The notes under the pieces are model-generated. The model was not told where the DNA came from and did no database searches. It saw only the letters and a list, made by a program, of their open reading frames with translations. Shown in pieces: positions 1 through 64,000 of a stretch of DNA of 64,000 nt (position 1 is the stretch's first letter; each line of letters begins with the position of its first letter). Both the position numbers and the translations under genes were made by a program. Origin of the DNA: Mesorhizobium sp. (GTDB lineage Bacteria > Pseudomonadota > Alphaproteobacteria > Rhizobiales > Rhizobiaceae); NCBI GenBank assembly GCA_022833215.1, contig JAIPUZ010000005.1, positions 1 through 64,000 on the forward strand. Reading direction: 5' to 3'.

Positions 1-46
1 GGCACGCGATACCGGCACCGATGTACTTTGCTGCTTCAGCTTCCAT
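1..46 (-). CDS. atpE: ATP synthase F0 subunit c, start only (partial)
   Basis: Only the first 15 codons lie in the window; the gene continues off the left edge. The translation MEAEAAKYIGAGIAC is the conserved N-terminus of the rhizobial proteolipid subunit c, which forms the rotating ring of the F0 proton channel in the inner membrane. An AAGGAG Shine-Dalgarno sequence sits 8 bases before the ATG. It follows atpB in the same direction, as in other alphaproteobacterial atpIBEF clusters. Confidence 0.9.
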   Translation of the reverse strand, partial: MEAEAAKYIGAGIAC

Positions 47-112
47 TTCTTCAACTCCTTGTGGAATGGCTTTTCAGGTTTCGTCGACGCAGACCGTCTG
101 CGAGCGATTTCG

Positions 113-874
113 TCAGTGCCCCGGGTGCAGGGCGTCGTTGAGATACATGCAGGTCAGGATGGCGAACACATAGGCCTGCAGGCAGGCGACCAGCACTTCA
201 AGGCCGGTGATCGCGACCGTCATGATCAGCGGAAGCACGGCGCCGGCGACACCCACCCCGCCCATCGCGCCCAGCGACACGATGAAGCCGGCGAACACCT
301 TCAGCGTGATGTGGCCAGCCAGCATGTTGGCGAAAAGACGCACGGAGAGGCTGACGGGGCGCGAAAGGAAGGAGACCACCTCGATGATCGCGACCAGCGG
401 AATGAGAATTGCGGGAACGCCGCTTGGCGCAAACAGCTTGAAGAAGCCGAGGCCGTGCTTGGCGAGACCGTAAACCAGCACCACGCCGATAACCAGCACC
501 GACAGAGCGAAGGTGACGATGATGTGGCTGGTGACGGTGAAGAAATAGGGGAACAGGCCAAGCAGGTTCGCGACCAGAACGAACATGAACAGCGAGAACA
601 CGAACGGGAAGAAGCGCATGCCCTGGCTGCCCGCCGAATCCTTCAGCATGTTGGCGATGAACTCGTAGGTCAGCTCGGCCGAAGACTGCCAGCGCGTCGG
701 CACCAGATGGCGGCCGGAGGTGGCGAGGTAGAGGAACGCCGAGGCCACGACGACGGTCACGACCATGAACAGCGAGGAATTGGTAAAGGAAAGATCGTAG
801 CCGCCGATCTCGATCGGGACGATCTTGTTGATATGGAACTGGTGGATCGGGTCGACCTTGTCAGCAGCTGCCAC
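113..874 (-). CDS. atpB: ATP synthase F0 subunit a
   Basis: This 253-residue integral membrane protein forms the proton half-channels of F0 next to the c-ring. After a hydrophilic start ([13 protein letters not shown]) there are several strongly hydrophobic helices, and the conserved C-terminal region with [12 protein letters not shown] carries the essential arginine facing the c-ring. The length is normal for alphaproteobacteria. It lies between atpI and atpE on the same strand, so the three are very probably one operon. No anomalies are visible. Confidence 0.97.
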
Positions 875-934
875 GTTCAGTCCTCATACGGCCGCTTGCG
901 GCCTTGCCTTAAATTGCCTTCGCGCCCGAGGCGC

Positions 935-1336
935 CTACTCATCCTTCGGACCGGCTGGGGGCTTACCCTGCCCAAAACCGGCCATCAAGCCTGCGGAGCG
1001 CAGAACGTTGAGCACGCCAGCCGCAAATCCGACAAGCAGGAAGACTATGAGACCCCATGGCGAGGTTCCGGCAAGGTGATCCACCATCCAGCCAATGCCG
1101 ATGCCCACCACCACACCGGCGATGAACTCGCTGGACAGCTTGAACGCCTGGCCGTAACCAGTCGAACCGCCCGCTTGCGCGTTGTCTTCCCCCTCAAACG
1201 CCTTCGGATGCCGTGCTGCCAGAGATGCCCCAAGCTCACGCCGACGGCGCTCAAGTTCGTCGTCGCGGATGTCGCCTTTGCGGTCATTCCGAGGGCCGGT
1301 CTCTCCGGTTCCGTCTGGCCCATTGCTGCCGGCCAT
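935..1336 (-). CDS. atpI: ATP synthase protein I
   Basis: This 133-residue protein has a charged N-terminal half and two hydrophobic helices in the C-terminal half (from about residue 65), the pattern of AtpI, a small membrane protein that assists F0 assembly. It is the first gene of the atpI-atpB-atpE run. An upstream in-frame ATG at 1360 exists, but a GGGAGG ribosome site directly precedes the ATG at 1336, so that start was chosen. The glycine-rich motif near FIAGVVVGIGIGWMVDH matches the AtpI/DUF family. Confidence 0.88.
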   Translation of the reverse strand: MAGSNGPDGTGETGPRNDRKGDIRDDELERRRRELGASLAARHPKAFEGEDNAQAGGSTGYGQAFKLSSEFIAGVVVGIGIGWMVDHLAGTSPWGLIVFLLVGFAAGVLNVLRSAGLMAGFGQGKPPAGPKDE

Positions 1337-1557
1337 CGTAACCTCCCTGCCCAACGTCAAGTCCGCCGTCGGTCTGCATCCAGTTGGCGCGCAACATAGT
1401 TACAGCCCTCCCGCCCGTCAAGCCACGCAGAGGTTTTCAAAAGCAAAGTATTCAGCCTGTAAAATCAGTAACTTACGAAGATGCGACATACTGCCCATCA
1501 ACAGGGGGGCGATATGGGAGGGAGAATCTCCCCCTCCTGCCGCCGGCGGGAAGCGCC

Positions 1558-2751
1558 TCAGCTCCAGCCACCCCCATAGGTGCGATAGAAGATATGGAGA
1601 CCGATCTTGGTCATCTTCTTCATGCTGCGCGCCCAGCCCGGATTGACGTAGCTGGCGTAGTAATGGGTTGCCGATCCGACCTCCGGCAGGAAGATCTTGC
1701 CGGCCGTCACGGCAAGGGCGATTTCTTCCGCAACCTTGTAGTGACGCGGCTCTGTCACGCGCTTCTTGCGGCCATCGCAGGCGAAGGAGAACTGGCAGCG
1801 GTTGAGCCAGTGGTCGTTCTGATAGACGACACCGCAGATCGATGCCGGGTAGCTCGGGTTGCGCACCCTGTTGAGCACGACCTGCGCCACGGCGGCCTGA
1901 CCGCGCAGGGATTCGCTGCGCGCCTCGAAATAGATGGCGTTGGCGAGACATTTCTGTTCCGCCCTGGAGAATACCGATGCAGGAAGCGGATTGCGCATCC
2001 AGGCATGATCGCCCTTGCTCATCGGCGGGATGAAGCGGCCGCCGCCGGGCTCCTCTTCCTGCAACAACGCCTTGAACGGAGAGGATTTGGCATAATCCAC
2101 TTCGGCCGGCGCATAGGCGGTGGCCAGAATGTCGGGCTTGTCGTTGGTGACGAGGCTTGCCAGCATGCTCGAAACGCCCCTGGCCGGCTTCGGCTCCTCG
2201 CGCAGGTGGAAGGCCGACGCGATCTGCACTTCCTTGCCTTTGATCTTCGGCTTGGCGAAGGCCATCTTCATGCCGCCGTCGAGTCCCGGGCGCAACAGCG
2301 AGGATGTGCGCTGGAAAATCGAACCGGCGCTGAAGTTCTTCGGAGGGGCAACGGGCGCAATGTTGACCAGCCGGCCGCTCTTGCCCTGCCTCACGATGCG
2401 ATCCTCGTCCGGCGTTTCGTCGATGATGCCGCTTTTGGAGCGGAAGGCCACCTTGCCAACGCCCGGCAGCGCCACGCCCGAACCGGAGAACGAGGCGGCG
2501 GCCCCGGCCGAAGCGGCGGACGCCTGGAACGGCATTTCGGCAGCCTGTGTCGAGCCGACGACGGATTTCTCGATATAGGCGTTCCATCGCGCATTGGCGT
2601 CGAGCCCCGAAACGAGGCTGGTCATATCCTGAAAGGCGGTGACGGTCGGGGAGCCGACCCATATGCCAAGCCCGACGACCAGAGGCGCAAGGAAAGAACG
2701 CTGCCTGCCACCGGCGGCGGCCAGCGGCCGCGTCAACACACGTCGATGCAC
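1558..2751 (-). CDS. Cell wall hydrolase, SleB/CwlJ type
   Basis: About 397 residues. A basic N-terminus and one hydrophobic segment (roughly residues 20-40) suggest export or anchoring in the inner membrane. A variable linker leads to a C-terminal Hydrolase_2 domain, recognised by KCLANAIYFEARSE, AVAQVVLNRV and THYYASYVNPGWA, which contain the expected catalytic glutamate. The family cleaves peptidoglycan. The GTG at 2751 was chosen because GGAGAG lies 5 bases upstream; a GTG at 2781 has no ribosome site. The prophage is inserted about 57 bp upstream of this start, so the native promoter region is now 41 kb away. Confidence 0.88.
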   Translation of the reverse strand: MHRRVLTRPLAAAGGRQRSFLAPLVVGLGIWVGSPTVTAFQDMTSLVSGLDANARWNAYIEKSVVGSTQAAEMPFQASAASAGAAASFSGSGVALPGVGKVAFRSKSGIIDETPDEDRIVRQGKSGRLVNIAPVAPPKNFSAGSIFQRTSSLLRPGLDGGMKMAFAKPKIKGKEVQIASAFHLREEPKPARGVSSMLASLVTNDKPDILATAYAPAEVDYAKSSPFKALLQEEEPGGGRFIPPMSKGDHAWMRNPLPASVFSRAEQKCLANAIYFEARSESLRGQAAVAQVVLNRVRNPSYPASICGVVYQNDHWLNRCQFSFACDGRKKRVTEPRHYKVAEEIALAVTAGKIFLPEVGSATHYYASYVNPGWARSMKKMTKIGLHIFYRTYGGGWS

Positions 2752-2800
2752 GAAAACTCTCCAGAACGCTACGGAACCCACTGGAGGTGAAAATGATGCA

Positions 2801-2823
2801 TTAACCTTGATGGGTTGTTAACG
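2801..2823. other. attL, left prophage attachment site
   Basis: TTAACCTTGATGGG followed by TTGTTAACG matches 43881-43903 at 19 of 23 positions. The central TGATGGG (2808-2814) is identical in both, and the four differences lie in the arms. This is what is expected of attL/attR for a tyrosine recombinase with a 7-bp overlap and imperfect inverted arms. It lies between the last host gene and the first phage gene, and the integrase is adjacent to the other copy. Confidence 0.65.
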
Positions 2824-2937
2824 CCGTGTGTTTTTACGCTTTGTTTTTATTAACTTTTCGTAAATCTTTGCCCGCACCTTGGCTTAAAATCGGACTCTTG
2901 AAATCATTGAATAAACCCGCCTCGGCCCCGCACCTTT

Positions 2938-3168
2938 TTACGGTCGAAACCAGGCGACGATCTTCGCCACGCTCTCTCCAAGCATGACGATGCCGCCGAG
3001 AACTCCAAGCGCCGCGATTGCTATCCACTTCGTCACCTTGCCAAAGCCAATTATGGCCCTGACGATTGGTAGACCAGCCCTGATGGTGCGCACATCATCT
3101 GGGCTGAGGTCCGTCAGAAACTCCTTGGTATCGTCCGGCAGATCGTCAAACCGCTTTGCATCGCTCAT
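2938..3168 (-). CDS. Small membrane protein of the lysis cassette
   Basis: 76 residues: a charged N-terminal part (DAKRFDDLPDDTKEFL) followed by a hydrophobic C-terminal region with one or two possible membrane helices ending in KIVAWFRP. Function is not recognised. It is the last gene of the late operon, directly after Rz1, so a holin or holin-modulator role is possible but unproven. The ATG at 3168 was chosen because it overlaps the Rz1 stop codon as ATGA; an in-frame ATG at 3177 is the alternative. Confidence 0.6.
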   Translation of the reverse strand: MSDAKRFDDLPDDTKEFLTDLSPDDVRTIRAGLPIVRAIIGFGKVTKWIAIAALGVLGGIVMLGESVAKIVAWFRP

Positions 3169-3380
3169 TCCCAGCATCCCCGCTGCTTGCCAAATTGGTT
3201 ATGAGCCGCCACGCCCTCGCCTGTGACGCGCAAATCAGGATCGCCCGCCAGCTTGACTGCGCCAGCCGCCGTCACCGGCACGCGCCGCCAGCCGTCACAG
3301 ACCGAGGCCGGCGCACTCGTCTGGCATGCCGCCAAGAGCGGAGCAAAGCTGATGAGCATCCATGTCGCGTATCTGGTCAT
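3165..3380 (-). CDS. Outer-membrane spanin lipoprotein, Rz1-like
   Basis: 71 residues with a lipoprotein signal: MTRYATW, a hydrophobic stretch, then the lipobox LLAAC. The mature chain would be anchored in the outer membrane and pair with the inner-membrane spanin to fuse the two membranes at the end of lysis. The start at 3380 lies inside the Rz-like gene in a different frame, the classical embedded or overlapping Rz/Rz1 arrangement. The 3' end overlaps the next gene by four bases. The assignment rests on lipobox and position, since spanins diverge quickly in sequence. Confidence 0.75.
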   Translation of the reverse strand: MTRYATWMLISFAPLLAACQTSAPASVCDGWRRVPVTAAGAVKLAGDPDLRVTGEGVAAHNQFGKQRGCWE

Positions 3381-3549
3381 CGACCTTTGTCCTTTCGCGC
3401 AAGACTTCAACGGATCGGGTGAGGATGGCCTGCCGTTCGGATGCCGCGCCCCGCTGGTGGCCGTGGAGCCATGACAGGCCCATGAGAGAGGCTGCGACCG
3501 CGAGAGCGCCCAGAACGCGGCCAAGGGGCGATGCGAGGACGGCGATCAC
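3295..3549 (-). CDS. Inner-membrane spanin, Rz-like
   Basis: 84 residues with an N-terminal hydrophobic helix (about residues 8-28) followed by a polar, helix-prone periplasmic part (ASERQAILTRSVEVLRERTK). This is the architecture of i-spanins, which reach across the periplasm to the o-spanin. The ATG overlaps the endolysin stop codon by four bases (ATGA). The Rz1-like gene starts within it in another frame. Sequence alone would not identify it; the overlap and the neighbour do. Confidence 0.75.
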   Translation of the reverse strand: MIAVLASPLGRVLGALAVAASLMGLSWLHGHQRGAASERQAILTRSVEVLRERTKVDDQIRDMDAHQLCSALGGMPDECAGLGL

Positions 3550-4352
3550 GCCAGTTCCTCCCTGATCTTGCGGATTGATGCCGCCAGCCTTGGCCCGAGG
3601 AACGTCAGTATGAGCAGCCCGACTACCGCCACGCCACCGAAAGCGGCAATGTCCGAGATTTCGCTATCCCGCAGCCATGCGATCACACCGCCCACCGTGC
3701 CGGCCCCAGTGGTCAGCCAGCCCCACAGGCCGGTTTCCTTTTTCACCTTGGTTTCGACGGCCTCGGGGACCACTGGCTTTTCGACCTCGACGGGCAACTC
3801 AATCTTGGGCTGCCCCGCCTCATGCCGGCGCTTAACCTCGGAGAGAGCCGCCGTGACCTGCATGACGGAAACGGATGCATTCTGACCGCTGTAATAGCCC
3901 TTGCCCTTGGAGGTCGGCAGCGAGGCCCATTCGCGCGCCAGATTGTCGAGCAGAGAGTTGAGCGATAGCCGACCCGCCAGCCACTTGTCGATACCGCGCT
4001 GGCCCAGAAGGAAGCAGGCCATTCGATCCTGCATGTCGCGGTCGAACAGGGCGCTCGCCGGTATGCTGAGAGCCTTCTGGATATTGCGCCGCGTGGTGCG
4101 TACGATCTGGTAACGCCCGACTGCCGAGGAATTCCACTTGTTTTTCGGGTGAGCCAGCATCTTGCCCTGCAAGTCATCAACCTGCTTGAGCGTCATCTTG
4201 ACCAGATCGACCGGGCCACCCGTGTATGCGCCATAGGCCAGCGTCTCGTTGTAGCCTCGGGCTTTGTCGGTGCCTTCCGAGAGGCCAAGCAGGTCGAGGA
4301 CGGGGCGATACACGTAATAGCGGTCGCCCGCACCATTTGGCACGTTCGTCAT
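3546..4352 (-). CDS. Endolysin (lambda-lysozyme-like) with C-terminal membrane segments
   Basis: 268 residues. Residues ~15-150 resemble phage muramidases/lytic transglycosylases of the lambda R type: SEGTDKARGYNETLAYG, the NSSAVGRYQIV motif and a downstream helical part. After a proline- and valine-rich linker (~185-205) the C-terminus has two hydrophobic helices (~213-230 and ~237-257) and a basic tail. It would degrade peptidoglycan during lysis. The membrane part could act as a tether, a signal-arrest-like device or a fused holin; which one is not decidable here. It heads the lysis cassette endolysin-Rz-Rz1-small membrane protein. Confidence 0.82.
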   Translation of the reverse strand: MTNVPNGAGDRYYVYRPVLDLLGLSEGTDKARGYNETLAYGAYTGGPVDLVKMTLKQVDDLQGKMLAHPKNKWNSSAVGRYQIVRTTRRNIQKALSIPASALFDRDMQDRMACFLLGQRGIDKWLAGRLSLNSLLDNLAREWASLPTSKGKGYYSGQNASVSVMQVTAALSEVKRRHEAGQPKIELPVEVEKPVVPEAVETKVKKETGLWGWLTTGAGTVGGVIAWLRDSEISDIAAFGGVAVVGLLILTFLGPRLAASIRKIREELA

Positions 4353-4471
4353 GTCAGTTCTCCTAGTATGAATCGTTTTGCGGGATTTTCCCGTAATTGG
4401 CCGATTAATCGCGCTATTTCAGATGGTTAGACTCGCGAATCATTATGGCCTGTCAATGCGGTTAGAGCCGG

Positions 4472-5140
4472 TCAGCCCGCATAAGGGGCACTGGGCGGCG
4501 TGAAATCAGAGGTCCACCGGGCTACGGACGAAATTCGAAACTCGTCCCATAGAGCGGTCATGTTTGCGTTAGTCCGCTCCCAGAACATGCACCCACCCGT
4601 GGAGTTCACAGTCCCGGCATATGTGCCGCCACCAAGGGCTTCGCCGTCAACATAGATCGTGATGTCGCCAGCGCTACGGACAACGGCCACGTGCCTCCAT
4701 GTTCCGGCAAGAGTCGGGAAAGATACCGATTTTATCGTTGTATTGTTGCTCTGGACTGCGGCGATGTAGGTGTTGGAGGCTGCTGACGCCACCGTGACAT
4801 AGAGACCGGTGGACCCGCCGATGGACCCGATGGAAAAGCGACGGTTGCTGCTCGTTGTCCCTGAGGTAAATTGATACCAGAAATCAATCGTGAAATCGCC
4901 GGTGCCGAAGTTGAGATTGGGACTGGCCGGCGTTGAAATGTACGCCAGATTGCCATTAACCGTCTGAAGCGACTGACCGAACATCGCCGTCGCACTGTAC
5001 GAAAACCCCGGCCCGGTCCGGCTCATGGGGTGAGCGTACATTGACGCGTCGGTCAGGTCTCCGTCGAGGTGGAGCAACAGACGGGTATCCGTGTCCGGTC
5101 CGCCGCCCGATGCCTTCCAGAAGCCAAGCCCAGTCTTCAT
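4472..5140 (-). CDS. LamG/concanavalin-like tail protein
   Basis: 222 residues, dominated by a jelly-roll LamG-type domain (Laminin_G_3/ConA-like): LLLHLDGDLTDAS, FTIDFWYQF, WRHVAVVRSAGDITIYVDG, WDEFRISSVARW. Such domains bind carbohydrates and occur on phage fibres and bacterial surface proteins. It overlaps the collagen-like fibre gene by four bases (ATGA), so it is probably a fibre tip or accessory receptor-binding protein. It is the last virion gene before lysis. No signal peptide is seen. Confidence 0.7.
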   Translation of the reverse strand: MKTGLGFWKASGGGPDTDTRLLLHLDGDLTDASMYAHPMSRTGPGFSYSATAMFGQSLQTVNGNLAYISTPASPNLNFGTGDFTIDFWYQFTSGTTSSNRRFSIGSIGGSTGLYVTVASAASNTYIAAVQSNNTTIKSVSFPTLAGTWRHVAVVRSAGDITIYVDGEALGGGTYAGTVNSTGGCMFWERTNANMTALWDEFRISSVARWTSDFTPPSAPYAG

Positions 5141-6885
5141 GCCACCAAATCCCCGATCAGCACCCAGCCATTCGTGCTGCGCTTGTAGAGCGTGGCCCCG
5201 GAGTATTGCTTGTTGAGCTTGGTGTTGCCGTCCGATGAGTAGATGACGACGCCGGACGCACCAGTGATCGTCGTCTGGCCAGCGCCGTACTGCACAATAT
5301 CGACGCGGGAATTTACCGGAAAGGCAACGTCCGAATTTGCTGGGATGGTCAGGGTGTTGGCCGAGCCATTGTTCATCTCCACGACCTTGCCCTTGTCGGC
5401 CAGTGCCAACGTATAGGCGGTGCCGGTCTGGGTGTTGATGCCCGCCTGCTCGCCTAGGGTTTCTTTGCCCGCGAGCGCCGCCGCCTGCGCACTCGATACA
5501 GGCTTGTCGGCGTCTGAGGTGTTATCCACGTTGCCGAGGCCGACATCGCCTTTTGCAAGTGTCACCGCACCGGTCTTCCCGGCAACGGATGTGACGGTAT
5601 TGACCTGCGCCCCTGTTTCAATGCCGTCGAGCTTGTTTTTCAGTGTCGTCGTAAAGCCGGTGTAGCCCGAGGCATAGGCAAACGTGAGCGTGCCGGAGCC
5701 GGTAACGGGGCTGCCCGAGACGGTAAAGCCTGTCGGTGCTGACAGGCCGACACTGGTGACGGTGCCAGCAGGGATGGCCGGAAAGGTCGCTAGGCTGCCA
5801 TCGCCGCGGATATACTGAGACGTGGTGCCGGTCGGGTTGTCGAACTTGCCAGACAGCCCCGCCGTAAGCTGTGCCGTGGTGGCAAAGCCTGACAGGTCAG
5901 GTGTCTTGTCTGCCCCGGTCTCGACCCCATCCAGCTTGTTCTTGAGCGCCGTGGTGAACGACTGCTGCGTCCCGTCGAGGATAGCCTTATTGCTGTGGGT
6001 ATGACGCGCAGCGGTATTGGCTGATATCGCCGCACGCTCTGCCGCAGTCATGATCTTGGTGTCAGTGCCCTCGACCATGTTGTCCATGGCAAAAGCATCA
6101 CCCGCCTTATTGGCAGGGTCATAGACACTGGCAAGCATGTCGCCGGTGCCTGAGCCGGACGCACCACGGATATTGACCGCGTTGGCGATGACGGAGACAA
6201 ACCCGGATGGCCCCACATATTGCCCTGTGGTCGGCTTTGTGCCCGTGCCGCCAGTCCAGTCTACAACCTGCTGCACATAGCGGTCACCATCTGCGACCAC
6301 GGCAAACACTGGCGTCCATCCGTCATCGCCGGCGTCGCCCTTGTCGCCCTTTGGCCCTACGTCTCCCTGATCGCCCTTGTCGCCCTTGTCTCCCTTTGGA
6401 ATGCCGAATGCGAATGTGCGGGCCTGCGGTGTGCCGCCCAGCGTGACAGTTGGGGCAGCGCCTGCCGCGAGACCAGTCGCCGTAGCGCCGGTGATCGTGC
6501 CGGACGGCCCTACGTCACCCGGATCGCCCTTGTCTCCTTTGTCTCCTTTGTCTCCCTTGTCGCCCTTAGGTCCCGTATCCCCAGTATCTCCCTTGTCGCC
6601 TTTCGGCCCCTGATCCCCTTGAGCGCCGGCAGGGCCTTCTTCACCATGCGGGCCAGGGTCTCCTTTGTCGCCCTTGTCGCCTTTCGGCAGCACCAGATTG
6701 AGCACCTGGCTAGGAGAACTTCCAGTGATCGACGCTGCGGCGGTATCGCCTCCCTGAACGGTGCCTATGGCAAGCACATTGGGAGCGCCGTCCTTGCCGT
6801 CAGTCGGGATAAGTCGAGGGACAACACGAATACGCATCTTCCGCTGGGGAATGACGCGGATGCGGATAGGAGATGTCAGCACCAC
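5137..6885 (-). CDS. Collagen-like tail fibre protein
   Basis: 582 residues. After a short N-terminus there are two blocks of collagen-type G-X-Y triplets rich in GDKGDKGD and GPKGDKGD (about residues 65-130 and 165-190). These should form a rigid triple-helical shaft. The rest holds repeated phage-fibre elements, including two near copies of a segment around FTTALKNKLDGVETGA and a C-terminal beta-rich region. Likely role: trimeric fibre for host recognition. The start is GTG at 6885 with GGAG 7 bases upstream; it overlaps the preceding gene by 10 bases. The repeats are in the protein and are not a CRISPR array. Confidence 0.85.
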   Translation of the reverse strand: MVLTSPIRIRVIPQRKMRIRVVPRLIPTDGKDGAPNVLAIGTVQGGDTAAASITGSSPSQVLNLVLPKGDKGDKGDPGPHGEEGPAGAQGDQGPKGDKGDTGDTGPKGDKGDKGDKGDKGDPGDVGPSGTITGATATGLAAGAAPTVTLGGTPQARTFAFGIPKGDKGDKGDQGDVGPKGDKGDAGDDGWTPVFAVVADGDRYVQQVVDWTGGTGTKPTTGQYVGPSGFVSVIANAVNIRGASGSGTGDMLASVYDPANKAGDAFAMDNMVEGTDTKIMTAAERAAISANTAARHTHSNKAILDGTQQSFTTALKNKLDGVETGADKTPDLSGFATTAQLTAGLSGKFDNPTGTTSQYIRGDGSLATFPAIPAGTVTSVGLSAPTGFTVSGSPVTGSGTLTFAYASGYTGFTTTLKNKLDGIETGAQVNTVTSVAGKTGAVTLAKGDVGLGNVDNTSDADKPVSSAQAAALAGKETLGEQAGINTQTGTAYTLALADKGKVVEMNNGSANTLTIPANSDVAFPVNSRVDIVQYGAGQTTITGASGVVIYSSDGNTKLNKQYSGATLYKRSTNGWVLIGDLVA

Positions 6886-7223
6886 GTAAATTCTCCATCG
6901 ATATAGGCCAAATCGCCCGTGAAAAGCATCGTCGTCTTGCCGTCAATGGTTGCCCGGCAACCGACCCGATAGGTCGTTCCGATGCAAAGACCCGACATCT
7001 GCTCTTTGGAAAACAGCCACTGGAATTTTCCCGGCGCGGGGCGGGTGATTGTCCCGTCCTCGGTCGAGGCGTTCAGCACAGGAGCATTGCAGCGGTCCTG
7101 CACCTGTAGCTCGATAAGTGCGTCATCAATCTGCGTGAGCGGCAGATTGGTGTCGTCATCGATAATCTCGATGATTTCCGCCCAATCCGCGCCCGAGGGA
7201 GTTGCGAATTTGATATCGTACAT
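6876..7223 (-). CDS. Phage structural protein of unknown function, 115 aa
   Basis: A beta-rich 115-residue protein (MYDIKFATPSGADWAEII, LPLTQIDDALIELQV, GDLAYIDGEFTWC). The pattern resembles small adaptor proteins found between phage tail genes. It sits between the collar-domain protein and the collagen-like fibre and overlaps the latter. No specific family was recognised; a fibre adaptor or virion accessory role is inferred from position only. Confidence 0.65.
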   Translation of the reverse strand: MYDIKFATPSGADWAEIIEIIDDDTNLPLTQIDDALIELQVQDRCNAPVLNASTEDGTITRPAPGKFQWLFSKEQMSGLCIGTTYRVGCRATIDGKTTMLFTGDLAYIDGEFTWC

Positions 7224-7226
7224 GGC

Positions 7227-8183
7227 TCAGAGCTTGATGAAGAAGGGGACGACGATGGAGGGCTGGAGGTTGTTGTGCGCCCCCCCGCCCCCGGTCGATG
7301 CGGCGGTGCCGGTGACGGTGTGCTTGTGCTTGCCGGCCGGCGTGGTCGGAACCTCGTTGCCGCCATTGCCGCCATCGCGAGCCGATGTGCCACCTGAACT
7401 GGTTTGCACTCTGGTAGAATGGTAGTGCTCGCCATCCTCAGATGTCTCGCCGCTGACGGCGTGTTCATGGCCCGGCATTTCCGCCTCGGTCAGCGTATGC
7501 GTGGATGACCCGCCAGCACTGCCCAGAACATTGCTATCCTGCCCAAGCTGCGCATCGGTAACGCGGCCAGCGTCGGCGTTGCCCATGCCGTCCATGCCGA
7601 GGGGCACGCGCCCCCTGAAGTCGGGCAAATCTATCCGCTTCGCGGCCGCCCAGTCGCCGTCAGCGGTCGCCCCGCGCCCACCGGATACGGCCAGATTGAA
7701 ATCGTTGTTCCAGAGGAACTTGAATAGGTCTTCGCAATCCGCATTTGCCCGTTCGGATGCGCCCGAAGACGGAGCGCCAATCGACCGGCCATTGCAGCGG
7801 ACAAACCCGGATGGAGCGCTGGTGCGCCATGCCATCTTGATGTCGCCGGTACGAAACAGCAGTTCCTCCGGGGTATCACCCGATGGCGGATCGGGCGGCA
7901 CGGTGGTCGGAACGCTCACCCCGTCCACGTCCCATATGGTCACATCATCGGCAGTCGTGATCCTGACGCGATGCACCGTTTCCTCTATGAGGAAGATGGG
8001 AGGGAACTCGCCATCGGCATTTGCCACAACCGGGTGATCGTGCGGGATGGATAGATCGGCTTCCTTGTAGACGATCTGCGGCGTCGTGGTCTGCGCGTCG
8101 AAGAAATACGCCTTTGCGCCGGCATAGGGGTCGCCGTTCCGATCTGTCCAAGGGATGAGCGATTTATCCCAGAGAATTGCCAT
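7227..8183 (-). CDS. Tail collar-domain (microcystin-dependent-like) fibre protein
   Basis: 318 residues. The C-terminal half has the phage tail collar (PF07484) signature: GDIKMAWRTSAPSGFVRCNG, then LPDFRGRVPLGMDGMG, and a histidine-rich segment (MPGHEHAV, GEHYHS, GKHKHTV) ending in PSIVVPFFIKL, all typical of collar or short-fibre proteins. Residues 1-110 form a different, probably virion-attaching domain. A leftward intrinsic terminator lies just upstream (8199-8223), which is unusual inside a late operon and suggests either antitermination or a separate promoter. Confidence 0.85.
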   Translation of the reverse strand: MAILWDKSLIPWTDRNGDPYAGAKAYFFDAQTTTPQIVYKEADLSIPHDHPVVANADGEFPPIFLIEETVHRVRITTADDVTIWDVDGVSVPTTVPPDPPSGDTPEELLFRTGDIKMAWRTSAPSGFVRCNGRSIGAPSSGASERANADCEDLFKFLWNNDFNLAVSGGRGATADGDWAAAKRIDLPDFRGRVPLGMDGMGNADAGRVTDAQLGQDSNVLGSAGGSSTHTLTEAEMPGHEHAVSGETSEDGEHYHSTRVQTSSGGTSARDGGNGGNEVPTTPAGKHKHTVTGTAASTGGGGAHNNLQPSIVVPFFIKL

Positions 8184-8198
8184 GGGTATGCCTCATAG

Positions 8199-8223
8199 AA
8201 AAAGCCGCCCCGGAGGACGGCTT
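8199..8223 (-). terminator. Intrinsic terminator inside the late operon
   Basis: On the minus strand AAGCCG and CGGCTT (8202-8207 with 8218-8223) pair around a 10-base centre that can add two more pairs, followed by a run of five T. It stands between the rightward five-gene cassette and the leftward collar gene. On the plus strand the T-run is weak. Confidence 0.6.
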
Positions 8224-8256
8224 GTTGAAGGAGATGGAAAAGGCTATGGGCGAGGA

Positions 8257-8472
8257 ATGACCCTCATCCACAACGAGCGCACAAAACTTCTGGCGAATTC
8301 GATTGACCGCATTTCAACGGCTTGCATCGCTGTTGGCGTTCTGGGGAGGGCGCTTTCCCTGCCGCCACAGTATGGCTTCTGGGCCAACCTCATCAGCCCT
8401 ATCGCTTGGATTCTGGCCGCGATTGCATTACATTTGATGGCAAGGCGGCTACTCGGGAGATTGAGGCCATGA
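8257..8472 (+). CDS. Small membrane protein 1 of a rightward cassette
   Basis: 71 residues (MTLIHNERTKLLANSIDRI...), with two likely membrane helices: an alanine/valine-rich stretch around residues 17-32 and a second around 42-62. It has a basic C-terminus RRLLGRLRP. Function unknown. It is the first of five small genes on the strand opposite to the surrounding late operon. An in-frame start further upstream (8155) would overlap the collar gene. The ATG at 8257 follows GGGCGAGGA and was preferred. Its stop overlaps the next start as ATGA. Confidence 0.6.
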   Translation: MTLIHNERTKLLANSIDRISTACIAVGVLGRALSLPPQYGFWANLISPIAWILAAIALHLMARRLLGRLRP

Positions 8473-8588
8473 GCGAGGCATTTCTTTTCTGGTATGTTTT
8501 CCCGCTGGTTATCGCAGTCGGCGTCTTCGGCTGGCTGGCCTACGACAAGCATTTCAGCCACAAAGACCGGATGCATCCAGGAGAATGA
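8469..8588 (+). CDS. Membrane micro-protein 2 of the rightward cassette (39 aa)
   Basis: 39 residues: MSEAFLFWYVFPLVIAVG and onward give a single membrane helix (about residues 5-24), then a charged tail HKDRMHPGE. It is joined to both neighbours by ATGA overlaps (8469-8472 and 8585-8588), which argues strongly for co-translation and for the reality of so small a gene. Function unknown. Holin-like or exclusion-type membrane peptides have this size, but nothing here is specific. Confidence 0.6.
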   Translation: MSEAFLFWYVFPLVIAVGVFGWLAYDKHFSHKDRMHPGE

Positions 8589-8776
8589 GGCAACTGGCCT
8601 ACATCATTATCTGCTCGACGCTGTTCCTTGCGTTCATGCTCGGGCTGCGCTGGATGCTGACTTCGTGGGGGGATGAATTTCTGTATGGTGCCGCCTTTGG
8701 TGCGGTTCTGTTCTTTCTGATCGGCTACTACGCCGGGATGACAGACCAGAAGCGCAAGGCTACTGACGATTTGTGA
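8585..8776 (+). CDS. Small membrane protein 3 of the rightward cassette
   Basis: 63 residues with two hydrophobic helices (about 4-24 and 33-50: GAAFGAVLFFLIGYYAG) separated by WGDEF, and a charged C-terminus DQKRKATDDL. The ATG overlaps the previous stop codon. Function not recognised. A two-helix hairpin of this size is compatible with a class II holin or with a superinfection-exclusion protein. Neither is established. Confidence 0.62.
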   Translation: MRQLAYIIICSTLFLAFMLGLRWMLTSWGDEFLYGAAFGAVLFFLIGYYAGMTDQKRKATDDL

Positions 8777-8834
8777 GCAACTGCGGCGAGATCAGCAAGC
8801 CAAGCTGCGACAGTGGTCCTATGGGGAAGGGCGA

Positions 8835-9026
8835 ATGATATTCGGCGATTGGTCTGACAGCCATGACCGGCGCGTTGAGAAGTTGCTGGAAAAGGGTGAT
8901 AAATCAGATCACGAAGTAACTAACTTCAACTTGGTCGGGATAAGACGCCGCCTCAACAATATTGAGGTAGGCGTATGGGCGATTGCCATCCTCCTTGCCG
9001 CGAACCTGTATATGAGCTGGAATTGA
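8835..9026 (+). CDS. Small membrane protein 4 of the rightward cassette
   Basis: 63 residues. A charged, helix-prone N-terminal part (SHDRRVEKLLEKGDK...LVGIRRRLNNIE) precedes one C-terminal membrane helix (VGVWAIAILLAANLYMSW). It starts 58 bases after gene 3 behind GGGGAAGGGCGA. Function unknown. The topology (cytoplasmic domain with C-terminal anchor) differs from its neighbours, so the cassette is not a set of duplicates. Confidence 0.6.
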   Translation: MIFGDWSDSHDRRVEKLLEKGDKSDHEVTNFNLVGIRRRLNNIEVGVWAIAILLAANLYMSWN

Positions 9027-9040
9027 TGGATAATTATCCA
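9027..9040. repeat. 14-bp perfect palindrome touching a start codon
   Basis: TGGATAATTATCCA is a perfect palindrome, and its last base is the A of the ATG of the 67-residue gene at 9040. It contains GGATA and TATCC, the half-sites of the phage operator, in the opposite order. It may be a regulatory site or an RNA hairpin over the ribosome site. Confidence 0.4.
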
Positions 9041-9243
9041 TGAGAGAACCGCCCAAAGACTACGATAAGCAGTTCGATCTGGAGCCCAGCGAATACGGGC
9101 CGGCAGACAGGCAGCAGCCGTTCTGGGGCTTCAACGCAAAGACGGTAGCGATCCTTTTCGTAGTCGGGTTTCTGGCCAATGCCATAGCCACTCGCATCAT
9201 TGCCGGATATTGGCCGTACTGGCTCCGGTCACTGCTGGAATAA
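9040..9243 (+). CDS. Small membrane protein 5 of the rightward cassette
   Basis: 67 residues. The N-terminal 28 residues are polar (REPPKDYDKQFDLEPSEYGP). A hydrophobic helix (TVAILFVVGFLANAIATRII) follows, and the end is WPYWLRSLLE. Function unknown. It converges on the ejection-protein gene and overlaps its 3' end by 47 bases. No conventional ribosome site is visible because the palindrome abuts the ATG. Confidence 0.55.
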   Translation: MREPPKDYDKQFDLEPSEYGPADRQQPFWGFNAKTVAILFVVGFLANAIATRIIAGYWPYWLRSLLE

Positions 9244-10711
9244 GAGGCATCAACTTGTTGGGCACCTGCGGGAGCGCTGCCGGCGAAACCCCTGCCGCAG
9301 CCGCATTTCTAAGCGTTTCCAAAGCCTGCATTGCGCCGCGATCTGCTGCCTTCCCTGCAACATGCCCAGCGATAGGCATCGCAAAGTTTCCGACGACTGG
9401 AATAGCAGAGCCGACAAGCTGACCACCAGCTATCGATACGATCCCGCGCGGAGCAAACTTGGCGAAGAAGTTGACCATCGATGACGGAGAGCCGCCCTTA
9501 GCCATTTGGCGCACGAGATCGACCTCTTCCTTCGTCCAGCCCTGCGCCTTTCCCTTCATGATGCCTGCATACAACTGACGCATCTGGGTCTTGATGGTGT
9601 TCGCGAGGCCGGACTGTGTGTACTGGCCGGTTTTCACATCGGCCATGTCGAGGATATTATCAATCACCTCGGCCTTCTTGTGCTGCGCCCACATCTTTCG
9701 AGCCTCACCAAGATATTCGATCCCCTTCTGGCCGCCCGTTATGTCCTGCGGAGAGACGCGCTCGACAAACTCGTCCAGGGCCTGCTTCATGCGCGTCAAG
9801 CGCAATTTGTCGGACCCGGAAGCCGTTTTAAGGTCAAGGCCGACCCCCTGACGAAACTCGTCTATTGCCTCTAGGGAAAGCGGGCTTCCGAACATCCTGT
9901 CGATTTCATCAACGACACCCGAGGTCTTGGGGCGCAACTTGTCATTTATTCCGCCAGCCGCGAATTTCAGCTTATTTTTCAATCGCTCCACGGATGGGCC
10001 GGAAAAGCGGACCCCTTCCGCCTCGGAAGCCTCATAAAGACGGCGGGAAGCCTGCGCCAGATCGTCTGTTGACGGTGCCATAGCGTTCGCGGCCTTGCGG
10101 GATGCGCGATTGGCGATAGCGCTTCCGACACCGCCAACGACGCCGCCCGTTACCGCTCCAATAGCTCCACCTTCCAGAGCCCCGGCAAGTCGTTCACCCG
10201 GATCGGCCTCGCCAGCGCCCGCTAAAGCGCCATAGCCTGCACCTTGGAGAGCGCCTTTGCCGATGCCGGACATGATGCTGCCGGCCCCTGAAACCGAAGA
10301 CCCCGCGGCCCTGCCAACGCCGGGAACAGCCAAGCCACCGGCCAGCTCTCCAGCAATGGACGAATAAGGCCGCTCAGATCGACGTGCGTCTTTCCGGGCG
10401 TCAAGTTTCTGCTGCAACTGCGTATATGCCCGGCCCATGTCGAAGCCATCCCCCTTGGCCCAATCTATCGCGGCGTTGACTGGGGCAAGCATGCCGGCTG
10501 TGATTTCGTCGTCAAAGCCGAACATCAAGCCGGCATGAGAGCCCTCCGTTGCGGCGTCGAAAACACTCCCGCCATAAGCCTGCGGAAGCCTGTCGGTCTT
10601 TTCAGCGGTAGTTGCCTCGCCTTGCTCTACGAGCGGCGCGCTCTCCCACCAGTTACCCTGTTGCTGAGCAGGCTGCTCGACAAGCGGGGCGGATTCCCAC
10701 CAATTAGCCAT
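9197..10711 (-). CDS. DNA ejection / internal virion protein
   Basis: 504 residues. The N-terminus carries a tandem repeat of NWWESAPLVEQ, a motif often seen at the start of internal phage proteins. Residues ~110-200 are glycine/alanine-rich and hydrophobic (GELAGGLAVPGVGRAAG; GALEGGAIGAVTGGVVGG), suitable for membrane insertion. The C-terminal part is helical with a second hydrophobic region (GGQLVGSAIPVVGNFAMPIAG). By position after two other internal proteins it corresponds to the ejection proteins (gp7/gp16/gp20 region) of P22-like phages, which form a conduit for DNA across the host envelope. Sequence similarity to a named family is not certain. Confidence 0.72.
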   Translation of the reverse strand: MANWWESAPLVEQPAQQQGNWWESAPLVEQGEATTAEKTDRLPQAYGGSVFDAATEGSHAGLMFGFDDEITAGMLAPVNAAIDWAKGDGFDMGRAYTQLQQKLDARKDARRSERPYSSIAGELAGGLAVPGVGRAAGSSVSGAGSIMSGIGKGALQGAGYGALAGAGEADPGERLAGALEGGAIGAVTGGVVGGVGSAIANRASRKAANAMAPSTDDLAQASRRLYEASEAEGVRFSGPSVERLKNKLKFAAGGINDKLRPKTSGVVDEIDRMFGSPLSLEAIDEFRQGVGLDLKTASGSDKLRLTRMKQALDEFVERVSPQDITGGQKGIEYLGEARKMWAQHKKAEVIDNILDMADVKTGQYTQSGLANTIKTQMRQLYAGIMKGKAQGWTKEEVDLVRQMAKGGSPSSMVNFFAKFAPRGIVSIAGGQLVGSAIPVVGNFAMPIAGHVAGKAADRGAMQALETLRNAAAAGVSPAALPQVPNKLMPLIPAVTGASTANIRQ

Positions 10712-10769
10712 GCTGGACTCCGGTCAGAAACGATTCAATGATGGGGTGGGTTAAAAAGGGAGGATGGCA

Positions 10770-11039
10770 ATGGCCGCATACATCGTGACTTATGACTTGA
10801 ACAAGGAAACAACTCGCCCGAACATAACGGGAGAGATCAAGAAATCCCCCGGATGGGCGAAGTTGTCGGAATCGTCATACGCTATATCGACTACTGAAAC
10901 TCCGAAACAGGTTTACGACCGTTTCTCAAAAATGCTGGACAACAACGACAGTTTTTACGTCATCAGCCTGCACCGGCCATACTATGGGCAGGGGACGAAA
11001 GACGTGAATGATTGGCTGGAAAAGCACCTGCCGCAGTGA
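10770..11039 (+). CDS. Cas2/SinR-like small protein (opposite-strand moron)
   Basis: 89 residues: a beta-strand AAYIVTYDLN, a helix, the segment WAKLSESSYAISTTETP, a helix with VYDRFSKMLD, a strand DSFYVISL, then YYGQGTKDVNDWLEKHL. This strand-helix-strand order with YxVTYDL at the start is that of the Cas2/VapD-like ferredoxin fold, and closest in feel to the SinR-family proteins of enterobacteria. No cas1 or repeat array is present. It lies alone on the plus strand within the leftward late operon. The ATG at 10770 lies 6 bases after AGGGAGG; an ATG at 10764 is too close to it. Confidence 0.6.
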   Translation: MAAYIVTYDLNKETTRPNITGEIKKSPGWAKLSESSYAISTTETPKQVYDRFSKMLDNNDSFYVISLHRPYYGQGTKDVNDWLEKHLPQ

Positions 11040-11142
11040 GGCCGCGCCTGCTTAATCGAGCGATGAGAGAAAGTAGCTCCTTCTCTTCATCGCTCGTTTC
11101 GGGCTCAACGAAATATACCCCGTTTTCGCATTTCGTTTTCAT
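10963..11142 (-). CDS. Small protein coupled to the lysozyme-domain ejection protein (59 aa)
   Basis: 59 residues beginning MKTKCENGVYFVEPETSDEE. The ATG overlaps the stop codon of the 608-residue upstream gene (ATGA, 11139-11142), with AAGGAG 6 bases before it, so translation is well supported. The last third overlaps the 3' end of the convergent Cas2/SinR-like gene by 77 bases and is low in information. Function unknown. Confidence 0.5.
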   Translation of the reverse strand: MKTKCENGVYFVEPETSDEEKELLSLIARLSRRGLTAAGAFPANHSRLSSPAHSMAGAG

Positions 11143-12965
11143 GGCTTTCTCCTTATTGATCCATCCGGGGCGATGAACTCTGTGCCGGAAGGCAAAGCAT
11201 TAAACTCGTCTGGAGAGGTGATCTTGCGCGGAGATCTATCGCTCTTTCCTTGCTCGTCTGCGAAAAGAGGATTGTTCTTCGCGTACTCGCGCACCGTCCG
11301 ATTGAAGCCGGCATCGAGACGGCCATTTGCCTCGACATATTCATCCGCCAACTGCGCGATTTCCATCTTGCGCTGCTCCATGGCCCGGAATGCCGTGAGC
11401 ATTCGCCTATTGCCCTCGGGGGACCGATCAATGCCGATCTGCGAATCCTTCAGGAACTTGATGTCCCGGTCAGACAATGCACCCGGCATACCCATGCCGC
11501 CATCCGGCGAGCGCATGGTGAGCGCCATCCGGTTCTGAACTGCCCGAATAAGCTCACCGCCGGCCAGCTTTTTCGGGTCAGTGTCCATGCCCATAGCCGC
11601 CCCTATCTGCCGTAGGGTCAATTCCGCCTCTCCACCGATGCCGGTTCGAATGCCGGTATTCATGGCTTCTTCGGCCAAGTCATACATACCGAGCATCTGC
11701 TGAGCGTTGCCAGCCGCTGCGGAGATGTCGTCATAGCGCTTGGCGAAAAGCTTGGCGCTTTCCGTGTCCCAAGCCTTTTCGCCTGCGCCGACATTCACGT
11801 TCGTCGCACCGGCGCGCTTCATGCCGATCATGTAATCTTGGAATGTGCCGCCAAATCCCTGACTACGGGCCAACTCATATTCGCGCATATCGTCAGTCGG
11901 CTTTGCCCGCGGGTTCCGTAGGTTTTCCAACTCCAGAACCGCCTTCTGGTACTGAAGCCGCTTCATCGGATCGTTCTGCCCCTGCATCGCCTCGATCCGG
12001 GACTGTGCCGCCTGAATGGCGAGCGGCCTTGTGATCGGGTTGGCGAATAGCTGGAGCATGGTTTCCCGGTCAGGCAGAGGTGGCAACTGACCCTGCAGCA
12101 TCATCTGCCCGGACGCATCAGCCATCTGCACGCCCTGCCCCATCGGCATGGACTGGCCGACAGCCATCCCCTCAAGCGCCTGCTGCGAGGGGGAGCCGCC
12201 GAACTGCTGGGCATACTGGCCTGCGAGCGCCATCCGCTCCGCCGTCTCGCCGCCCTGCTGATTGTAACCGGCATAGCGCCAGGCATTGTTCATCAACTGC
12301 TGGGCTTCCTCTGCGGAGCCGGCGTTCTGAAGCTTCTGGATAAGCGTGGGGTCTTCTGCCAACAGGAATTTCGCCTGCGTCTCCGGCGACGGCGCACGCG
12401 GATCGTCGCCGTTCTGTTGCGCGAACTGTTGGAGTGCCTGCAAGCGTTCGTTCCGCCATGACATGATGCCGCCAGCCGTTCCCGCCTGCCCCGACTGGCT
12501 GGGATCGGACCATGTGCGAACGGCGTTCTTCGGGTCGAATCCGCTTTCTCGTTTTCCGGTCGCTGCAATGGCTGCAAGGGCATAGGGATTAGTGACACCG
12601 CCATCCCGGATCGTCTTCAGGAAACGCCCGGCAATCGCATTGCTGTTCAAGTCTGTTGGCGCTCTGCCCTGTCCCTGAGCGGCAAATGCCTGCTCCACGC
12701 GGGCGGTGGCCGGGTCCGTAGGTGTGGGGAGCGGAGAGCGCTGCACCTGTCCAGCGGCGGGAGACTGCAACAGCCCTCCAAGCGCTGCCAATGACTGCGG
12801 TGCGCCTTGGTTCGTGTAAACGCTGTCGAGATACCCGCCAAACGCATCAACTGCCTTACGCTCATCGGCGCGCGCTTTCGAGCGGTCATAGCCCGAGTTG
12901 AACATGTCGATGATGGAGCCGGCATCAACTCCACCGGATGGCATGGAGGGATATCGAAGTGCCAT
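11139..12965 (-). CDS. Ejection protein with tail-lysozyme domain
   Basis: 608 residues. Residues ~105-250 look like the phage tail lysozyme fold (Phage_lysozyme2): FLKTIRDGGVTNPYALAAIAATGKRESGF with a candidate catalytic glutamate, then GTAGGIMSWRNERLQALQQFA. The rest is glutamine-rich and helical with no membrane segment until the polar C-terminus. The expected role is local peptidoglycan digestion during DNA ejection. It overlaps the upstream internal protein by one base (TGATG) and the next gene by four, so the ejection genes are translationally linked. Confidence 0.75.
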   Translation of the reverse strand: MALRYPSMPSGGVDAGSIIDMFNSGYDRSKARADERKAVDAFGGYLDSVYTNQGAPQSLAALGGLLQSPAAGQVQRSPLPTPTDPATARVEQAFAAQGQGRAPTDLNSNAIAGRFLKTIRDGGVTNPYALAAIAATGKRESGFDPKNAVRTWSDPSQSGQAGTAGGIMSWRNERLQALQQFAQQNGDDPRAPSPETQAKFLLAEDPTLIQKLQNAGSAEEAQQLMNNAWRYAGYNQQGGETAERMALAGQYAQQFGGSPSQQALEGMAVGQSMPMGQGVQMADASGQMMLQGQLPPLPDRETMLQLFANPITRPLAIQAAQSRIEAMQGQNDPMKRLQYQKAVLELENLRNPRAKPTDDMREYELARSQGFGGTFQDYMIGMKRAGATNVNVGAGEKAWDTESAKLFAKRYDDISAAAGNAQQMLGMYDLAEEAMNTGIRTGIGGEAELTLRQIGAAMGMDTDPKKLAGGELIRAVQNRMALTMRSPDGGMGMPGALSDRDIKFLKDSQIGIDRSPEGNRRMLTAFRAMEQRKMEIAQLADEYVEANGRLDAGFNRTVREYAKNNPLFADEQGKSDRSPRKITSPDEFNALPSGTEFIAPDGSIRRKP

Positions 12966-13681
12966 CAGAGGTAACCTCCGAAAAGTCCGCTGCCAGATGC
13001 GGTGCCGAACATGTTGGCCAGTCCGCCCAAGCCGCCCTGTATCTGCTGCTGAGCTCCTTGGGCGCGCTGGTTGTTCGCGCCCATGAGCGCCGAGGTCACA
13101 TCACCGATCAGGCCGACCTTCTGTCCGGCTGTGTTGGTGGAGAGATTGGCCAGATCGCTCAGGGCACCGGCCTGCCCGGTGGTCCCGGTGGTGTAGAGGC
13201 CCGCCTGTGTATTCCCGAACCCTGACAGGTTGCTCAACCAGTTCTGGTATTCGCTGTTGGCGAGGCCCTGCGCATAGTTGATGGTGTCGAGGCCGGTCTG
13301 GCCGCTGGATAGCCTGCCCTGAGAGGCCGCACGGCGCTCCAGAGCTCCAAGCCCCTGATCAAGCTGGAACTGGTATCCCGGCCCGGTCTGGAATGCATTG
13401 ACCGCCGCCGCGTTGCCATCCGCCCCGTTGATGCCCAGCGCGTTGCCGAGCATTTTGAGACCCGAAAGGCCCCCCGTCTGATCGGTGTAGTTCTTCCAGA
13501 TGTCGCCCACATCAGAGAGGTAGCCCGACGCCTGATTGTGGCCCTGATCGATGTAGCCAAGGCCCTCGGTCTTGTACTGATTTGCCAAGGCCGCATTCTG
13601 CTTTGCGGCCTTCTTGGCTTCATTGCCGCCAAAAATACCACCCAGCCCGCCGAGCATGCCGCCAACAAGTCCTAGAACCAT
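12965..13681 (-). CDS. Internal virion / DNA transfer protein
   Basis: 238 residues with a glycine-rich hydrophobic N-terminus (MVLGLVGGMLGGLGGIFGG) followed by helical, alanine/glutamine-rich sequence (NEAKKAAKQNAALANQY; QLDQGLGALERRAASQGRLSSGQTG). This N-terminal glycine zipper and the RLSSGQT-type segment are common in small ejection proteins of podoviruses next to the lysozyme-domain ejection protein. Role: part of the DNA translocation apparatus, inferred from position and composition. Confidence 0.7.
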   Translation of the reverse strand: MVLGLVGGMLGGLGGIFGGNEAKKAAKQNAALANQYKTEGLGYIDQGHNQASGYLSDVGDIWKNYTDQTGGLSGLKMLGNALGINGADGNAAAVNAFQTGPGYQFQLDQGLGALERRAASQGRLSSGQTGLDTINYAQGLANSEYQNWLSNLSGFGNTQAGLYTTGTTGQAGALSDLANLSTNTAGQKVGLIGDVTSALMGANNQRAQGAQQQIQGGLGGLANMFGTASGSGLFGGYL

Positions 13682-13692
13682 ATCTGATTTCC

Positions 13693-14397
13693 TTATCGGA
13701 ATGAGGCCGCGACGAATGCGCCTTCCATTGTCCCGAAGCTGGGGCCACCGACCATGCTGAATGTGAGTTGGTGTGCTGGATCGTCAGCAGTCAGATCGCC
13801 CCCGCCAAACTGGCTATAACCACCAGCCGCTCGCGAATATTGGGTTGTTGTCCCCAGAACTTCACCCCCATCGCCGGCCAATCGCACCGCTGCGGCTGCG
13901 ATCACAAAGCCATCTTGCGGGGTGGATATGACCATCGGGTATGCGTTCGATGGCGTGTTCCCAACCATCTGACGCGCATCGTAAGCAGCATCTTGCCGCA
14001 AGTCGGTTGCGCGATACGCGGCTATGAAAGCGCCTCCACCTACTGTGCCAGAAAAGTCTACCGTGATGTCCGCGACTGTTCCCGATGGGGCTCTGGCGGA
14101 TGCGATCAGCGCCTGCCCATAAATAGGGGAGACACCCCCTAAGGTCGTAGTCTGATAGGCATGTATGAGCAGCGGCTCCGCTCCGATCATGCCCCCTACA
14201 GGGTCGGGAAGCGGTACAGGGCGATAGAGATGTACCGCTATGAATACGCGCCTGTCATCTCTGGGGTCCCCTATCGGATAGTTCGGGATAAGGAGTGAGG
14301 TTTCAGTCCCCGGAGGGGTCGGAAGCGGCTCAAAATTTAGGAACTCAAGCGTTGCCGGGTTCGACCCCGCGAACCGGAACGGATCGACCAGCATCAT
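13693..14397 (-). CDS. Virion-associated protein of unknown function, 234 aa
   Basis: A beta-rich, glycine-rich protein of 234 residues (MMLVDPFRFAGSNPATLEFLNF; VADITVDFSGTVGGGAFIAAYRA; GTMEGAFVAASF). The composition resembles extracellular beta-sandwich domains of phage decoration or tail proteins. It overlaps the preceding virion gene by four bases (ATGA). I do not recognise a family. It sits between the head-completion genes and the ejection genes. Confidence 0.62.
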   Translation of the reverse strand: MMLVDPFRFAGSNPATLEFLNFEPLPTPPGTETSLLIPNYPIGDPRDDRRVFIAVHLYRPVPLPDPVGGMIGAEPLLIHAYQTTTLGGVSPIYGQALIASARAPSGTVADITVDFSGTVGGGAFIAAYRATDLRQDAAYDARQMVGNTPSNAYPMVISTPQDGFVIAAAAVRLAGDGGEVLGTTTQYSRAAGGYSQFGGGDLTADDPAHQLTFSMVGGPSFGTMEGAFVAASFR

Positions 14398-14924
14398 GGC
14401 GAGGGCCGTGAGCCGATGAGGATGATTTTCAGGCCCAAGGCCGTCCCATCACCAACCTGATCAATATCAACGGTCATTTCGGCATCATCCGCAAGCGAGG
14501 CGGTTGAGACAACGGGCGGCACGGTGGCAGTCATTGATGTGCGCTGACCGTTATCGATGGTGATCGGGGTCGAAAGGATGGACGCCCCGCCCTGATTGAT
14601 GTCCACCGTAAGAACGGAGCCCGACGCCTGCTCCGTCTTCAATGAGGCGCGAACTTCGGAAACCTCCATCGCATAGGGCATCCGAAACGTGACCTTGGCC
14701 GTCCCCGCTGACAGTGGGGCCACCTCATCGGAACAAGCAACTTCCAGATATTCGTTCCACAGATCGGCCGGCAGCGGCGCGTCAGGCGTATTAATCACCC
14801 CGACCGCCGCGCGCATGGTTTTGTCCATGGCGCGCATGTAGGCGTAAAATTCCGGCGTCGGCTTGCCGTCAATGAACCAGCGAAAATGGACATCGGGGAG
14901 CTGGCTGGGATTGTCAGTGCTCAT
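14394..14924 (-). CDS. Virion structural protein of unknown function, 176 aa
   Basis: 176 residues. The first 60 residues (DVHFRWFIDGKPTPEFYAYM) look like a short attachment domain found in phage tail needle or fibre proteins. Residues 65-176 are a beta-sandwich-like domain (KVTFRMPYAMEVSEVRASL; SVLTVDINQGGASILS). ATGA overlaps join it to both neighbours. Position just after the gp10-like protein suggests a tail accessory or needle-region component. Confidence 0.62.
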   Translation of the reverse strand: MSTDNPSQLPDVHFRWFIDGKPTPEFYAYMRAMDKTMRAAVGVINTPDAPLPADLWNEYLEVACSDEVAPLSAGTAKVTFRMPYAMEVSEVRASLKTEQASGSVLTVDINQGGASILSTPITIDNGQRTSMTATVPPVVSTASLADDAEMTVDIDQVGDGTALGLKIILIGSRPSP

Positions 14925-16339
14925 ACTGCCCTGCCCTCACCGAACATCGATCCGCCAAGGAAAGAGACCTCAACCGGATCGCTCACCTGAATGCGCCATT
15001 GCCTCCCGAGCCGGCTTGTCAGCCCTGTGCGCCAGATATCGATGGCAACGAACTCACCCTGCGTGCCCAGATCGCGAAGGAGCGCGTTCCCGAAGGTCAC
15101 GCCTCCATCGTCTGACCATGAGATAGACGCGCGAGGCGTGGTTTCGATGGGAGAGATACCGCGATCCAGACCAACGCCCACGACAAAATCGAATGAGGCC
15201 CGGTCAACCGCCGTGCGGGCTGGGAAGTTGTGCTGTTGGGTGGAGCGGATATCCATAACCAGCGGCTTGCCGGCCTCCCGTCGCGACCTTTCGTTGATGC
15301 GGTAGACCGAAGGCCCGTCCTCATCGAACACCAGCCATTCGTTGAAGGCGTAGACGCCGAAAGCCATGCGCCATGTCTTCTTGCCGATTGTGGCGCGCTC
15401 CGACCATCCACCGGTCGAGATGTCGTAAACCAGCGTCCAATTGTCCGACTTCAAAACCCAGAACTGATGTCCGGCAGCATTGTGGACGCTGGCACGAAGT
15501 TTCGTCCTGTCCTTCTCGCCATCTATCAGGCGCTCGATATGGGGCGTTGAGATCCGGTCAGGAGAGTATCCATCCAGCATTCGAACGGTCCCGTCGCTGG
15601 CCACCCAGATCAGCGGGCCGGGGAACGATGCCTCATGGCCGGCAACCGCATAAGGCCCCCACAGGCCAACATTCAGGACGACGCCGCGCGAATAAGGAAA
15701 GCCCGTCGCATTGCCTACGTTCTGCCAGAACTCGGTCGAGCTATCCCCGAACAGCAAGAGTTCGCGGCGAAAGGGAATGGCCCGTAGCAAGCCGTCTGGC
15801 TGCGCCTCGGCAGTGATGTAGTTGTCGGACTTCACGTCCGTGTTGTTCAATTCGGAGTTGAAGCACTGACCGAATGCGGTCGTGAAGAAGAAATATCCGT
15901 CCTGAAACGTCAGAGAGTTCGTGGCCGGGAGGTCGCCATCCGTGAACGGAGTGACGACACCGCTTTCAATCTTCTCAATGCCGCTGGAATGGTGGATGAG
16001 TATCTGATTGGCCGGCTGGCGCATGTTGTGCGCGATGAACACAGGCCCGTCGCCGCCCACCGTGCCACCGAGAGCGGTGACAGTGTAATTGTCGCCTGCT
16101 TTCGTGGCCGTATAGCACTTGTCGCCGTTGACGATGTAGAGCACCACGCCGACGAGCAGCGCACCCCTTGGGGCCGTCAATCCCGCCTCGAATGCAAAGT
16201 CGCAACCGGGCGCGCGCCGATACAGAAACTGGCTGCGCGATCCTTCCGGTGCTTGCTCGATATAGCAGTTGATCAGCCGGCCACCGTTCTCGGTCGGGTT
16301 GATCGATGGCGCTGTCGAGGTCGGGAAAATGATCTGCAT
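14921..16339 (-). CDS. P22 gp10-like packaged DNA stabilisation protein (tail hub)
   Basis: 472 residues, the same length as P22 gp10. The start (MQIIFPTSTAPSINPTENGG) with LINCYIEQAPEG and the repeated beta-propeller-like segments (GVVLYIVNGDKCYT; QDGYFFFTTAFGQCF; GPLIWVASDGTVRMLDG) match the Phage_stabilise family. It plugs the portal vertex after packaging and carries the tail. It overlaps the gp4-like gene by one base. The three head-completion genes are consecutive as in P22. Confidence 0.82.
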   Translation of the reverse strand: MQIIFPTSTAPSINPTENGGRLINCYIEQAPEGSRSQFLYRRAPGCDFAFEAGLTAPRGALLVGVVLYIVNGDKCYTATKAGDNYTVTALGGTVGGDGPVFIAHNMRQPANQILIHHSSGIEKIESGVVTPFTDGDLPATNSLTFQDGYFFFTTAFGQCFNSELNNTDVKSDNYITAEAQPDGLLRAIPFRRELLLFGDSSTEFWQNVGNATGFPYSRGVVLNVGLWGPYAVAGHEASFPGPLIWVASDGTVRMLDGYSPDRISTPHIERLIDGEKDRTKLRASVHNAAGHQFWVLKSDNWTLVYDISTGGWSERATIGKKTWRMAFGVYAFNEWLVFDEDGPSVYRINERSRREAGKPLVMDIRSTQQHNFPARTAVDRASFDFVVGVGLDRGISPIETTPRASISWSDDGGVTFGNALLRDLGTQGEFVAIDIWRTGLTSRLGRQWRIQVSDPVEVSFLGGSMFGEGRAV

Positions 16340-16674
16340 CAGAAGTATTCTGTCTGCTGCGGCTGGCCGGACAGGGTTTGTGCTCCAAGTTCACGAAGGC
16401 GAGCCTCCGCCATCAGGCGCAATTCCTCGCTCTGGTCCCGGCCAAAATCGGCGGCAACCGAATTTGCGAGGATATCGGCCAGATGCACGAACGCGTCATC
16501 CTCGATATTGTCGGGGTCACCAAACGGGTAAATTTGACGCTTGGAAAGGTCGCTCAGAACCGGCACGACCTCATCGTCAACCACCTTGGCATCTTCCGCT
16601 GACGGTGCCTGACCAGCAGCCAAGACCTTCAGTTTCTGCAAAGCTCTGACGACGAGTTCCTGCCGGCTTTTCAT
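16339..16674 (-). CDS. P22 gp4-like head-to-tail adaptor
   Basis: 111 mostly helical residues (MKSRQELVVRALQKLKVL; FVHLADILANSVAADFG; LRLMAEARLRELG). This is the size and pattern of the gp4-type adaptor that binds below the portal. It directly precedes the gp10-like gene with a TGATG overlap, as in P22-like phages. Identification rests mainly on size, helical pattern and gene order. Confidence 0.68.
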   Translation of the reverse strand: MKSRQELVVRALQKLKVLAAGQAPSAEDAKVVDDEVVPVLSDLSKRQIYPFGDPDNIEDDAFVHLADILANSVAADFGRDQSEELRLMAEARLRELGAQTLSGQPQQTEYF

Positions 16675-16689
16675 CTGAGCGAGCCTTTG

Positions 16690-17079
16690 TCAGTTCGCCG
16701 GGATATAGGCGATGATGACGGATGCCGAACCGGCGGTGGCCGCAGCGCCCGACACCGCCTGAGTGGCGGTGATGGTCGTGTCCACGTCCACCTTGCCGGA
16801 AACGGCTTCATCCAGCGCCACATAGGCAATCGCACCGGTAGCAATCGCCGTAGCGTAGAAGTCGCCATCAGCTTCCGTGCCGATGTTGAGCGTGTTCGTG
16901 GTGGCGTTGTTGAACGCCACATGAACCGCAACGCCGGAAATCGGCTTTACGATCACAGCGCCCGCCGGCAGCGTGCCGACAACAACAGGGCCAGCATCGG
17001 CAAAGGTGATGTCTTTGCGCAGATACTGGATATTCTGATAGCCGGCGTCCCGCGCCGGGATTTCGCGATTGAGGCCCAT
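16690..17079 (-). CDS. Capsid-associated (probable decoration) protein
   Basis: 129 residues, beta-rich and small-residue-rich: DITFADAGPVVVGTLPAGA, VKPISGVAVHVAFNNATTN, VDTTITATQAVSGAAATAG. Proteins of this size and composition directly after the major coat gene are often capsid decoration or stabilising proteins. No enzyme motif is seen. Role inferred from position. Confidence 0.6.
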   Translation of the reverse strand: MGLNREIPARDAGYQNIQYLRKDITFADAGPVVVGTLPAGAVIVKPISGVAVHVAFNNATTNTLNIGTEADGDFYATAIATGAIAYVALDEAVSGKVDVDTTITATQAVSGAAATAGSASVIIAYIPAN

Positions 17080-17137
17080 GGCCTTATCCTTTCAAGATTG
17101 GGGAGAGGATGGGCGGCCCGGAAGCCGCCCTGCCGGA

Positions 17138-18286
17138 TCAGGCATCGAGCGGGGCGGCGACGAAGCCGGTAACCATGCCCCACTGCTTGAGCGGGCCGCC
17201 GTCCATCGGGTGTTTCTTGAACATCTTGGAAACGCCGAAGCACATCTCGGTTCCGACGCCCTTGATGAACCCGTAGTCGTCCTCCTTGCGGAAGGTCGGC
17301 TTGGCCATCTGGCCCCATCCGAGAACCGCCGCCTGCTGGCCGCAGAGGAAGTACGGCTCGACACGCCCACCACTGCCGCCTGCCGTGGTCAGAGAGGTCC
17401 ACACATCGGTGACGTAGTTGGAAATCTCTGGCACCTGTCGGACAATGACGCCATCATAGATGAGGTCGCCATCCTGGAAGATGGGGTTGGTCGAGACATC
17501 GCGGGCGCGCGCGTCCTTGTTGGCCTCGTAGACTGCCGGGTCCAGCTTGAAGTCACGGAAAGCGTTCGTGCCGCAAAAGACCACGAAATATTCGTACCCG
17601 CTCTTGGTCTTGTACGGCTTGATGGCCGGCTGGGCATTCATAGCGCGGCGCTTGGCGAGCGACACGATTGCGCCTGACAGACGTTCCGTCACCGCGATAT
17701 TGCCTAGAGCCGTGGCATGGGTGGCGCTGTAGTTGCTGACCGTATCGCCAAACAGGACCCGATCAGAGTTCGCGGCGTTCCACGCATTGCGCTGTGCCGG
17801 AGAAGCCGCCTCATAGCGAATGCCGTTGACGGTATCGCCATCGTCAGTGCCGAGGCCGGCAGGGGCGCTTTCGGACGGGAGGGCCATGAACGCCTCAATG
17901 AGGTCATCGCGCTGGCGCTCCTTACCCCAATCGGACAGAAGCGGGCGGGCTTCACCGAAGATGTCGGCAGAGTCCTTCTGTTCCTCCGATTTCTTGGTCG
18001 TGACGGCGTGACGAGCCCAATCGACCCACAGGCGCATGCCGTAGTTATCGATCTTTTCCTCGTTGCCGACGAGCGTGCCGGAACCGCGCCCCTTGCCGCG
18101 AAGCTTGGTGACGAGCGGGATGTTCATCTGCTCGCCGCCCTGCTTCAGCTCCTGCCGAATGCGAATGATGGCGTTGAGGTCCTGCGACATGTACGGCGAG
18201 AACAGGTTCTCGCGCACGAACTCGCGGTTGATTTCCTTGGTGTAGCGGACAAGCTTGTTGTTGTCCTGAATGACCGTAGTGGCCAT
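17138..18286 (-). CDS. Major capsid protein, DUF4043/Phage_capsid_3-like
   Basis: 382 residues. The N-terminus TVIQDNNKLVRYTKEINREF, the KLRGKGRGSGTLVGNEEKID segment, RLWVDWARHAV and the YEYFVVFCGTNAFRDF region are characteristic of this HK97-fold coat family. It follows the scaffold gene and precedes head-completion genes. The length is typical. It would assemble the procapsid shell together with the scaffold protein. Confidence 0.85.
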   Translation of the reverse strand: MATTVIQDNNKLVRYTKEINREFVRENLFSPYMSQDLNAIIRIRQELKQGGEQMNIPLVTKLRGKGRGSGTLVGNEEKIDNYGMRLWVDWARHAVTTKKSEEQKDSADIFGEARPLLSDWGKERQRDDLIEAFMALPSESAPAGLGTDDGDTVNGIRYEAASPAQRNAWNAANSDRVLFGDTVSNYSATHATALGNIAVTERLSGAIVSLAKRRAMNAQPAIKPYKTKSGYEYFVVFCGTNAFRDFKLDPAVYEANKDARARDVSTNPIFQDGDLIYDGVIVRQVPEISNYVTDVWTSLTTAGGSGGRVEPYFLCGQQAAVLGWGQMAKPTFRKEDDYGFIKGVGTEMCFGVSKMFKKHPMDGGPLKQWGMVTGFVAAPLDA

Positions 18287-18306
18287 GGTCGTTTCCTTTC
18301 AGGCGG

Positions 18307-19170
18307 TCAGGACCGCATTGCATGGCTGAAGATACCCGCATCGCTCAGGTCCTCGTCGGCAGCAGTGTTGCCACCGGCTGGCAGACGAGAGAGAGAAGGC
18401 GGGAGGCTTGTGACGGGGTTTGACCGGCTGTTGGCGGCAGCAGTGCCCTTGATGCGCTCCAGAACCTTCGCCTGATAGGCGGGGTCCGCGAGGCGCTTCT
18501 CCATCTCGGCTTCAAGCCACGCATGGGGGTCATTTCCCACAATGCGCAGGTTCTCTTGGCGCTTATGCCATGAGACAAGAGCATCGTAAGGATGCTCCGA
18601 CGCCATGATGGACTGATATTCGGCAGCGTATGCCTGCGGGTTCGCCCGCGCCGCCTCGACAAAGGCGTTGTAGGCATTGTCCACAGTTTCACTGCCATGG
18701 GCCTGCATGGCGAGCATCTTGGAAAACTGCTCGCGCTGCTGCTGTATCTGCTGCTGGAATGGAGACAGCTTGCTTTCGAGAAAGCTATCGGGGCTTTCCC
18801 AGAAATCGACAGGCTTTGCCGCGTCCTCGGCCTTCTGAGGCTGCGGTGCCTGACGCTGATTGAGAAGCTGAATCTGGGCCTGCATCTGGGCAAGCTGCTG
18901 CCTCAACTGCTCGGCTTCGGTTGTCGCTTCCTTTGCCTTCTGACGGGCGGCGTGAAGTGCCTGCTGGGGGACCTTGCCCTGCTCGGGCTCGGGCTCATCG
19001 TCAGTCACCTCAGGCTGATCCTGCTGCTGCTCGGGCTGCTCTGCCTTGGTGGCAAAACGTCCCTGCTCGTCGCGGGTCTGGCCTGCGCTTTCCGTCTCGG
19101 GCTGCTGCTCCTGTATGATTTCCTGTACGTCATCGGACGCAAGGATTTCGTCCAGCTCGTTGCCGGTCAT
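18307..19170 (-). CDS. Scaffolding protein
   Basis: 287 residues, strongly acidic and glutamine-rich in the first third (QEIIQEQQPETESAGQTRDE). A central coiled coil (~80-125, EAEQLRQQLAQMQAQIQLL) and a helical C-terminal part follow. This is the usual make-up of phage scaffolds and it lies immediately upstream of the coat gene, 20 bases apart. It should guide procapsid assembly and then be removed or released. Confidence 0.82.
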   Translation of the reverse strand: MTGNELDEILASDDVQEIIQEQQPETESAGQTRDEQGRFATKAEQPEQQQDQPEVTDDEPEPEQGKVPQQALHAARQKAKEATTEAEQLRQQLAQMQAQIQLLNQRQAPQPQKAEDAAKPVDFWESPDSFLESKLSPFQQQIQQQREQFSKMLAMQAHGSETVDNAYNAFVEAARANPQAYAAEYQSIMASEHPYDALVSWHKRQENLRIVGNDPHAWLEAEMEKRLADPAYQAKVLERIKGTAAANSRSNPVTSLPPSLSRLPAGGNTAADEDLSDAGIFSHAMRS

Positions 19171-19314
19171 GATGGTATCTCCGATTCCTGTTGGAGGTCA
19201 CGTTCGCCCGGTTCGGCCCGGCGGCGGCATCTCGCCCTTGATGATGGCGGCTCATTCGCCCTTTGAGGTCGGCGGCACCTGTGATGCGCCGTTACGTGGC
19301 GCGGTCGATTGCGG

Positions 19315-19704
19315 TCAGACCGCTAATTCCTCGGGAACAATGCGACGGAGATCGCTGTCTTCCGCCGCATCATCGAAATGCCCGCTGGCCTGCCCTGCCG
19401 AACGAACATCAACAATGAGCGCGGCCAGCACCGGGGCGATGTCCTCGACGGTCAGGCCGTAATCGGCCCACTCAATCTCAGGCAGGTCACCTGCACCAGC
19501 GTTCGTCAGGATATCGACAAACTCCTGCTTGACGGCGGTGCGGCAGCCGTAGTGCGTGGCGGGCTCGGAACCATCCGACGAGAGCGGGACGGAGAACGTG
19601 TTGCCCGGCAGAACATCGTGGCCCAACGCACAGGAAAGCCGGTTGGCGGTGTCCTGTAGCGCTGCCGGGACGATCATGACGATGGAGAGGGTCCAGCCGG
19701 TCAT
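19315..19704 (-). CDS. Phage protein of unknown function, 129 aa
   Basis: 129 residues (MTGWTLSIVMIVPAALQDTA...; VLAALIVDVRSAGQASGHFDD). The ATG at 19704 overlaps the stop of the LamG-domain gene by four bases, which fixes the start. No motif recognised. It stands between the decoration-type genes and the scaffold, and 144 bases without a convincing gene separate it from the scaffold start. Confidence 0.62.
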   Translation of the reverse strand: MTGWTLSIVMIVPAALQDTANRLSCALGHDVLPGNTFSVPLSSDGSEPATHYGCRTAVKQEFVDILTNAGAGDLPEIEWADYGLTVEDIAPVLAALIVDVRSAGQASGHFDDAAEDSDLRRIVPEELAV

Positions 19705-20528
19705 AGCGTCACTCCTGCCTTTGCGGCTATCCAACGTTCGGCACCCGTAAGGTCTGCACCTTCGGTCAGGGCAAGACGGATGATCAGTCCGTACACGCTT
19801 CCGGGGAATGGCATTTGCATATTGCCCCGGTTGCCAATGTACAGCGGTCGAGTGACAAAATTTCCTGATCCTTCATTCAGAGTAGATGCACCACCGGGAA
19901 CTCCGTTTCTGCGAATTGTAGACAGCACGTCAGAAAGGTCATGTTGAGCGGTGAGAACAGCGAGGTCAGGGAATACTACATCGTATATGTTAGCCACAGT
20001 GTTCGGGTTATGCGACGTAGGAGTTGTGCCCCGCGCTGCGGCGTACCACCGACCACTATTCACCACACGCATACCGAATGTTCCGTGCTGTGAGTCCATA
20101 GTAGCAGTGCCGCTTTCATAGACCGATCCGGTAGTGCCAGCATTGCGTTTGTACACGCCACTGATCACTGTCAGCTTGTCCGATCCGGCCAGATAAAATT
20201 CTGCACAGGACAGCCAATCATCAGCGCCATCGAACTCAAGCCAGTGCAGTGCGCCGTCAGTGCGATACGTTGGGCGCGATGCTGTAGCGGGCTGAACCAG
20301 ATGATTGCCATTGCCCGACTTGTCGAGCATCAGCCCCACCGGATCGCCATCCGCCGTGACGGGGATCGTCCCCTCCGCATCCTGAAACAGCGTCGTCAGG
20401 TCGCTCGGGTCGTACCATGCGCCCCGCTCGCCGTTGGAGAAGAGGATGGAGGGGTCGAAGGGAATGCCGCTCCCACCAGCCCGCGAATACCGCGTGAGGC
20501 CGAGCGACATGGGCGGCATGAAGAACAT
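19701..20528 (-). CDS. LamG-type jelly-roll protein within the head module
   Basis: 275 residues. GERGAWYDPSDLTTLFQD near the start and LDKSGNGNHLVQ, LHWLEFDGADDWLSC are hallmarks of LamG/ConA-like domains in phage proteins. The C-terminal RPLYIGNRGN and GSVYGLIIRLALTEGADLT complete the jelly roll. It lies in the portal-scaffold interval, far from the fibre genes, and is joined by overlaps to both neighbours. A capsid-displayed, carbohydrate-binding decoration is the best guess. Confidence 0.65.
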   Translation of the reverse strand: MFFMPPMSLGLTRYSRAGGSGIPFDPSILFSNGERGAWYDPSDLTTLFQDAEGTIPVTADGDPVGLMLDKSGNGNHLVQPATASRPTYRTDGALHWLEFDGADDWLSCAEFYLAGSDKLTVISGVYKRNAGTTGSVYESGTATMDSQHGTFGMRVVNSGRWYAAARGTTPTSHNPNTVANIYDVVFPDLAVLTAQHDLSDVLSTIRRNGVPGGASTLNEGSGNFVTRPLYIGNRGNMQMPFPGSVYGLIIRLALTEGADLTGAERWIAAKAGVTL

Positions 20529-20884
20529 CAGTAGGTCAGCCCGACAATGCCGGTCGCCGTGGTCGTAGCCATGACCTTGACGGCAAACACCGGCAGGATT
20601 GATCCGTCCGGGACGTTCGCAAAGGTGACCGGATTGCCGTTCCGGGTTTCGATCACCACATTGCCACCGGTGCCGACATAGAGCGCAACCGCGTTGATGA
20701 TGGTGCTGTCGCTCGGGGTCACCGCGAAGGCATCGCCTGCGGAGTCTGCCTGGATTGGCAGCGGGTTCGGGATGGACCCGCCACCCGAGCCAGCATCGAC
20801 CCTCAGCCGACCTGTTGCCGCGTCAATCGTCAGTTCGCCTATCGACCCGACCACGCCGGCCAGATCGCCACTTACTCGTCTCAT
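20528..20884 (-). CDS. Head fibre or decoration-like small protein
   Basis: 118 residues with an N-terminal part (GDLAGVVGSIGELTIDAATG) and a compact beta-rich C-terminal part: INAVALYVGTGGNVVIETRN, TFANVPDGSILPVFAVKV, TTTATGIVGLTY. The latter pattern is common in small capsid-surface proteins encoded next to portals. One-base overlap with the LamG gene suggests that the two products act together, possibly as base and tip of a capsid fibre. Confidence 0.6.
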   Translation of the reverse strand: MRRVSGDLAGVVGSIGELTIDAATGRLRVDAGSGGGSIPNPLPIQADSAGDAFAVTPSDSTIINAVALYVGTGGNVVIETRNGNPVTFANVPDGSILPVFAVKVMATTTATGIVGLTY

Positions 20885-20896
20885 GGTGGTATCTCC

Positions 20897-22879
20897 TTAG
20901 ACCGGCAGGCTTGCGGCCTGATCAATATCGGCCTGCTTGAAGGCAAACCGCTCTTCGCGGGCCAGTTCCTGCTCACGCTGCTGGTTGGCCATTTCCATTG
21001 GCTTCAACGCGGTTTCGACTTGCGTCCGCTCGGTTTCGGCAACTGTCTTGGCGGTATTGGCCTGCGCCTGCCTGATGTCCGCGAGAGCCTTCGCCAGATC
21101 GATTTCGCTTGGCCCCTGATCGCCACCGGTTCCGGCGTCTGCGAGTGCCTTTTGCCCCTGAGCCTGCTTCAGGAAGGCGGAAGCCTGACGCTCCTGCACC
21201 TCGGCTTGTGCGCCCTGCATCTGGAGGGCTGCGGCCTGCTGCTGTTCCGGGCTGGGCTGGCTGGCCTGCTCCAGAATTTCCAGCACCTTCTTCTTGACGG
21301 AACCTGCCAGCGGCGAGAGCTCGATAAGCACCTGCGGAGGCACCTGCTGGCCTTTGGTCGCCATGATCGACAACGTGTCGTAGGCGTCGGCCTGCATGTT
21401 GATCACGTCGGGGCCTTCATCGATTATGATGTCCACATCGAGCGACCCGATTGCGTTTACCAATGCTGGCATCCCATCCGGCCCGACCTGCATCTGGTTG
21501 ATGGCGAAGAACTGCGCAACCTGATCGTCATCGGTGACCCTGATCCAGCGCTCCGAAGTCCAATGCTGCTGCACCGCATTCCAGATGGCGCGATAAACGC
21601 GGAGTTTCCATCCCCGGAAGGCAAGGAGATACGGGCCAAGCTCTGCCACGCCTGCCTGCTGCTGCAAGGCAATTGCCCGGCCCGACATGTCCTGCACGCC
21701 CTGCCCCATGAGGGCCGGATTGAACCCGTAGTTTTCGATTTCGTCTTTTGCGTCCTGAAGGAACTGGAGCTGACCGGTCAGCTCGGCATTCTTTGCCGCG
21801 TCATCGAACTGAGGCGGCTCCGTTCCCGGATGATATTCAATCACGCCGTCTGGCCGTGCAGCCTCTGCTCTTATTCTCTCAACGTCGCTCGCCTGCCCAT
21901 TGGCGATAATCATCCGGCGAGAGTTGAGCAGGTGGAGCCCCTTCGACCGACGCTGGTTCACCTCGTCCTGGCTGGACTTCATGTTGCGGATGAAGCCGTA
22001 TCGGTCCCCATCATGGTCCACATTTGCCGAGTACATGATGTACTTGCATTCGGAGCGGCCCTTGTTATCGACAAGGTAGCTCTCGCCGCTCTGAAGCAGC
22101 ACCGAACCTGTGTACAGCGACCAGTGCCATTTGCCGCCCCGGCGATACCAGTGATCGACAATCCTGATCTTGCGGCCATTGTCCGAGGTAGAGAACCATT
22201 TATTCTCGTAGTCTGGATTGGTGGTCAGATCGGAACCAGACTCCACCGAGGCGCGGATTTCGGCCTCCTTGTCCGGGGCCAGTTCGATCGCATCCTCGAT
22301 ATCGGCCCACTTCGAAATACCCATATACCGGGCATCGGAGAAATCAGCTTTCAGCGAGCGTGGATCGTAGAAGAAGGAAGACGGGTCAACTTCCTCTAGC
22401 CCGACCTCGATGTCCTCATTGTCGCCCTGCTCAAGCAACAATTCCACGCCGCCAATGCCGTCAACCGCACCATTGAGACCGGAGACGAGAGATATCGACT
22501 GCCATTCCTGCTCGTCGCAGACATAGCGGAGCACTGCGGTCGCAATCTCCGCACCTTCTTCGTGCTTAGGCGTCCGGGGAAAGCCCTTCGGGTCGGATTT
22601 CTGGCGCTCCAGCAGGCCAACAATAGCATTGATCTTGCGCCCGATGCGATTGTACGTGACGACCGGCTGCCGGCGCTTGTTCAGTGCCTTGATCTGGGCT
22701 GCGGTCCACTGTGCGCCATGATAGTAGCGACGTGAGTCCTGCTGCTCCTTGATTTCCTCGTTCTTGGTTTCGAGGTAGGAGAGATACTGTTTCTTCAGGT
22801 CGTCGTGGGAAATGCCGCCTTCTGTCGCAGTTATACCCTGCGCCGCTCCTGACCCCTGAGAATATCCGGTGCTTGCCAT
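20897..22879 (-). CDS. P22-type portal protein
   Basis: 660 residues, near the 700-725 of P22 gp1. Recognisable parts are KKQYLSYLETKNEEIKEQQD, RRYYHGAQWTAAQIKALNKR, RKINAIVGLLERQKSDP and DEGPDVINMQADAYDTL, plus a glutamine-rich helical barrel tail. Twelve copies form the DNA channel at one capsid vertex. The ATG at 22879 overlaps the TerL stop codon by one base (TGATG); a TTG 15 bases upstream is not needed. Confidence 0.88.
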   Translation of the reverse strand: MASTGYSQGSGAAQGITATEGGISHDDLKKQYLSYLETKNEEIKEQQDSRRYYHGAQWTAAQIKALNKRRQPVVTYNRIGRKINAIVGLLERQKSDPKGFPRTPKHEEGAEIATAVLRYVCDEQEWQSISLVSGLNGAVDGIGGVELLLEQGDNEDIEVGLEEVDPSSFFYDPRSLKADFSDARYMGISKWADIEDAIELAPDKEAEIRASVESGSDLTTNPDYENKWFSTSDNGRKIRIVDHWYRRGGKWHWSLYTGSVLLQSGESYLVDNKGRSECKYIMYSANVDHDGDRYGFIRNMKSSQDEVNQRRSKGLHLLNSRRMIIANGQASDVERIRAEAARPDGVIEYHPGTEPPQFDDAAKNAELTGQLQFLQDAKDEIENYGFNPALMGQGVQDMSGRAIALQQQAGVAELGPYLLAFRGWKLRVYRAIWNAVQQHWTSERWIRVTDDDQVAQFFAINQMQVGPDGMPALVNAIGSLDVDIIIDEGPDVINMQADAYDTLSIMATKGQQVPPQVLIELSPLAGSVKKKVLEILEQASQPSPEQQQAAALQMQGAQAEVQERQASAFLKQAQGQKALADAGTGGDQGPSEIDLAKALADIRQAQANTAKTVAETERTQVETALKPMEMANQQREQELAREERFAFKQADIDQAASLPV

Positions 22880-24351
22880 CAGTACGTCATCCAATCGCCA
22901 GCCTCGGGAGCATCATTGCTTGGGCGATAATCGCCTCTTGATGCGCTGTTTGCAGCCTGCGTCACTGGGGTCCACGGCCGGGACATACAGGCATAACGCG
23001 TCTCATCCGCCGCATGGTCTTCTGCGGTAGTGTCAAGGTCTTCAGGGCGGTCGGGGTCGTGCTGGAGCGCCGGGATGGTCCTGATGCTGTCAACGCAAGT
23101 TGAGAAAAACACCAGCATTGGGCGTCCTTCTTCATCGCCATTTAGGCGAGACCGCATCTGATCCCATCCGCCCATTGCTCCGCGCTGGGTAACGCGCTTG
23201 TTGTCCGCCGGACGGAAGAAGATACCCCTATCCATCATGCGATGAGCAATTGACGGGCCTCCATCTTCAGCGAAGGCGGCGGGATCCAAAACCCCGTATT
23301 CGACGGTTTCTTTTTCGCGTTCCTTGATCCCGTCCGCTACCTGCTCTGCCGTGAGCTTAAGGCCAGTATTAGGCCGCCCTGCTACGCACCCGTACCATTC
23401 CCGGTATTTAACCAGTGCGCCGCGCGGAATGACTTGGCCGGCCCCGACAATCATGTCGTCTGATGCTACGGCGTACCAGCCGATTGAGAACGGCTTGGCG
23501 CTGCCCCAGTCCCCGGCCCTGAACCGCATCCAATGATCCGGAATGGCGAACGGACGCACAACATGCCGGCGCTGGTCGAAATTGTCGAAGAATGCACCCT
23601 CAACAACATCCCAATCACCCCACCGCATAGCACGGACAAGGCTCTCGCTACCAAGCCCAGCCAGCCGAAGCTCATAGCCCGGATCGCTTTCAGCCATGGA
23701 CGGGTTGTCCTCTAGCCGCGCTGGTATGTACTGCCTCTGCATTCCGCCTTCGTTGGCGGGGGCCTCAATGACTTTCAGCGGCTCAACGCCGTCGATGAAT
23801 GTCATCTTGACGAACTGATGCCCGATGCCGCCGGGGTTGGCACCGCACACTATGCGTGGGAACTTGCCCCGATACTTCTCCGGGAGCGTGATGCCGACCA
23901 TGCGGACGCGATTGCGTAGGAACCGATAGATAGTTTCGGTGAAGTGCGTCAACTCATCGATAAGCAGGACGTGGATTTCGGCACCCTGATATTTAAATCG
24001 GTCCTTCTCGTCCTTGCAGTGGCAGAGATAAATCTTGCTGCCATTCCAGAACCGGATTTCGTCCTCAACTATCTGGGCAAACCCGCACTCTACCCACCCA
24101 GCCAGGAATTCGCGGAACCCGCTCGGACCCTCCATATGGTTTTTGACCAGATCGTCGCGAATGCGGCGAAATAGATAGACCTGAAGGCCCGGTATCTCCG
24201 AGCACCACGTAATGGCGGCCATACGCATGAGATGGCTTTTGCCGCCCCCGGCCGCGCCGCCGTATAAAATCTCTGTGGCCTCGCTCCAGAATGCTACCTG
24301 CTGCTTTTCGTGCAGGTTGATGTCTAGGGCGGCGCTACTCTGGCTTGCCAT
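22879..24351 (-). CDS. terL: Terminase large subunit
   Basis: 490 residues. The Walker A motif GGAAGGGKS is at residues 31-39, the Walker B motif LLIDE at 129-133, and a coupling motif follows in FPRIVCGANPGGIGH. The C-terminal RNase H-like nuclease half includes RAGDWGSAKPFSIGW and YGVLDPAAFAEDGG with candidate metal-binding aspartates. It packages and cuts the phage DNA at the portal. It overlaps TerS by 17 bases and the portal by one. Confidence 0.93.
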   Translation of the reverse strand: MASQSSAALDINLHEKQQVAFWSEATEILYGGAAGGGKSHLMRMAAITWCSEIPGLQVYLFRRIRDDLVKNHMEGPSGFREFLAGWVECGFAQIVEDEIRFWNGSKIYLCHCKDEKDRFKYQGAEIHVLLIDELTHFTETIYRFLRNRVRMVGITLPEKYRGKFPRIVCGANPGGIGHQFVKMTFIDGVEPLKVIEAPANEGGMQRQYIPARLEDNPSMAESDPGYELRLAGLGSESLVRAMRWGDWDVVEGAFFDNFDQRRHVVRPFAIPDHWMRFRAGDWGSAKPFSIGWYAVASDDMIVGAGQVIPRGALVKYREWYGCVAGRPNTGLKLTAEQVADGIKEREKETVEYGVLDPAAFAEDGGPSIAHRMMDRGIFFRPADNKRVTQRGAMGGWDQMRSRLNGDEEGRPMLVFFSTCVDSIRTIPALQHDPDRPEDLDTTAEDHAADETRYACMSRPWTPVTQAANSASRGDYRPSNDAPEAGDWMTY

Positions 24352-24772
24352 TGAAATTGATGGTTGGGGTCAGCATGACCTGTCCCGAATGGCTGTGCTC
24401 CTGCTTGTCGCGCCAGTCTTCCGGCTTGCGGTTGGTCAGCCAGAGCTTGGCGGCAGATGGATCAGGTGGCACATGCTCAACCGTATCCGCACGCACGATC
24501 TGGCCCTGAAACTGGAAAACCTTCTCGCTCTCGAAGGTGTAGCCCACTGCCCGATTGTACAGCGCCCGCTCTACACGGGTGTCTGCATTTTCCTTCCCCG
24601 CGATGAGGGCCTGACAAAAATCTTCATGCGCGTTCTTCCAGCGGTAGATTGTGCGGGTGTCCACCTTGAAGAAATCAGCCAGCTCGTAGTCGGTAGCACC
24701 AAGCGCGCACAGCTTAGCGGCCTGCTCGGCATACTCTGGCCGGTAGGCTGTCGGCCTTCCACGTTCAGACAT
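24335..24772 (-). CDS. terS: Terminase small subunit
   Basis: 145 residues. The N-terminal third has a homeodomain-like helix-turn-helix (EYAEQAAKLCALGATDYELADFF, KVDTRTIYRWKNAHEDF, positions ~14-55), followed by oligomerisation helices and the C-terminal KLWLTNRKPEDWRDKQ seen in many small terminases. It recognises packaging DNA and loads TerL. The ATG at 24772 has GAGGA 5 bases upstream. A long gene-free, hairpin-rich leader precedes it. Confidence 0.85.
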   Translation of the reverse strand: MSERGRPTAYRPEYAEQAAKLCALGATDYELADFFKVDTRTIYRWKNAHEDFCQALIAGKENADTRVERALYNRAVGYTFESEKVFQFQGQIVRADTVEHVPPDPSAAKLWLTNRKPEDWRDKQEHSHSGQVMLTPTINFNGKPE

Positions 24773-24815
24773 CACATTCCTCGGGATACGGATTTGCCTC
24801 TGCCCGCGCTCTTAA

Positions 24816-25133
24816 CCGCACATGCGGAGAAAGAGGGGCAATGAGTGATAAGCTTGCCTTATCGGTCTAGCGGCCTAAGCCGTCATGATGCTGCGAGGCG
24901 CACCGTAGTCGGCCCCGAAGGGTGGCAGTCTACGCGGGTTTCCCCTGCCGTTTAACCGACTCCCGTGACGTTCGGCTTGCTGTCCTTGTCACGGTCGCAG
25001 CAAGCGCGCCGCCTCGCTATTCCCTTGCGGGAACGAGTGACCCGCCGGGGTGCGCTTCTGTAGAGAGGCGTGGCAGGTGCTGTTCTCGTGAATATCTACA
25101 GCCGGCGATCAACCCGGCTGGCCTGTTGTCAGG
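24816..25133 (-). ncRNA. Candidate structured RNA in the terS leader, with H-type pseudoknot
   Basis: No credible ORF lies between terS and 25223. The stretch consists of consecutive perfect stems: 25099-25105 with 25114-25120 (7 bp); 25013-25016 plus 25020-25024 with 25029-25037 closed by a GCAA tetraloop on the minus strand; 24975-24982 with 24998-25005 (8 bp), whose loop holds 24988-24994 pairing with 24963-24969 (7 bp), a pseudoknot; 24907-24912 with 24956-24961 enclosing 24924-24928/24945-24949 and a UUCG hairpin at 24913-24922; 24871-24882; 24847-24863. The minus strand is favoured by tetraloop types and operon direction. It could be an RNA regulator or part of a packaging site. Confidence 0.6.
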
Positions 25134-25141
25134 TCTTAGAC

Positions 25142-25164
25142 AAGAAAAGGCCGCCGAAGCAGCC
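25142..25164 (-). terminator. Intrinsic terminator before the late leader
   Basis: On the minus strand GGCTGC-TTCG-GCGGCC (25164-25149) forms a 6-bp stem with a UUCG loop, followed by TTTTCTT. One pair is G-U on this strand and would be a mismatch on the other, which fixes the direction. It separates the leftward early operon from the terS transcript. Confidence 0.78.
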
Positions 25165-25177
25165 TCTTGTTAGGACG

Positions 25178-25226
25178 TTTCACGCCCAGCGTGAAAACCT
25201 ATGTCATTAATTCGTTCAAATGTCAA
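25178..25226 (-). promoter_or_regulatory. Possible late promoter and adjacent 8-bp dyad
   Basis: A perfect -35 TTGACA (minus strand, 25226-25221) overlaps the stop codon of the preceding gene. The best -10 at 17-bp spacing is only CATAGG (25203-25198). Just downstream, 25178-25185 and 25189-25196 form a perfect 8-bp inverted repeat with a 3-base loop. The promoter would fire directly into the terminator at 25142-25164, an arrangement familiar from antiterminated phage late operons. Confidence 0.4.
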
Positions 25227-25810
25227 CAGGTCCTGAAATGGCGAGCAAGAGCATTGCACAGGATGCGCAGGGACCAGATCATATGCGACATTGGCTGGTC
25301 CCGGAGAATGCAAAGGTCGAGAGCGGCCCATAGATTGTCGTATCTCGCCTCCCGTTGCGCCTCCATGATTGCCTTACGCGCAGCGTCGTATCTGGCGATT
25401 GCGGACTTGCACCAGACGGCGTGTGCTTCTGGGTCTCCGCTGCCACCCCCTTCCCCGTCATAGATCGCGCCTTCTGACTGTACTGCCTTGGCGTGGTCAT
25501 TATGGATTTCGAGATAGCGGGCTGCCGCTTCGTATTCCGCGGTGGAAAGGCTTTCGACTGGCCGCCGCTCATCGGATACCGCCTTTTTCTCCCAAGCCAG
25601 GTGCTGCATATGCAGGCGGCCAATGAATGAGGCTGCAAGCGGGTCCTTGGCACTGATCACACTCAGGCCGAGCATCTTGGCGCGGGCTTCCAGTGCCAGC
25701 TTATCAGCCGGCTCGTTTGCCCGAGACGGACGCCCATTCGGCTCCCGATATAACACCTGCAATCTTGGCCTCCCTCTCTTAGCCCTGCGCTTTGCCGCTT
25801 TTGTTGCCAT
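25223..25810 (-). CDS. Phage protein of unknown function at the early/late boundary, 195 aa
   Basis: 195 residues with a very basic N-terminus (ATKAAKRRAKRGRPRLQVLY), including an AT-hook-like RGRP and a second NGRPSR. Helical segments follow (LALEARAKMLGLSV; ARYDAARKAIMEAQREARYD). Its C-terminus ALDLCILRDQPMSHMIWSLR is helical. It is the last gene before the terminator and late leader, the position of late regulators in many temperate phages. A DNA- or RNA-binding regulator is a reasonable guess, not a family match. Confidence 0.65.
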   Translation of the reverse strand: MATKAAKRRAKRGRPRLQVLYREPNGRPSRANEPADKLALEARAKMLGLSVISAKDPLAASFIGRLHMQHLAWEKKAVSDERRPVESLSTAEYEAAARYLEIHNDHAKAVQSEGAIYDGEGGGSGDPEAHAVWCKSAIARYDAARKAIMEAQREARYDNLWAALDLCILRDQPMSHMIWSLRILCNALARHFRTC

Positions 25811-25821
25811 GCTTTCCTCGA

Positions 25822-26013
25822 TCAGTTGCCGGTTATCGGCCCAAGATATTTGACTACGTCACCTGCATGCCCCCGCGCCCATTCTTCGGCTCTCTCGACG
25901 CTAATGTGGGTGTTGCAGGGACTGGCTGGCACCCAGAACGGCCACCACCAACGCCAGATTTGAACCTCATATCCAGCGTAATTGTCTCTAACGACGCGGT
26001 AGCGAGCGCTCAT
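25822..26013 (-). CDS. Small early protein, tryptophan-rich, 63 aa
   Basis: 63 residues with RVVRDNYAGYEVQIWRWWWPFW in the first half and VERAEEWARGHAGDVV in the second. The ATG overlaps the previous gene's stop (ATGA) and GGAGG lies directly upstream. Comparable small W-rich proteins are frequent in early regions of rhizobial prophages. Function unknown. Confidence 0.6.
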   Translation of the reverse strand: MSARYRVVRDNYAGYEVQIWRWWWPFWVPASPCNTHISVERAEEWARGHAGDVVKYLGPITGN

Positions 26014-26282
26014 CCCTCCACCTCGATCAGGGCAGCATCGATCATCTGGCCATAGATATCATCGGCATCCAGAGGACCAAGATATGGTCCGCCAACTGAA
26101 ATGCCCTCTACGGCTTCGATCATCGCCTCCGTCGGCTCGCGCATCGCCTTGATCGCGGCGCGTGCGTACACTTCCAGAAAGGCGTCCTGCGCCGGCTCGA
26201 ATTCGAGACCTGCCGCAGCAAGCGTTGACCGCATCTGATCTGTTGCGAGCGCGGCTCTTACTTTCTCCACCATCTCAGACAT
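26010..26282 (-). CDS. Early phage protein of unknown function, 90 aa
   Basis: 90 residues starting MSEMVEKVRAALATDQMRST; acidic and helical (AIKAMREPTEAMIEAVEGIS; DADDIYGQMIDAALIEVEG). The start at 26282 overlaps the upstream gene by 8 bases. A longer open frame upstream is out-of-frame coding of the neighbour and was not used. Resembles widespread small phage proteins containing an MREPTEAM-type segment; function unknown. Confidence 0.65.
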   Translation of the reverse strand: MSEMVEKVRAALATDQMRSTLAAAGLEFEPAQDAFLEVYARAAIKAMREPTEAMIEAVEGISVGGPYLGPLDADDIYGQMIDAALIEVEG

Positions 26283-26646
26283 GCGAGCCTCCCAAGATCG
26301 AGACATACGGCAGGGTGATTGATGTATGGGCCGTGCCGCCGCCGCAAATGTATGAGCCATCAACCCGATAGGCCGGGCCGTGGGCGGTATCGAACACCTC
26401 GCCAATCGCGGGCACGAGAGGCGGGGCCTTGGCGACAAACCGGCCTGCCTCATTCCGCTGCCGGGCACGTTGCCTGCGCTTCTTCTCGCGGTCGCGGATG
26501 CGGCGGGCCTCCGCCTGTGTCGCCTCGACAACCCCGAAGCTCGGATCGCCGTCGTGAAGGACTTCCCGCTTCGGCGCAGGCTCGGACTTCGGCTCATCCA
26601 GAACCATGCGGAACCAAGGCTTTTTCAATGTCGGGTGGATGCTCAT
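26275..26646 (-). CDS. Early phage protein of unknown function, 123 aa
   Basis: 123 residues: MSIHPTLKKPWFRMVLDEPK, a strongly basic helix (ARRIRDREKKRRQRARQRNE, about residues 47-68) and a compact C-terminus with GEVFDTAHGPAYRVDGSYIC. The basic helix suggests nucleic-acid binding. The ATG at 26646 overlaps the preceding stop as ATGA. No family recognised. Confidence 0.62.
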   Translation of the reverse strand: MSIHPTLKKPWFRMVLDEPKSEPAPKREVLHDGDPSFGVVEATQAEARRIRDREKKRRQRARQRNEAGRFVAKAPPLVPAIGEVFDTAHGPAYRVDGSYICGGGTAHTSITLPYVSILGGSHV

Positions 26647-26831
26647 GTTTCGGATCCGTAGTAGGGATTGGGAAGTCCAAGCTCGCGGGAACGGGCATCG
26701 GTGATAAGACGCTCGATGGTCCATTCTCGAAGGCGCAGCTTTCCGGCTATGGTCTTGGTGTCGTCGCCAGCGCGGAACAGGGCCAAGGCTTGGGCGGAAA
26801 TGGAAAGGGGATGGAAAGCGGTGGCGGTCAT
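26643..26831 (-). CDS. Small helix-turn-helix-like early protein, 62 aa
   Basis: 62 residues; SISAQALALFRAGDDTKTIA followed by KLRLREWTIERLITDARSRE has the spacing of a helix-turn-helix, as in small sigma-like or resolvase-like DNA-binding domains. It starts 3 bases after the upstream gene and overlaps the downstream one. A regulatory role is possible; function is not established. Confidence 0.6.
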   Translation of the reverse strand: MTATAFHPLSISAQALALFRAGDDTKTIAGKLRLREWTIERLITDARSRELGLPNPYYGSET

Positions 26832-26834
26832 GAC

Positions 26835-27230
26835 CTACCCCCCAGACGCGAGCTTGACCTCGCCGCGCTCCAACTTGCTCAGGAAATGATTGGCTGGCCG
26901 GGGCGCGGGCTTCATGCTGACCACGTTGGCGGATTGCTCCATACCGGCGAGGCGGGCTTGATAGGCGCGTTCCTTGTGGCAGCCGTCGAGATAGGCTTCC
27001 CGATTCAGCCAGGTCGATGACAGAGGCACATACTGGCGGTCACGGTCGCTCATGGAGCGGATAAACCACTTGGCCCCGTCAATGATGTCCTGCGGCTCAG
27101 CGCCATTCAGGACGTGCTTGCGAAATGTTTCTCGGGCCAGACCCCTTCCGTCAGTATGGCGGGCGATGGGAAGCCACACGGCCCAAAACTCCGGGAACAA
27201 CTCCGGCTCTGGTGTTCGCACCTTTCTCAT
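26835..27230 (-). CDS. Phage replication-associated protein, 131 aa
   Basis: 131 residues. FPEFWAVWLPIARHTDGRG, AEPQDIIDGAKWFIRSM and YVPLSSTWLNREAYLDG match the small C-terminal domain common in phage replication initiators and DnaT/DnaD-like proteins (FxxFWxxYP...W..YIP.pstWLn). AGGAGAG lies 5 bases before the ATG at 27230. Longer frames upstream are not supported. Likely helps load the replication helicase, by analogy. Confidence 0.6.
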   Translation of the reverse strand: MRKVRTPEPELFPEFWAVWLPIARHTDGRGLARETFRKHVLNGAEPQDIIDGAKWFIRSMSDRDRQYVPLSSTWLNREAYLDGCHKERAYQARLAGMEQSANVVSMKPAPRPANHFLSKLERGEVKLASGG

Positions 27231-27331
27231 GCTTCTCTCCTGATGCCTGCGCGCTCCGCCGAGGCGCGGTATTCGAATGCTGCTCGTTTCAGGACGGCCA
27301 AGTCGAGGCTCGGAATGCGCTCCCCGCTCAT
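27227..27331 (-). CDS. Micro-protein coupled on both sides, 34 aa
   Basis: 34 residues, MSGERIPSLDLAVLKRAAFE and on to ERAGIRREA. The ATG overlaps the RusA stop codon (ATGA) and its own stop overlaps the next gene's ATG, so there is no unexplained gap between RusA and the replication-associated protein. Such perfect nesting argues for a real gene despite its size. Function unknown. Confidence 0.55.
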   Translation of the reverse strand: MSGERIPSLDLAVLKRAAFEYRASAERAGIRREA

Positions 27332-27681
27332 AGTGCCTCCAGAATAAGCCGGACGTTTCCGCCTTGGACTGGCAGGCCCCGGCAAAGCTCGATGTTGAAT
27401 TTGCTGTCATCAATGCCAACGACCACGGAAATGCCGTCGAGATAGGCTTTAATGCTCGAAAGCATCCCGTCGATATCGCGGACGCGATTGTCTGGCGGGG
27501 AGAAGATGGCGGTGACCTTCAGGGCCTCGGCATCTATCCGCGGTATCTGCGCCTTACGCGCTGCGATACCTGCGTCCATCTTAGCGGCTTTCGTTGCCTT
27601 CGCCTTTCGCGCCCAGTGGACACGAGCATTCGGGTGCAGCGTACGGGAGGGCCAAGGGAGATCGACAGAGAGCGGGGTCAT
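27328..27681 (-). CDS. RusA-family Holliday junction resolvase
   Basis: 117 residues, the RusA length. RTLHPNARVHWARKAKATKA near the N-terminus and NRVRDIDGMLSSIKAYLDGI with VVGIDDSKF carry the aspartates (about D69, D71, D91) that bind metal in RusA. It would cleave branched recombination intermediates before packaging. Overlaps by four bases with the methyltransferase upstream and the 34-residue gene downstream. Confidence 0.85.
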   Translation of the reverse strand: MTPLSVDLPWPSRTLHPNARVHWARKAKATKAAKMDAGIAARKAQIPRIDAEALKVTAIFSPPDNRVRDIDGMLSSIKAYLDGISVVVGIDDSKFNIELCRGLPVQGGNVRLILEAL

Positions 27682-28643
27682 GATGCCTCCGCGAACAGAT
27701 CATCCGTGCGAGCCCGATGCAGTTCCGCGATGTTCTTGACCGCCTGAGCGAAATAGGACGGCTTGAGTTCGAACCCGATGCCCTTCCTGCCGGCGGAGAC
27801 GGCGCCATAAACCTCACTGCCAATGCCAAGGAAGGGCGTCAGCACCACATCGCCAGGATTGCTCCAAAGATCGATACACCGCTCGATGACGTCGAGCTGG
27901 AGCGGCGAGATATGGACCTCGTCCTTCTCGTCTCTGGCGCTGCGATACTGCAACGTGCGCGTCTGGTTGATATCCATCCAGACTGGCGATGCGTATCGCT
28001 GCCAGACTTCGATCGAATACCAATTCCGGCCATCGGTTGGTGTGGTGTACTTCGACCGATCCGGCCCGACACCATCGCCGACATAGCGGTTGAAGCATCC
28101 AGCGACCGGAGCCGGGTTTTCGCCTGGTTTGCGGAACGTCACGATGTAGTCGGCAAGCCCCTGCCCGCTGATCGTGCTGTCCTTGACAATCTGCTTGTGC
28201 AAAAGCCGGATTGATTTTGTGCGCTGCTGCGCGACAACGGGGTCTTTCCAGATGCAGACCTCGCTATGGAAGATCCAGCCGGCATCTTCGTATGCCCGGA
28301 TAACCTCGCCCCGAAAATCCCGCATGCCGATGAAGCCGTGCCGGATTTTCGATGTGGGAAGCTGCATGACGTGAACAGCGTGAAGCCGGCCCGGCATCGT
28401 GACGCGCAAGAGTTCCTGTATCAAAAACGCATAGTGCTGCCAGAACCCATCGCCCTCGTTATTCGATATGTCGCGGTCGAAGTTGCTGAATTTGTACAGG
28501 CCCTCGAACGGCGGGCTATGGATGCCGAAATGGATGCTGTCGCCGGGGATGGCGCGGATCAGATCGCAGGCGTCGCCCTGATAGATCGCATAGTCAGGCG
28601 TAACGACCTGATCGACCGCCATGATGCTTTCATGCTGGTTCAT
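27678..28643 (-). CDS. DNA N4/N6 methyltransferase (beta class)
   Basis: 321 residues. The catalytic motif IV is SPPF (residues 43-46) and the SAM-binding motif I, VLTPFLGIGSEVYGA, is near the C-terminus, the order of beta-class enzymes (N6_N4_Mtase, PF01555). The central region with FRGEVIRAYEDAGWIFHSEV and WKDPVVAQQRTKS is typical of phage adenine/cytosine-N4 methylases. Probable role: protecting phage DNA from restriction. It is coupled by overlap to the SNF2 helicase. SPPF rather than DPPY favours N4-cytosine but does not prove it. Confidence 0.85.
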   Translation of the reverse strand: MNQHESIMAVDQVVTPDYAIYQGDACDLIRAIPGDSIHFGIHSPPFEGLYKFSNFDRDISNNEGDGFWQHYAFLIQELLRVTMPGRLHAVHVMQLPTSKIRHGFIGMRDFRGEVIRAYEDAGWIFHSEVCIWKDPVVAQQRTKSIRLLHKQIVKDSTISGQGLADYIVTFRKPGENPAPVAGCFNRYVGDGVGPDRSKYTTPTDGRNWYSIEVWQRYASPVWMDINQTRTLQYRSARDEKDEVHISPLQLDVIERCIDLWSNPGDVVLTPFLGIGSEVYGAVSAGRKGIGFELKPSYFAQAVKNIAELHRARTDDLFAEAS

Positions 28644-30031
28644 GCTGCCCTCCGCAGAAATTCGGGGATGATTACTGGCTTTGTCGGGTTGTAGTCGGCG
28701 ACTGTGCGGACCATGCCGCGAACCTCTGCCGACGAAAGATCAGCCATATGCTTGACCATAGCCGCCGCCATACGCTCGGCGTCGGCCTCCTTGCGGCGAA
28801 TGTTTGCGACGACCGCGCCTTCGGTTTCCGCCGCGATAAAATGGACGTTCACGGACCTGGTCTGGCCGAACCGCCAGAAACGGCGGATGGCCTGGAATAC
28901 CTGCTCGAAGCTGTCATTCAGGCCGACAAAGCCAGTGTCAGCACAGTGCTGCCAATTCATGCCGAACCCGGCGAGCGACGCCTTGGTGACCAGAACGCGG
29001 ATATTACCTTCGGTGAAATCGTTGAGAATGCGCTCTTTGTCGGTGTCTTTCAGGCCGCCATGCAGATTGATCGCGCCGGGGATTGCCTTTGTCAGCGCGT
29101 CGGCTTCAGCGTTGAGGTTGCACCACCACACGAAAGGCCGATCAGCCGGCGTGATGGATGCGGCAAGGGAAACACGTTCCTCGACGGTATCGCGTCGAGC
29201 CGCAATACGCTCTTGAAGGCTGGACGCCTCCATCGGAAACAACAGGCCGGTGTCGAGCGACGGCGCATAATCGACGGCAACGTGGTGCTGCGTCTGCTTG
29301 AGTGGCGGCAGATCATAACCATCGTTCGGATAGCCAAGATCGGCAGGCTGGCGAAGCATGACGGCCCACGACGCCATCCACTTCCAGAATTCATCCTCGG
29401 CATGGCCCTTCAATCGCCATTTCTGTGTATCGCCGCCATCGTGCACAAAGAACGTTGCCAGCATGTCGGTGTATGACATGACACCAAGAAATTCAGCATG
29501 GTTGCCGAGTTCCATGAAATCATTCGGAGCCGGAGTAGCCGTCGCTGCAAGCCGAAACGGTATCGATGCGCATTCTTCGATAATGCGGGTCCGGTAATGC
29601 CCGTCCGTGCTTTTGAGGATACTGCTCTCGTCAAGGACGATGCCGCCAAACGCTGATAGATCGAAATGATCGATCTTCTGATAATTCGTGACGTTGACGC
29701 CGGGGGCGCATTCATCCTGCGCCTTGACGATCCGGGCCGAAAGGCCGAACTTCTGCGCCTCTCGAATGTGCTGCTGCGACACGGCGAGCGGCGCGAAGAT
29801 CAGGACGGGCTTGCCGGTATGCTGTGCGACGGCATCGGACCAGACCAGTTCCATTGCCGTCTTGCCAAGACCCGTTCCGGCAAAGATTGCAGCCCTGCCA
29901 CGGCGCAGCGCCCATGCGATAATGTCGCGCTGGTGAGGGAACAAGAAGCCGGGCAGGTCAGGAACCGACGACATGCCTGTCATCGGATCGATCATGCGCT
30001 TGTGCTCAAGAAATTCAGCGTAGCTGGTCAT
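28640..30031 (-). CDS. SNF2-type superfamily 2 helicase
   Basis: 463 residues. Motif I GTGLGKT (52-58), motif II LDES (133-136), motif III ATATPAPND (163-171) and a C-terminal motif VI QAIRRFWRFGQTR define a SNF2-like helicase/translocase. It probably remodels DNA during phage replication or recombination. The ATG at 30031 overlaps the preceding stop by one base; an upstream GTG is less likely. It is directly followed by the N4/N6 methyltransferase, a pairing seen in many phages. Confidence 0.88.
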   Translation of the reverse strand: MTSYAEFLEHKRMIDPMTGMSSVPDLPGFLFPHQRDIIAWALRRGRAAIFAGTGLGKTAMELVWSDAVAQHTGKPVLIFAPLAVSQQHIREAQKFGLSARIVKAQDECAPGVNVTNYQKIDHFDLSAFGGIVLDESSILKSTDGHYRTRIIEECASIPFRLAATATPAPNDFMELGNHAEFLGVMSYTDMLATFFVHDGGDTQKWRLKGHAEDEFWKWMASWAVMLRQPADLGYPNDGYDLPPLKQTQHHVAVDYAPSLDTGLLFPMEASSLQERIAARRDTVEERVSLAASITPADRPFVWWCNLNAEADALTKAIPGAINLHGGLKDTDKERILNDFTEGNIRVLVTKASLAGFGMNWQHCADTGFVGLNDSFEQVFQAIRRFWRFGQTRSVNVHFIAAETEGAVVANIRRKEADAERMAAAMVKHMADLSSAEVRGMVRTVADYNPTKPVIIPEFLRRAA

Positions 30032-30195
30032 CACCACCCCCAGATCAGCAGAGCCACGCAGATCGCCCCAAGCGTCGCAGCAAACGCAACGGCAATCACA
30101 GCAGCATTGGAAATCATCTGGTCAGCAGAGACACCGCGCCTGACGATGCGGTCAGGCTCTACCTCGTAGTCGTGCCAGTCGGGGCGGTGGGTCAT
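30031..30195 (-). CDS. Small membrane protein, 54 aa
   Basis: 54 residues: polar start MTHRPDWHDYEVEPDRIVRR, then a C-terminal membrane helix (ISNAAVIAVAFAATLGAICV). The ATG overlaps the stop of the cytosine-methyltransferase-like gene (ATGA), and its stop overlaps the helicase ATG. Function unknown. Confidence 0.6.
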   Translation of the reverse strand: MTHRPDWHDYEVEPDRIVRRGVSADQMISNAAVIAVAFAATLGAICVALLIWGW

Positions 30196-30827
30196 GCGGC
30201 CCTCCTGGCATCGAGAACGTCCCCGCCCCACTGATCTGCCATGGCGAGAGCAATCCCTTCGTAGGTGCGGCTGCGCAGCCTCTTGCGTTCAGGACCGGGC
30301 GGCATGCGGAACACACGCTGCTCCCGACCTTCGACAACATCTGTCGGGCGCAATGGCATCAGCCCGCGCAGCCATAGCCCGGTCGCCTTCGTCTCACCGT
30401 GGCCGAACTGGTATGGCTGAATGATTTGGGCTGGATCAGGAATATCGAAAAGCCGTTTGGGGTGGCCGAGCATGATCGGGTTTTCGACGCATACTGCCGG
30501 TGCCGGCGCGTTGAGCAGGGAGAGAAAGAATTGCGCCGCAGCTCCCATTTTTGCCCATCGATCCGGCTCGGGGCCGTTCACCTTGTTCATGCCGGCGTAA
30601 AGGTGCTTTGCTCCGCTGTTGGCCAGATAGGTGCATTCGGGATGAGCAATGATCAGGTCCCATTGGCCGGTATAGGCCGCATGGATCGCATCGCCCTGGA
30701 TATGATACGGGCTTCCGTCATCTGCCGGGACAATATCATTCGACCAAGCGTCGTGCCCGAGGGAGCGGAATGCAGAGCGGACCACGCCGGACCGCTCACA
30801 AGCAACGAGAACGCGAAGCTTCTTCAT
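30192..30827 (-). CDS. DNA cytosine methyltransferase-like phage protein
   Basis: 211 residues. VLVACERSGVVRSAFRSLGH gives a SAM-binding-like first strand and turn; DLIIAHPECTYLANSG corresponds to the PC-containing catalytic loop region of C5-methylases, and AVCVENPIM to the ENV motif. QPYQFGHGETKATGLWLRGL completes a family common in phages and annotated as C5-methyltransferase-like. Here the expected PPC is PEC, so catalysis may be altered or use the cysteine at that position. Activity is unproven. Confidence 0.75.
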   Translation of the reverse strand: MKKLRVLVACERSGVVRSAFRSLGHDAWSNDIVPADDGSPYHIQGDAIHAAYTGQWDLIIAHPECTYLANSGAKHLYAGMNKVNGPEPDRWAKMGAAAQFFLSLLNAPAPAVCVENPIMLGHPKRLFDIPDPAQIIQPYQFGHGETKATGLWLRGLMPLRPTDVVEGREQRVFRMPPGPERKRLRSRTYEGIALAMADQWGGDVLDARRAA

Positions 30828-30833
30828 TGGCCG

Positions 30834-31193
30834 TCACCTTTCAGTTCTGGGGCGATCCACTCGGCTATTGACGCCGCGACGTTCCGAACCATCCCGGCCA
30901 GCACGAGCCGCTTCTCTGTCGAGAGCCATCGCAACAAGACGGGTGGTTTCTTCGCGGTATGCGGCATGGGCTTTCCTCGCTTCGATCACGGCGCGCATTT
31001 CAGCGATTTCGCGGTGATCAATCCTGTTGGCTTCCTTGTGGAAGACGGCCCGCACACGCCGCCTCGTCCACGCGTTATTACGGGCTGAAAGCGATGAATA
31101 CGCACGTTCCAGCATTGATTTGATGGGCTCGCGAATACCGCGCGTGCCAATAACCTCATCCAACAATGATGCGGCATACTCAGTGTCGCTCAT
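30834..31193 (-). CDS. Early phage protein of unknown function, 119 aa
   Basis: 119 residues from MSDTEYAASLLDEVIGTRGI; basic and helical (SMLERAYSSLSARNNAWTRR; HREIAEMRAVIEARKAHAAY). The ATG at 31193 overlaps the preceding gene by 14 bases; an in-frame ATG at 31253 would overlap it by more and has no better ribosome site. Possible nucleic-acid-binding accessory protein; no family recognised. Confidence 0.6.
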   Translation of the reverse strand: MSDTEYAASLLDEVIGTRGIREPIKSMLERAYSSLSARNNAWTRRRVRAVFHKEANRIDHREIAEMRAVIEARKAHAAYREETTRLVAMALDREAARAGRDGSERRGVNSRVDRPRTER

Positions 31194-31572
31194 GGGTGGA
31201 GTTTCCGTTTGCTTGGGTAAGATTTCCGACACCTTGGACGGCTCCTGTCTCATATTTACAGACAGGAGAACGGAAGGAACGGACTACTTGGAAACACTGG
31301 CAGACGCCGCGCGACGATTGCTTGCAGGCTTGGAAGCGCGAAAGGCCAGAGAAAAGGAACGAGGTGCGGTGACCCGGGTGTTGCATACCAGCCACCACAC
31401 CCCTGACGCGGGCGAAGCTGATACCCGAAAGATCGCGAAGGATGGGCGTCCAACGCCCCGCGTGTCTTGTGAAATTGATAATCTCCATGCCGCTGGAGAG
31501 AGGCCGGGCGTACGACTTTCCTCGGGTCGGCGTCCGGCCAAGCTGGTTGCGGCGAATGAGAATGACGCTCAT
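31180..31572 (-). CDS. Early phage protein of unknown function, 130 aa
   Basis: 130 residues starting MSVILIRRNQLGRTPTRGKS, with GMEIINFTRHAGRWTPILRD. All other reading frames here look like shadows, and this frame has GAGG 6 bases before the ATG and an ATGA overlap with the upstream gene. Codon choice is phage-like in the first two thirds; the last third is less convincing. Function unknown. Confidence 0.52.
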   Translation of the reverse strand: MSVILIRRNQLGRTPTRGKSYARPLSSGMEIINFTRHAGRWTPILRDLSGISFARVRGVVAGMQHPGHRTSFLFSGLSRFQACKQSSRGVCQCFQVVRSFRSPVCKYETGAVQGVGNLTQANGNSTHERH

Positions 31573-31958
31573 TGTTCGCCTCGACCATCTCGGGAGGCGT
31601 GATGGGTGGCCGGATCGGCGGAGGGTTGGACCGATCCGGCCTCGGTTGCGCCGGGAGGAAGGAGCGCTACCGAATGGGTGTTTGCTTGGGAGAGGATGCA
31701 GCCTTCGACCCGTCTAATGAGATTGTTGCACTCGACGTCGATCTCCGGGCTGTCCTCGTATATCTCGACAAGCTCGTCGCGAAGCTCACGGATGCACCGC
31801 CTACGCTCGTCCTCTCGCCCTTCACGCTCTGCGGCGGCGAGGGCGGCGGCGATCATCTCAGCGCATTTGCCTATGCGATCCACAGCCATGAGGCCCTTGA
31901 ACGTTTCGCTATCGACAAGATCGATGGCAGCGGCGATGTGCTTCTCGGAGACGGTCAT
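31569..31958 (-). CDS. Early phage protein of unknown function, 129 aa
   Basis: 129 residues. The first 85 are helical and charged (SEKHIAAAIDLVDSETFKGL; AAALAAAEREGREDERRRCI; LRDELVEIYEDSPEIDVECN), resembling small coiled-coil phage proteins. ATGA overlaps join it to both neighbours, giving good support for the start. Function unknown. Confidence 0.62.
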   Translation of the reverse strand: MTVSEKHIAAAIDLVDSETFKGLMAVDRIGKCAEMIAAALAAAEREGREDERRRCIRELRDELVEIYEDSPEIDVECNNLIRRVEGCILSQANTHSVALLPPGATEAGSVQPSADPATHHASRDGRGEQ

Positions 31959-32095
31959 TGCGCGGCCTCGCAGTGAAGCCAGACACAGCCACGGCGTTCG
32001 TAATTCTCCTTCATGGGAGCGTAGACGAGCGCATATCCGGCAACGAGAATGCCAAGGACAGCACCGATGATGATGGAGACATCTTCACCGGTCAT
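31955..32095 (-). CDS. Membrane micro-protein heading the leftward early operon, 46 aa
   Basis: 46 residues: MTGEDVSIIIGAVLGILVAG gives a membrane helix (about residues 6-26), followed by MKENYERRGCVWLHCEAAQ. GGGAG lies 7 bases before the ATG, and the stop overlaps the next start as ATGA. It is the first gene of a run of overlapping leftward genes that continues to 25223. Function unknown. Confidence 0.6.
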   Translation of the reverse strand: MTGEDVSIIIGAVLGILVAGYALVYAPMKENYERRGCVWLHCEAAQ

Positions 32096-32175
32096 GACTC
32101 GACTCCCGATGCAGCGGCACGCATATTCTCCCATTCGCGCCGCACGCGGTCGCGGTGCTTGGGGAGGGGATATTC

Positions 32176-32652
32176 ATGATAGATGCGCTTGCCAGCGCTG
32201 CCGGAGCGTTCAATTCCGTAGCCAGCGGAATTTCCACACTGAAGGATATAGCGGACCCAACGAAACGGGTTAAGGCAGAAGCAGAATTGCTCAGCCAGCT
32301 TATAGCCCTTCAGACGGCATTCCAGATCGCCCAATCTGAATACGAGGTCACGAAAAAAGAAGTGATTCAGCTTAAAGAGTGGGGCGAAGACAAGGCCCGC
32401 TATGAATTGAAACGGCTTGTACCGGGAATCAACATTTACTCGGTGAAGGAAGATCAGCGGGGAACAGAGCCACCCCACGACATTTGTGCCGATTGCTACA
32501 ATAACAATCGAAAAAGCCTTCTTCACATTACAGCGCGCGGAAACGGCCTGACGGTTTACGAATGCAGAGCTTGCGGCTCCCGCCTTGAGGCAGGGATTTA
32601 TGAGCCCCCGAGACAGGCTGCTTCTTATGGACCAGATGATTGGATGCGGTGA
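32176..32652 (+). CDS. Zinc-ribbon phage protein on the opposite strand, 158 aa
   Basis: 158 residues. Residues 1-30 are alanine-rich (MIDALASAAGAFNSVASGIS). A predicted coiled coil follows (KRVKAEAELLSQLIALQTAF, up to ~75), and the C-terminal third has CADC and CRAC pairs, a zinc-ribbon pattern. GGAGGGG lies 7 bases before the ATG at 32176, so it was preferred over an upstream start. Similar proteins are found in many prophages without a known role. It faces the leftward Cro-like gene and would be crossed by early transcription. Confidence 0.7.
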   Translation: MIDALASAAGAFNSVASGISTLKDIADPTKRVKAEAELLSQLIALQTAFQIAQSEYEVTKKEVIQLKEWGEDKARYELKRLVPGINIYSVKEDQRGTEPPHDICADCYNNNRKSLLHITARGNGLTVYECRACGSRLEAGIYEPPRQAASYGPDDWMR

Positions 32653-32654
32653 CC

Positions 32655-32864
32655 TCATGCGCTCTTCTCCAGCTTGGAGGGGCGGGAGGAACGAGAGGCG
32701 ATGAACGCCTTGATCTTCTCGGCTGTCTCAAGCGTGATCGTGCGTCCGCTTTCCAGGCGGCCAACAACCTCTGAATTCCCGCAAGCCGCTTTCCCGAAAT
32801 AGGACTGGCCCATACCGGTCTCGGTTAGGAATTCTCGAATATCGGAAAGGAGTTCGTTGTTCAT
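32655..32864 (-). CDS. Cro-like HTH regulator
   Basis: 69 residues with an XRE-type helix-turn-helix: DIREFLTETGMGQSYFGKAA followed by NSEVVGRLESGRTITLETAE. It is divergent from the CI-like gene and reads toward the early operon, the place of Cro. The start at 32864 is about 8 bases after the -10 box of the promoter at 32872-32899, so the mRNA is probably leaderless. An upstream ATG at 32903 falls within that promoter and is excluded. Confidence 0.78.
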   Translation of the reverse strand: MNNELLSDIREFLTETGMGQSYFGKAACGNSEVVGRLESGRTITLETAEKIKAFIASRSSRPSKLEKSA

Positions 32865-32871
32865 GCCTGAC

Positions 32872-32899
32872 AATTTATCCTCTATAGCGGATATGTCAA
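32872..32899 (-). promoter_or_regulatory. Leftward early promoter with operator in its spacer
   Basis: On the minus strand TTGACA (32899-32894), a 16-base spacer and TAAATT (32877-32872) form a good sigma70-type promoter. Its spacer is almost exactly filled by the 18-bp operator TATCC-N8-GGATA at 32876-32893. Repressor bound there would block RNA polymerase. Confidence 0.78.
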
Positions 32900-32926
32900 G
32901 CATCCTCTATCAAAGACGTGCACGGG

Positions 32927-32944
32927 TATCCGAAATCGCGGATA
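32927..32944. promoter_or_regulatory. Operator copy beside the CI-like start
   Basis: TATCCGAAATCGCGGATA repeats the TATCC-N8-GGATA pattern, with the GCGGATA half identical to the other copies. It lies 8 bases before the CI-like ATG, suitable for autoregulation. A partial half-site ATCCTCTAT lies between the two full operators at about 32902-32910. Confidence 0.7.
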
Positions 32945-32952
32945 TTCCGGGT

Positions 32953-33303
32953 ATGTCAAAAGACAATTGGAAGTCGCGCCTAATCAAAGGCATTGAGGCA
33001 CAAGGAAAGTCCCAGCGGGAGGTATCCCTCGCCGCCGGGAGAGGCCCTGGCTATGTCAATTCCTTGCTCAAGGAGGGCAAGGATCCGACGATCGAGAACT
33101 TAATTCTCGTGTGCCGGGCCGCAAATCTTAGCCTTGCCTACGTTCTTTTCGGCTTCGAGATTTCTCGGGAAACCGAGGATATCGTCCGCGCGCTTGAGAG
33201 CACTTCTCCCGAGCGCCGGAATGGTCTTTTGCAGTTTCTTCAGAATGAAAACGAAACAAGGCTCTTGCCTTCTCATGAGGCGAAAGGCCCTGCATCAGAT
33301 TAA
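32953..33303 (+). CDS. CI-like repressor with XRE helix-turn-helix
   Basis: 116 residues. KGIEAQGKSQREVSLAAGRG followed by GYVNSLLKEGKDPTIENLIL is an HTH_3 domain. The second half (ANLSLAYVLFGFEISRETED and a helical tail) lacks the LexA-type Ser-Lys protease domain, so this repressor is not expected to self-cleave in the SOS response. The ATG at 32953 was chosen because upstream in-frame ATGs lie inside the operator/promoter region. It is divergent from the Cro-like gene. Confidence 0.75.
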   Translation: MSKDNWKSRLIKGIEAQGKSQREVSLAAGRGPGYVNSLLKEGKDPTIENLILVCRAANLSLAYVLFGFEISRETEDIVRALESTSPERRNGLLQFLQNENETRLLPSHEAKGPASD

Positions 33304-33449
33304 GGAACTCGGATACTCTCATACCAGCCTCCCATTTCCAACAGTGACTCGGATATGAGAACAAATCAAGAACATGGGAGGGTGGTGCCTGCGTCTGGCG
33401 GCGATGACGGAACCGTTACCCATTTGCCGCATTGAAGCCATACACTTCA

Positions 33450-33463
33450 GGCGTATATACGCC
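33450..33463. repeat. 14-bp palindrome upstream of the toxin-antitoxin genes
   Basis: GGCGTATATACGCC is a perfect palindrome 70 bases before the antitoxin-like gene. Toxin-antitoxin operons are usually autoregulated at such sites. The rest of 33304-33533 shows no gene of convincing length. Confidence 0.45.
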
Positions 33464-33533
33464 ACGGAAAGAAAGCCCTTGCTAGGATAGACCCGACAAT
33501 GTTTACTCGGGGATAGCTGGGGGAGAGGAAGTC

Positions 33534-33716
33534 ATGGGTGCATTGAAAATCCGCGAGGCTCAGTTTGAGCCATTCGATCATAAAAGCATTCACGCGCCGG
33601 CGCAGACTGACTGCGACGAAGAGGTTTCCTACGAGCAGCTGGACGCGCTTGCCAAGCAGGTAGCCGCCGAAATCGACAGCGACGAATGGACTATCGTTGA
33701 TGGCCCAGCGTGGTAA
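33534..33716 (+). CDS. Putative antitoxin of a PemK/MazF-type module, 60 aa
   Basis: 60 acidic residues (MGALKIREAQFEPFDHKSIH; EEVSYEQLDALAKQVAAEID; DEWTIVDGPAW). It has AGAGGAAG upstream and overlaps the toxin-like gene by 17 bases, the usual antitoxin-first order. No DNA-binding motif is obvious, and the protein alone would not be recognised as an antitoxin. Confidence 0.55.
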   Translation: MGALKIREAQFEPFDHKSIHAPAQTDCDEEVSYEQLDALAKQVAAEIDSDEWTIVDGPAW

Positions 33717-34149
33717 GCGCTTCACTTACCACCCTTTAACTACCCTCCCGAAATCTCTAGACATAGTGTGGTGTCGCTTCCCTCAAGATGTGGCACCACA
33801 TGATCCCGGCCCCAAGAGGCGCCCTGCACTTGTCAGGGGTATTGCGCTGAATCGTGACCAGACAAAAGCGCTGGTCAACATCACGTATGGCACAGGTCGC
33901 CTGAAGGAAAATCGATCTCTCGACCTTCAGATCCAGAACCTCCGGTCCATTGAGGCTTGCAACCTTCAAAAGGCCACGCGGTTTGATCTGGACAAGACGA
34001 TATGGCTTCCTTGGGCGGTTGAATTCTTCTCCCCTCCGTCCGGCATGAAATCAATCATCCTTGGCCAGCTCGATGAGCAATCGAGAATGCAGCTCGAGGC
34101 CCTGAAGGTCGCCAGGAGGGCTTTGCGGCCAAAAGGCCCGAATAGGTAG
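33700..34149 (+). CDS. PemK/MazF-like toxin
   Basis: 149 residues. PKSLDIVWCRFPQD near residue 18 followed by PGPKRRPALVRGIAL and ALVNITYGTGR is the beginning of the MazF/PemK fold, with the conserved GD/DIV-type strand and the P-G-P-K-R-R-P-A-L-V loop. Members cut RNA. The C-terminal half (WLPWAVEFFSPPSGMKSIIL and a basic helix) is longer than in typical MazF. The ATG at 33700 was taken; the codon before it is TTG. Confidence 0.65.
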   Translation: MAQRGKRFTYHPLTTLPKSLDIVWCRFPQDVAPHDPGPKRRPALVRGIALNRDQTKALVNITYGTGRLKENRSLDLQIQNLRSIEACNLQKATRFDLDKTIWLPWAVEFFSPPSGMKSIILGQLDEQSRMQLEALKVARRALRPKGPNR

Positions 34150-34151
34150 CC

Positions 34152-34490
34152 ATGCCCGATCCTGTCGCCCCGTTCATCTCCGAGCTTATCCGCGCTGCGA
34201 ACGAGACTGACCGGCTGACGAAAGCCGAGAGTGCGCGCCTGCTACAGCGGTGCGCGGCCACGCTTCGAGACTACCGCCACCAGATCGACTATTCCGAGAC
34301 GCCCGCGAATGATGGCGGCCCGAACGATGTGGCGCATGAATTGTCGGAAATGGCTAGGCTGATCGATCTGTTCAGCGCGGAGGAAGTCAGCAAAACGCTG
34401 CTGGAAGCGGTGGCGACGATCAAGGCGGCGCGCACGTTGCTCGAAATCAAGCATGAGATCGAGGAAGAAGGCGGCGGTGGGGCGGCGTAG
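34152..34490 (+). CDS. Third gene of the toxin module, 112 aa, unknown
   Basis: 112 residues, helical and charged (PFISELIRAANETDRLTKAE; ELSEMARLIDLFSAEEVSKT; ARTLLEIKHEIEEEGGGG). It begins 3 bases after the toxin-like stop codon, so it is very probably cotranscribed and perhaps part of the same system. No family recognised. Confidence 0.62.
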   Translation: MPDPVAPFISELIRAANETDRLTKAESARLLQRCAATLRDYRHQIDYSETPANDGGPNDVAHELSEMARLIDLFSAEEVSKTLLEAVATIKAARTLLEIKHEIEEEGGGGAA

Positions 34491-34492
34491 AT

Positions 34493-34660
34493 CTACGCCT
34501 TTATCCCCTCGCATCGAAGCTGATAGCTTGCCGACTGGTATCTGCGCAGATTTCCGGCCCGCATATTCTTGTGGCGCGGGCACATGCCGTTGGCTTTGTG
34601 AGGCTTGCAGAGAAGGCAGCCAGCCCTAGCGTTCTTGGGCTTTTTCCGTTTGTGATGCAT
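34493..34660 (-). CDS. Small CxxC phage protein, 55 aa
   Basis: 55 basic residues: MHHKRKKPKNARAGCLLCKP, then HKANGMCPRHKN. The R/K-rich start followed by AGCLLCKPHK is a motif of small proteins present in many prophages. GGAG lies 6 bases before the ATG. It converges with the rightward 112-residue gene two bases away. The cysteines could bind zinc. Function unknown. Confidence 0.65.
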   Translation of the reverse strand: MHHKRKKPKNARAGCLLCKPHKANGMCPRHKNMRAGNLRRYQSASYQLRCEGIKA

Positions 34661-34940
34661 AATGGTCTCCGATCTGTGCCGGTGCGCCCTCGCGGCGCTT
34701 GGCTGTGATCGGAGATGGGAACGACCTATGCATATCGTTGATTTTTTCGGGGTCAGACAACCGATTCGGGAGCAAGAAGTTAATCGCTCGCGCCTCGCGA
34801 TTAACTTCGTTGACCTCGGGAGTCAATAGCCCTACATTATTTGGTGCGAGCGACACGGTGAATCTCCATGCCGTAGCCTGCCCTAGACGCGTATGGGCAG
34901 GTGCTATGTAAGGGACAAATCTGGAGTCCTTACCTCGCAA
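34661..34940. repeat. Gene-free, dyad-rich stretch
   Basis: No convincing gene. It contains a perfect 12-bp inverted repeat with a 9-base centre (34776-34787 and 34797-34808, arms GAAGTTAATCGC), a TTGAC/GTCAA dyad at 34810-34826, an imperfect hairpin with CTGCCC/GGGCAG at about 34874-34904, and an AAGG-type hairpin near 34910-34932. It lies upstream of the 55-residue gene. It could be an operator array, an origin or an RNA. Confidence 0.5.
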
Positions 34941-34962
34941 AAGGGGCGCTTCGGTGCCCCTT
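34941..34962 (-). terminator. Intrinsic terminator of the isolated leftward gene
   Basis: AAGGGGCGC (34941-34949) pairs with GTGCCCCTT (34954-34962) around TTCG. On the minus strand it is followed by TTTT. It overlaps the last codon of the 134-residue gene at 34961. Confidence 0.72.
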
Positions 34963-35365
34963 AAACTTGTCTGCGGAGAACAAGGCCGCGCCTGATCCTA
35001 CGGTTCATGTCGCCGGTTGTGACCTTGTGAAAGGTTCGAACCCAGATCTCATGTCGCTGTCCGGTAGTTTTAACCGCAGCGTGGAATATTTTCCCGAAAA
35101 CAATATCGTCTTCGTAGAAGAACGACAGCGTTTTGTCCCTATCCTGCAATACCGTCCCGAATTCGATAGCCATCGGCAGCATGGGCAACTGCTGTGGCGT
35201 GATACGATGCTTCAGGATGAATTTGGGTGCGTACTGGGGATGAACTAGGACTCTGTCATCCTCAACACCTAGATGCGCTACCAGATGCCCTGCGAGGCGG
35301 CATGCCCTGATTGGCGTAGAAAAATCTCCATTGGCGAACCGATGCCATTCTAAATCCCCAAGCAT
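34961..35365 (-). CDS. Isolated phage protein of unknown function, 134 aa
   Basis: 134 residues: MLGDLEWHRFANGDFSTPIR, HLGVEDDRVLVHPQYAPKFI, FFYEDDIVFGKIFHAAVKTT, EIWVRTFHKVTTGDMNRRIR. The RTFHKV segment with basic residues reminds me of small phage-encoded RNase-like (PBECR-type) domains, but this is only an impression. It is flanked by its own possible promoter (TTGACG and GAATAT near 35370-35402) and its own terminator, so it is an independent unit and a candidate lysogenic-conversion gene. Confidence 0.6.
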   Translation of the reverse strand: MLGDLEWHRFANGDFSTPIRACRLAGHLVAHLGVEDDRVLVHPQYAPKFILKHRITPQQLPMLPMAIEFGTVLQDRDKTLSFFYEDDIVFGKIFHAAVKTTGQRHEIWVRTFHKVTTGDMNRRIRRGLVLRRQV

Positions 35366-35413
35366 GGGTCATATTCGTGCCTTGTCGGCTGTTCCGTCAA
35401 TCAAAACTCGTTC

Positions 35414-35585
35414 CTCCCCCTAGTTCTATAACACTCCCCCTCAGAGCCCTATATCTAGGCTTCAGGCACAGGTCCGCTTTCCGCGAAACTCCCCCTACCT
35501 CAGCAGGGACGCGGAATTGGGAGTGACACTTTCAAGGTACAGTATAGCCACGATACCGGATATCGCTCGGTCAGGCGCTCCCCCA
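35414..35585 (+). repeat. Four scattered CTCCCCC-type repeats in a gene-free stretch
   Basis: CTCCCCCT occurs at 35414-35421, 35434-35441 and 35489-35496, and CTCCCCCA at 35578-35585; a run of six G follows near 35599. There is no convincing gene from 35366 to 35847. Repeats of this type could bind a replication or regulatory protein, or be chance in a C-rich region. Confidence 0.35.
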
Positions 35586-35847
35586 CGCAAATACTAAAGG
35601 GGGGTTCGAGGTCGTGGTTTTCTCTCAGGCCGTGTCGCCATTCGAGCGGTCGGAAATCCCTTTCGGGCAAAGTTCCCGCCGTACCAGTTCCGATGAGATC
35701 GGCATCGGATCACCGATTGAGACTTTCATGCACCTGATGATCGGCGCGACGGGGCAAAATCCCCTGAAGACCGTCGCCTTGGCCGTTCTTGGATCACGAT
35801 CTGCCGGGAACCTCCGAGCAGACACAGATCGTTCACCAAAATCGACA

Positions 35848-35955
35848 CACGACAGCAGTTTTCGTTTGCTTGCAGTGAACAATACTGGTAGAAGCAAACT
35901 ACCTTTAAACTTGCTGTCGTGCCCCGGTCGGATCATCCCGCCGGGGTTCTTTTTT
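35848..35955 (+). ncRNA. Candidate small RNA: three nested stems followed by an intrinsic terminator
   Basis: Outer stem 35848-35857 with 35912-35921 (10 bp, CACGACAGCA), middle stem 35864-35871 with 35892-35899 (8 bp, GTTTGCTT), inner stem 35873-35876 with 35884-35887. Directly after comes CCCCGG/CCGGGG (35922-35927 with 35941-35946) and TTCTTTTTT. The one long frame across this region would have to read through the terminator, so a non-coding transcript is more likely. A promoter was not identified with confidence. Confidence 0.6.
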
Positions 35956-36242
35956 GCGCGGGACTCGACAACTCACCCGCTTCACGCTCAAATCCGGCTG
36001 CGGCCCTCCCCTCGCGCCGAGTTGGTGGCTCGAGAACGCTGGGGAGGCACAACCGCATCCTGCGCCGACAATCCTCACTCGCCAGTGGCGCTTGAGGAAC
36101 CGGACACCTCGCAGGGCCGCCAAGAGGTGAAGCGCTCACCACGAAGCGGGCCGGTACATCGGGAAGTGGCGGCTTATCCACTCTGCCCGACGCGAACACG
36201 AAACCTTCTGGTTCCGTGGCCACGGGATCGAGGGCTTTACCC

Positions 36243-36335
36243 ATGTGGAAAAGAACCACGATCCGAGTCACCATCACGATCAACCTGGCCCCTTGCCTCT
36301 TTGGCATCGCGGCCATCCTGAAAGTGTTGCTCTGA
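36243..36335 (+). CDS. Possible hydrophobic micro-peptide, 30 aa
   Basis: MWKRTTIRVTITINLAPCLF and on to AAILKVLL: a basic start and one hydrophobic helix. GAGGG lies 10 bases upstream, and an intrinsic terminator begins 5 bases after the stop codon. The sequence between the candidate small RNA and this point (35956-36242) shows no other gene. It could be a type I toxin-like peptide, or a chance frame. Confidence 0.35.
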   Translation: MWKRTTIRVTITINLAPCLFGIAAILKVLL

Positions 36336-36340
36336 CCCTC

Positions 36341-36367
36341 GAAGCCCTCGCCCAGTGCGGGGGCTTC
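36341..36367 (+). terminator. Intrinsic terminator upstream of the rightward early promoter
   Basis: GAAGCCC (36341-36347) pairs with GGGCTTC (36361-36367) followed by TTGCGTTT. It would isolate the rightward early operon from transcripts entering from the accessory region. Confidence 0.55.
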
Positions 36368-36420
36368 TTGCGTTTCGGCATGGGCAATGTGGCAGATGAT
36401 TCGAGGCGGGCCAAGAAAAA

Positions 36421-36473
36421 TATCCTCTATCGCGGATAATTGTGCTTGACATATCCTCTATTGCGGATACATT
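36421..36473 (+). promoter_or_regulatory. Rightward early promoter with two operators
   Basis: Operators TATCCTCTATCGCGGATA (36421-36438) and TATCCTCTATTGCGGATA (36452-36469) are spaced 31 bp centre to centre, close to three helical turns. The second fills the spacer of a promoter made of TTGACA (36446-36451) and TACATT (36468-36473), the same design as the leftward promoter at 32872-32899. Confidence 0.8.
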
Positions 36474-36535
36474 CATCATCAACAGCGCCCGGACACCCCG
36501 CCGATCTGCGCTGAGCCAAAGGACAGGAGATGATG

Positions 36536-36685
36536 ATGGCAACGATCACTGAATGGACTGGAAGCCCGGCACCTGAAGCACCCGATGAGTGGTGGGTAGA
36601 TGATGAGACCGGCGAGTACGTGAGCGCCGAGACTGGCGAACGTATGACCGCTGATGAGGCGCGCCTCCTGATTGATGCCGCCTGA
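36536..36685 (+). CDS. First gene of the rightward operon, 49 aa
   Basis: 49 acidic residues: MATITEWTGSPAPEAPDEWW, VDDETGEYVS, MTADEARLLIDAA. The ATG at 36536 follows AGGAG by 6 bases; ATGs at 36530 and 36533 are in frame. The leader from the promoter is about 55 bases. Short acidic WT/EWW proteins are frequent at the start of early operons; some act as anti-repressors or DNA mimics, but nothing shows that here. Confidence 0.6.
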   Translation: MATITEWTGSPAPEAPDEWWVDDETGEYVSAETGERMTADEARLLIDAA

Positions 36686-36696
36686 CGGAGACGACC

Positions 36697-37050
36697 ATGA
36701 ACGCCATCAGCGATCAGCACAGCATCGAGTTTGAGTTCAAGGAATTGCAGCCATCAATCGGCGGCGTCCGTCTGGACATCTACATCAGTGGTGTGGCCGA
36801 GCTTGCGGCCGATCCGGGATACCAGTTCTGCGTCAAGAGCATTCGTCTCGACGGAACCACACCGGACAAGTTTGCCCGCCCCACTCTGTTCGGGGATCGT
36901 CCTCGCAAGGCGGCAATCGCCATCATCAACAAGCCCGCCAAGGCTGATACGTCTCTGGAAGCGCAGCTTTTCCGCTGGCTGGAAAGCGCGATCTACGACG
37001 ACGAACTGGCGCTCCGTGCGTGGTCTTCCGAGATCGAGGCGGCAGCATGA
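36697..37050 (+). CDS. Early phage protein of unknown function, 117 aa
   Basis: 117 residues (MNAISDQHSIEFEFKELQPS; GVRLDIYISGVAELAADPGY; RPTLFGDRPRKAAIAIINKP; RWLESAIYDDELALRAWSSE). Mixed alpha/beta pattern without a recognised motif. GGAGACGACC precedes the ATG and the stop overlaps the next gene (ATGA). Confidence 0.65.
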   Translation: MNAISDQHSIEFEFKELQPSIGGVRLDIYISGVAELAADPGYQFCVKSIRLDGTTPDKFARPTLFGDRPRKAAIAIINKPAKADTSLEAQLFRWLESAIYDDELALRAWSSEIEAAA

Positions 37051-37181
37051 TCCGCTCCCTCGACCTTCTCCCTGTCCGCCTTTGTAACTGGCTGGCTAAT
37101 CGCTCAACCCCCGCCACGTTCTCGCTCTGCCTGATAGCGGCAGTGGTGCTTGTGACTGCGCTCGATGGAGTTCCGAGATGA
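37047..37181 (+). CDS. Membrane micro-protein, 44 aa
   Basis: 44 residues: MIRSLDLLPVRLCNWLANRS, then a membrane helix ATFSLCLIAAVVLVTAL. It shares ATGA overlaps with both neighbours (37047-37050 and 37178-37181), which is good evidence for translation. Function unknown. Confidence 0.58.
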   Translation: MIRSLDLLPVRLCNWLANRSTPATFSLCLIAAVVLVTALDGVPR

Positions 37182-37393
37182 AAATCCCCGGATACGACGC
37201 ATGGAAGCTCATGACGCCCGAGGAAGATTACGAGGCTCGCGGCGGCAAGCTCTGCCCGTTCTGCGGCGCTTACTCGACACGTTCCTGCGAATTTGAGGAC
37301 GAGATGGACGGAGTTTGCCCTTGGGAAGAATCCGAGGACGAATCCGATCCTGACTATCTCCGCGATCTTCGCGCCGACAAGGAGGATTATTGA
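37178..37393 (+). CDS. Acidic CxxC early protein, 71 aa
   Basis: 71 residues. A possible zinc-binding knuckle is formed by LCPFCG and the later cysteines in RSCEFEDEMDGVCPWEE. The C-terminus is very acidic (SEDESDPDYLRDLRADKED). Overlaps on both sides place it firmly in the operon. Function unknown. Confidence 0.63.
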   Translation: MKIPGYDAWKLMTPEEDYEARGGKLCPFCGAYSTRSCEFEDEMDGVCPWEESEDESDPDYLRDLRADKEDY

Positions 37394-37617
37394 TGCCGAC
37401 GATCAACGATGGCGGCGCAGCGTTCCCGAACAGCGTTCAACCCAATTTCCAGTATGCCGAAGCAGGAATGACGCTCCGTGATTTCTTCGCCGCACATATT
37501 GCTTCTGGCATGGCCGCGTTCAGCGGAACCGCTGGTGTTTCATACGGCCCCGGAGACATAGCCGGTCGGTCTTTCCAGATCGCCGACGCCATGCTCGCCG
37601 CCCGAGGCCAGCCATGA
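37393..37617 (+). CDS. Early phage protein (NDGGxAFP family), 74 aa
   Basis: 74 residues. TINDGGAAFPNSVQ followed by GMTLRDFFAAHIASGMAAF is a motif of a widespread small phage protein with unknown function. The ATG overlaps the preceding TGA by one base. The C-terminus overlaps the next gene by four bases. Confidence 0.7.
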   Translation: MPTINDGGAAFPNSVQPNFQYAEAGMTLRDFFAAHIASGMAAFSGTAGVSYGPGDIAGRSFQIADAMLAARGQP

Positions 37618-37802
37618 CGACCGCGGTCAGAGCGCGCCCTGTCGATGACGACACCCTTACGGATGGTCATCTTCGCTACCGCGCCAGAACAGTCTTTCGC
37701 GAATTGCAGGCCCGATACGGCTTCGGCCGGGCTCGCGAACTCATCGCAGAAATCATCAACGAAGCGGCCGAAAGGTCGGGGAGATATTCTGATGCTTCAT
37801 GA
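37614..37802 (+). CDS. Small early protein, 62 aa
   Basis: 62 residues: MTTAVRARPVDDDTLTDGHL, RTVFRELQARYGFGRARELI, AEIINEAAERSGRYSDAS. Mostly helical. It overlaps the preceding stop by four bases and the next gene by 11. No family recognised. Confidence 0.6.
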   Translation: MTTAVRARPVDDDTLTDGHLRYRARTVFRELQARYGFGRARELIAEIINEAAERSGRYSDAS

Positions 37803-38871
37803 ACAGATCAAGCCTGCCGATATCGTTGCGACGGTCGAGGCAAACCCTGTTTCCGTCCTTACCGACGAAACGCTCTATTCCACGTTCTACAATCATGTGA
37901 AGTCGGAAGTCGAAGCGTTTGAGCCGAACCTTGCCACCGCGTCGAGCCGCAAGGAAATCGCGTCTCTGGCCTACAAGGTCACGCGGACGAAGACCGCCAT
38001 CGACAACGCGGGCAAGAAGCTCAATGAGGACGCCCGCGCCAAGATCAATGCCGTCGATGCGCAGCGCCGGAAGGTACGTGAGGATTTCGACGCTCTTGCC
38101 GAGCTTGCCCGCAAGCCCCTCACTGACTGGGAAAAGCAGGAAGAAGCCCGCGTCGAATACTGCAAGTCCTTCATTCGCGCCATTGAAGACTGCGGCAACG
38201 GACTGATTGGCGGCGAGAGCTATCCTTTCCCGATCCTCCTGCGCGAGCTTGAAGAAAAGATCGTCATCACGTCCGAGCTTGGCGAGTTCGAGGATCAGGC
38301 TCGCGTGGCGCATCGCATCGCCTTGGAGAAGGTGAAGGCCGCTTACGAAGCGCACATGAAGGCCGAGGCCGATCGGATCGAACTGGAAAAGCTTCGGGCC
38401 GAGGCAGAAGAGCGTCAGCGAGCAGAGAACGCGCGCATTGAGAAAGAGCGCCTTGCCAAAGAAGCCGCCGAGCGCGAGCGGGCCGAGAAAGAGCGTCAGG
38501 CCAAGGCTGAGGCAGAATATAAGGCCAACGTCGCGCGCGCTGCGGAAGAAGCCCGCCTTGCTGAGATCGCCAAGGCAAAGGCCGAGCAGGAGCGCGTCGA
38601 GCGAGAGGCCGCCGCGAAGATAGCGGCGGCGGAGGCAGAGGCCCGCGCCGTCAAGGAAAAGGCCGAGCGCGAGGAACGCGAGCGTCAGGAGGCTATCGAG
38701 CGCACCAAGCGTGAGGAAGCCGCTCGTCAGGCCGACCGCGAGCATCGCGGCAAAATCATGGGAGAAGCGAAGGCGGCCCTGATCGAGGCTGGTGCAGATG
38801 AAGAAGTCGCCAAGAAGATCGTGCTGGCGATTGTAGCTGGCGAAATCCCCCACGTCACACTGAGGTTCTGA
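37792..38871 (+). CDS. Coiled-coil recombination-module protein, 359 aa
   Basis: 359 residues. Residues 1-190 contain SSRKEIASLAYKVTRTKTAI and RRKVREDFDALAELARKPLT, resembling DUF1351-like proteins that sit beside phage annealing proteins. From ~190 to ~320 there is a long, very charged coiled coil (AEAEERQRAENARIEKERLA type repeats). The C-terminus (GADEEVAKKIVLAIVAGEIP) is compact. GGGGAG lies 9 bases before the ATG at 37792. It directly precedes the ERF gene, so a role in recombination is likely. Confidence 0.72.
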   Translation: MLHEQIKPADIVATVEANPVSVLTDETLYSTFYNHVKSEVEAFEPNLATASSRKEIASLAYKVTRTKTAIDNAGKKLNEDARAKINAVDAQRRKVREDFDALAELARKPLTDWEKQEEARVEYCKSFIRAIEDCGNGLIGGESYPFPILLRELEEKIVITSELGEFEDQARVAHRIALEKVKAAYEAHMKAEADRIELEKLRAEAEERQRAENARIEKERLAKEAAERERAEKERQAKAEAEYKANVARAAEEARLAEIAKAKAEQERVEREAAAKIAAAEAEARAVKEKAEREERERQEAIERTKREEAARQADREHRGKIMGEAKAALIEAGADEEVAKKIVLAIVAGEIPHVTLRF

Positions 38872-38873
38872 CC

Positions 38874-39677
38874 ATGAACACCGCGCTTGATATCCACGAG
38901 CCGCAGGGGCGGCAGGTCGTTGCCGATACCCCGGCAAGCTATCACGATCCAATGGTATCGATGATCGAGCGGGTTGCCATGGATCCGACAATCCCGATTG
39001 ACCGCCTTGAGCAGATGATGGCGCTGAAAGAGCGCATGGAAGACCGCGCCCGAGAGGACGAGGAAAGGCAGGCGAAGAAAGAATATTTCGCCGCCATGTC
39101 CAAGTGCCAGGCTGAGTTGCCGGTCGTCGTCAAGAACAAGAAAAACGATCACACCCGGTCGAACTATGCCGATCTGGCGGCCATCGAAGAACAGGCCATG
39201 CCGGTTATTCATAAGCACGGCTTTGCCGTCTCCTTCCAGCCGGACGGCTACAACGACAAGGGCGAGCTTCGTATCCGCTGGGAAATCTCCCATGAGGGCG
39301 GACATTCTCGCGACGGCATTGGCGAAATCCCTGTCGATGGGGCCGGTTCTCAGGGAAAGGTCAACAAGACCGGCACGCAGGCATTCGGCAGTACGGCAAC
39401 CTATGGCCGGCGCTACCTGCTTTGCATGCTGTTCAACATCAGCACGGGCGATGACCGCGACGGGAACCGCTTCGAAGACGTGGACGATAGCACCATTGAC
39501 GAAAAGCAGCTTGTCGAGCTTCGCGAACTGATTTCCGAGGCCGGAGTTGATATCGCCATTTTCTGCGAAAAGTGGCGGATTGACGCCCTCCCTGATCTTA
39601 AGACACGCGATTTTCCCGATGCCATAGCCTCGATAAAGCGCTGGCAGGCCCAGAAGCGGAAAGCGGGGGCGCGGTGA
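38874..39677 (+). CDS. ERF-family single-strand annealing protein
   Basis: 267 residues. KKEYFAAMSKCQAELPVVVK, TRSNYADLAAIEEQAMPVIH, RIRWEISHEGGHSRDG and AFGSTATYGRRYLLCMLFNI are the ERF (PF04404) signature. ERF anneals complementary strands during phage recombination and genome circularisation. It is followed by a YqaJ exonuclease with a one-base overlap, the usual two-component recombinase. Confidence 0.9.
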   Translation: MNTALDIHEPQGRQVVADTPASYHDPMVSMIERVAMDPTIPIDRLEQMMALKERMEDRAREDEERQAKKEYFAAMSKCQAELPVVVKNKKNDHTRSNYADLAAIEEQAMPVIHKHGFAVSFQPDGYNDKGELRIRWEISHEGGHSRDGIGEIPVDGAGSQGKVNKTGTQAFGSTATYGRRYLLCMLFNISTGDDRDGNRFEDVDDSTIDEKQLVELRELISEAGVDIAIFCEKWRIDALPDLKTRDFPDAIASIKRWQAQKRKAGAR

Positions 39678-40336
39678 TGGGAAACGTCACTCAAGGAACA
39701 CCCGAATGGCATCAGGCCCGACTTGGCCGCGTCACCGCGTCACGTATTGTTGATGTTTGTGCCCGGACGAAAACCGGATGGGGAGCAAGCCGCAAGAACT
39801 ACATGGCCGAACTTATAGCCGAGCGTCTTTCGGGCACGCGCACGGAAGGATTCACCAATGCGGCGATGCAGTGGGGCACTGAGACTGAACCGGAAGCGCG
39901 GTCGGCCTATCAGTTCCACATCAATGCCCGTGTCGTCCAGGTCGGGTTTATCCCTCACCCGTCGATTGCCGATACCGGCGCGTCACCTGACGGGCTTGTA
40001 GGTGATGACGGTCTCGTGGAGATCAAGTGCCCGAACACCGCGACGCATATCGAGACGCTGCGTGGAGGCTCGCTGCCGGAGAAGTATTTTCTGCAAATGC
40101 AGTGGCAGATGGCATGCACTGGCAGGGACTGGTGCGACTTCGCCAGCTACGACCCGCGCCTGCCGGAAAGCATGCGACTGTTTGTAGATCGCGTGAAGCG
40201 CGACGATGCTGCCATCTCCGCAATTGAAAAGGACGTGTCCGAGTTCCTGACCGAGCTTCGTGAAATCGTCCGCGACCTCCGCAGCAAATACGAACCCGAA
40301 CTCCCGGAAGCCGCAAAGCTTCTCATGGCCGGATAG
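39677..40336 (+). CDS. YqaJ-type recombination exonuclease
   Basis: 219 residues. GTPEWHQARLGRVTASRI at the start, FTNAAMQWGTETEPEARSAY, SPDG (103-106) and VEIKC (114-118) are the motifs of the YqaJ/lambda-Exo-like PD-(D/E)xK nucleases. It would degrade one DNA strand to feed the ERF annealing protein. The ATG overlaps the ERF stop (TGATG). A strong GC hairpin (about 40353-40382) without a T-run lies between it and NinB. Confidence 0.9.
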   Translation: MGNVTQGTPEWHQARLGRVTASRIVDVCARTKTGWGASRKNYMAELIAERLSGTRTEGFTNAAMQWGTETEPEARSAYQFHINARVVQVGFIPHPSIADTGASPDGLVGDDGLVEIKCPNTATHIETLRGGSLPEKYFLQMQWQMACTGRDWCDFASYDPRLPESMRLFVDRVKRDDAAISAIEKDVSEFLTELREIVRDLRSKYEPELPEAAKLLMAG

Positions 40337-40400
40337 CGCCCCAAGCTCTCCCTCCCCGACAGGTCTCGCGTCCGGGGAGGGTTAGAAACGAGGAAAGAAC

Positions 40401-40841
40401 ATGGCAACCGAGCGCCAGCGTTACATTCTCATCAATGATTTCGTGCGGCGCAACGCCGTCACCGCGATCATGCGCGCCGAACCCGGCAGCGCCGTCACGG
40501 TAGGCCCGGCCTCGCGCAGTCTCGACCAGAACGCCAAATTCCATGCGATCTGCACCGATCTGGCAAAATCGCACATGGAATGGGCCGGTAAGCGCCGGAA
40601 CGCCGACGAATGGAAGGTGCTGCTGGTCTCCGGTCATACCAAGGCGACGGAAGGCGAGATCGAGTTTGTTCCCGGCCTTGAAGGTGAGTTCGTCAATGTC
40701 AGGGAAAGCACGGCGCGCATGTCCGTTCGCCGCGCTGCCAGTCTCATCACTTACGCCATCGCGTTCTGCGACATGCATGGCGTCCAGCTTACCGAAACGA
40801 TCAAGGGCGGGTTCCATGATCCCCGAGCGGAGGCAGCATGA
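40401..40841 (+). CDS. ninB: NinB recombination protein
   Basis: 146 residues. RSLDQNAKFHAICTDLAK is the NinB (PF05772) motif, with DEWKVLLVSGHTKATEGEI and VRRAASLITYAIAFCDMHGV following. In lambda, NinB (Orf) is a single-strand-binding recombination mediator that can replace RecFOR. It belongs to the ERF/YqaJ module. The stop overlaps the next gene by four bases. Confidence 0.85.
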   Translation: MATERQRYILINDFVRRNAVTAIMRAEPGSAVTVGPASRSLDQNAKFHAICTDLAKSHMEWAGKRRNADEWKVLLVSGHTKATEGEIEFVPGLEGEFVNVRESTARMSVRRAASLITYAIAFCDMHGVQLTETIKGGFHDPRAEAA

Positions 40842-41023
40842 CCCTCTCCACCGAAACCACTGTCAAATCCCATACCCGCGCCAAGCCCTTCGCCAAGGTC
40901 AAGGCTGCCAAGACCGCGCAGTTGCTTGCCGAGGTCGAGGCCAAGGTGGACCGGGATATTGCGAGGGCCTTCCGCACGTTTCCGATGAACATCGCTCGCG
41001 CCCTCAAGGCTGGGAGGCTGTGA
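40838..41023 (+). CDS. Small basic early protein, 61 aa
   Basis: 61 residues: KSHTRAKPFAKVKAAKTAQL, LAEVEAKVDRDIARAFRTFP. Basic and helical. It overlaps NinB by four bases and the HNH gene by one. Function unknown; possibly a nucleic-acid-binding partner of its neighbours. Confidence 0.6.
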   Translation: MTLSTETTVKSHTRAKPFAKVKAAKTAQLLAEVEAKVDRDIARAFRTFPMNIARALKAGRL

Positions 41024-41421
41024 TGGCGCGCAAGGTAGCCGAATGGGTCGGTAAAACCCCAGATAGCAAAGTTCCAGACCGCGTTCGTCTCCGCATTTTC
41101 AAGGCGTATGAAGGCCGCTGTTATCTCTCCGGCCGCCCTATTCGCCCCGGCGAGGCATGGGAGCTTGAACACAAGGTCGCCCTGATCCTCGGCGGCGAAC
41201 ACCGCGAAAGCAACCTGGCTCCCGCCCTGTCCGAATTTCACAAGCCCAAAACAGCGGCTGAAATGAAGATCAAGGCGAAGACCGACGCCATCGCCAAGAA
41301 GCATCTGGGCATCAAGCGCCCGAAGCAGCGCATCCCTTCACCGCCCAAATCCCCAAAGCCCGTGCAGAAGCCAGCCCTTCCGCCGCGCCAGATGTTCAAA
41401 GAGGTACGCCATGCAGATTGA
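41023..41421 (+). CDS. HNH endonuclease-like protein
   Basis: 132 residues. RLRIFKAYEGRCYLSGRPI, then WELEHKVALILGGEHRESNL and FHKPKTAAE give an HNH pattern with the E-H, N and H residues; the usual CxxC is only CYLSG. The tail is basic and proline-rich (KRPKQRIPSPPKSPKPVQKP). It may nick DNA in recombination or packaging. The ATG overlaps the previous stop by one base. Confidence 0.75.
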   Translation: MARKVAEWVGKTPDSKVPDRVRLRIFKAYEGRCYLSGRPIRPGEAWELEHKVALILGGEHRESNLAPALSEFHKPKTAAEMKIKAKTDAIAKKHLGIKRPKQRIPSPPKSPKPVQKPALPPRQMFKEVRHAD

Positions 41422-42073
41422 CGAAAAGGCGTTGGAAGCGGCTATCGTCGCCGTTGAATCCATGGGCTGCGTGCATTTTGGTGCGGAAATAGAGGCTGCC
41501 ATCCGCGCCTACCTCGAGTCCGCAACGCCGCCTGATGAACTATCCGGGAATCCCGGAGAGTTGATCGACAAGATGGCCGATGCCATCCGAGGCGACACCG
41601 TATTAGACGATACGCCATGGGAAATGCTGTCAGAAGATCGGAAGATCGGATGGCGTGGCGATGCCGAACGCGCGCTGGCAGTGGTCAAGGAATACTTGAC
41701 ATCTCAAGCCGCCACCGCGCTCCGTCTCTCTGCAGGTGGTTCCGCCCGCCTCGAAGCCTTGGAAGCCGCGCTTGAAGAGGCCCGTGACAGCGCGCGCGAT
41801 TGGCACAGACAATGCGAAACGGTCGCGACGATACTCGACCTTCCTGAACCGGAAGGCGCAGGTCGGCATGCAGAAATGGTCAGGACGAAATTCGAAGCCT
41901 TGGAAGCCGAGAATGCGCGACTGCGGGAGATTGTAGGCGCGGTGGAGCAACACGATAACTCGAATTTCTATGGGCCGGACGCCGACAAGAACCGTCGCGC
42001 GTCTTGGCGCGGCGTCATGCGCAAAATCAAAACTTCCCGCCGCGCCCGTGAAGGAGGCAACGCAGATGTCTGA
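41411..42073 (+). CDS. Phage protein of unknown function, 220 aa
   Basis: 220 residues. N-terminal helical region (EKALEAAIVAVESMGCVHFG; LIDKMADAIRGDTVLDDTP), then a coiled coil (ARLEALEAALEEARDSARDW; KFEALEAENARLREIVGAVE) and a basic end. No family recognised. It overlaps the HNH gene by 11 bases and the next gene by 8. Confidence 0.6.
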   Translation: MQIDEKALEAAIVAVESMGCVHFGAEIEAAIRAYLESATPPDELSGNPGELIDKMADAIRGDTVLDDTPWEMLSEDRKIGWRGDAERALAVVKEYLTSQAATALRLSAGGSARLEALEAALEEARDSARDWHRQCETVATILDLPEPEGAGRHAEMVRTKFEALEAENARLREIVGAVEQHDNSNFYGPDADKNRRASWRGVMRKIKTSRRAREGGNADV

Positions 42074-42617
42074 AGCACCGGAAAAACTCTGGATGACTGC
42101 CGAAGAACAAGGGTGGCCGGGAAGCTTCCGCTCATTTCGTTTGAGCGACTTGGAGCATCCTGAGGAATATCCTGCCTACGTCCGCGCCGATCTGTATGAG
42201 CAGGCCGTAAAGCGAGCCGAAGCCGCCCAGCGCCTTGCCGGGGCGCGGGTGGTGACGCTGGAGTGGCGTGGCACAGAAGGCGTTTGGGCGAAGGCCGATG
42301 CTCTTTTCGGGGCGACATACCGCATCCCGGCATCGTCAATCAGCACGGTCGAGGTGTGTGCACAGACCCGCAGACAGGCGAGCGTCAATTCTGGATTTCC
42401 GCGGCCTGTGACCTGCACAGCGATTGGGAGATGGCCAATGCGCAGTGACCTTATCGCCAAGCTCGCGGAGCGCCTGCACGATCAAGGCTTGACGATCTAC
42501 GGCGAAGGCAAAACGAAAGTTGGCGCGGCGGCAATTGTTGATGCTGCTGTTGCCACTACTCTTGTCCTTGTCGCGAAAGAAATACGCGCCGCTCTCACGG
42601 AGGGGAAGGATGAGTAA
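42066..42617 (+). CDS. Phage protein of unknown function, 183 aa, possible frameshift
   Basis: 183 residues starting MSEAPEKLWMTAEEQGWPGS, with GGAGG 9 bases upstream. Up to about residue 90 (LEWRGTEGVWAKADALFGAT) it resembles a common rhizobial phage protein. After that the frame looks odd (SVNSGFPRPVTCTAIGRWP), while another frame reads TDPQTGERQFWIS and stops at 42448. The last 59 residues, MRSDLIAKLAERLHDQGL onward from 42438, look like an independent small protein. Either one odd gene, or a frameshifted gene followed by a short one. Confidence 0.5.
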   Translation: MSEAPEKLWMTAEEQGWPGSFRSFRLSDLEHPEEYPAYVRADLYEQAVKRAEAAQRLAGARVVTLEWRGTEGVWAKADALFGATYRIPASSISTVEVCAQTRRQASVNSGFPRPVTCTAIGRWPMRSDLIAKLAERLHDQGLTIYGEGKTKVGAAAIVDAAVATTLVLVAKEIRAALTEGKDE

Positions 42618-42792
42618 AGCGCTTGCCCTAACCCAACGGCAGGTGAAGGCTTTGTGCGAAGGCGCGAGGCAGGCCGGCTATGCACCAGTCGTGCAGATTG
42701 GCAACGTGCTTGTGCGGCTTATCCCCGAAGAACACGCTATCCCTCCACAGCCGGAAGGGAGCATTGACGACAAGGGAGAGGGTTACTTCTGA
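42610..42792 (+). CDS. Small protein before the integrase, possible excisionase, 60 aa
   Basis: 60 residues: LALTQRQVKALCEGARQAGY, then APVVQIGNVLVRLIPEEHAI. Short proteins with this TxRQxKAL...G..VRLIP pattern commonly sit directly before rhizobial prophage integrases. GGAAGG precedes the ATG at 42610, and the stop overlaps the integrase ATG by one base. An excisionase or directionality role is suggested by location only. Confidence 0.58.
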   Translation: MSKALALTQRQVKALCEGARQAGYAPVVQIGNVLVRLIPEEHAIPPQPEGSIDDKGEGYF

Positions 42793-43862
42793 TGAAGGGC
42801 ATGCCCCGCCCTCGGAAGCCATATGTCCAGAAAGAAACAACCAGACACGGAAAGGTCGTCTGGTATTTTCGGCGCGCCAAGGAAAAACGAATCCGCCTCC
42901 CGGGCGTTTTTGGCTCAAAGGAGTTTAACGCGGCATACGATGCAGCCTTCGCCGGGCAGCCTGTAGAGGCTTCCCCGAGGCCGCACCAATCGACCATGCG
43001 ATGGCTTGTTGACCGCTATTATGAAAGCGGACGGTTCTCTCAATTGCGGCCGAACACGCAGCGGAACCACCGCCTTATGCTGGAAAACATCTGCAAGACG
43101 GGTGGGAAGCGGAAGTTCGCGGCCACCACGCCAGATGACATTCGCGCGGGGATGGTACGGCGTGAGGGAACCCCGCACATGGCGTTTGCCTACGTCAGCG
43201 TCATGCGAACCGTGTTTGAATTCGCGAAGGACAGCGGATGGATCAAGAGCAATCCGGTTCTCGACAGCATCAAGGCGCGACCGGATAAATCTGATGGCTA
43301 TCACACATGGACAGTCGAGGAAGTTGAAAGGTATCAGGCCCGGCATCCTGTTGGCACTCAGGCCCGACTGGCGCTGGACATATTCCTGTACACCGGACTT
43401 CGCCGCTCTGACGCAATTAGGCTCGGCAAGCAGCACATCAGAGGCAACAAGATCAGCATCCGAGCCGGGAAAAACGGCGCGGAAATCACGATCCCTCTTT
43501 TGCCCCCGCTCGCGAAATCCATTGAGGCGACCAAGACTGGCGACCTTGTATTCCTCCTGAACACCCATGGCCGTCCATGGGCCAGCAACAGTTTCGGATA
43601 TTGGTTCGCGGACAGGTGTGAGGAAGCCGGTGTGCCGGGGCGTGCGCATGGGCTTCGGAAGGCAGGGGCGACCATCGCCGCCAACAATGGCGCAACAGCT
43701 TTTGAGCTAACCGCGATGTTCGGATGGTCGTCCGTGAAGATGGCAGAGGTCTACACTCGAAAGGCCGACAAAGTGCGCCTTGCGGAACGAGCCGCGAACA
43801 GGCTATTCCCGCACCCAACCGACCGGTGCGGGTATGACGACGAAAAGTACGAACAAAAATAA
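42792..43862 (+). CDS. int: Tyrosine-type integrase
   Basis: 356 residues. An N-terminal arm-binding region (VVWYFRRAKEKRIRL), a core-binding SAM-like domain (~65-150) and a catalytic domain with R204 (TGLRRSD), H286-x-x-R289 (HGLRKAG), W312 in place of the second histidine (FGWSS) and Y321 (VYTRKAD). All catalytic residues are present. The gene ends 18 bases before attR. It would integrate and, with a directionality factor, excise the prophage. Confidence 0.95.
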   Translation: MKGMPRPRKPYVQKETTRHGKVVWYFRRAKEKRIRLPGVFGSKEFNAAYDAAFAGQPVEASPRPHQSTMRWLVDRYYESGRFSQLRPNTQRNHRLMLENICKTGGKRKFAATTPDDIRAGMVRREGTPHMAFAYVSVMRTVFEFAKDSGWIKSNPVLDSIKARPDKSDGYHTWTVEEVERYQARHPVGTQARLALDIFLYTGLRRSDAIRLGKQHIRGNKISIRAGKNGAEITIPLLPPLAKSIEATKTGDLVFLLNTHGRPWASNSFGYWFADRCEEAGVPGRAHGLRKAGATIAANNGATAFELTAMFGWSSVKMAEVYTRKADKVRLAERAANRLFPHPTDRCGYDDEKYEQK

Positions 43863-43880
43863 CAACTTAGAGTTCTGCAA

Positions 43881-43903
43881 TTAACTCTGATGGGCGGTTA
43901 ACG
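43881..43903. other. attR, right prophage attachment site
   Basis: TTAACTCTGATGGG followed by CGGTTAACG is the partner of 2801-2823 (19 of 23 identical, core TGATGGG 43888-43894 exact). Joining the outer arms of the two sites gives an empty host site with a perfect TTAACC/GGTTAA inverted repeat around the core. It lies between the integrase and the arsC-like gene. Confidence 0.65.
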
Positions 43904-43992
43904 GGAGAGGATTTCCCGTCGCAAATCCGGCCTGACAAGTGCGGGCGAATCGGCTTCAGTCCGCGCAATCATTTCAGTGTGAGGGCAGTCAA

Positions 43993-44346
43993 TTGACGAT
44001 CACCATGTACGGCATCCCCAATTGCGACACGATCAGGAAGGCACGAAACTGGCTGGAAGGCCACGGCATTGCCTATGCCTTCCACGATTTCCGCGCCGAC
44101 GGTCTGGACAGGGGCACGCTGGAAGGCTGGATCTGCAAGGTCGGCTGGCCGGTGCTGCTCAACAAGGCCAGCACGACGTTTCGAAGCCTTTCCGAGGCCG
44201 AAAAACAGGATCTTGGCGACGACAAGGTCAAAGAGCTGTTGCTTGCCCACCCGACGATGATCAAGCGCCCGGTGCTGGACATGGGCGGCAAAGTTCTGGT
44301 CGGCTTCAAGCCCGATATTTACGCAGCGGAGGTCGCAAAGGCGTAG
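43993..44346 (+). CDS. ArsC/Spx-family thioredoxin-fold protein
   Basis: 117 residues. TITMYGIPNCDTIRKARNWL has the N-terminal strand and single CxxxxK-type cysteine of the ArsC/Spx/YffB family; TMIKRPVLDMGGKVLVGF is the conserved C-terminal part. Sequence is closer to YffB-like proteins than to true arsenate reductases. Start: TTG at 43993 with GAGGG 7 bases upstream gives the family length; ATG at 44005 is the alternative. Its upstream region was split by the prophage. Confidence 0.82.
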   Translation: MTITMYGIPNCDTIRKARNWLEGHGIAYAFHDFRADGLDRGTLEGWICKVGWPVLLNKASTTFRSLSEAEKQDLGDDKVKELLLAHPTMIKRPVLDMGGKVLVGFKPDIYAAEVAKA

Positions 44347-44415
44347 GTAGGTAGCGCCCGGCAGCATTTGCCGTCGAGGTTCCGGCATGCATTCCGGAAC
44401 CTCGGAGGGGAAATA

Positions 44416-44766
44416 TCAGGCCTCCCTGAGATAGGCCGCCAGTGCGACGGCATTGTTGTGCTCTTCGTCATGGGCGGCAAACAGCAGCGTAACCTTGCCT
44501 TTGGCCGTCAAGGCACGCAACGCGGCCAGCGCTTTCCCCCTGCCTTCCAGTTCTGCCCGGTAGCGCTTCTGGAACTCATCCCAGAGCGCGGGATCATGGC
44601 CGAACCAGTGGCGCAGTTCGTCGCTGGGCGCGATATCCTTCAGCCACAGGTCGAGATGCGCCTTCTCCTTGCTCAGACCCCGCGGCCACAGCCGGTCGAC
44701 CAGAACGCGCTGTCCGTCGCTGTCCGCAACGGGCTCGTAGACGCGCTTGACGGCCAGCGCAGCCAT
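44416..44766 (-). CDS. DUF488 family protein
   Basis: 116 residues. VYEPVADSDGQRVLVDRLWP, RGLSKEKAHLDLWLKDIAPS, LRHWFGHDPALWDEFQKRY and VTLLFAAHDEEHNNAVAL define the short DUF488 (YeaO-like) proteins, whose biochemical role is unknown. It follows the aminopeptidase gene by 3 bases on the same strand and is probably cotranscribed. Confidence 0.88.
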   Translation of the reverse strand: MAALAVKRVYEPVADSDGQRVLVDRLWPRGLSKEKAHLDLWLKDIAPSDELRHWFGHDPALWDEFQKRYRAELEGRGKALAALRALTAKGKVTLLFAAHDEEHNNAVALAAYLREA

Positions 44767-44769
44767 GGC

Positions 44770-46044
44770 TCAGGCCCACTCGCCGGCGCGCATCACCGGC
44801 ACAGTGCTGCCATCCTCGCGGATGCCGTCGATGTCGACCTTGTCGGAACCGATCATCCAGTCGATGTGGATGAGGCTCTTGTTGCCGCCGCGCGACGCTA
44901 TTTCCTCAGGAGTGAGCTTGTCGCCGCCGACGAAGCACTTCGAGTAGCACTGGCCGAGCGCGATGTGGCAGGAAGCGTTCTCGTCGAACAGCGTATTGTA
45001 GAAGAGAATGCCGCTCTTCGAGATCGGCGAGGAATGCGGCACCAGCGCCACCTCGCCCAGCCGGCGCGCGCCTTCGTCCGTATCGAGCACCTTGTCGAGA
45101 ACATCCGCGCCCTTCGAGGCTGTCGCCCCGACAATGCGCCCATCCTCGAAGCGCACCGAAATCTCGTCGATCAGCGTGCCCTGATAGGAAAGGGGCTTGG
45201 TCGAGGAGACGTGACCGGAAACGCGCAGGCGGTGCGGCGTGGTGAACACTTCCTCGGTCGGGATATTGGGATTGCAGGTTATGCCGTTCTTCGCGGTGGA
45301 GGCCCCGCCCATCCATTCATGCCCATCGGCAAGGCCAAGCGTCAGATCGGTGCCCGGCCCCTTGAAATGGAGTGAGTGGAAGCGGTGGCCGTTCAGCCAT
45401 TCGGTGCGCTTTGCAAGGGCTGCATTGTGCTCACGCCATGCGCCCACCGGATCGTCATTGTCCACACGGCTGGCCGCGAAGATGGCGTCGGCAAGCTTCC
45501 TGACAGCGACCTCGTCGGTTTCACCCGGAAAGACCTGCCGTGCCCATTCCACTTCCGGATAGGCAAGGATGGTCCAGTTGATGTCGAAGCCGGTGATCTT
45601 CTCGAGAGCGGGCTGGTAGGCGGTGGAATTGGCCTTGTTGGCACGCGCCACTTTCGCCGGGTCCTGCCCCGACAGCAGGGACGGGTTGTCGCCGCGCACG
45701 GCAAGGCGCGCCGCATTCTGCGAATAGGCCCTGGCCATGCCCTCATGCAGCCAGCCGGCGGCACGGTCGAAGCTGGCGTCCGCGCCGTAGCGGAAACGGG
45801 CGAGCGTGATCTCGTCATCGGAAAAGATCGGCGTCACCAGACCCGCGCCGGCCTTGTAGGCCTGCTCCACGATCCTGCGCGTCAGCGGCAGGGCGGCGAT
45901 GGACGAGGTCAGCACCAGATCCTGCCCCGGCTGAAGCTGGAGGCCAACCCTGATCGCAACCTCGGCCAGCCGGTCGAGCTTCACCGGGTCGATGACGCCG
46001 GAAAAATCGCCGGCGGATGCAATCGAGGGAGCGTGTGCTGTCAT
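44770..46044 (-). CDS. M29 family aminopeptidase
   Basis: 424 residues, the usual M29 length. Typical segments: AEVAIRVGLQLQPGQDLVLT, EVEWARQVFPGE, LTLGLADGHEWMGGAST, NIPTEEVFTTPHRLRVSGHV, and near the end HIALGQCYSKCFVGG and SLIHIDWMIGSDKVDIDG with the metal-binding glutamates, histidines and aspartate. A cytosolic two-metal aminopeptidase. No anomaly. Confidence 0.93.
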   Translation of the reverse strand: MTAHAPSIASAGDFSGVIDPVKLDRLAEVAIRVGLQLQPGQDLVLTSSIAALPLTRRIVEQAYKAGAGLVTPIFSDDEITLARFRYGADASFDRAAGWLHEGMARAYSQNAARLAVRGDNPSLLSGQDPAKVARANKANSTAYQPALEKITGFDINWTILAYPEVEWARQVFPGETDEVAVRKLADAIFAASRVDNDDPVGAWREHNAALAKRTEWLNGHRFHSLHFKGPGTDLTLGLADGHEWMGGASTAKNGITCNPNIPTEEVFTTPHRLRVSGHVSSTKPLSYQGTLIDEISVRFEDGRIVGATASKGADVLDKVLDTDEGARRLGEVALVPHSSPISKSGILFYNTLFDENASCHIALGQCYSKCFVGGDKLTPEEIASRGGNKSLIHIDWMIGSDKVDIDGIREDGSTVPVMRAGEWA

Positions 46045-46065
46045 TTCCTTGAGACCCTAAAGACT

Positions 46066-46168
46066 AGTGCATGTCGCCCGAAAGCGGGAACCGGTTTCGG
46101 CATAACGACATGCGCAACAAAAAGTACTTAAAGCGTAAGGAGCGAATCTGGAAGATCGCGCTGTGCTT
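46066..46168. repeat. Rhizobial interspersed palindromic repeat, copy 1
   Basis: The sequence with CCCGAAAGCGGGAACCGGTTTCGG and the following AAAGCG...GCGAATCTG is a known type of short intergenic repeat in Hyphomicrobiales. A second, diverged copy is at 60702-60803. The rest of 46045-46290 shows no gene. Confidence 0.7.
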
Positions 46169-46290
46169 CAAGCGTGCCAAAGCTTCTAGATAGACCCGCC
46201 GGGGATGCCTTTCCAGCTTTATGCGCAAAAGCCTCGCCACTGCTGCTCTGGCCCAACGAAAGCCGGATTGTATCGACAGCACGCATACAT

Positions 46291-47478
46291 ATGGTGCGAA
46301 CCATGAACGTCATATCCGATCCGCCTTTGCGTCTGGCTCCCCTGCGCTTTGCCTTTGCCGGCATGATCGCCCTTGCCGTTGCCATGGGCATCGGGCGTTT
46401 CGTCTACACGCCGATCCTGCCCGGCATGATGGAAGGGCTCGGCATGTCGGCCTCGGATGCGGGGCTGATCGCTTCGGCAAACTATCTGGGTTACCTCGTC
46501 GGCGCGCTGGTGGGAGCCGGCGGCTGGGCGCACGGACGCGAGCGGCAGGTTGCGCTGGCCAGCCTTGCCGCCAGCGCAGCGCTGGCGGTCGCAATGGGGC
46601 TTTTCACAGGGCTCATTCCCTTCCTTGTCATCCGCTTCCTCGCGGGTGTGGCCAGCGCCATGACGATGGTGTTCATGACCAGCATCGTCTTCAGCCATCT
46701 CGCGCTCGCACGCCGCAGCGATCTGCAGGCCCTGCATTTCGGCGGCACCGGCCTCGGCATTGCGGTCTCGTCCCTGCTGATGATGGTTCTGGCCACCGTG
46801 CACGCACACTGGACCGCCGGCTGGTACTGGTCCGGGGTGCTTTCCCTTGCCGGGCTATGTCTCGTCGCGGTTCTTGCCGACGAAGGACCTGTCAACGGCG
46901 CCAACTCGGGCCGGGAACCGCGCCTGCCGCGCGATCCGGGGCTCTACAAGATCATCTTCTCCTATGGGCTCTTCGGCTTCGGCTACGTGATCACCGCAAC
47001 CTTTCTTGTCGCCATCGTGCGCCAGAGCGGGGAGACGCGGGTGTTCGAAGCGCTGGTATGGCTGGCGACGGGCGCGGCGGCGGTGCCGTCCCTGTTCCTG
47101 TGGCAGAAGCTGGCCGACCGCAGCAGCATCTACACCGCCTATGCATTGTCCTGCCTCGTCGAAGCTGTCGGCGTCGCCGCAAGCGTCATGATTTCCGGGC
47201 GGCCGGGGCCGATCATCGGCGGCGTGCTGCTCGGCGCCACATTCATGGTCCAGACGGCCCTCGGCATACAAGCGGGCCGCCAGCTTGCGCCGCTGGCCAC
47301 GCGCCGCGTCTTCGCCATCATGACCGCATCGTTCGGGCTTGGCCAGATTGTCGGGCCGCTCGTCGCCGGCATCCTCGTGGAATGGTCCGGAAATTATGTC
47401 TCCGCTTCGCTGCTGGCCGCCGGCGTGCTGGTCCTGGCGGCCGCGACGGCCTGGTGGGCTGCGCCAAAATCGCCATGA
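46291..47478 (+). CDS. MFS transporter, YbfB/YjiJ family
   Basis: About 395 residues with 12 predicted membrane helices. LRFAFAGMIALAVAMGIGRF followed by VYTPILPGMMEGLGMSASDA is the family signature, and HFGGTGLGIAVSSLL and GVLLGATFMVQTALGIQAGR are further matches. Substrate unknown. Start uncertain: ATG at 46291 or 46303; no strong ribosome site for either. Confidence 0.87.
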   Translation: MVRTMNVISDPPLRLAPLRFAFAGMIALAVAMGIGRFVYTPILPGMMEGLGMSASDAGLIASANYLGYLVGALVGAGGWAHGRERQVALASLAASAALAVAMGLFTGLIPFLVIRFLAGVASAMTMVFMTSIVFSHLALARRSDLQALHFGGTGLGIAVSSLLMMVLATVHAHWTAGWYWSGVLSLAGLCLVAVLADEGPVNGANSGREPRLPRDPGLYKIIFSYGLFGFGYVITATFLVAIVRQSGETRVFEALVWLATGAAAVPSLFLWQKLADRSSIYTAYALSCLVEAVGVAASVMISGRPGPIIGGVLLGATFMVQTALGIQAGRQLAPLATRRVFAIMTASFGLGQIVGPLVAGILVEWSGNYVSASLLAAGVLVLAAATAWWAAPKSP

Positions 47479-47564
47479 TTTTGATCTTGCTCGTGCAAGA
47501 CGAAATGTGACCTTATGGCCGCCACCTGGCCATAGCGCCGTTGCGCGCCAATAAGGAACCGCCC

Positions 47565-48824
47565 TTGTTCGTATCCTTCTTTCCCAAGCCGAAGCTGTTC
47601 TTCATGTCGGTGGTGCTGTGGAGCGCGGTGCTTGTTGCCGGATGGTTTCTCGGCGGGGCGCAGCTCGGAGCCATGATCGGACTGCCGCCGGCCGCGCCGG
47701 ATGCGCCGCCGATCATCGGCGTTTCGATCTTCTGGTCGCCGCCCTTCATCTGGTTCTACATCTATTTCCTTTTCGGCGTGCTGCTCTTCTATGGCTTCTG
47801 GCGCTGGTATTCGCCCAATCCGTGGCTGCGCTGGTCGATCCTCGGCTCCGCCCTCATCCTGTTCGTCGTCTATTTCCAGGTGCAGGTTTCGGTGGCGGTC
47901 AATGCCTGGTACGGGCCCTTCTACGATCTCATTCAGGCCGTCCTTTCCAGGAGCGAGACCGCCACGCAGGAACAGCTTTACCGCGAGATCGCCAGTTTCG
48001 CGGGGCTCGCTTTGGTGGGCATGAACGTGGCGGTGCTGAACGCGTTCTTCGTCAGCCACTGGATATTCCGCTGGCGCACCGCGATGAACGATTATTATGT
48101 CAGCCACTGGGAGAGGCTGCGCCATATAGAAGGCGCCTCGCAGCGCGTTCAGGAAGACACGATGCGCTTCAGCCAGATCATGGAGAGCCTCGGCGTCGCC
48201 TTCGTCGATTCGATCATGACGCTGATCGCCTTCACGCCGGTTCTCATCAATCTCTCCCGACACATCGGCGAATTGCCCATCGTCGGCGAGGTCGCGCAAC
48301 CGCTGGTTCTGGCGGCCATCGCATGGTCGCTTTTCGGAACGATCGCCCTGGCCGTGGCCGGCATCAGGCTGCCGGGCCTCCAGTTCCGCAACCAGCGCGT
48401 GGAGGCCGCCTACCGCAAGGAACTGGTCTATGGCGAGGACCATGAGGACCGCGCCCAGCCCGCCACCCTTGCCGAACTGTTCTCCAATGTGCGCCGCAAC
48501 TATTTCAGGCTCTATTTCCACTACGTCTATTTCAACGTCGTGCGTTACACCTACCTGCAAGCCAACAACATGTTCGCTCTGCTCGTCATGGTGCCGTCGA
48601 TCGCGGCGCAGAAACTGACGCTCGGCCTGATGAACCAGATCAGCTACGCCTTCTCGCAGGTGACCAGCTCTTTCCAGTTCCTCGTCAATTCATGGTCGAC
48701 CATCGTGGAACTGTTGTCGGTCTACAAGCGCCTGCATGCTTTCGAGGCCACGCTGTCGGGCGACGAGCTACCGAAGCTGGATCAGGAATACATCGAGGCG
48801 GGCGGGGTCGAGGAGCTGGCGTGA
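47565..48824 (+). CDS. bacA: Peptide antibiotic transporter SbmA/BacA
   Basis: 419 residues. [12 protein letters not shown] at the start, [36 protein letters not shown] with [17 protein letters not shown] and [19 protein letters not shown] are hallmarks of the SbmA_BacA family. In rhizobia BacA is needed for symbiosis and very-long-chain lipid A modification and imports peptides. The TTG at 47565 has AAGGAA 7 bases upstream and gives the family N-terminus. Confidence 0.93.
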
Positions 48825-48843
48825 GCAGGTTTCCCGGCCGTTT

Positions 48844-48872
48844 GCGTCGACTTGCCCATGGCAAGGCGACGC
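48844..48872. repeat. GC-rich hairpin after bacA
   Basis: GCGTCG-A-CTTGCC (48844-48856) pairs with GGCAAG-G-CGACGC (48860-48872), 12 pairs with one mismatch and a CAT loop. There is no T-run. A second dyad, GAATTTCG/CGAAATTC, follows within 70 bases. It may end bacA transcription. Confidence 0.4.
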
Positions 48873-48972
48873 AGCCGGGGTGAATTTCGGCCGCGCCCCT
48901 TCCATGCCGGCGAAATTCAGCTAAAACGCAGGCAAACGACCGCCACGGCGGCACAGAAACGGTTTTGAGTGA

Positions 48973-49638
48973 ATGGCCGACGACAGCTTTATCCGGGAAG
49001 TCAACGAAGAGATCCGCAAGGAGCAGGCCAAGGCCGTCTGGGACCGTTTCGGCCCGCTGATGATCGGCATCGCCGTTCTCGTCGTGCTGGGGACCTCTGC
49101 CTTTGTCGGCTACCGCCATTGGGACGAAAGACGCGCCAATCGCTCGGGTGACGCTTTCTCGCAGGCACTGACCCTCGCCAACGAGGGCAAGGAGGAGGAA
49201 GCGCTGGCGGCACTCGCCGAACTCCAGAAGGATGGCTACGGCGCCTATCCGGTTCTGGCTCGCCTGCGCGCCGCCACCTTCAAGGCCGACAGCGGCGACC
49301 TGGCGGCTGCCGTCACCGAACTCGATGCAGTCGCCGCCGACAGCGCCATTCCGCAGGGCCTGCGCGACATGGCGAAGCTGCGCGCCGCCCTGCTTCTGGT
49401 CGACAGCGGCTCCTACACCGATGTTTCCGCCCGCGTCGAGGCGCTGGCCGTGGATGGCAATGCGCTGCGCCATTCCGCCCGCGAGGCGCTGGGGCTTGCC
49501 GCCTGGAAGGAAGGCAAGGCCGCCGATGCGCTGAAGCTGTTCGACCAGATCGTGGAAGACCAGCAGTCCCCGCAGAATATTCGCCAGCGCGCCACTCTCA
49601 TGTCCGAACTGATCCGCGGTTCGGGCGACGCGTCGTGA
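48973..49638 (+). CDS. YfgM-like membrane-anchored TPR protein
   Basis: 221 residues. REVNEEIRKEQAKAVWDRFG then a single membrane helix (LMIGIAVLVVLGTSAFVGY, ~29-48) and a periplasmic TPR-like domain (AFSQALTLANEGKEEEALAA; LLLVDSGSYTDVSARVEALA; ALGLAAWKEGKAADALKLFD). In E. coli YfgM is an ancillary SecYEG/chaperone-network protein. It is directly upstream of der, as in many proteobacteria. Confidence 0.88.
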   Translation: MADDSFIREVNEEIRKEQAKAVWDRFGPLMIGIAVLVVLGTSAFVGYRHWDERRANRSGDAFSQALTLANEGKEEEALAALAELQKDGYGAYPVLARLRAATFKADSGDLAAAVTELDAVAADSAIPQGLRDMAKLRAALLLVDSGSYTDVSARVEALAVDGNALRHSAREALGLAAWKEGKAADALKLFDQIVEDQQSPQNIRQRATLMSELIRGSGDAS

Positions 49639-49641
49639 TGC

Positions 49642-51075
49642 ATGAGCTTCAAAGCCGCCATCATAGGCCGGCCTAACGTCGGCAAATCCACGCTCTTCAA
49701 CCGGCTGGTGGGGCGCAAGCTGGCGCTTGTCGACGACACGCCGGGCGTGACCCGCGACCGCCGCGTCCATGCCGCCAGGCTCTACGACCTCGCCTTCGAA
49801 GTGATCGACACGGCCGGTTTCGAGGATGCGCCCGCAGTCACCCTGCCCGGCCGCATGCGCGCCCAGACCGAGATCGCCATCGACGAGGCCGACGTCATCT
49901 TCTTCGTGGTCGACGCCAAGGCCGGGCTGATGCCCGACGACCGCACCTTCGCCGACATCGTGCGCCGCTCCGGCAAACCGGTGGTGCTGGTCGCCAACAA
50001 GGCCGAAGCGCGCGGCGCGCAGGGCGGATTGCTGGAAGCGTGGGAACTGGGGCTCGGAGAGCCGGTGCCGGTCTCGGCCGAGCATGGGGTCGGCATGCCG
50101 GACCTGCGCGACGCCGTGGTCGAGGCGCTTGGCGAAGAGCGCACGCTCGGCAAGGATGAGGAAGAAGATGAAGCGCTTGCCGCCAGCGAGGTGCTGATCG
50201 GCGAGGACATAGCCGATCCCGAAGCCGAGGCGCCGGCCTATGACGAGACCAAGCCGCTGCGCATCGCCGTGGTGGGTCGCCCCAACGCCGGCAAGTCCAC
50301 GCTCATCAACGCGCTGATCGGCGAAGAACGTCTGCTGACCGGGCCGGAAGCCGGCATCACCCGCGATTCCATTTCCGTCGACTGGGAATGGCGCGGACGG
50401 CAGATGAAGCTGTTCGACACCGCCGGCATGCGGCGCAAGTCGAAGGTGCAGGAGAAGCTGGAGAAGCTTTCCGTGGCCGATGGGCTGCGCGCCATCCGCT
50501 TCGCCGAAATCGTCGTCATCGTGCTCGACGCCACCATCCCCTTCGAGAAGCAGGATTTGCAGATCGCCGACCTCATCATCCGCGAGGGTCGCGCGCCGGT
50601 CATCGCCTTCAACAAGTGGGACCTGATCGACAACCCCCAGCAGCTTCTGGCGGAACTGCGCGAAAAGACCGAGCGGCTTTTGCCGCAGGTGCGCGGCATC
50701 CAGGCGGTGCCGGTCTCGGCCGAGACCGGACGCGGGCTCGACAAGCTGATGGATGCGGTGGTGCGCACCCACAAGGTGTGGAACAGCCGCGTTTCCACCG
50801 GCAGGCTGAACCGCTGGCTGGAAGGCATCCTCGCCCATCATCCGCCGCCCGCCGTGGCCGGACGCCGGCTGAAGGTCAAATACATCACGCAGGCCAAGAC
50901 GCGCCCGCCGGGCTTCGTCGTTTCCTGCTCGCGGCCGGAAGCCATGCCGCAATCCTATGTGCGCTATCTGGTCAACAATCTTCGCGAAGCCTTCGACATG
51001 CCCGGCGTGCCGATCCGGGTCGCATTGCGCACCTCGGACAATCCCTTCGCCAACCGGGCGCGCAGGAAGAGCTGA
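49642..51075 (+). CDS. der: Ribosome biogenesis GTPase Der (EngA)
   Basis: 477 residues with two tandem G domains. The first begins [20 protein letters not shown] (P-loop 9-16) with DTPGVTRD; the second begins [20 protein letters not shown] with DTAGMRRKS and [11 protein letters not shown]-like C-terminal domain ends in [12 protein letters not shown]. It is needed for 50S subunit maturation. It starts 3 bases after the yfgM-like stop. Confidence 0.97.
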
Positions 51076-51378
51076 CCTCCCAGCCGGCCCGGCGCGGCTT
51101 GGCAAGTCGAAATCCTCCCGATATGGTGTCGTCTCGGGACGGTTCGGTCCGCACGAACCGCAGGGATGGCGCTGGGGGGACGCACGGTTTTTGCTTGCTC
51201 TCGGGAGCCTTCCGCAGGCTTCAATGGGGGCAAGTTTCAAAATTCCGGGGAACAGGACATTCCGGTCCCGACGACCGCTGACCCGACACAGTGCGCGCAG
51301 GCAGCGCCGCCTCTCCTGCCTTCCTGACATTATCACGGATTGCCGCGCCGGCGCGCGGCTTGCATGCGTGCGGCTTCT

Positions 51379-51480
51379 GGAGCATTTCCGCTTTTCTTCG
51401 AATAGCAGAAACGCTCCAGCCTTTTGTTTTTACACAATTCCGAATGCAAAATCGCTTCGCACCTTTGCCGGAATTGCTCT
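51379..51480. repeat. Second type of rhizobial intergenic repeat
   Basis: GGAGCATTTCCG...GAAACGCTCC forms an imperfect dyad, followed by the CTTTTGTTTTTACACAATTCCG and GGAATTGCTCT parts found in intergenic repeats of this order. The preceding 51076-51378 shows no gene; a CGGTTCG/CGAACCG hairpin lies near 51137-51160. Confidence 0.6.
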
Positions 51481-51533
51481 GGCGAGCCCGCCGCGTCCCT
51501 CACCCCCATGTTCAATCAGCCCGGAGGTATCAA

Positions 51534-52889
51534 TTGAGTGAAGCGATCAGGGAAGTGCTGGACTGGCTGAAGGGCCGGCCGGACGTCCAGAGCCTGAGGG
51601 CTGCGGTCTGCGACCTGAACGGCATCATGCGCGGCAAGCGTATTCCCGTCGATCAGGCGATCAAGGCACTGGAAGGCAAGCTGCGCATGCCGTTTTCGGT
51701 GTGTGGCGTCGATGTATGGGGCGAGGACATCGTCGGCAACAAGCTGGTGTTCTCCACCGGCGACGCCGATGGCATCTGCCAGTGGACAGGACGCGGCATC
51801 CTGCCGATGGAATGGACCGCGCACCCCACCGCCCTCATCCCGCTCTGGCTCACCGACGAGAGCGGCGCGCCGTTCCTCGGCGATCCGCGCCGTGTGCTCG
51901 CCCGGATCCTCGACCGCTACAAGGCGCTGAACCTCACGCCCGTGGTCGCCACCGAACTGGAGTTCTATCTGGTCGATCCGAAGCCTGAACGCCCGCGCGG
52001 CCCCGTCTCGCCCGTCACCGGGCGGCGTCTCGATTCCGACGCGGCGCTGTCCATCGACGAGATCGACGATTTCGAGGGCTTTCTGCACGATGTGTACGCG
52101 GCCTGCCGGGCACAGGACATTCCCGTCGACTCGGCCATCGCCGAAAACGGCGTCGGCCAGTTCGAGATCAACCTCAACCACGTAGACGATGCGCTGCGCG
52201 CCGCCGACGACGCCATTCTGTTCAAGCGCACGGTGAAGGGCATTGCACGCAAGCACGGCTTCATCGCCTCGTTCATGGCCAAGCCCTACGGCAAGCGCTC
52301 GGGCAGCGGGCTGCATGTCCATTTCAGCCTGATCGACAAGGACGGCAACAATGTCTTCGACGACGGCACGGCGCGCGGTTCCGACATATTGCGCCACGCC
52401 GTGGGCGGCCAGCTTGCCGCGATGGCCGAAAGCACGCTGGTGTTCGCACCACACTTCAACTCGTTCCGCCGCCTGCGCCCCAACTCCCACGCACCGACCG
52501 CCGTCGCCTGGGGCTACGAAAACCGCATGGTGGCCATCCGCATCCCGGGCGGCCCCTCGTCGGCGCGCCGCATCGAGCATCGCGTGGCCGGAGCCGACGC
52601 CAACCCCTATCTTGTGCTGGCGGCGATCCTGGGGGCAGCGCTCATCGGCATCGAGAAGAAGCTGAACCCCGGCGAGCCGGCAACGACCGATGTCTACGAA
52701 CGCGACCTGCCCAAGCTGCCGCCGGACTGGGCCTCGGCCATCGCCAGTTTCGAAAGCGGCAACCTCGTGGCGGAGATATTCCCCGATGCGCTGCGTGGCT
52801 GGCTCGTCGCGTGCAAAAGGCAGGAACTGGAAACCTTTGCGCTGCGGGTCAACAATTTCGAGTTCGAGACCTATCTGGAAGCGGTCTGA
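51534..52889 (+). CDS. Glutamine synthetase family, gamma-glutamylputrescine synthetase-like
   Basis: 451 residues. VCDLNGIMRGKRIP, TPVVATELEFYL, AENGVGQFEINLNHVDDAL, ARKHGFIASFMAKPYGKRSG with GSGLHVHFSL, and RRLRPNSHAPTAVAWGYENR are the catalytic segments of the GS fold. The N-terminal beta-grasp and PuuA-like features point to polyamine glutamylation rather than GlnA. Start: TTG at 51534, GGAGG 7 bases upstream; a 9-codon leader frame at 51509 ends at this start. Confidence 0.88.
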   Translation: MSEAIREVLDWLKGRPDVQSLRAAVCDLNGIMRGKRIPVDQAIKALEGKLRMPFSVCGVDVWGEDIVGNKLVFSTGDADGICQWTGRGILPMEWTAHPTALIPLWLTDESGAPFLGDPRRVLARILDRYKALNLTPVVATELEFYLVDPKPERPRGPVSPVTGRRLDSDAALSIDEIDDFEGFLHDVYAACRAQDIPVDSAIAENGVGQFEINLNHVDDALRAADDAILFKRTVKGIARKHGFIASFMAKPYGKRSGSGLHVHFSLIDKDGNNVFDDGTARGSDILRHAVGGQLAAMAESTLVFAPHFNSFRRLRPNSHAPTAVAWGYENRMVAIRIPGGPSSARRIEHRVAGADANPYLVLAAILGAALIGIEKKLNPGEPATTDVYERDLPKLPPDWASAIASFESGNLVAEIFPDALRGWLVACKRQELETFALRVNNFEFETYLEAV

Positions 52890-52891
52890 TT

Positions 52892-52930
52892 CCGTGGCGG
52901 CGGCGGATCGGAAACCCGCCGCCGCCACGG
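52892..52930 (+). terminator. Terminator-like 15-bp hairpin
   Basis: 52892-52906 (CCGTGGCGGCGGCGG) pairs perfectly with 52916-52930, two bases after the glutamine-synthetase-like stop codon. There is no T-run after it. From here to 53104 no gene is seen. Confidence 0.55.
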
Positions 52931-53104
52931 CAGACTTATACCCATGTTTATCTTCTGCCGGGTGTTCCACCGGCCAGCGAAATGCTTCAGGAAGACGGCG
53001 GCGCGCGAATGCCGTCCGTTCTTTCATACGCAAGGTTCATGCACAGGCAGCCTTTGGATAGCGTGGATAAAATCTTCCGGCGTCGATAAATTTCACGCTA
53101 GCTG

Positions 53105-53132
53105 TTGACAGCAAAAAGCACCCTGATACTAA
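53105..53132 (+). promoter_or_regulatory. Promoter of the nrdAB riboswitch leader
   Basis: TTGACA (53105-53110), a 16-base spacer and TACTAA (53127-53132). Transcription would start near 53139, just before the conserved riboswitch region. Confidence 0.65.
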
Positions 53133-53142
53133 ATGTAGTTGT

Positions 53143-53338
53143 CATGGTTCCTTTCAGATCGCTTGCGGTTCGGAAAGGCTAAGAGGGAAGCCGGTGCCCT
53201 TTCGGGGAATTCCGGCGCTGCCCCCGCAACTGTAAACGGTGAGTCGCTGTCTCTTTCGTGTCACTGGTGCCAAAAGCGCCGGGAAGGCCCGACAGCGACG
53301 AAGATCCGTGAGCCAGGAGACCTGCCCTGACGTTGCAC
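53143..53338 (+). promoter_or_regulatory. Cobalamin riboswitch upstream of nrdA
   Basis: Conserved parts in order: AAGAGGGAAGCCGGTG, the core GCTGCCCCCGCAACTGTAA (53217-53235), a variable arm, and GAGCCAGGAGACCTGCC at the 3' end. This is the AdoCbl-type aptamer. It lies about 110 bases before nrdA on the same strand and should switch the operon off when B12 is plentiful. Confidence 0.93.
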
Positions 53339-53446
53339 GAAACTCGGGCGGGGTGTCCCGGAGGTGCGCCTGCCAGCGCGGCCTGAACCGCGCCTTCCGG
53401 CATGCGTTGCCCCAAGCTTCCCCGTCCACAGCGCCACGGGGACAAG

Positions 53447-56341
53447 ATGCCGGCGACCACTGCACTCCAGACGAACGGGACCGACAAGGTTCCGCCTTCC
53501 ATCGAAACCGATGCCCCCACCCCGACCGAACCGGGATATCGCATCATCCGCCGCAACGGGTCGGTCACGCCCTTCGATCCGACCAAGATCACCGTCGCTC
53601 TGACCAAGGCGTTTCTGGCTGTCGAGGGTTCGGTGGCGGCCGGCTCGCGCCGCGTGCACGATGTGGTCAAGGACCTGACCGAACAGGTCGTGTCGAATCT
53701 CATGCGCCGCATTGGCGAGGGCCGCACCTTCCACATCGAGGACGTGCAGGACCAGGTGGAACTGGCGCTGATGCGCTCGGAGCACCACAAGGTCGCGCGC
53801 GCCTATGTGCTCTATCGCGAAGAGCGCGCCCGCGAGCGTGCGGCCGCCAAAGCCGCCGCTCCTGAATCCGCCGCGCCGTCGCTCCACGTCACCCGCACCA
53901 GCGGCGAAAAGGTTGCGCTGGACGAGGCCCGTTTCCGCCGCATCGTCGAGGAAGCCTGCGAAGGGCTGGAGGCTGTCTCCCCGCAGCCGATCCTGACCGA
54001 AGCCCTGCGCAACCTCTATGACGGCATCACCGAGGACGAACTGTCGCTGGCGCCGATCCTCGCCTCGCGCACGCTGGTCGAGACCGAACCGAACTACAGC
54101 TTCGTTTCCGCTCGCCTGCTGCTCGACCGGCTTCGCCGCGAAGCGCTGAGCTTCGTCACCGGCCGCTCCGAGCAGGCGACGCAGGCCGACATGGCCGAGC
54201 GCTACGCCAGCTATTTCCCGGAATTCATTCGCACCGGCATCGAGGCCGACCTGATCGATCCCGAACTCGGGCGTTTCGACCTCAAGCGCATCGGCGCGGC
54301 ACTGAAGGCCGAGCGCGACCTGAACTTCCAGTATCTGGGCCTGCAAACGCTTTACGACCGCTATTTCCTGCACACGAAGGGCAAGCGCTTCGAACTGCCG
54401 CAGGCATTCTTCATGCGCGTCGCCATGGGGCTCGCCGCCCGCGAGATCGACCGCGAGGCGCGCGCCATCGAATTCTACAACCTGTTGTCGTCCTTCGACT
54501 TCATGTGCTCGACGCCGACCCTGTTCAATTCGGGCACGCTCAGGCCGCAGCTTTCGTCGTGCTTCCTCACCACCATCGGCGACGACCTCGACGCCATCTT
54601 CAAGGGCGTGAAGGACAATGCGCTGCTCGCCAAGTACTCGGGCGGCCTCGGCAATGACTGGACCCCGGTGCGCGGCCTCGGCGCCCATATCAAGGGCACC
54701 AATGGCGAGAGCCAGGGCGTGGTGCCGTTCCTGAAAGTGGCCAACGACACCGCCATCGCCGTCAATCAGGGCGGCAAGCGCAAGGGCGCGGTCTGCGCCT
54801 ATCTGGAAACGTGGCACGTGGACATCGAGGAATTCCTCGACCTGCGCAAGAACACCGGCGACGACCGCCGCCGCACCCATGACATGAACACGGCCAACTG
54901 GGTACCGGACCTGTTCATGGAGCGCGTCGAGGCCGACGGCGAGTGGACATTGTTCTCGCCCGACGAGGTTCCGGATCTGCACGATCTCTACGGCACAGCC
55001 TTCCGCACCGCCTACGAAGCCTATGAGGCCAAGGCCGCGGCCGGCGAGTTGCGGGTCTGGCGCAAGATCCGTGCGCTCGACCTGTGGCGCAAGATGCTGA
55101 CCATGCTGTTCGAGACCGGACATCCGTGGGTGACGTTCAAGGACCCGTGCAACATCCGTTCGCCGCAGGGCCATGTCGGCGTGGTGCACTCCTCCAACCT
55201 GTGCACGGAGATCACGCTCAACACGTCGAAGGACGAGGTGGCCGTCTGCAATCTCGGCTCCGTCAACCTTGCCAATCACGTATCGGAAAAGGGCCTCGAC
55301 CTCGACCGGCTGGCAAGGACGGTGGGCACGGCGATGCGCATGCTCGACAACGTCATCGACATCAACTTCTACACCATCCCGGAAGCCCGTGCCTCGAACC
55401 TGCGCCACCGCCCGGTCGGCCTTGGCCTGATGGGCTTCCAGGACGCGCTTCAGGCCATGCGCATTCCCTACGCCTCGGAAGGCGCCGTCGAGTTCGCCGA
55501 CCGCTCGATGGAAGCGATCAGCTATCACGCCATCTCCGCTTCGGTGGACCTCGCCGCCGAGCGCGGCCGCTATCCGAGCTTCGAGGGCTCGCTGTGGTCG
55601 AAGGGCATCCTGCCGATCGACTCCATCGGGCTTCTGGAGGAAGCGCGCCCCGGCGTGGACATGGATTCCACGTCCACTCTCGACTGGGCGAGCCTGCGCG
55701 ACCGGGTCAGGACAACCGGCATGCGCAACTCCAACACCATGGCGATCGCACCGACGGCAACGATCTCCAACATCTGCGGCGTGGCGCAGTCGATCGAGCC
55801 GGCCTATCAGAACCTGTTCGTCAAATCGAACATGTCCGGCGACTTCACCGTGGTGAACGCGCAACTCGTCCATGACCTCAAGGCCCGTGGCCTGTGGGAC
55901 GAGGTGATGGTCTCCGACATGAAGTATTTCGACGGATCGGTGGGTCAGATCGACCGCATCCCCGACGACCTCAAGGCGCTCTATGCAACCGCCTTCGAGA
56001 TCGACTCCTCGTGGCTGATCGAGGCTGCCTCGCGCCGCCAGAAGTGGATCGATCAGGCCCAGTCGCTCAACCTCTACATCGCCAATCCGAGCGGCAAGAA
56101 GCTGGACGAGCTTTACCGCTTCGCGTGGAAGAAGGGCCTCAAGACCACCTACTACCTGCGTTCGCGCTCGGCCACTCATGTCGAGAAGTCGACGCTCAAG
56201 GGCACCGACGGCAAGCTCAACGCCGTTTCCCCGGCAAGCGTGTCGGCAGCGGAAGCTGCGACGCCGATCGTGGTCGACCCAAGCGCGGCATGGGGCAAGG
56301 CCTGCGCCATCGACGACCCCGACTGCGAAGCCTGCCAGTAA
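53447..56341 (+). CDS. nrdA: Class I ribonucleoside-diphosphate reductase, large subunit
   Basis: 964 residues from the ATG at 53447 (GGGGA 5 bases upstream; an ATG at 53402 is also possible). An ATP-cone domain (YRIIRRNGSVTPFDPTKI) is followed by a second cone-like region. The catalytic barrel has MCSTPTLFNSGTLRPQLSSC, SGGLGNDWTPVR, SNLCTEITLNTS, CNLGSVNLANH and NTMAIAPTATISNICG. The C-terminal CAIDDPDCEAC holds the electron-relay cysteines. It makes deoxynucleotides with NrdB. The B12 riboswitch implies that a B12-dependent class II enzyme exists elsewhere in the genome. Confidence 0.95.
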   Translation: MPATTALQTNGTDKVPPSIETDAPTPTEPGYRIIRRNGSVTPFDPTKITVALTKAFLAVEGSVAAGSRRVHDVVKDLTEQVVSNLMRRIGEGRTFHIEDVQDQVELALMRSEHHKVARAYVLYREERARERAAAKAAAPESAAPSLHVTRTSGEKVALDEARFRRIVEEACEGLEAVSPQPILTEALRNLYDGITEDELSLAPILASRTLVETEPNYSFVSARLLLDRLRREALSFVTGRSEQATQADMAERYASYFPEFIRTGIEADLIDPELGRFDLKRIGAALKAERDLNFQYLGLQTLYDRYFLHTKGKRFELPQAFFMRVAMGLAAREIDREARAIEFYNLLSSFDFMCSTPTLFNSGTLRPQLSSCFLTTIGDDLDAIFKGVKDNALLAKYSGGLGNDWTPVRGLGAHIKGTNGESQGVVPFLKVANDTAIAVNQGGKRKGAVCAYLETWHVDIEEFLDLRKNTGDDRRRTHDMNTANWVPDLFMERVEADGEWTLFSPDEVPDLHDLYGTAFRTAYEAYEAKAAAGELRVWRKIRALDLWRKMLTMLFETGHPWVTFKDPCNIRSPQGHVGVVHSSNLCTEITLNTSKDEVAVCNLGSVNLANHVSEKGLDLDRLARTVGTAMRMLDNVIDINFYTIPEARASNLRHRPVGLGLMGFQDALQAMRIPYASEGAVEFADRSMEAISYHAISASVDLAAERGRYPSFEGSLWSKGILPIDSIGLLEEARPGVDMDSTSTLDWASLRDRVRTTGMRNSNTMAIAPTATISNICGVAQSIEPAYQNLFVKSNMSGDFTVVNAQLVHDLKARGLWDEVMVSDMKYFDGSVGQIDRIPDDLKALYATAFEIDSSWLIEAASRRQKWIDQAQSLNLYIANPSGKKLDELYRFAWKKGLKTTYYLRSRSATHVEKSTLKGTDGKLNAVSPASVSAAEAATPIVVDPSAAWGKACAIDDPDCEACQ

Positions 56342-56504
56342 GCAGGCTCCCGCCCCTCCCCGCCGGGGAGGGCAAAGCTGACAGGCCGGGATGGGGAGAC
56401 ATCGCCCCATCCCGCGCCATCACCATTCATGCGATCCCGACCGGCCTCCGGCCGATGCCTGAAGCGTCAGGGATGGGGTGCGCCAAGCCTAACCGGAGAA
56501 TGAG
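56342..56504. repeat. nrdA-nrdB spacer with two GC hairpins
   Basis: CCCTCCCC/GGGGAGGG (56354-56361 with 56365-56372) and GGGATGGGG/CCCCATCCC (56388-56396 with 56405-56413). The T-runs of intrinsic terminators are missing, so they may protect or process the mRNA between the two subunit genes. Confidence 0.5.
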
Positions 56505-57626
56505 ATGCTCGACTGGTCCGAACCCAAAAACACCCCTTCAATCCCGCTTCCGGGCAAGGATGCGCCTGCCGTCGACGCCACCGGCCTTGGCGAAATCGAG
56601 CGTGGTGCGGCGCGCGTCACCGTCGATGAAAAGCGCATGATCAATGCGCGCGCCGACGTGAACCAGCTCCTGCCGCTTAAATACCGCTGGGCGTGGGAAA
56701 AGTATCTCGCCGGCTGCAACAACCACTGGATGCCGACCGAAGTTTCAATGCAGGCGGACATCGCGCTGTGGAAGTCGAAGGACGGGCTGACCGAGGACGA
56801 GAGGCGCATGCTCAAGCGCAATCTCGGCTTCTTCGCCGCCTCCGAATCGCTGGTCGCCAACAACATCGTGCTGGCCATCTACCGCCACCTCACCAACCCC
56901 GAATGCCGCCAGTACCTGCTGCGTCAGGCGTTCGAGGAGGCGATCCACACCCACACCTTCCAGTACATCGTGGAAAGCCTCGCTCTCGATGAGGGCGAGC
57001 TGTTCAACATGTACCGCGAGGTGCCGTCGATCACCGACAAGGCGGCGTGGGCGCTGAAGCACACCCAGAACCTCGACAATCCCGACTTCAAGACCGGCAC
57101 GCCGGAAGCCGACCAGTCGTTCCTGCGCGATCTCGTGGCCTTCTATGTCATTTTCGAGGGCATGTGGTTCTACACCGGCTTTGCGCAGATCCTGTCGCTC
57201 GGCCGCCGCAACAAGATGGTCGGCATCGCCGAGCAGTACCAGTACATCCTGCGCGACGAGTCCATCCACCTGAACTTCGGCATTGACGTCATCAACCAGA
57301 TCAAGCTGGAAAACCCGCACCTGTGGACGAAGGCGTTCCAGGACGAGGTGCGCGGCATGATCCTCGACGCCGCCGAGCTGGAAGCAGCCTATGGCCGCGA
57401 TACGATGCCGCGCGGCTTCCTCGGCCTCAACGCGGCGTTGTGCGAGCAGTACATGCACTTCATCGCCAACCGCCGCTGCGCCCAGCTCGGCCTGGCACCG
57501 GTGTTCGCCGAGGCCGAAAATCCGTTCCCCTGGATGAGCGAGGCCATGGATCTGAAGAAGGAGAAGAACTTCTTCGAGACCCGCGTCATCGAGTACCAGA
57601 ACGGCGGCGCGCTGGCCTGGGACTGA
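56505..57626 (+). CDS. nrdB: Class I ribonucleotide reductase, small subunit
   Basis: 373 residues. [73 protein letters not shown] and [16 protein letters not shown] carry the glutamate/histidine ligands of the dimetal site in the ferritin-like fold. It supplies the radical to NrdA. Same strand and 163 bases after nrdA, under the same riboswitch. Confidence 0.96.
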
Positions 57627-57732
57627 CGACGGGACGATAAACGGAAGAAGGACATCGCCTGTCGTCTTTGCGCCGAGGCGATGTCGTTTTCTCATGCTCC
57701 TCGCCACCGCGAATGGTGTTCAGATCGAAATG

Positions 57733-57930
57733 CTTAAGGTGCCCGACCGCCTCCGCGGAAGGGAGAATTGGGAAGCCGGTGCCCTCGGCAGGAGGAACCC
57801 CGGCGCTGCCCCCGCAACGGTAGCGGAGCGCAAACCTCGACGGTGAGCCACTGGGGAAACAGCCCCGGGAAGGTGTCGAGGCGGTCCCGCAAGGGATGGC
57901 TCCGGAGCCCGGAAACCAGCCTTGGGCACG
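57733..57930 (+). promoter_or_regulatory. Cobalamin riboswitch upstream of gbcA
   Basis: Conserved parts: AATTGGGAAGCCGGTG, the core GCTGCCCCCGCAACGGTAG (57805-57823), GAGCCACTGGG, and the 3' GAGCCCGGAAACCAGCC. Located 126 bases before gbcA in the same orientation and after the nrdB stop. Confidence 0.92.
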
Positions 57931-58055
57931 TTGGTCTCGACTGATCGCGGTGGGCGGTCAAGGAGCGAATGGTGTGCGACCCCGTTCCGGCGTCGGGCGG
58001 TTGCCGTTCCTTCCCCAAATCACCACCAAGTTCAGTCCTTTAACGAGGACAGGAC

Positions 58056-59303
58056 ATGGACGCCCGTAACGAAATGCTCTCGCTGATCCGCTCCCGCAGG
58101 CAAGGCTGGTCGCTGGAGCAGCCCTTCTACATCGATCCCGATTTCTTCAGGCTCGACATGGAGCTGATCTGGTATCGCGACTGGCTGTTCGTCGGCCACG
58201 ATTGCGAGGTGGCCAAGCCGGGAAGCTTCTTCACCGTGCAGATCGGCACCTATCCGGTCGTGGTGGTGCGCGACCGTGAAGGAAAAATCAGGGCATTCCA
58301 CAATTCCTGCCGCCATCGCGGCAGCCGGGTATGCACGACCGCCAAAGGCACCTCGGCGCGGCTCGTCTGCCCCTACCACCAGTGGACCTACGACCTCGAC
58401 GGCAAGCTCCTGTTCGCCCGCCAGATGGCCGACGATTTCGACCCGTCTGCCCATTCGCTGAAGCCTGTCGCCTGCGAGAGCGTGGCCGGCTACATCTTCA
58501 TCTGCCTGGCCGATGAGCCGGCCGATTTCCAGCCATTCCGCACGCTGATGGAGCCCTATTTCGCGCCGCACAAGCTTTCCGAGGCGAAGGTCGCCTATGA
58601 ATCGACCATCATCGAGAAGGGCAACTGGAAGCTGGTGTGGGAGAACAACCGCGAGTGCTACCACTGCGCCGGCAACCATCCCGAGCTTTGCAAGACCTTT
58701 CCGGAAGCGCCCAGCGTCACCGGCGTCAACGGAGCCGAAAGCGACCCGGAGATGGTCGAACACTGGGAAAAATGCGAGGCCGCCGGCCTGCCGGCGCGCT
58801 TCCGCATCGATGACGCGGGCCAGTTCCGCGCCACCCGCGCGCCGCTGCTGCGCGATGCGGTGAGCTACACCATGACCGGCAAGCCATCGGTGAAGCGCAA
58901 CCTCTCCGACCGGGTGAATGCCGACCGCATCGGCACGCTGATGCTCTATCACTACCCGGCGACATGGAACCATGTGCTGATCGACCACGCGGTGACCTTC
59001 CGCGTAATACCGCTCGGACCGGAGGAGACCGCGGTGACCACCAAATGGCTGGTCAACAAGGATGCGGTCGAAGGCGTGGACTACGACTTGCAGGAACTCA
59101 TCCATGTATGGACGGAGACCAACGATCAGGACCGCCGCATCGTGGAAGAGAATGCCTTCGGCATCCGTTCGCCCGCCTACGAGCCCGGCCCCTATTCGGA
59201 GCTGCACGAGGGCGGCGTGATCCAGTTCGTGGAGTGGTATGCGCACTTCATGGAGCCGCGGCTTTCCGAGGCTGCGAAGCCCCGTCTCAAGAACGTCGCC
59301 TGA
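58056..59303 (+). CDS. gbcA: Glycine betaine monooxygenase, Rieske oxygenase subunit
   Basis: 415 residues. The Rieske 2Fe-2S cluster is bound by C85-x-H87 (CRHRGS) and C105-x-x-H108 (CPYHQW), and the catalytic iron by H203 and H208 in ENNRECYHCAGNH plus a later acidic residue. TTKWLVNKDAVEGVDYD and TNDQDRRIVEENAFGIRS closely resemble Pseudomonas GbcA. The reaction removes one methyl of glycine betaine as formaldehyde, giving dimethylglycine. Related stachydrine or carnitine oxygenases cannot be excluded. Confidence 0.85.
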   Translation: MDARNEMLSLIRSRRQGWSLEQPFYIDPDFFRLDMELIWYRDWLFVGHDCEVAKPGSFFTVQIGTYPVVVVRDREGKIRAFHNSCRHRGSRVCTTAKGTSARLVCPYHQWTYDLDGKLLFARQMADDFDPSAHSLKPVACESVAGYIFICLADEPADFQPFRTLMEPYFAPHKLSEAKVAYESTIIEKGNWKLVWENNRECYHCAGNHPELCKTFPEAPSVTGVNGAESDPEMVEHWEKCEAAGLPARFRIDDAGQFRATRAPLLRDAVSYTMTGKPSVKRNLSDRVNADRIGTLMLYHYPATWNHVLIDHAVTFRVIPLGPEETAVTTKWLVNKDAVEGVDYDLQELIHVWTETNDQDRRIVEENAFGIRSPAYEPGPYSELHEGGVIQFVEWYAHFMEPRLSEAAKPRLKNVA

Positions 59304-59314
59304 AGGAGGAGACG

Positions 59315-60430
59315 GTGAACGCCATGACCAATCCCGGCCTCTACCGCCATCTGGACGAGATGGTGCCGTGGAACGACCGTCTTCAGGTTCTGGAGGTGAT
59401 CGGCATCGTGGACGAGGCCCCGGAAGTGAAGACCTTCACCTTCCGCTCCGATGCCCAGACATGGTTCCGCTACAAGCCGGGCCAGTTCATCACGCTCGAA
59501 CTGCCGCTGGACGACGGCCCCATCATGCGCACCTACACGCTGTCGTCGTCGCCGTCGCGCCCATTTTCCATCGCGGTGACGGTGAAGGCGCAGCCGGGCA
59601 GCGTCGGCACCCGCTGGATGTTCGACAATCTGGGCATCGGCACACGGCTGAAGGCGTTCGGGCCGGGCGGCGATTTCACCCACCACAACCACCCGGCCGC
59701 AAAATATCTGTTCATATCGGCCGGCTCCGGCATCACGCCGATGATGTCGATGCTGCGCTGGCTGAACGACTGCGCGCCGGGCACGGACGTCTCCTTCGTC
59801 AATTGCGCGAGGCGGCCGGAAGAGATCATATTCCGCAAGGAGCTTGAACTTTTGGGCTCGCGCATGCCCGGCCTTTCGCTGTCGTTCCTGATCGAGGAGC
59901 GCTCGTCGCGCGAAAGCTGGTTCGGGCACATGGGGCGCATCGATGCCGTGCGCCTGCCGCTGCTGTCGCCGGACTTCCGCGAGCGGGAGGTGTTCTGCTG
60001 CGGTCCCGAACCGTTCATGCGCGCAGTGCGCGAGATGTTGCAATCCAGCGGCTTCAACATGGCTTTCTATCATCAGGAAAGCTTCGGAGCGCCGCCGGTC
60101 GAGCCCGTTCCGGCTCCCTTCCCCGAACTGCCGGCCAATGCGGACGCCGATGCGGCCGCTGCCGCGGCGGCCGTCCCTGTACGGTTCAACCTCTCGGACG
60201 TGGAAGGCGAATGTCTTCCCGATCAGACCGTTCTTCAGGCAGCGCGTGCAAGCGGAGTGCGCATTTCGGCGGCCTGCGAATTCGGGCTGTGCGGCACCTG
60301 CAAGGTCAGGAAGCTCTCGGGCGAGGTCGAGATGAACCACAATGGCGGCATTCTCGACGACGAGATCGCCGAGGGCTTCATCCTCGCCTGCTGCTCCAAA
60401 CCCCTGTGCGACCTCGAGATAGAAGCCTGA
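59315..60430 (+). CDS. gbcB: Glycine betaine monooxygenase reductase subunit
   Basis: 371 residues. An FAD-binding domain with RTYTLSSSPSRPFSI, an NAD-binding domain with FISAGSGITPMMSMLRW and VFCCGPEPFM, a linker rich in alanine/proline, and a C-terminal plant-type ferredoxin with CEFGLCGTC and a later CC. It passes electrons from NADH to GbcA. GTG at 59315 lies 5 bases after GGAGG and was chosen over ATG 59324. Eleven bases after gbcA. Confidence 0.88.
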   Translation: MNAMTNPGLYRHLDEMVPWNDRLQVLEVIGIVDEAPEVKTFTFRSDAQTWFRYKPGQFITLELPLDDGPIMRTYTLSSSPSRPFSIAVTVKAQPGSVGTRWMFDNLGIGTRLKAFGPGGDFTHHNHPAAKYLFISAGSGITPMMSMLRWLNDCAPGTDVSFVNCARRPEEIIFRKELELLGSRMPGLSLSFLIEERSSRESWFGHMGRIDAVRLPLLSPDFREREVFCCGPEPFMRAVREMLQSSGFNMAFYHQESFGAPPVEPVPAPFPELPANADADAAAAAAAVPVRFNLSDVEGECLPDQTVLQAARASGVRISAACEFGLCGTCKVRKLSGEVEMNHNGGILDDEIAEGFILACCSKPLCDLEIEA

Positions 60431-60432
60431 CC

Positions 60433-60702
60433 ATGGAAAAAGACGAGGCGGCCGTAGTCCTCACACCGCACGACCGGGAACGGGCGGCGAAAATCTCGCC
60501 GCTGCCGCCACCTGAGGAAGTGTTTGTCGACTGGCTGATGTCGGTGCCGCCGCATGCCAGCCTCGAGGACGAGGCACGCCGCCAGGTCGAACTGATCGAC
60601 AGCCGCCCGACCCTGCACCCGGATGTGCGCTGCCTGCGCGCGCTGCTGGTCGCCGTGGCCGGCGAGGGAGAGTGGCAGAGCCCCGCGCCCCGCAATCTCT
60701 GA
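60433..60702 (+). CDS. Small protein downstream of gbcB, 89 aa
   Basis: 89 residues: EKDEAAVVLTPHDRERAAKI, SPLPPPEEVFVDWLMSVPPH, HPDVRCLRALLVAVAGEG. No known domain. It begins two bases after the gbcB stop, so it is probably the third gene of the riboswitch-controlled operon. A role in betaine oxidation is only inferred from context. Confidence 0.65.
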   Translation: MEKDEAAVVLTPHDRERAAKISPLPPPEEVFVDWLMSVPPHASLEDEARRQVELIDSRPTLHPDVRCLRALLVAVAGEGEWQSPAPRNL

Positions 60703-60803
60703 AGCACGTCTCCCGAACGGGAGAACCGGTTTCGGGACGACGGCATGCGAAACAGAAACCTGAAGCGCAAGAAGCGAATCTGAAAGTTCGCGCCGCGCTT
60801 TAG
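60702..60803. repeat. Rhizobial interspersed palindromic repeat, copy 2
   Basis: Shares the GGGAGAACCGGTTTCGG core, AACAGAAACCTGAAGCGCAAG and GCGAATCTGAAAG with the copy at 46066-46168. It sits between the convergent gbcB-side operon and metE. Confidence 0.7.
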
Positions 60804-60863
60804 CCTTGACAATTTTCAGCCAAAGCGGCGCCTGCCGCCGGAAGCCGGCGACAGGCAGGGCGA

Positions 60864-63191
60864 TTATGAGGCCAGCGCCCGCAATTCGCGCGCGGCCGCC
60901 ACCATGTTCACCAGAGCCGGCCGAACCTCCTCCCATTTGCGGGTCTTGAGGCCGCAATCGGGATTGATCCAGATCTGGCTGTCGGCCAGCCGCTTGCGCG
61001 CCAGCTTGAGCAGATCGGTCATCTCGCCGGTATGCGGAACGCGCGGCGAATGGATGTCGTAGACGCCCGGCCCGATCTCGTTCGGATATTTGTAGTTCCG
61101 GAACGCATCGAGCAACTCCATGCGCGAGCGCGAGGTCTCGATGGAAATGACATCGGCATCCATCGCGGCGATGGCATCGATGATGTCGTTGAACTCCGAA
61201 TAGCACATGTGGGTGTGGATCTGGGTCGAATCCTCCACGCCCGACGCGGCCAGCCGGAAGCTGCCGACCGCCCAGTCGAGATAGGCCTTCCACTCCGCCT
61301 TGCGCAGCGGCAGGCCCTCGCGCAGGGCCGCCTCGTCGATCTGGATCATGACCGCACCCGCCTTTTCCAGATCGACCACCTCGTCGCGGATGGCGAGCGC
61401 GATCTGGCGGCAGGTTTCCGAACGCGGGATGTCGTTGCGCACGAAGGACCAGTTGAGGATCGTCACCGGACCGGTGAGCATGCCCTTGACCGGCCTGTCG
61501 GTCAGCGACTGCGCATATTGCCACCAGCGCACGGTCATCGGGTTGGGCCGCGAGACATCGCCGTAGATGATCGGAGGGCGCACATAGCGCGAGCCGTAGC
61601 TCTGCACCCAGCCCGCCTGCGTGAAGGCGAAGCCCGAAAGCTGCTCGCCGAAATACTGCACCATGTCGTTGCGCTCGAACTCGCCGTGAACCAGCACGTC
61701 GAGCCCGATTTCCTCCTGCCAGCGAATGGCGGCCTCGGTCTGCTTGCGCAGGAAGGCCTCGTAATCGGCAAAGCTGAGTTCGCCCTTTGCATGGGCGGAG
61801 CGGGCCTTGCGCACCTCGGCCGTCTGGGGGAAGGAACCGATGGTGGTGGTGGGGAAGCTCGGCAGGTTCAGCTTCTCGCCCTGCTTGCGGCGTCGTTCGG
61901 CAAAGGCGCTCTTGCGACGTGCCATGGCGTCATCCACGGCGGCCAGCCTGCCCTCGACCAGCGGATCGTGGACGCGGAGCGATTTGCGGCGCGAGGCGAT
62001 GGCATCGGCGCTGGCCTGAAGCGCTTCGGCAACCTCGCCGCGCCCCTCGGACAATGCCCGGCCCAGAAGCACGAGCTCATCGAGCTTTTGCGTGGCGAAG
62101 GCGAGCCACGACTTCAGTTCCGCATCGAGCGCGGTCTCCAGCTCCAGATCGACCGGCACATGCAGAAGCGAGCAGGACGGGGCGATCTCGATGCGGTCGA
62201 GCGGCCAGCCGCAGACCAGCGGCTTCAGGTAATCGAGTGCGGCGGTGAGGTCGGCACGCCAGACGTTACGACCATCGATCAGCCCGAGCGACAGCACCAG
62301 ATTCTTCGGCGCCAGCCGTGCCACCTGCTCAAGCTGCTCCGGCGCGCGCACCAGATCGATATGCAGGCCCGAGACCGGCAGCGACAGGGCGAGGTCCAGA
62401 TTGTCACCGAGCGCGCCGAAATAGGTGGCGAGCATGATGCCGAGCGCTGGCACCTCCTCGGAGAAATGGCGATAAGCCGTTTCCAGCGCGGCACGCTCAC
62501 CGTCATCGAGATCGAGGACAAGGCACGGCTCGTCGATCTGCACCCAGTCGGCGCCGGCCTTGTACAGACGGCCGAGCAGTTCCGAATAGACCGGCAGCAG
62601 CTTGGGCAGCAGCGACAACAGGTCGAACTCCTCGCCGCGCGATTTGGCGAGCCTGAGGAATGTGACAGGCCCGAGAATGACCGGGCGGGTGTGGATGCCC
62701 AGTTCCTTCGCTTCAAGGAAATGGTCGACAGGCTTGGCGGTGGCGAGCACGAACTGCTGTTCGGGCGCAAGTTCCGACACCATGTAGTGGTAGTTGGTGT
62801 CGAACCACTTGGTCATTTCCAGCGCAGAGGTGCTGTGGACATGGCCCGGATGGCCGCAACCCGCCTCGCCCTGGCTGCCCCGCGCCATGGCGAAATAGGT
62901 GTCGAGCGGCACCTCGCCGCCCGTCCAGCCGTAGCGCTGCGGGATCGCCCCGACCATGACGGCCGTGTCGAGCACATGGTCGTAGAGCGAGAAATCGTTC
63001 GAGGGGATGCGCGTCACCCCCTTGTCGTGTTGCTGGCGCCAGTTTTCGGCGCGCAGGCGCTTTGCCGTTTCAAGCAGCGATTCGGCGGTATCCTTGCCGG
63101 ACCAGTAGTTTTCGAGAGCGAACTTGAGTTCGCGGCGGCGGCCGATACGCGGCACGCCAAGCGTTGCGACGGGAACTGTCGAGATAGCCAT
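60864..63191 (-). CDS. metE: Cobalamin-independent methionine synthase
   Basis: 775 residues. VATLGVPRIGRRRELKFALE at the start, then two barrel halves; the C-terminal one has PTTTIGSFPQTAEVRKAR, WVQSYGSRYVRPPIIYGD, GPVTILNWSFVRNDIPRSE, IHTHMCYSEFNDII and INPDCGLKTRKWEEV, with the zinc-binding His, Cys, Glu and Cys. It methylates homocysteine with methyl-tetrahydrofolate polyglutamate. The ATG at 63191 matches the family start; a longer frame to 63278 is leader. Confidence 0.96.
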   Translation of the reverse strand: MAISTVPVATLGVPRIGRRRELKFALENYWSGKDTAESLLETAKRLRAENWRQQHDKGVTRIPSNDFSLYDHVLDTAVMVGAIPQRYGWTGGEVPLDTYFAMARGSQGEAGCGHPGHVHSTSALEMTKWFDTNYHYMVSELAPEQQFVLATAKPVDHFLEAKELGIHTRPVILGPVTFLRLAKSRGEEFDLLSLLPKLLPVYSELLGRLYKAGADWVQIDEPCLVLDLDDGERAALETAYRHFSEEVPALGIMLATYFGALGDNLDLALSLPVSGLHIDLVRAPEQLEQVARLAPKNLVLSLGLIDGRNVWRADLTAALDYLKPLVCGWPLDRIEIAPSCSLLHVPVDLELETALDAELKSWLAFATQKLDELVLLGRALSEGRGEVAEALQASADAIASRRKSLRVHDPLVEGRLAAVDDAMARRKSAFAERRRKQGEKLNLPSFPTTTIGSFPQTAEVRKARSAHAKGELSFADYEAFLRKQTEAAIRWQEEIGLDVLVHGEFERNDMVQYFGEQLSGFAFTQAGWVQSYGSRYVRPPIIYGDVSRPNPMTVRWWQYAQSLTDRPVKGMLTGPVTILNWSFVRNDIPRSETCRQIALAIRDEVVDLEKAGAVMIQIDEAALREGLPLRKAEWKAYLDWAVGSFRLAASGVEDSTQIHTHMCYSEFNDIIDAIAAMDADVISIETSRSRMELLDAFRNYKYPNEIGPGVYDIHSPRVPHTGEMTDLLKLARKRLADSQIWINPDCGLKTRKWEEVRPALVNMVAAARELRALAS

Positions 63192-63302
63192 TCCATAACC
63201 CCGATGGTTGGAGCGTGGTGACCGGAACAGCCGTCGTCGCCCGCCGGGAAAGCAGACGCATCGCGGCCATCGGGACACCCCGCCCGTGGACGTTTTCTGT
63301 CA

Positions 63303-63475
63303 TGGCAGGTCTCCTGGCTCACGGGTCATCGCCTGCGCCCGTCTTCCCGGGGCTTTCACCCCAGTGACATGGATGGACGCAGGCTCTCCGCCTACAGTTG
63401 CGGGGGCAGCGCCGGCTTTCCTTTCAAAGGCACCGGCTTCCCTCTTAGCTTCAGGGCGTAAAATACCCCGAAGAA
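63303..63475 (-). promoter_or_regulatory. Cobalamin riboswitch upstream of metE
   Basis: Read on the minus strand: TAAGAGGGAAGCCGGTG, the core GCTGCCCCCGCAACTGTAG (63410-63392), and GTGAGCCAGGAGACCTGCC at the 3' end. It is 112 bases before the metE ATG. This is a classical placement for a B12 riboswitch. Confidence 0.95.
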
Positions 63476-63570
63476 CCACGACGAGGCGCAGTGTCGTGGT
63501 TTCAGGCACCGCTGTCAATATCACATAAAGAAATGTTTATATCGTGATCTGGTCTTTTCGGATTTTCCTA

Positions 63571-64000
63571 TCAGGATCGCAACGCCTGCGCCGGGGTCTG
63601 GCGATAAGCGATGAGCGCGGGAAGCAGGGTCGCTGCCGCGCAGGCGGCGAGCAGGAAGAGCAGCGTCCACAGGTCCGCGGGCTGGAACTCCACCGGCATG
63701 GCCACGCCGCTGTTTCTGGCCAGATAGCCGGATATGGCCCGCACGATCGCATAGCCGATGGCGAACCCGCAGATCACACCGGCCGCGACAAGGATGAAGA
63801 CCTCCGTCCAGACCATGCCCATCACCACCGGGCGCGGGGCTCCGAAGGCCCTCAGCGCGCCGATCTGGCGGCGGCGCTGGAGCACATGCACGGCCACGAC
63901 CATGAGGATCGCCGCCCCGACCAGCAGCTGCGCACCGGTCGCCACGAAGCCGAGGATACGGCGGGCGTCGCCCAGGGTGCCGTAAAGCCTTGTCAGCACT
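63571..64000 (-). CDS. ABC transporter permease, FtsX/MacB type (partial)
   Basis: The C-terminal ~143 residues of a gene that enters from beyond the right edge. Three hydrophobic helices are visible (AGAAILMVVAVHVLQ preceded by GFVATGAQLL; VFILVAAGVICGFAIGY; LWTLLFLLAACAAATLLPAL) with the RRRQIGALRAFGAPRPVVM loop and YRQTPAQALRS end that are standard in FtsX-domain (PF02687) permeases. Substrate unknown. The first codon visible is not taken as a start. Confidence 0.82.
   Translation of the reverse strand, partial: VLTRLYGTLGDARRILGFVATGAQLLVGAAILMVVAVHVLQRRRQIGALRAFGAPRPVVMGMVWTEVFILVAAGVICGFAIGYAIVRAISGYLARNSGVAMPVEFQPADLWTLLFLLAACAAATLLPALIAYRQTPAQALRS

Follow-up and report, generated by a model that had tools for sequence, protein, structure and literature searches.

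Three cobalamin aptamers within 10 kb of a Mesorhizobium genome precede nrdAB, gbcAB-like and metE operons: a candidate regulon of B12-independent stand-in enzymes

We conclude that three operons, each preceded by a cobalamin aptamer and all located within 10 kb of a Mesorhizobium genome, very probably constitute a single cobalamin-riboswitch regulon of B12-independent stand-ins. The aptamers precede class I nrdAB, a gbcAB-like pair and metE, and B12-dependent counterparts are encoded in the same genome. Across genomes, the aptamer before gbcA occurs together with the corrinoid protein MtgC, is lost together with it, and is damaged where MtgC is missing. Joint switching of the three operons with B12 would be expected from this arrangement.

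Results

A search of the window (the whole stretch of 64,000 nt analysed) with the Rfam covariance model RF00174 returned exactly three cobalamin aptamers, all scoring above the gathering score of 31.5 bits and spanning the full model (positions 1-189); the whole genome contains eight such matches. Together with the gene-family scores, this bears out the original prediction, made by inspection of the letters, that aptamers precede nrdAB, gbcAB plus a small ORF, and metE. The features are as follows:

53128..53343, + strand: aptamer before nrdAB, canonical core (RF00174, 122.5 bits, E 3.1e-30)
53447..56341, + strand: nrdA, class I ribonucleotide reductase alpha, 964 aa (NF005544, 1727 bits, cut-off 965)
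56505..57626, + strand: nrdB, class I ribonucleotide reductase beta, 373 aa (NF005550, 679 bits, cut-off 309)
57660..57687, + strand: direct repeat TGTCGY-N16-TGTCGY, candidate GbdR-type activator site (by repeat spacing and half-site)
57720..57938, + strand: aptamer before gbcAB, variant subgroup (RF00174, 92.9 bits, E 8.9e-22)
57943..57959, + strand: P13-like hairpin with loop GGUGG (6 pairs, 100% of cells paired, 24 sequences)
58035..58050, + strand: putative anti-Shine-Dalgarno hairpin GUCCU/AGGAC (92% of cells paired, counted in the 18/24 sequences with letters there)
58056..59303, + strand: gbcA-like Rieske oxygenase, 415 aa (NF058607, 517 bits, cut-off 670)
59324..60430, + strand: gbcB-like flavin/ferredoxin reductase, 368 aa (NF058606, 380 bits, cut-off 500)
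60433..60702, + strand: small ORF, 89 aa (no Pfam or NCBIfam family matched)
60864..63191, - strand: metE, B12-independent methionine synthase (TIGR01371, 1135 bits, cut-off 930; start placed at the ATG of MAIST)
63287..63495, - strand: aptamer before metE, canonical core (RF00174, 134.5 bits, E 1.1e-33)

NrdA, NrdB and MetE all exceed their curated NCBIfam cut-offs. The best NCBIfam models for the Rieske pair are GbcA and GbcB, with both subunits below the equivalog cut-offs (517 < 670 and 380 < 500 bits); the pair is therefore named GbcAB-like, and betaine is a substrate that we infer. The larger subunit carries Rieske and ring-hydroxylating catalytic domains (PF00355 and PF00848), has 3n0q, 3vca and 4qup as its closest PDB chains, and is followed by a reductase with FAD, NAD and 2Fe-2S domains (PF00970, PF00175, PF00111). 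Relatives of the small ORF were detected by tblastn in 7/80 loci, in six of them beyond gbcB on the same strand, at 35-65% identity.

Both methionine synthase MetH (1269 aa) and ribonucleotide reductase NrdJ (2335.5 bits) are encoded in the same genome. One contig also carries an MtgBCDE set (region L093), comprising by Pfam an MTTB protein, a corrinoid protein, a pterin-binding enzyme, an S-methyltransferase, RamA/RACo and DUF1638, and MTHFR is likewise part of the gene set with MtgB, MtgC and MtgD. The original prediction had staked itself on the presence of metH and nrdJ; both are there, alongside the corrinoid-dependent betaine demethylase that it had also named. Published work describes MtgBCD as demethylating betaine and synthesising methionine in a B12-dependent manner (excerpts of PMC12478193). 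The top PDB match of the genome's own MtgB is 4yyc (971 bits), named a putative trimethylamine methyltransferase; its score is 416 bits against 9yce, named glycine betaine methyltransferase, 417 bits against 2qne, and only 127.5 bits against the trimethylamine methyltransferase 7xcl.

Upstream of the gbcA aptamer, the TGTCGY repeat is the only one of its kind in the whole 64 kb. An exact repeat with a 21/22-base period is found within 500 bases 5' of gbcA in 84/115 aptamer-bearing and 32/38 aptamer-less distinct leaders. In GbdR/CdhR sites, an NGTCGY half-site is directly repeated after ~15 bases, the CdhR sites (half-site GGTCGC, 15-bp spacer) being described as very similar to those of GbdR in the excerpt of PMC5806209; the window's half-site differs in being TGTCGY, with 15-16 bases between, and the comparison covers half-site and spacing only. 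A genome-wide TGTCGY-repeat regulon was considered and rejected: the window's own genome has 22 matches, against 14 with the reversed control. The mtg region L093 contains no exact repeat. An activator shared by gbc and mtg is therefore not claimed.

An unlikely reading is that GbcAB acts on some other quaternary amine, for example proline betaine, the substrate of Stc2, and is paired with another B12-dependent methyltransferase of the MttB family that also uses MtgC. MtgC is a corrinoid carrier common to several routes, so that its co-occurrence with the gbcA aptamer does not fix the substrate. The sub-threshold GbcA score is compatible with another amine, as are the 532 bits of the GbcA-like protein against both 3vca and the chain named a demethylase, 4qup, and the up to seven MttB-type ORFs that often accompany mtgC and mtgD (excerpts of PMC12478193). 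However, the MTTB protein adjoining MtgC resembles the structure of glycine betaine methyltransferase more than that of trimethylamine methyltransferase, the top NCBIfam models for the two subunits are GbcA and GbcB, and the repeat 5' of gbcA is spaced like GbdR-family sites. Glycine betaine remains our preferred substrate, with a GbdR-type protein as a candidate activator.

The core letters are AACTGT / GAGCCAGGAGACCTGCC in the nrdAB aptamer and AACGGT / GAGCCCGGAAACCAGCC in the gbcAB aptamer. Four diagnostic letters, fixed or nearly fixed, set the gbcA aptamers apart as a subgroup and are missing from the 45 other aptamers parsed; one of them is a G to A change in the unpaired J6/3 stretch. 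For one letter the Rfam pairing partner has changed in compensation, two other letters co-vary, and the core is otherwise intact. Reading the bracketed letters of AAC(G)GT and GCC(C)GG as one compensated pair was rejected, since the Rfam structure line and RNAalifold pair the stretch otherwise; the letters are therefore only said to co-change. The RNAalifold consensus of 24 leaders contains 54 pairs, 23 of them with two-sided changes, a count that takes in the hairpin downstream of the aptamer.

Sequence 3' of the nrdA and metE aptamers folds no better than shuffles (z 0.01 and -1.07), so that no expression platform is resolved for these two operons, compared to z -2.19 for the gbcA aptamer. 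Terminator-like sites numbered 8 vs 7.6 expected, and sigma-70 promoters 0 vs 0.9 expected. In the P13-like hairpin, two of the six pairs change on both sides (24 sequences), and GGGC at its loop edge complements GCCC of L5, a candidate kissing loop. The anti-Shine-Dalgarno hairpin directly before gbcA is a candidate expression platform. The longest Shine-Dalgarno complement has a mean of 5.08 in aptamer-bearing gbcA leaders (shuffled, 4.42) and 3.68 in aptamer-less ones (shuffled, 4.08), and reaches only 4 in the window's own leader. An anti-L13 pairing of the GGUGG loop with a conserved CCACC in the window's fold was rejected as the switch (mean longest complement 4.70 vs 4.36 for shuffles, over the 50/53 leaders with an identified loop).

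The diagnostic letters raise the rather improbable suggestion that the gbcA-type aptamer is a functional subclass, its ligand preference moved to the cobalamin state of the MtgC route (methyl- or unalkylated, not adenosylcobalamin). If so, gbcAB would read the methyl-transfer pool, AdoCbl would be read by metE and nrdAB of that cell, and three switches 10 kb apart would report different B12 pools. We also consider it improbable, more broadly, that the gbcA-type aptamer binds a non-AdoCbl state or is an ON switch, in which case the operon would not respond simply to B12 shortage. Upper-ligand choice can reportedly be converted by a few binding-site residues (excerpts of PMC9600662) and an activating corrinoid riboswitch has been reported (excerpts of PMC10653944), which, with four letters including the J6/3 change absent from all other aptamers parsed, lends this some plausibility. 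Compensated and co-changing letters, however, could have drifted without a change of ligand, the remaining core is intact, and a repressing switch accords with the tie to a B12-dependent counterpart. Repression by cobalamin therefore stays our preferred reading.

By inspection, gbcAB was the least secure part of the prediction; it has received the strongest comparative support. A B12 aptamer before gbcA is kept almost only where the B12-dependent betaine demethylase also exists: among the 152 distinct gbcA leaders whose MtgC status is known, 112 have both aptamer and MtgC, 35 have neither, three have MtgC without the aptamer (G186, G637, G824) and two the aptamer without MtgC. The latter two carry the lowest-scoring aptamers (55.2 and 60.6 bits vs a median of 146.0) and have core mutations in common, perhaps from one event. 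Pattern detection missed 2/63 aptamers in the second panel (L153 and L174), both recovered by Rfam. An nhmmer profile trained on 53 leaders, many of them also in the test set (L061 and L166 were not in training), found nothing above 1.7 bits in 40 leaders scored negative. A class-level search at E 1e-140 added only eight further gbcA genomes among 385.

In a tree of 161 GbcA proteins, MtgC changes 11 times and the aptamer 12 times. Eight independent MtgC contrasts lie on supported branches, of which 7.4 on average agree and none oppose (median p 0.0156). The first-panel tree alone had given only three contrasts (p 0.25), and a second panel was therefore added. Aptamer-less genomes among the first 45 have RF00174 matches elsewhere in 10/10 cases and NrdJ in 9/10, so the loss is specific to gbcA; a MetH-size B12-binding ORF is present in 13/13 other aptamer-less genomes. 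At the same time, gbcB is not beside gbcA in 15/80 loci, all of them aptamer-less, meaning that this clade differs by more than the aptamer. That the co-occurrence is a functionally empty by-product of shared ancestry or other genome-wide differences is very improbable: few changes in both traits, the three first-panel contrasts and the loss of gbcB from beside gbcA would allow it, but the unopposed contrasts of the larger tree, the damaged aptamers retained in two leaders without MtgC and the B12 functions retained by aptamer-less genomes all speak against it.

In the first 45-genome panel, an aptamer lies directly 5' of metE in 12/12 and of class I nrdA in 9/10 cases. Of the predicted physically clustered B12-shortage regulon, the regulon proved to be conserved and the cluster only occasional: within the fetched flanks of gbcA (up to 10 kb), nrdA was found in 6/10 panel genomes with class I nrdA, in partial agreement, and metE in just 2/12 with metE (the window's own and Mesorhizobium sp. 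J18). Proximity of all three operons is rare.

Discussion

We propose that plentiful cobalamin would occupy the aptamers and hold the three operons down, in the case of gbcA probably by masking the ribosome site, and that scarce cobalamin would allow their expression. NrdAB would then stand in for NrdJ, and MetE would cover both MetH and the methionine-synthase part of MtgBCDE. The role of MtgBCD, which demethylates glycine betaine by a B12-dependent route, would fall to GbcAB. By taking a methyl group off betaine with O2 and NADH, not a corrinoid, GbcAB would keep betaine usable and spare B12 for MetH and NrdJ. Betaine itself may be a second input to gbcA, as suggested by the GbdR-type site 5' of the aptamer.

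Isozymes of B12-dependent enzymes are a functional class within cobalamin regulons (excerpts of PMC3766115), and an earlier description exists of cobalamin-riboswitch control over the B12-independent isozymes of ribonucleotide reductase and methionine synthase (excerpts of PMC545781). Aptamer family, logic and two operons are shared with that known metE/nrdAB regulation; a third pair, GbcAB/MtgBCD, with its own aptamer subgroup, and the location of all three within 10 kb go beyond it. The literature searched contained no report of gbcAB under a B12 riboswitch. The gene set corresponding to MtgBCDE of Ruegeria pomeroyi lies on one contig here; the available text of that paper (PMC12478193) names GbcAB as the alternative in other bacteria, draws no riboswitch link, and has the word "riboswitch" once, within a cited title. 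In Priestia megaterium too a riboswitch controls the independent enzyme, the metE switch largely matching the corrinoid preference of the dependent enzyme MetH, although the enzyme pair is a different one (excerpts of PMC9600662). Like GbcAB of Pseudomonas and Chromohalobacter, the present pair combines a Rieske oxygenase with an FAD/2Fe-2S reductase and matches those NCBIfam models best, but its subunits fall below the equivalog cut-offs and its operon has a B12 aptamer. Early B12-element surveys reportedly used the placeholder names ardX and frdX for a dioxygenase/ferredoxin pair. A literature search returned only a delta-proteobacterial paper that gives the name frdX to a ferredoxin gene beside a hybrid-cluster protein; an aptamer before the Rieske pair may already be listed outside the literature searched.

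With GbcAB/MtgBCD, the B12-independent isozymes controlled by cobalamin riboswitches would gain a third enzyme pair, and vitamin status would be tied to the use of a major osmolyte of plants and the sea. As MtgBCDE performs both betaine demethylation and methionine synthesis (excerpts of PMC12478193), B12 shortage would cost the cell both, and MetE plus GbcAB would be a matching double backup. Presence of the gbcA aptamer could be used to flag the MtgBCD route in genomes, the two damaged copies could be taken as natural experiments in riboswitch loss, and the variant with the changed J6/3 base could be a test object for cobalamin-riboswitch ligand choice. Many of the relatives in this analysis are presumably legume symbionts. 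A row in a review table (excerpt of PMC8123684) lists glycine betaine in S. meliloti B12 fermentation, and the link may thus bear on industrial B12 production.

Results

Using the Rfam model for cobalamin riboswitch aptamers (RF00174, gathering score 31.5 bits), we found all three predicted aptamers of the window, each spanning the model's full length and scoring far over the gathering score, and the placement in the original prediction, ahead of nrdAB, of a gbcAB-like pair with a small ORF and of metE, was borne out. The own genome (4.55 Mb, 131 contigs) holds eight aptamers in total.

Cobalamin aptamers of the own genome, and the small ORF
53128-53343, + strand: aptamer before nrdA-nrdB
57720-57938, + strand: aptamer before the gbcAB-like pair
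60433-60702: small ORF of 89 aa after gbcB, no family match
63287-63495, - strand: aptamer before metE
Contig C54: aptamer preceding a cobW-cobN cluster
Contigs C37 and C61: two aptamers, each preceding a Peripla_BP_2 binding-protein gene
Contig C116 (L095:67-266), - strand: strong aptamer (114.9 bits) pointing off the contig end
Contig C84: one weak match

At that place in the assembly, the target gene of the C116 aptamer is missing. NrdA, NrdB and MetE each exceed their own curated NCBIfam cut-off. The Rieske oxygenase and its reductase have GbcA (517 bits, cut-off 670) and GbcB (380 bits, cut-off 500) as their best NCBIfam models, and because both scores stay below the cut-offs we call the pair GbcAB-like; among solved structures, 3n0q, 3vca and 4qup come closest to the oxygenase. 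Relatives of the 89-aa ORF were found by tblastn in 7 of 80 loci, six of them on the same strand beyond gbcB, several with a PEEVF..WL-like stretch; the ORF could be a demethylase helper.

B12-dependent counterparts, which the original prediction had proposed looking for, are present for all three systems: a complete MetH (1269 aa), NrdJ (2335.5 bits) and a gene set of the MtgBCDE type. The search for B12-binding domains gave four matches, one below the cut-off, among them the MetH, a 726-aa ORF of mutase size and a 233-aa corrinoid protein (MtgC). The last lies on locus L093, on a contig that also carries RACo/RamA, a pterin-binding enzyme, MTHFR, DUF1638 and an MTTB methyltransferase, with an S-methyltransferase about 6 kb past the MTTB gene. 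This is the MtgBCDE gene set, described from Ruegeria pomeroyi, where it demethylates glycine betaine in a B12-dependent manner and also serves as a methionine synthase (PMC12478193). The MTTB protein scored 971 bits against 4yyc (a putative trimethylamine methyltransferase by name) and 416-417 bits against 2qne and 9yce, the latter bearing the name glycine betaine methyltransferase; against the trimethylamine methyltransferase 7xcl it reached only 127.5 bits. A partial ORF bordering the mtg region (L093:1-442, - strand) looks by eye like a GlxA/GbdR-type regulator and is a candidate gbcA activator.

Across genomes, the gbcA aptamer and MtgC mostly go together. For panel 1, species genomes were scanned with the GbcA protein and the best 80 loci of 593 (68-83% identity) were taken; an upstream pattern scan for the aptamer and an MtgC search scored 79 genomes (that of L048 was left out), five MtgC calls coming from fragments (L014, L023, L024, L038, L043). 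Panel 2 comprised 80 genomes, 72 of the same family (at most three per genus code) and eight from the class; here two of five genomes scored as MtgC-only proved with Rfam to have an aptamer (112.5 and 68.8 bits). In the family-wide search, 171 of 394 genomes had gbcA; from an initial choice of 157 genomes, 77 did not enter the MtgC search. Dropping duplicate leaders (DNA upstream of gbcA) and counting the window gave 153 distinct leaders, one of them lacking an MtgC call.

gbcA aptamer and MtgC (both; neither; MtgC only; aptamer only)
Panel 1: 55; 23; 0; 1
Panel 2, pattern scan: 60; 14; 5; 1
Panel 2, after Rfam: 62; 14; 3; 1
Distinct leaders: 112; 35; 3; 2

MtgC stands without a gbcA aptamer in G186, G637 and G824. 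On a FastTree tree of 161 GbcA proteins (duplicates kept), there are 11 changes in MtgC and 12 in the aptamer. Well-supported branches yield eight independent MtgC contrasts, for which, over 200 pairings, the aptamer differed in the same direction in 7.4 on average, in the opposite direction in 0 and not at all in 0.6; p values of the sign test had a median of 0.0156 and ranged over 0.0078-0.070. Panel 1 by itself gives three contrasts, too few for significance.

The aptamer loss is specific to gbcA, since aptamer-less genomes retain other RF00174 matches (2-7 each, in 10/10 among the first 45 genomes), NrdJ (9/10 of the same) and an ORF of MetH size containing a B12-binding stretch (13/13 in the next 35). 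The aptamer-less clade also differs in more than the aptamer, as gbcB is missing beside gbcA in 15 of 80 loci, every one aptamer-less.

The aptamer occurs without MtgC in two genomes, those of Rhizobium sp. Leaf371 (L061) and G853, which have core-letter changes in common (GCTGCGCCC; GGACACCTGTC), so that the damage may stem from one event. On an nhmmer profile they are the two lowest aptamers (60.6 and 55.2 bits; next 87.1, median 146.0), that of G853 still reaching 36.1 bits against RF00174. The pattern would look like that expected if the B12-dependent enzyme had been lost and the switch had then become purposeless.

The gbcA aptamers form a variant subgroup. The labels J6/3 (the unpaired stretch), L5 and P13 denote parts of the structure. 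All 115 distinct gbcA aptamers carry AACGGT and GCCCGG where others have AACTGT and GCCAGG, two letters that switch jointly and would remain complementary if placed opposite one another. ACCAGCC replaces ACCTGCC in 113/115, and the base before GGGAA, the Rfam pairing partner of that change, is T in 111; GGAAACC stands for GGAGACC, its middle unpaired in Rfam, in 111/115, the remaining four, both damaged copies included, having C there. None of the four diagnostic letters occurs in the 45 parsed of 46 comparison aptamers (40 from the 150 best-scoring rows, hence consensus-biased, and six from the own genome), one of which has T before GGGAA. The fold has 54 pairs, 23 with two-sided changes. The subgroup looks old, since gbcA orthologs in further families of the class, at 52-58% identity, are preceded by the variant letters too (G380, G419, G458). 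The change in the unpaired stretch may alter the ligand; upper-ligand choice is reported to be convertible through a few residues of the binding site (PMC9600662).

In L174 (1320-1516, - strand; 68.8 bits, MtgC present), the P13 loop and L5 (GCTGCCTAGC in place of GCTGCCCCCGC) are both unlike those of the other leaders compared, possibly a compensated kissing loop. L012, from Inquilinus limosus (Rhodospirillaceae), has gbcAB with the variant aptamer, and its GbcA (81% identity) groups with Mesorhizobium-type sequences in the panel 1 tree (fork support 94), which looks like joint transfer of gene and switch.

Discussion

Leader architecture suggests how such a switch would act. The gbcA aptamer is preceded by a direct repeat, TGTCGY-N15/16-TGTCGY. 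Among distinct leaders the repeat is exact in 84/115 with and 32/38 without the aptamer, and it mostly stands 330-400 bases ahead of the start codon in the former, mostly 70-325 in the latter; its half-site and 21-base period resemble those of CdhR sites and, by the same paper, GbdR sites (PMC5806209). Downstream of the aptamer follow a P13-like hairpin (100% of cells paired, 24 sequences, two two-sided changes), with GGGC at its loop edge complementary to L5 GCCC, and an anti-Shine-Dalgarno stem ahead of the gbcA start (92% of cells paired, 18 sequences with letters). Leaders with the aptamer have longer Shine-Dalgarno complements than those without it, the window's own being not above average; its gbcA leader folds better than shuffles (z -2.19). 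With betaine present, an activator would likely switch gbcA transcription on; bound cobalamin would then likely close the leader and hide the ribosome site, and GbcAB would likely be produced when cobalamin is missing. Sign and ligand are here those of the riboswitch family, by analogy.

B12 elements controlling B12-independent ribonucleotide reductase and methionine synthase are long known (PMC545781, PMC3766115). The titles and abstracts covered did not name gbcAB as a riboswitch target, and the available text of PMC12478193 mentions a riboswitch once, within a cited title. We therefore rate gbcAB as a third isozyme pair under a cobalamin riboswitch, with its own aptamer subgroup, as the new part.

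The proposed clustered 'B12-shortage' regulon, which would swap enzymes together, is supported in its aptamers: an aptamer lies directly upstream of metE in 12/12 panel genomes with metE and of class I nrdA in 9/10, the tenth match lacking its N-terminal part. The physical cluster, however, is not general, as the fetched gbcA flanks (up to 10 kb) contain nrdA in 6/10 and metE in 2/12. Since the panel was picked for gbcA, its counts give no natural frequency ranking of the three operons. In Mesorhizobium sediminum (G001, C1:503469-506008, - strand), the class I nrdA that follows a cobalamin aptamer is split in two and has a TGA in frame, either decay or an assembly error. Elsewhere in the window, an abiF RNA (RF03085; 25040-25077, - strand) scores 38 bits, barely over its gathering score of 37, near an ORF (22879-24351) that is phage-terminase-like by eye.
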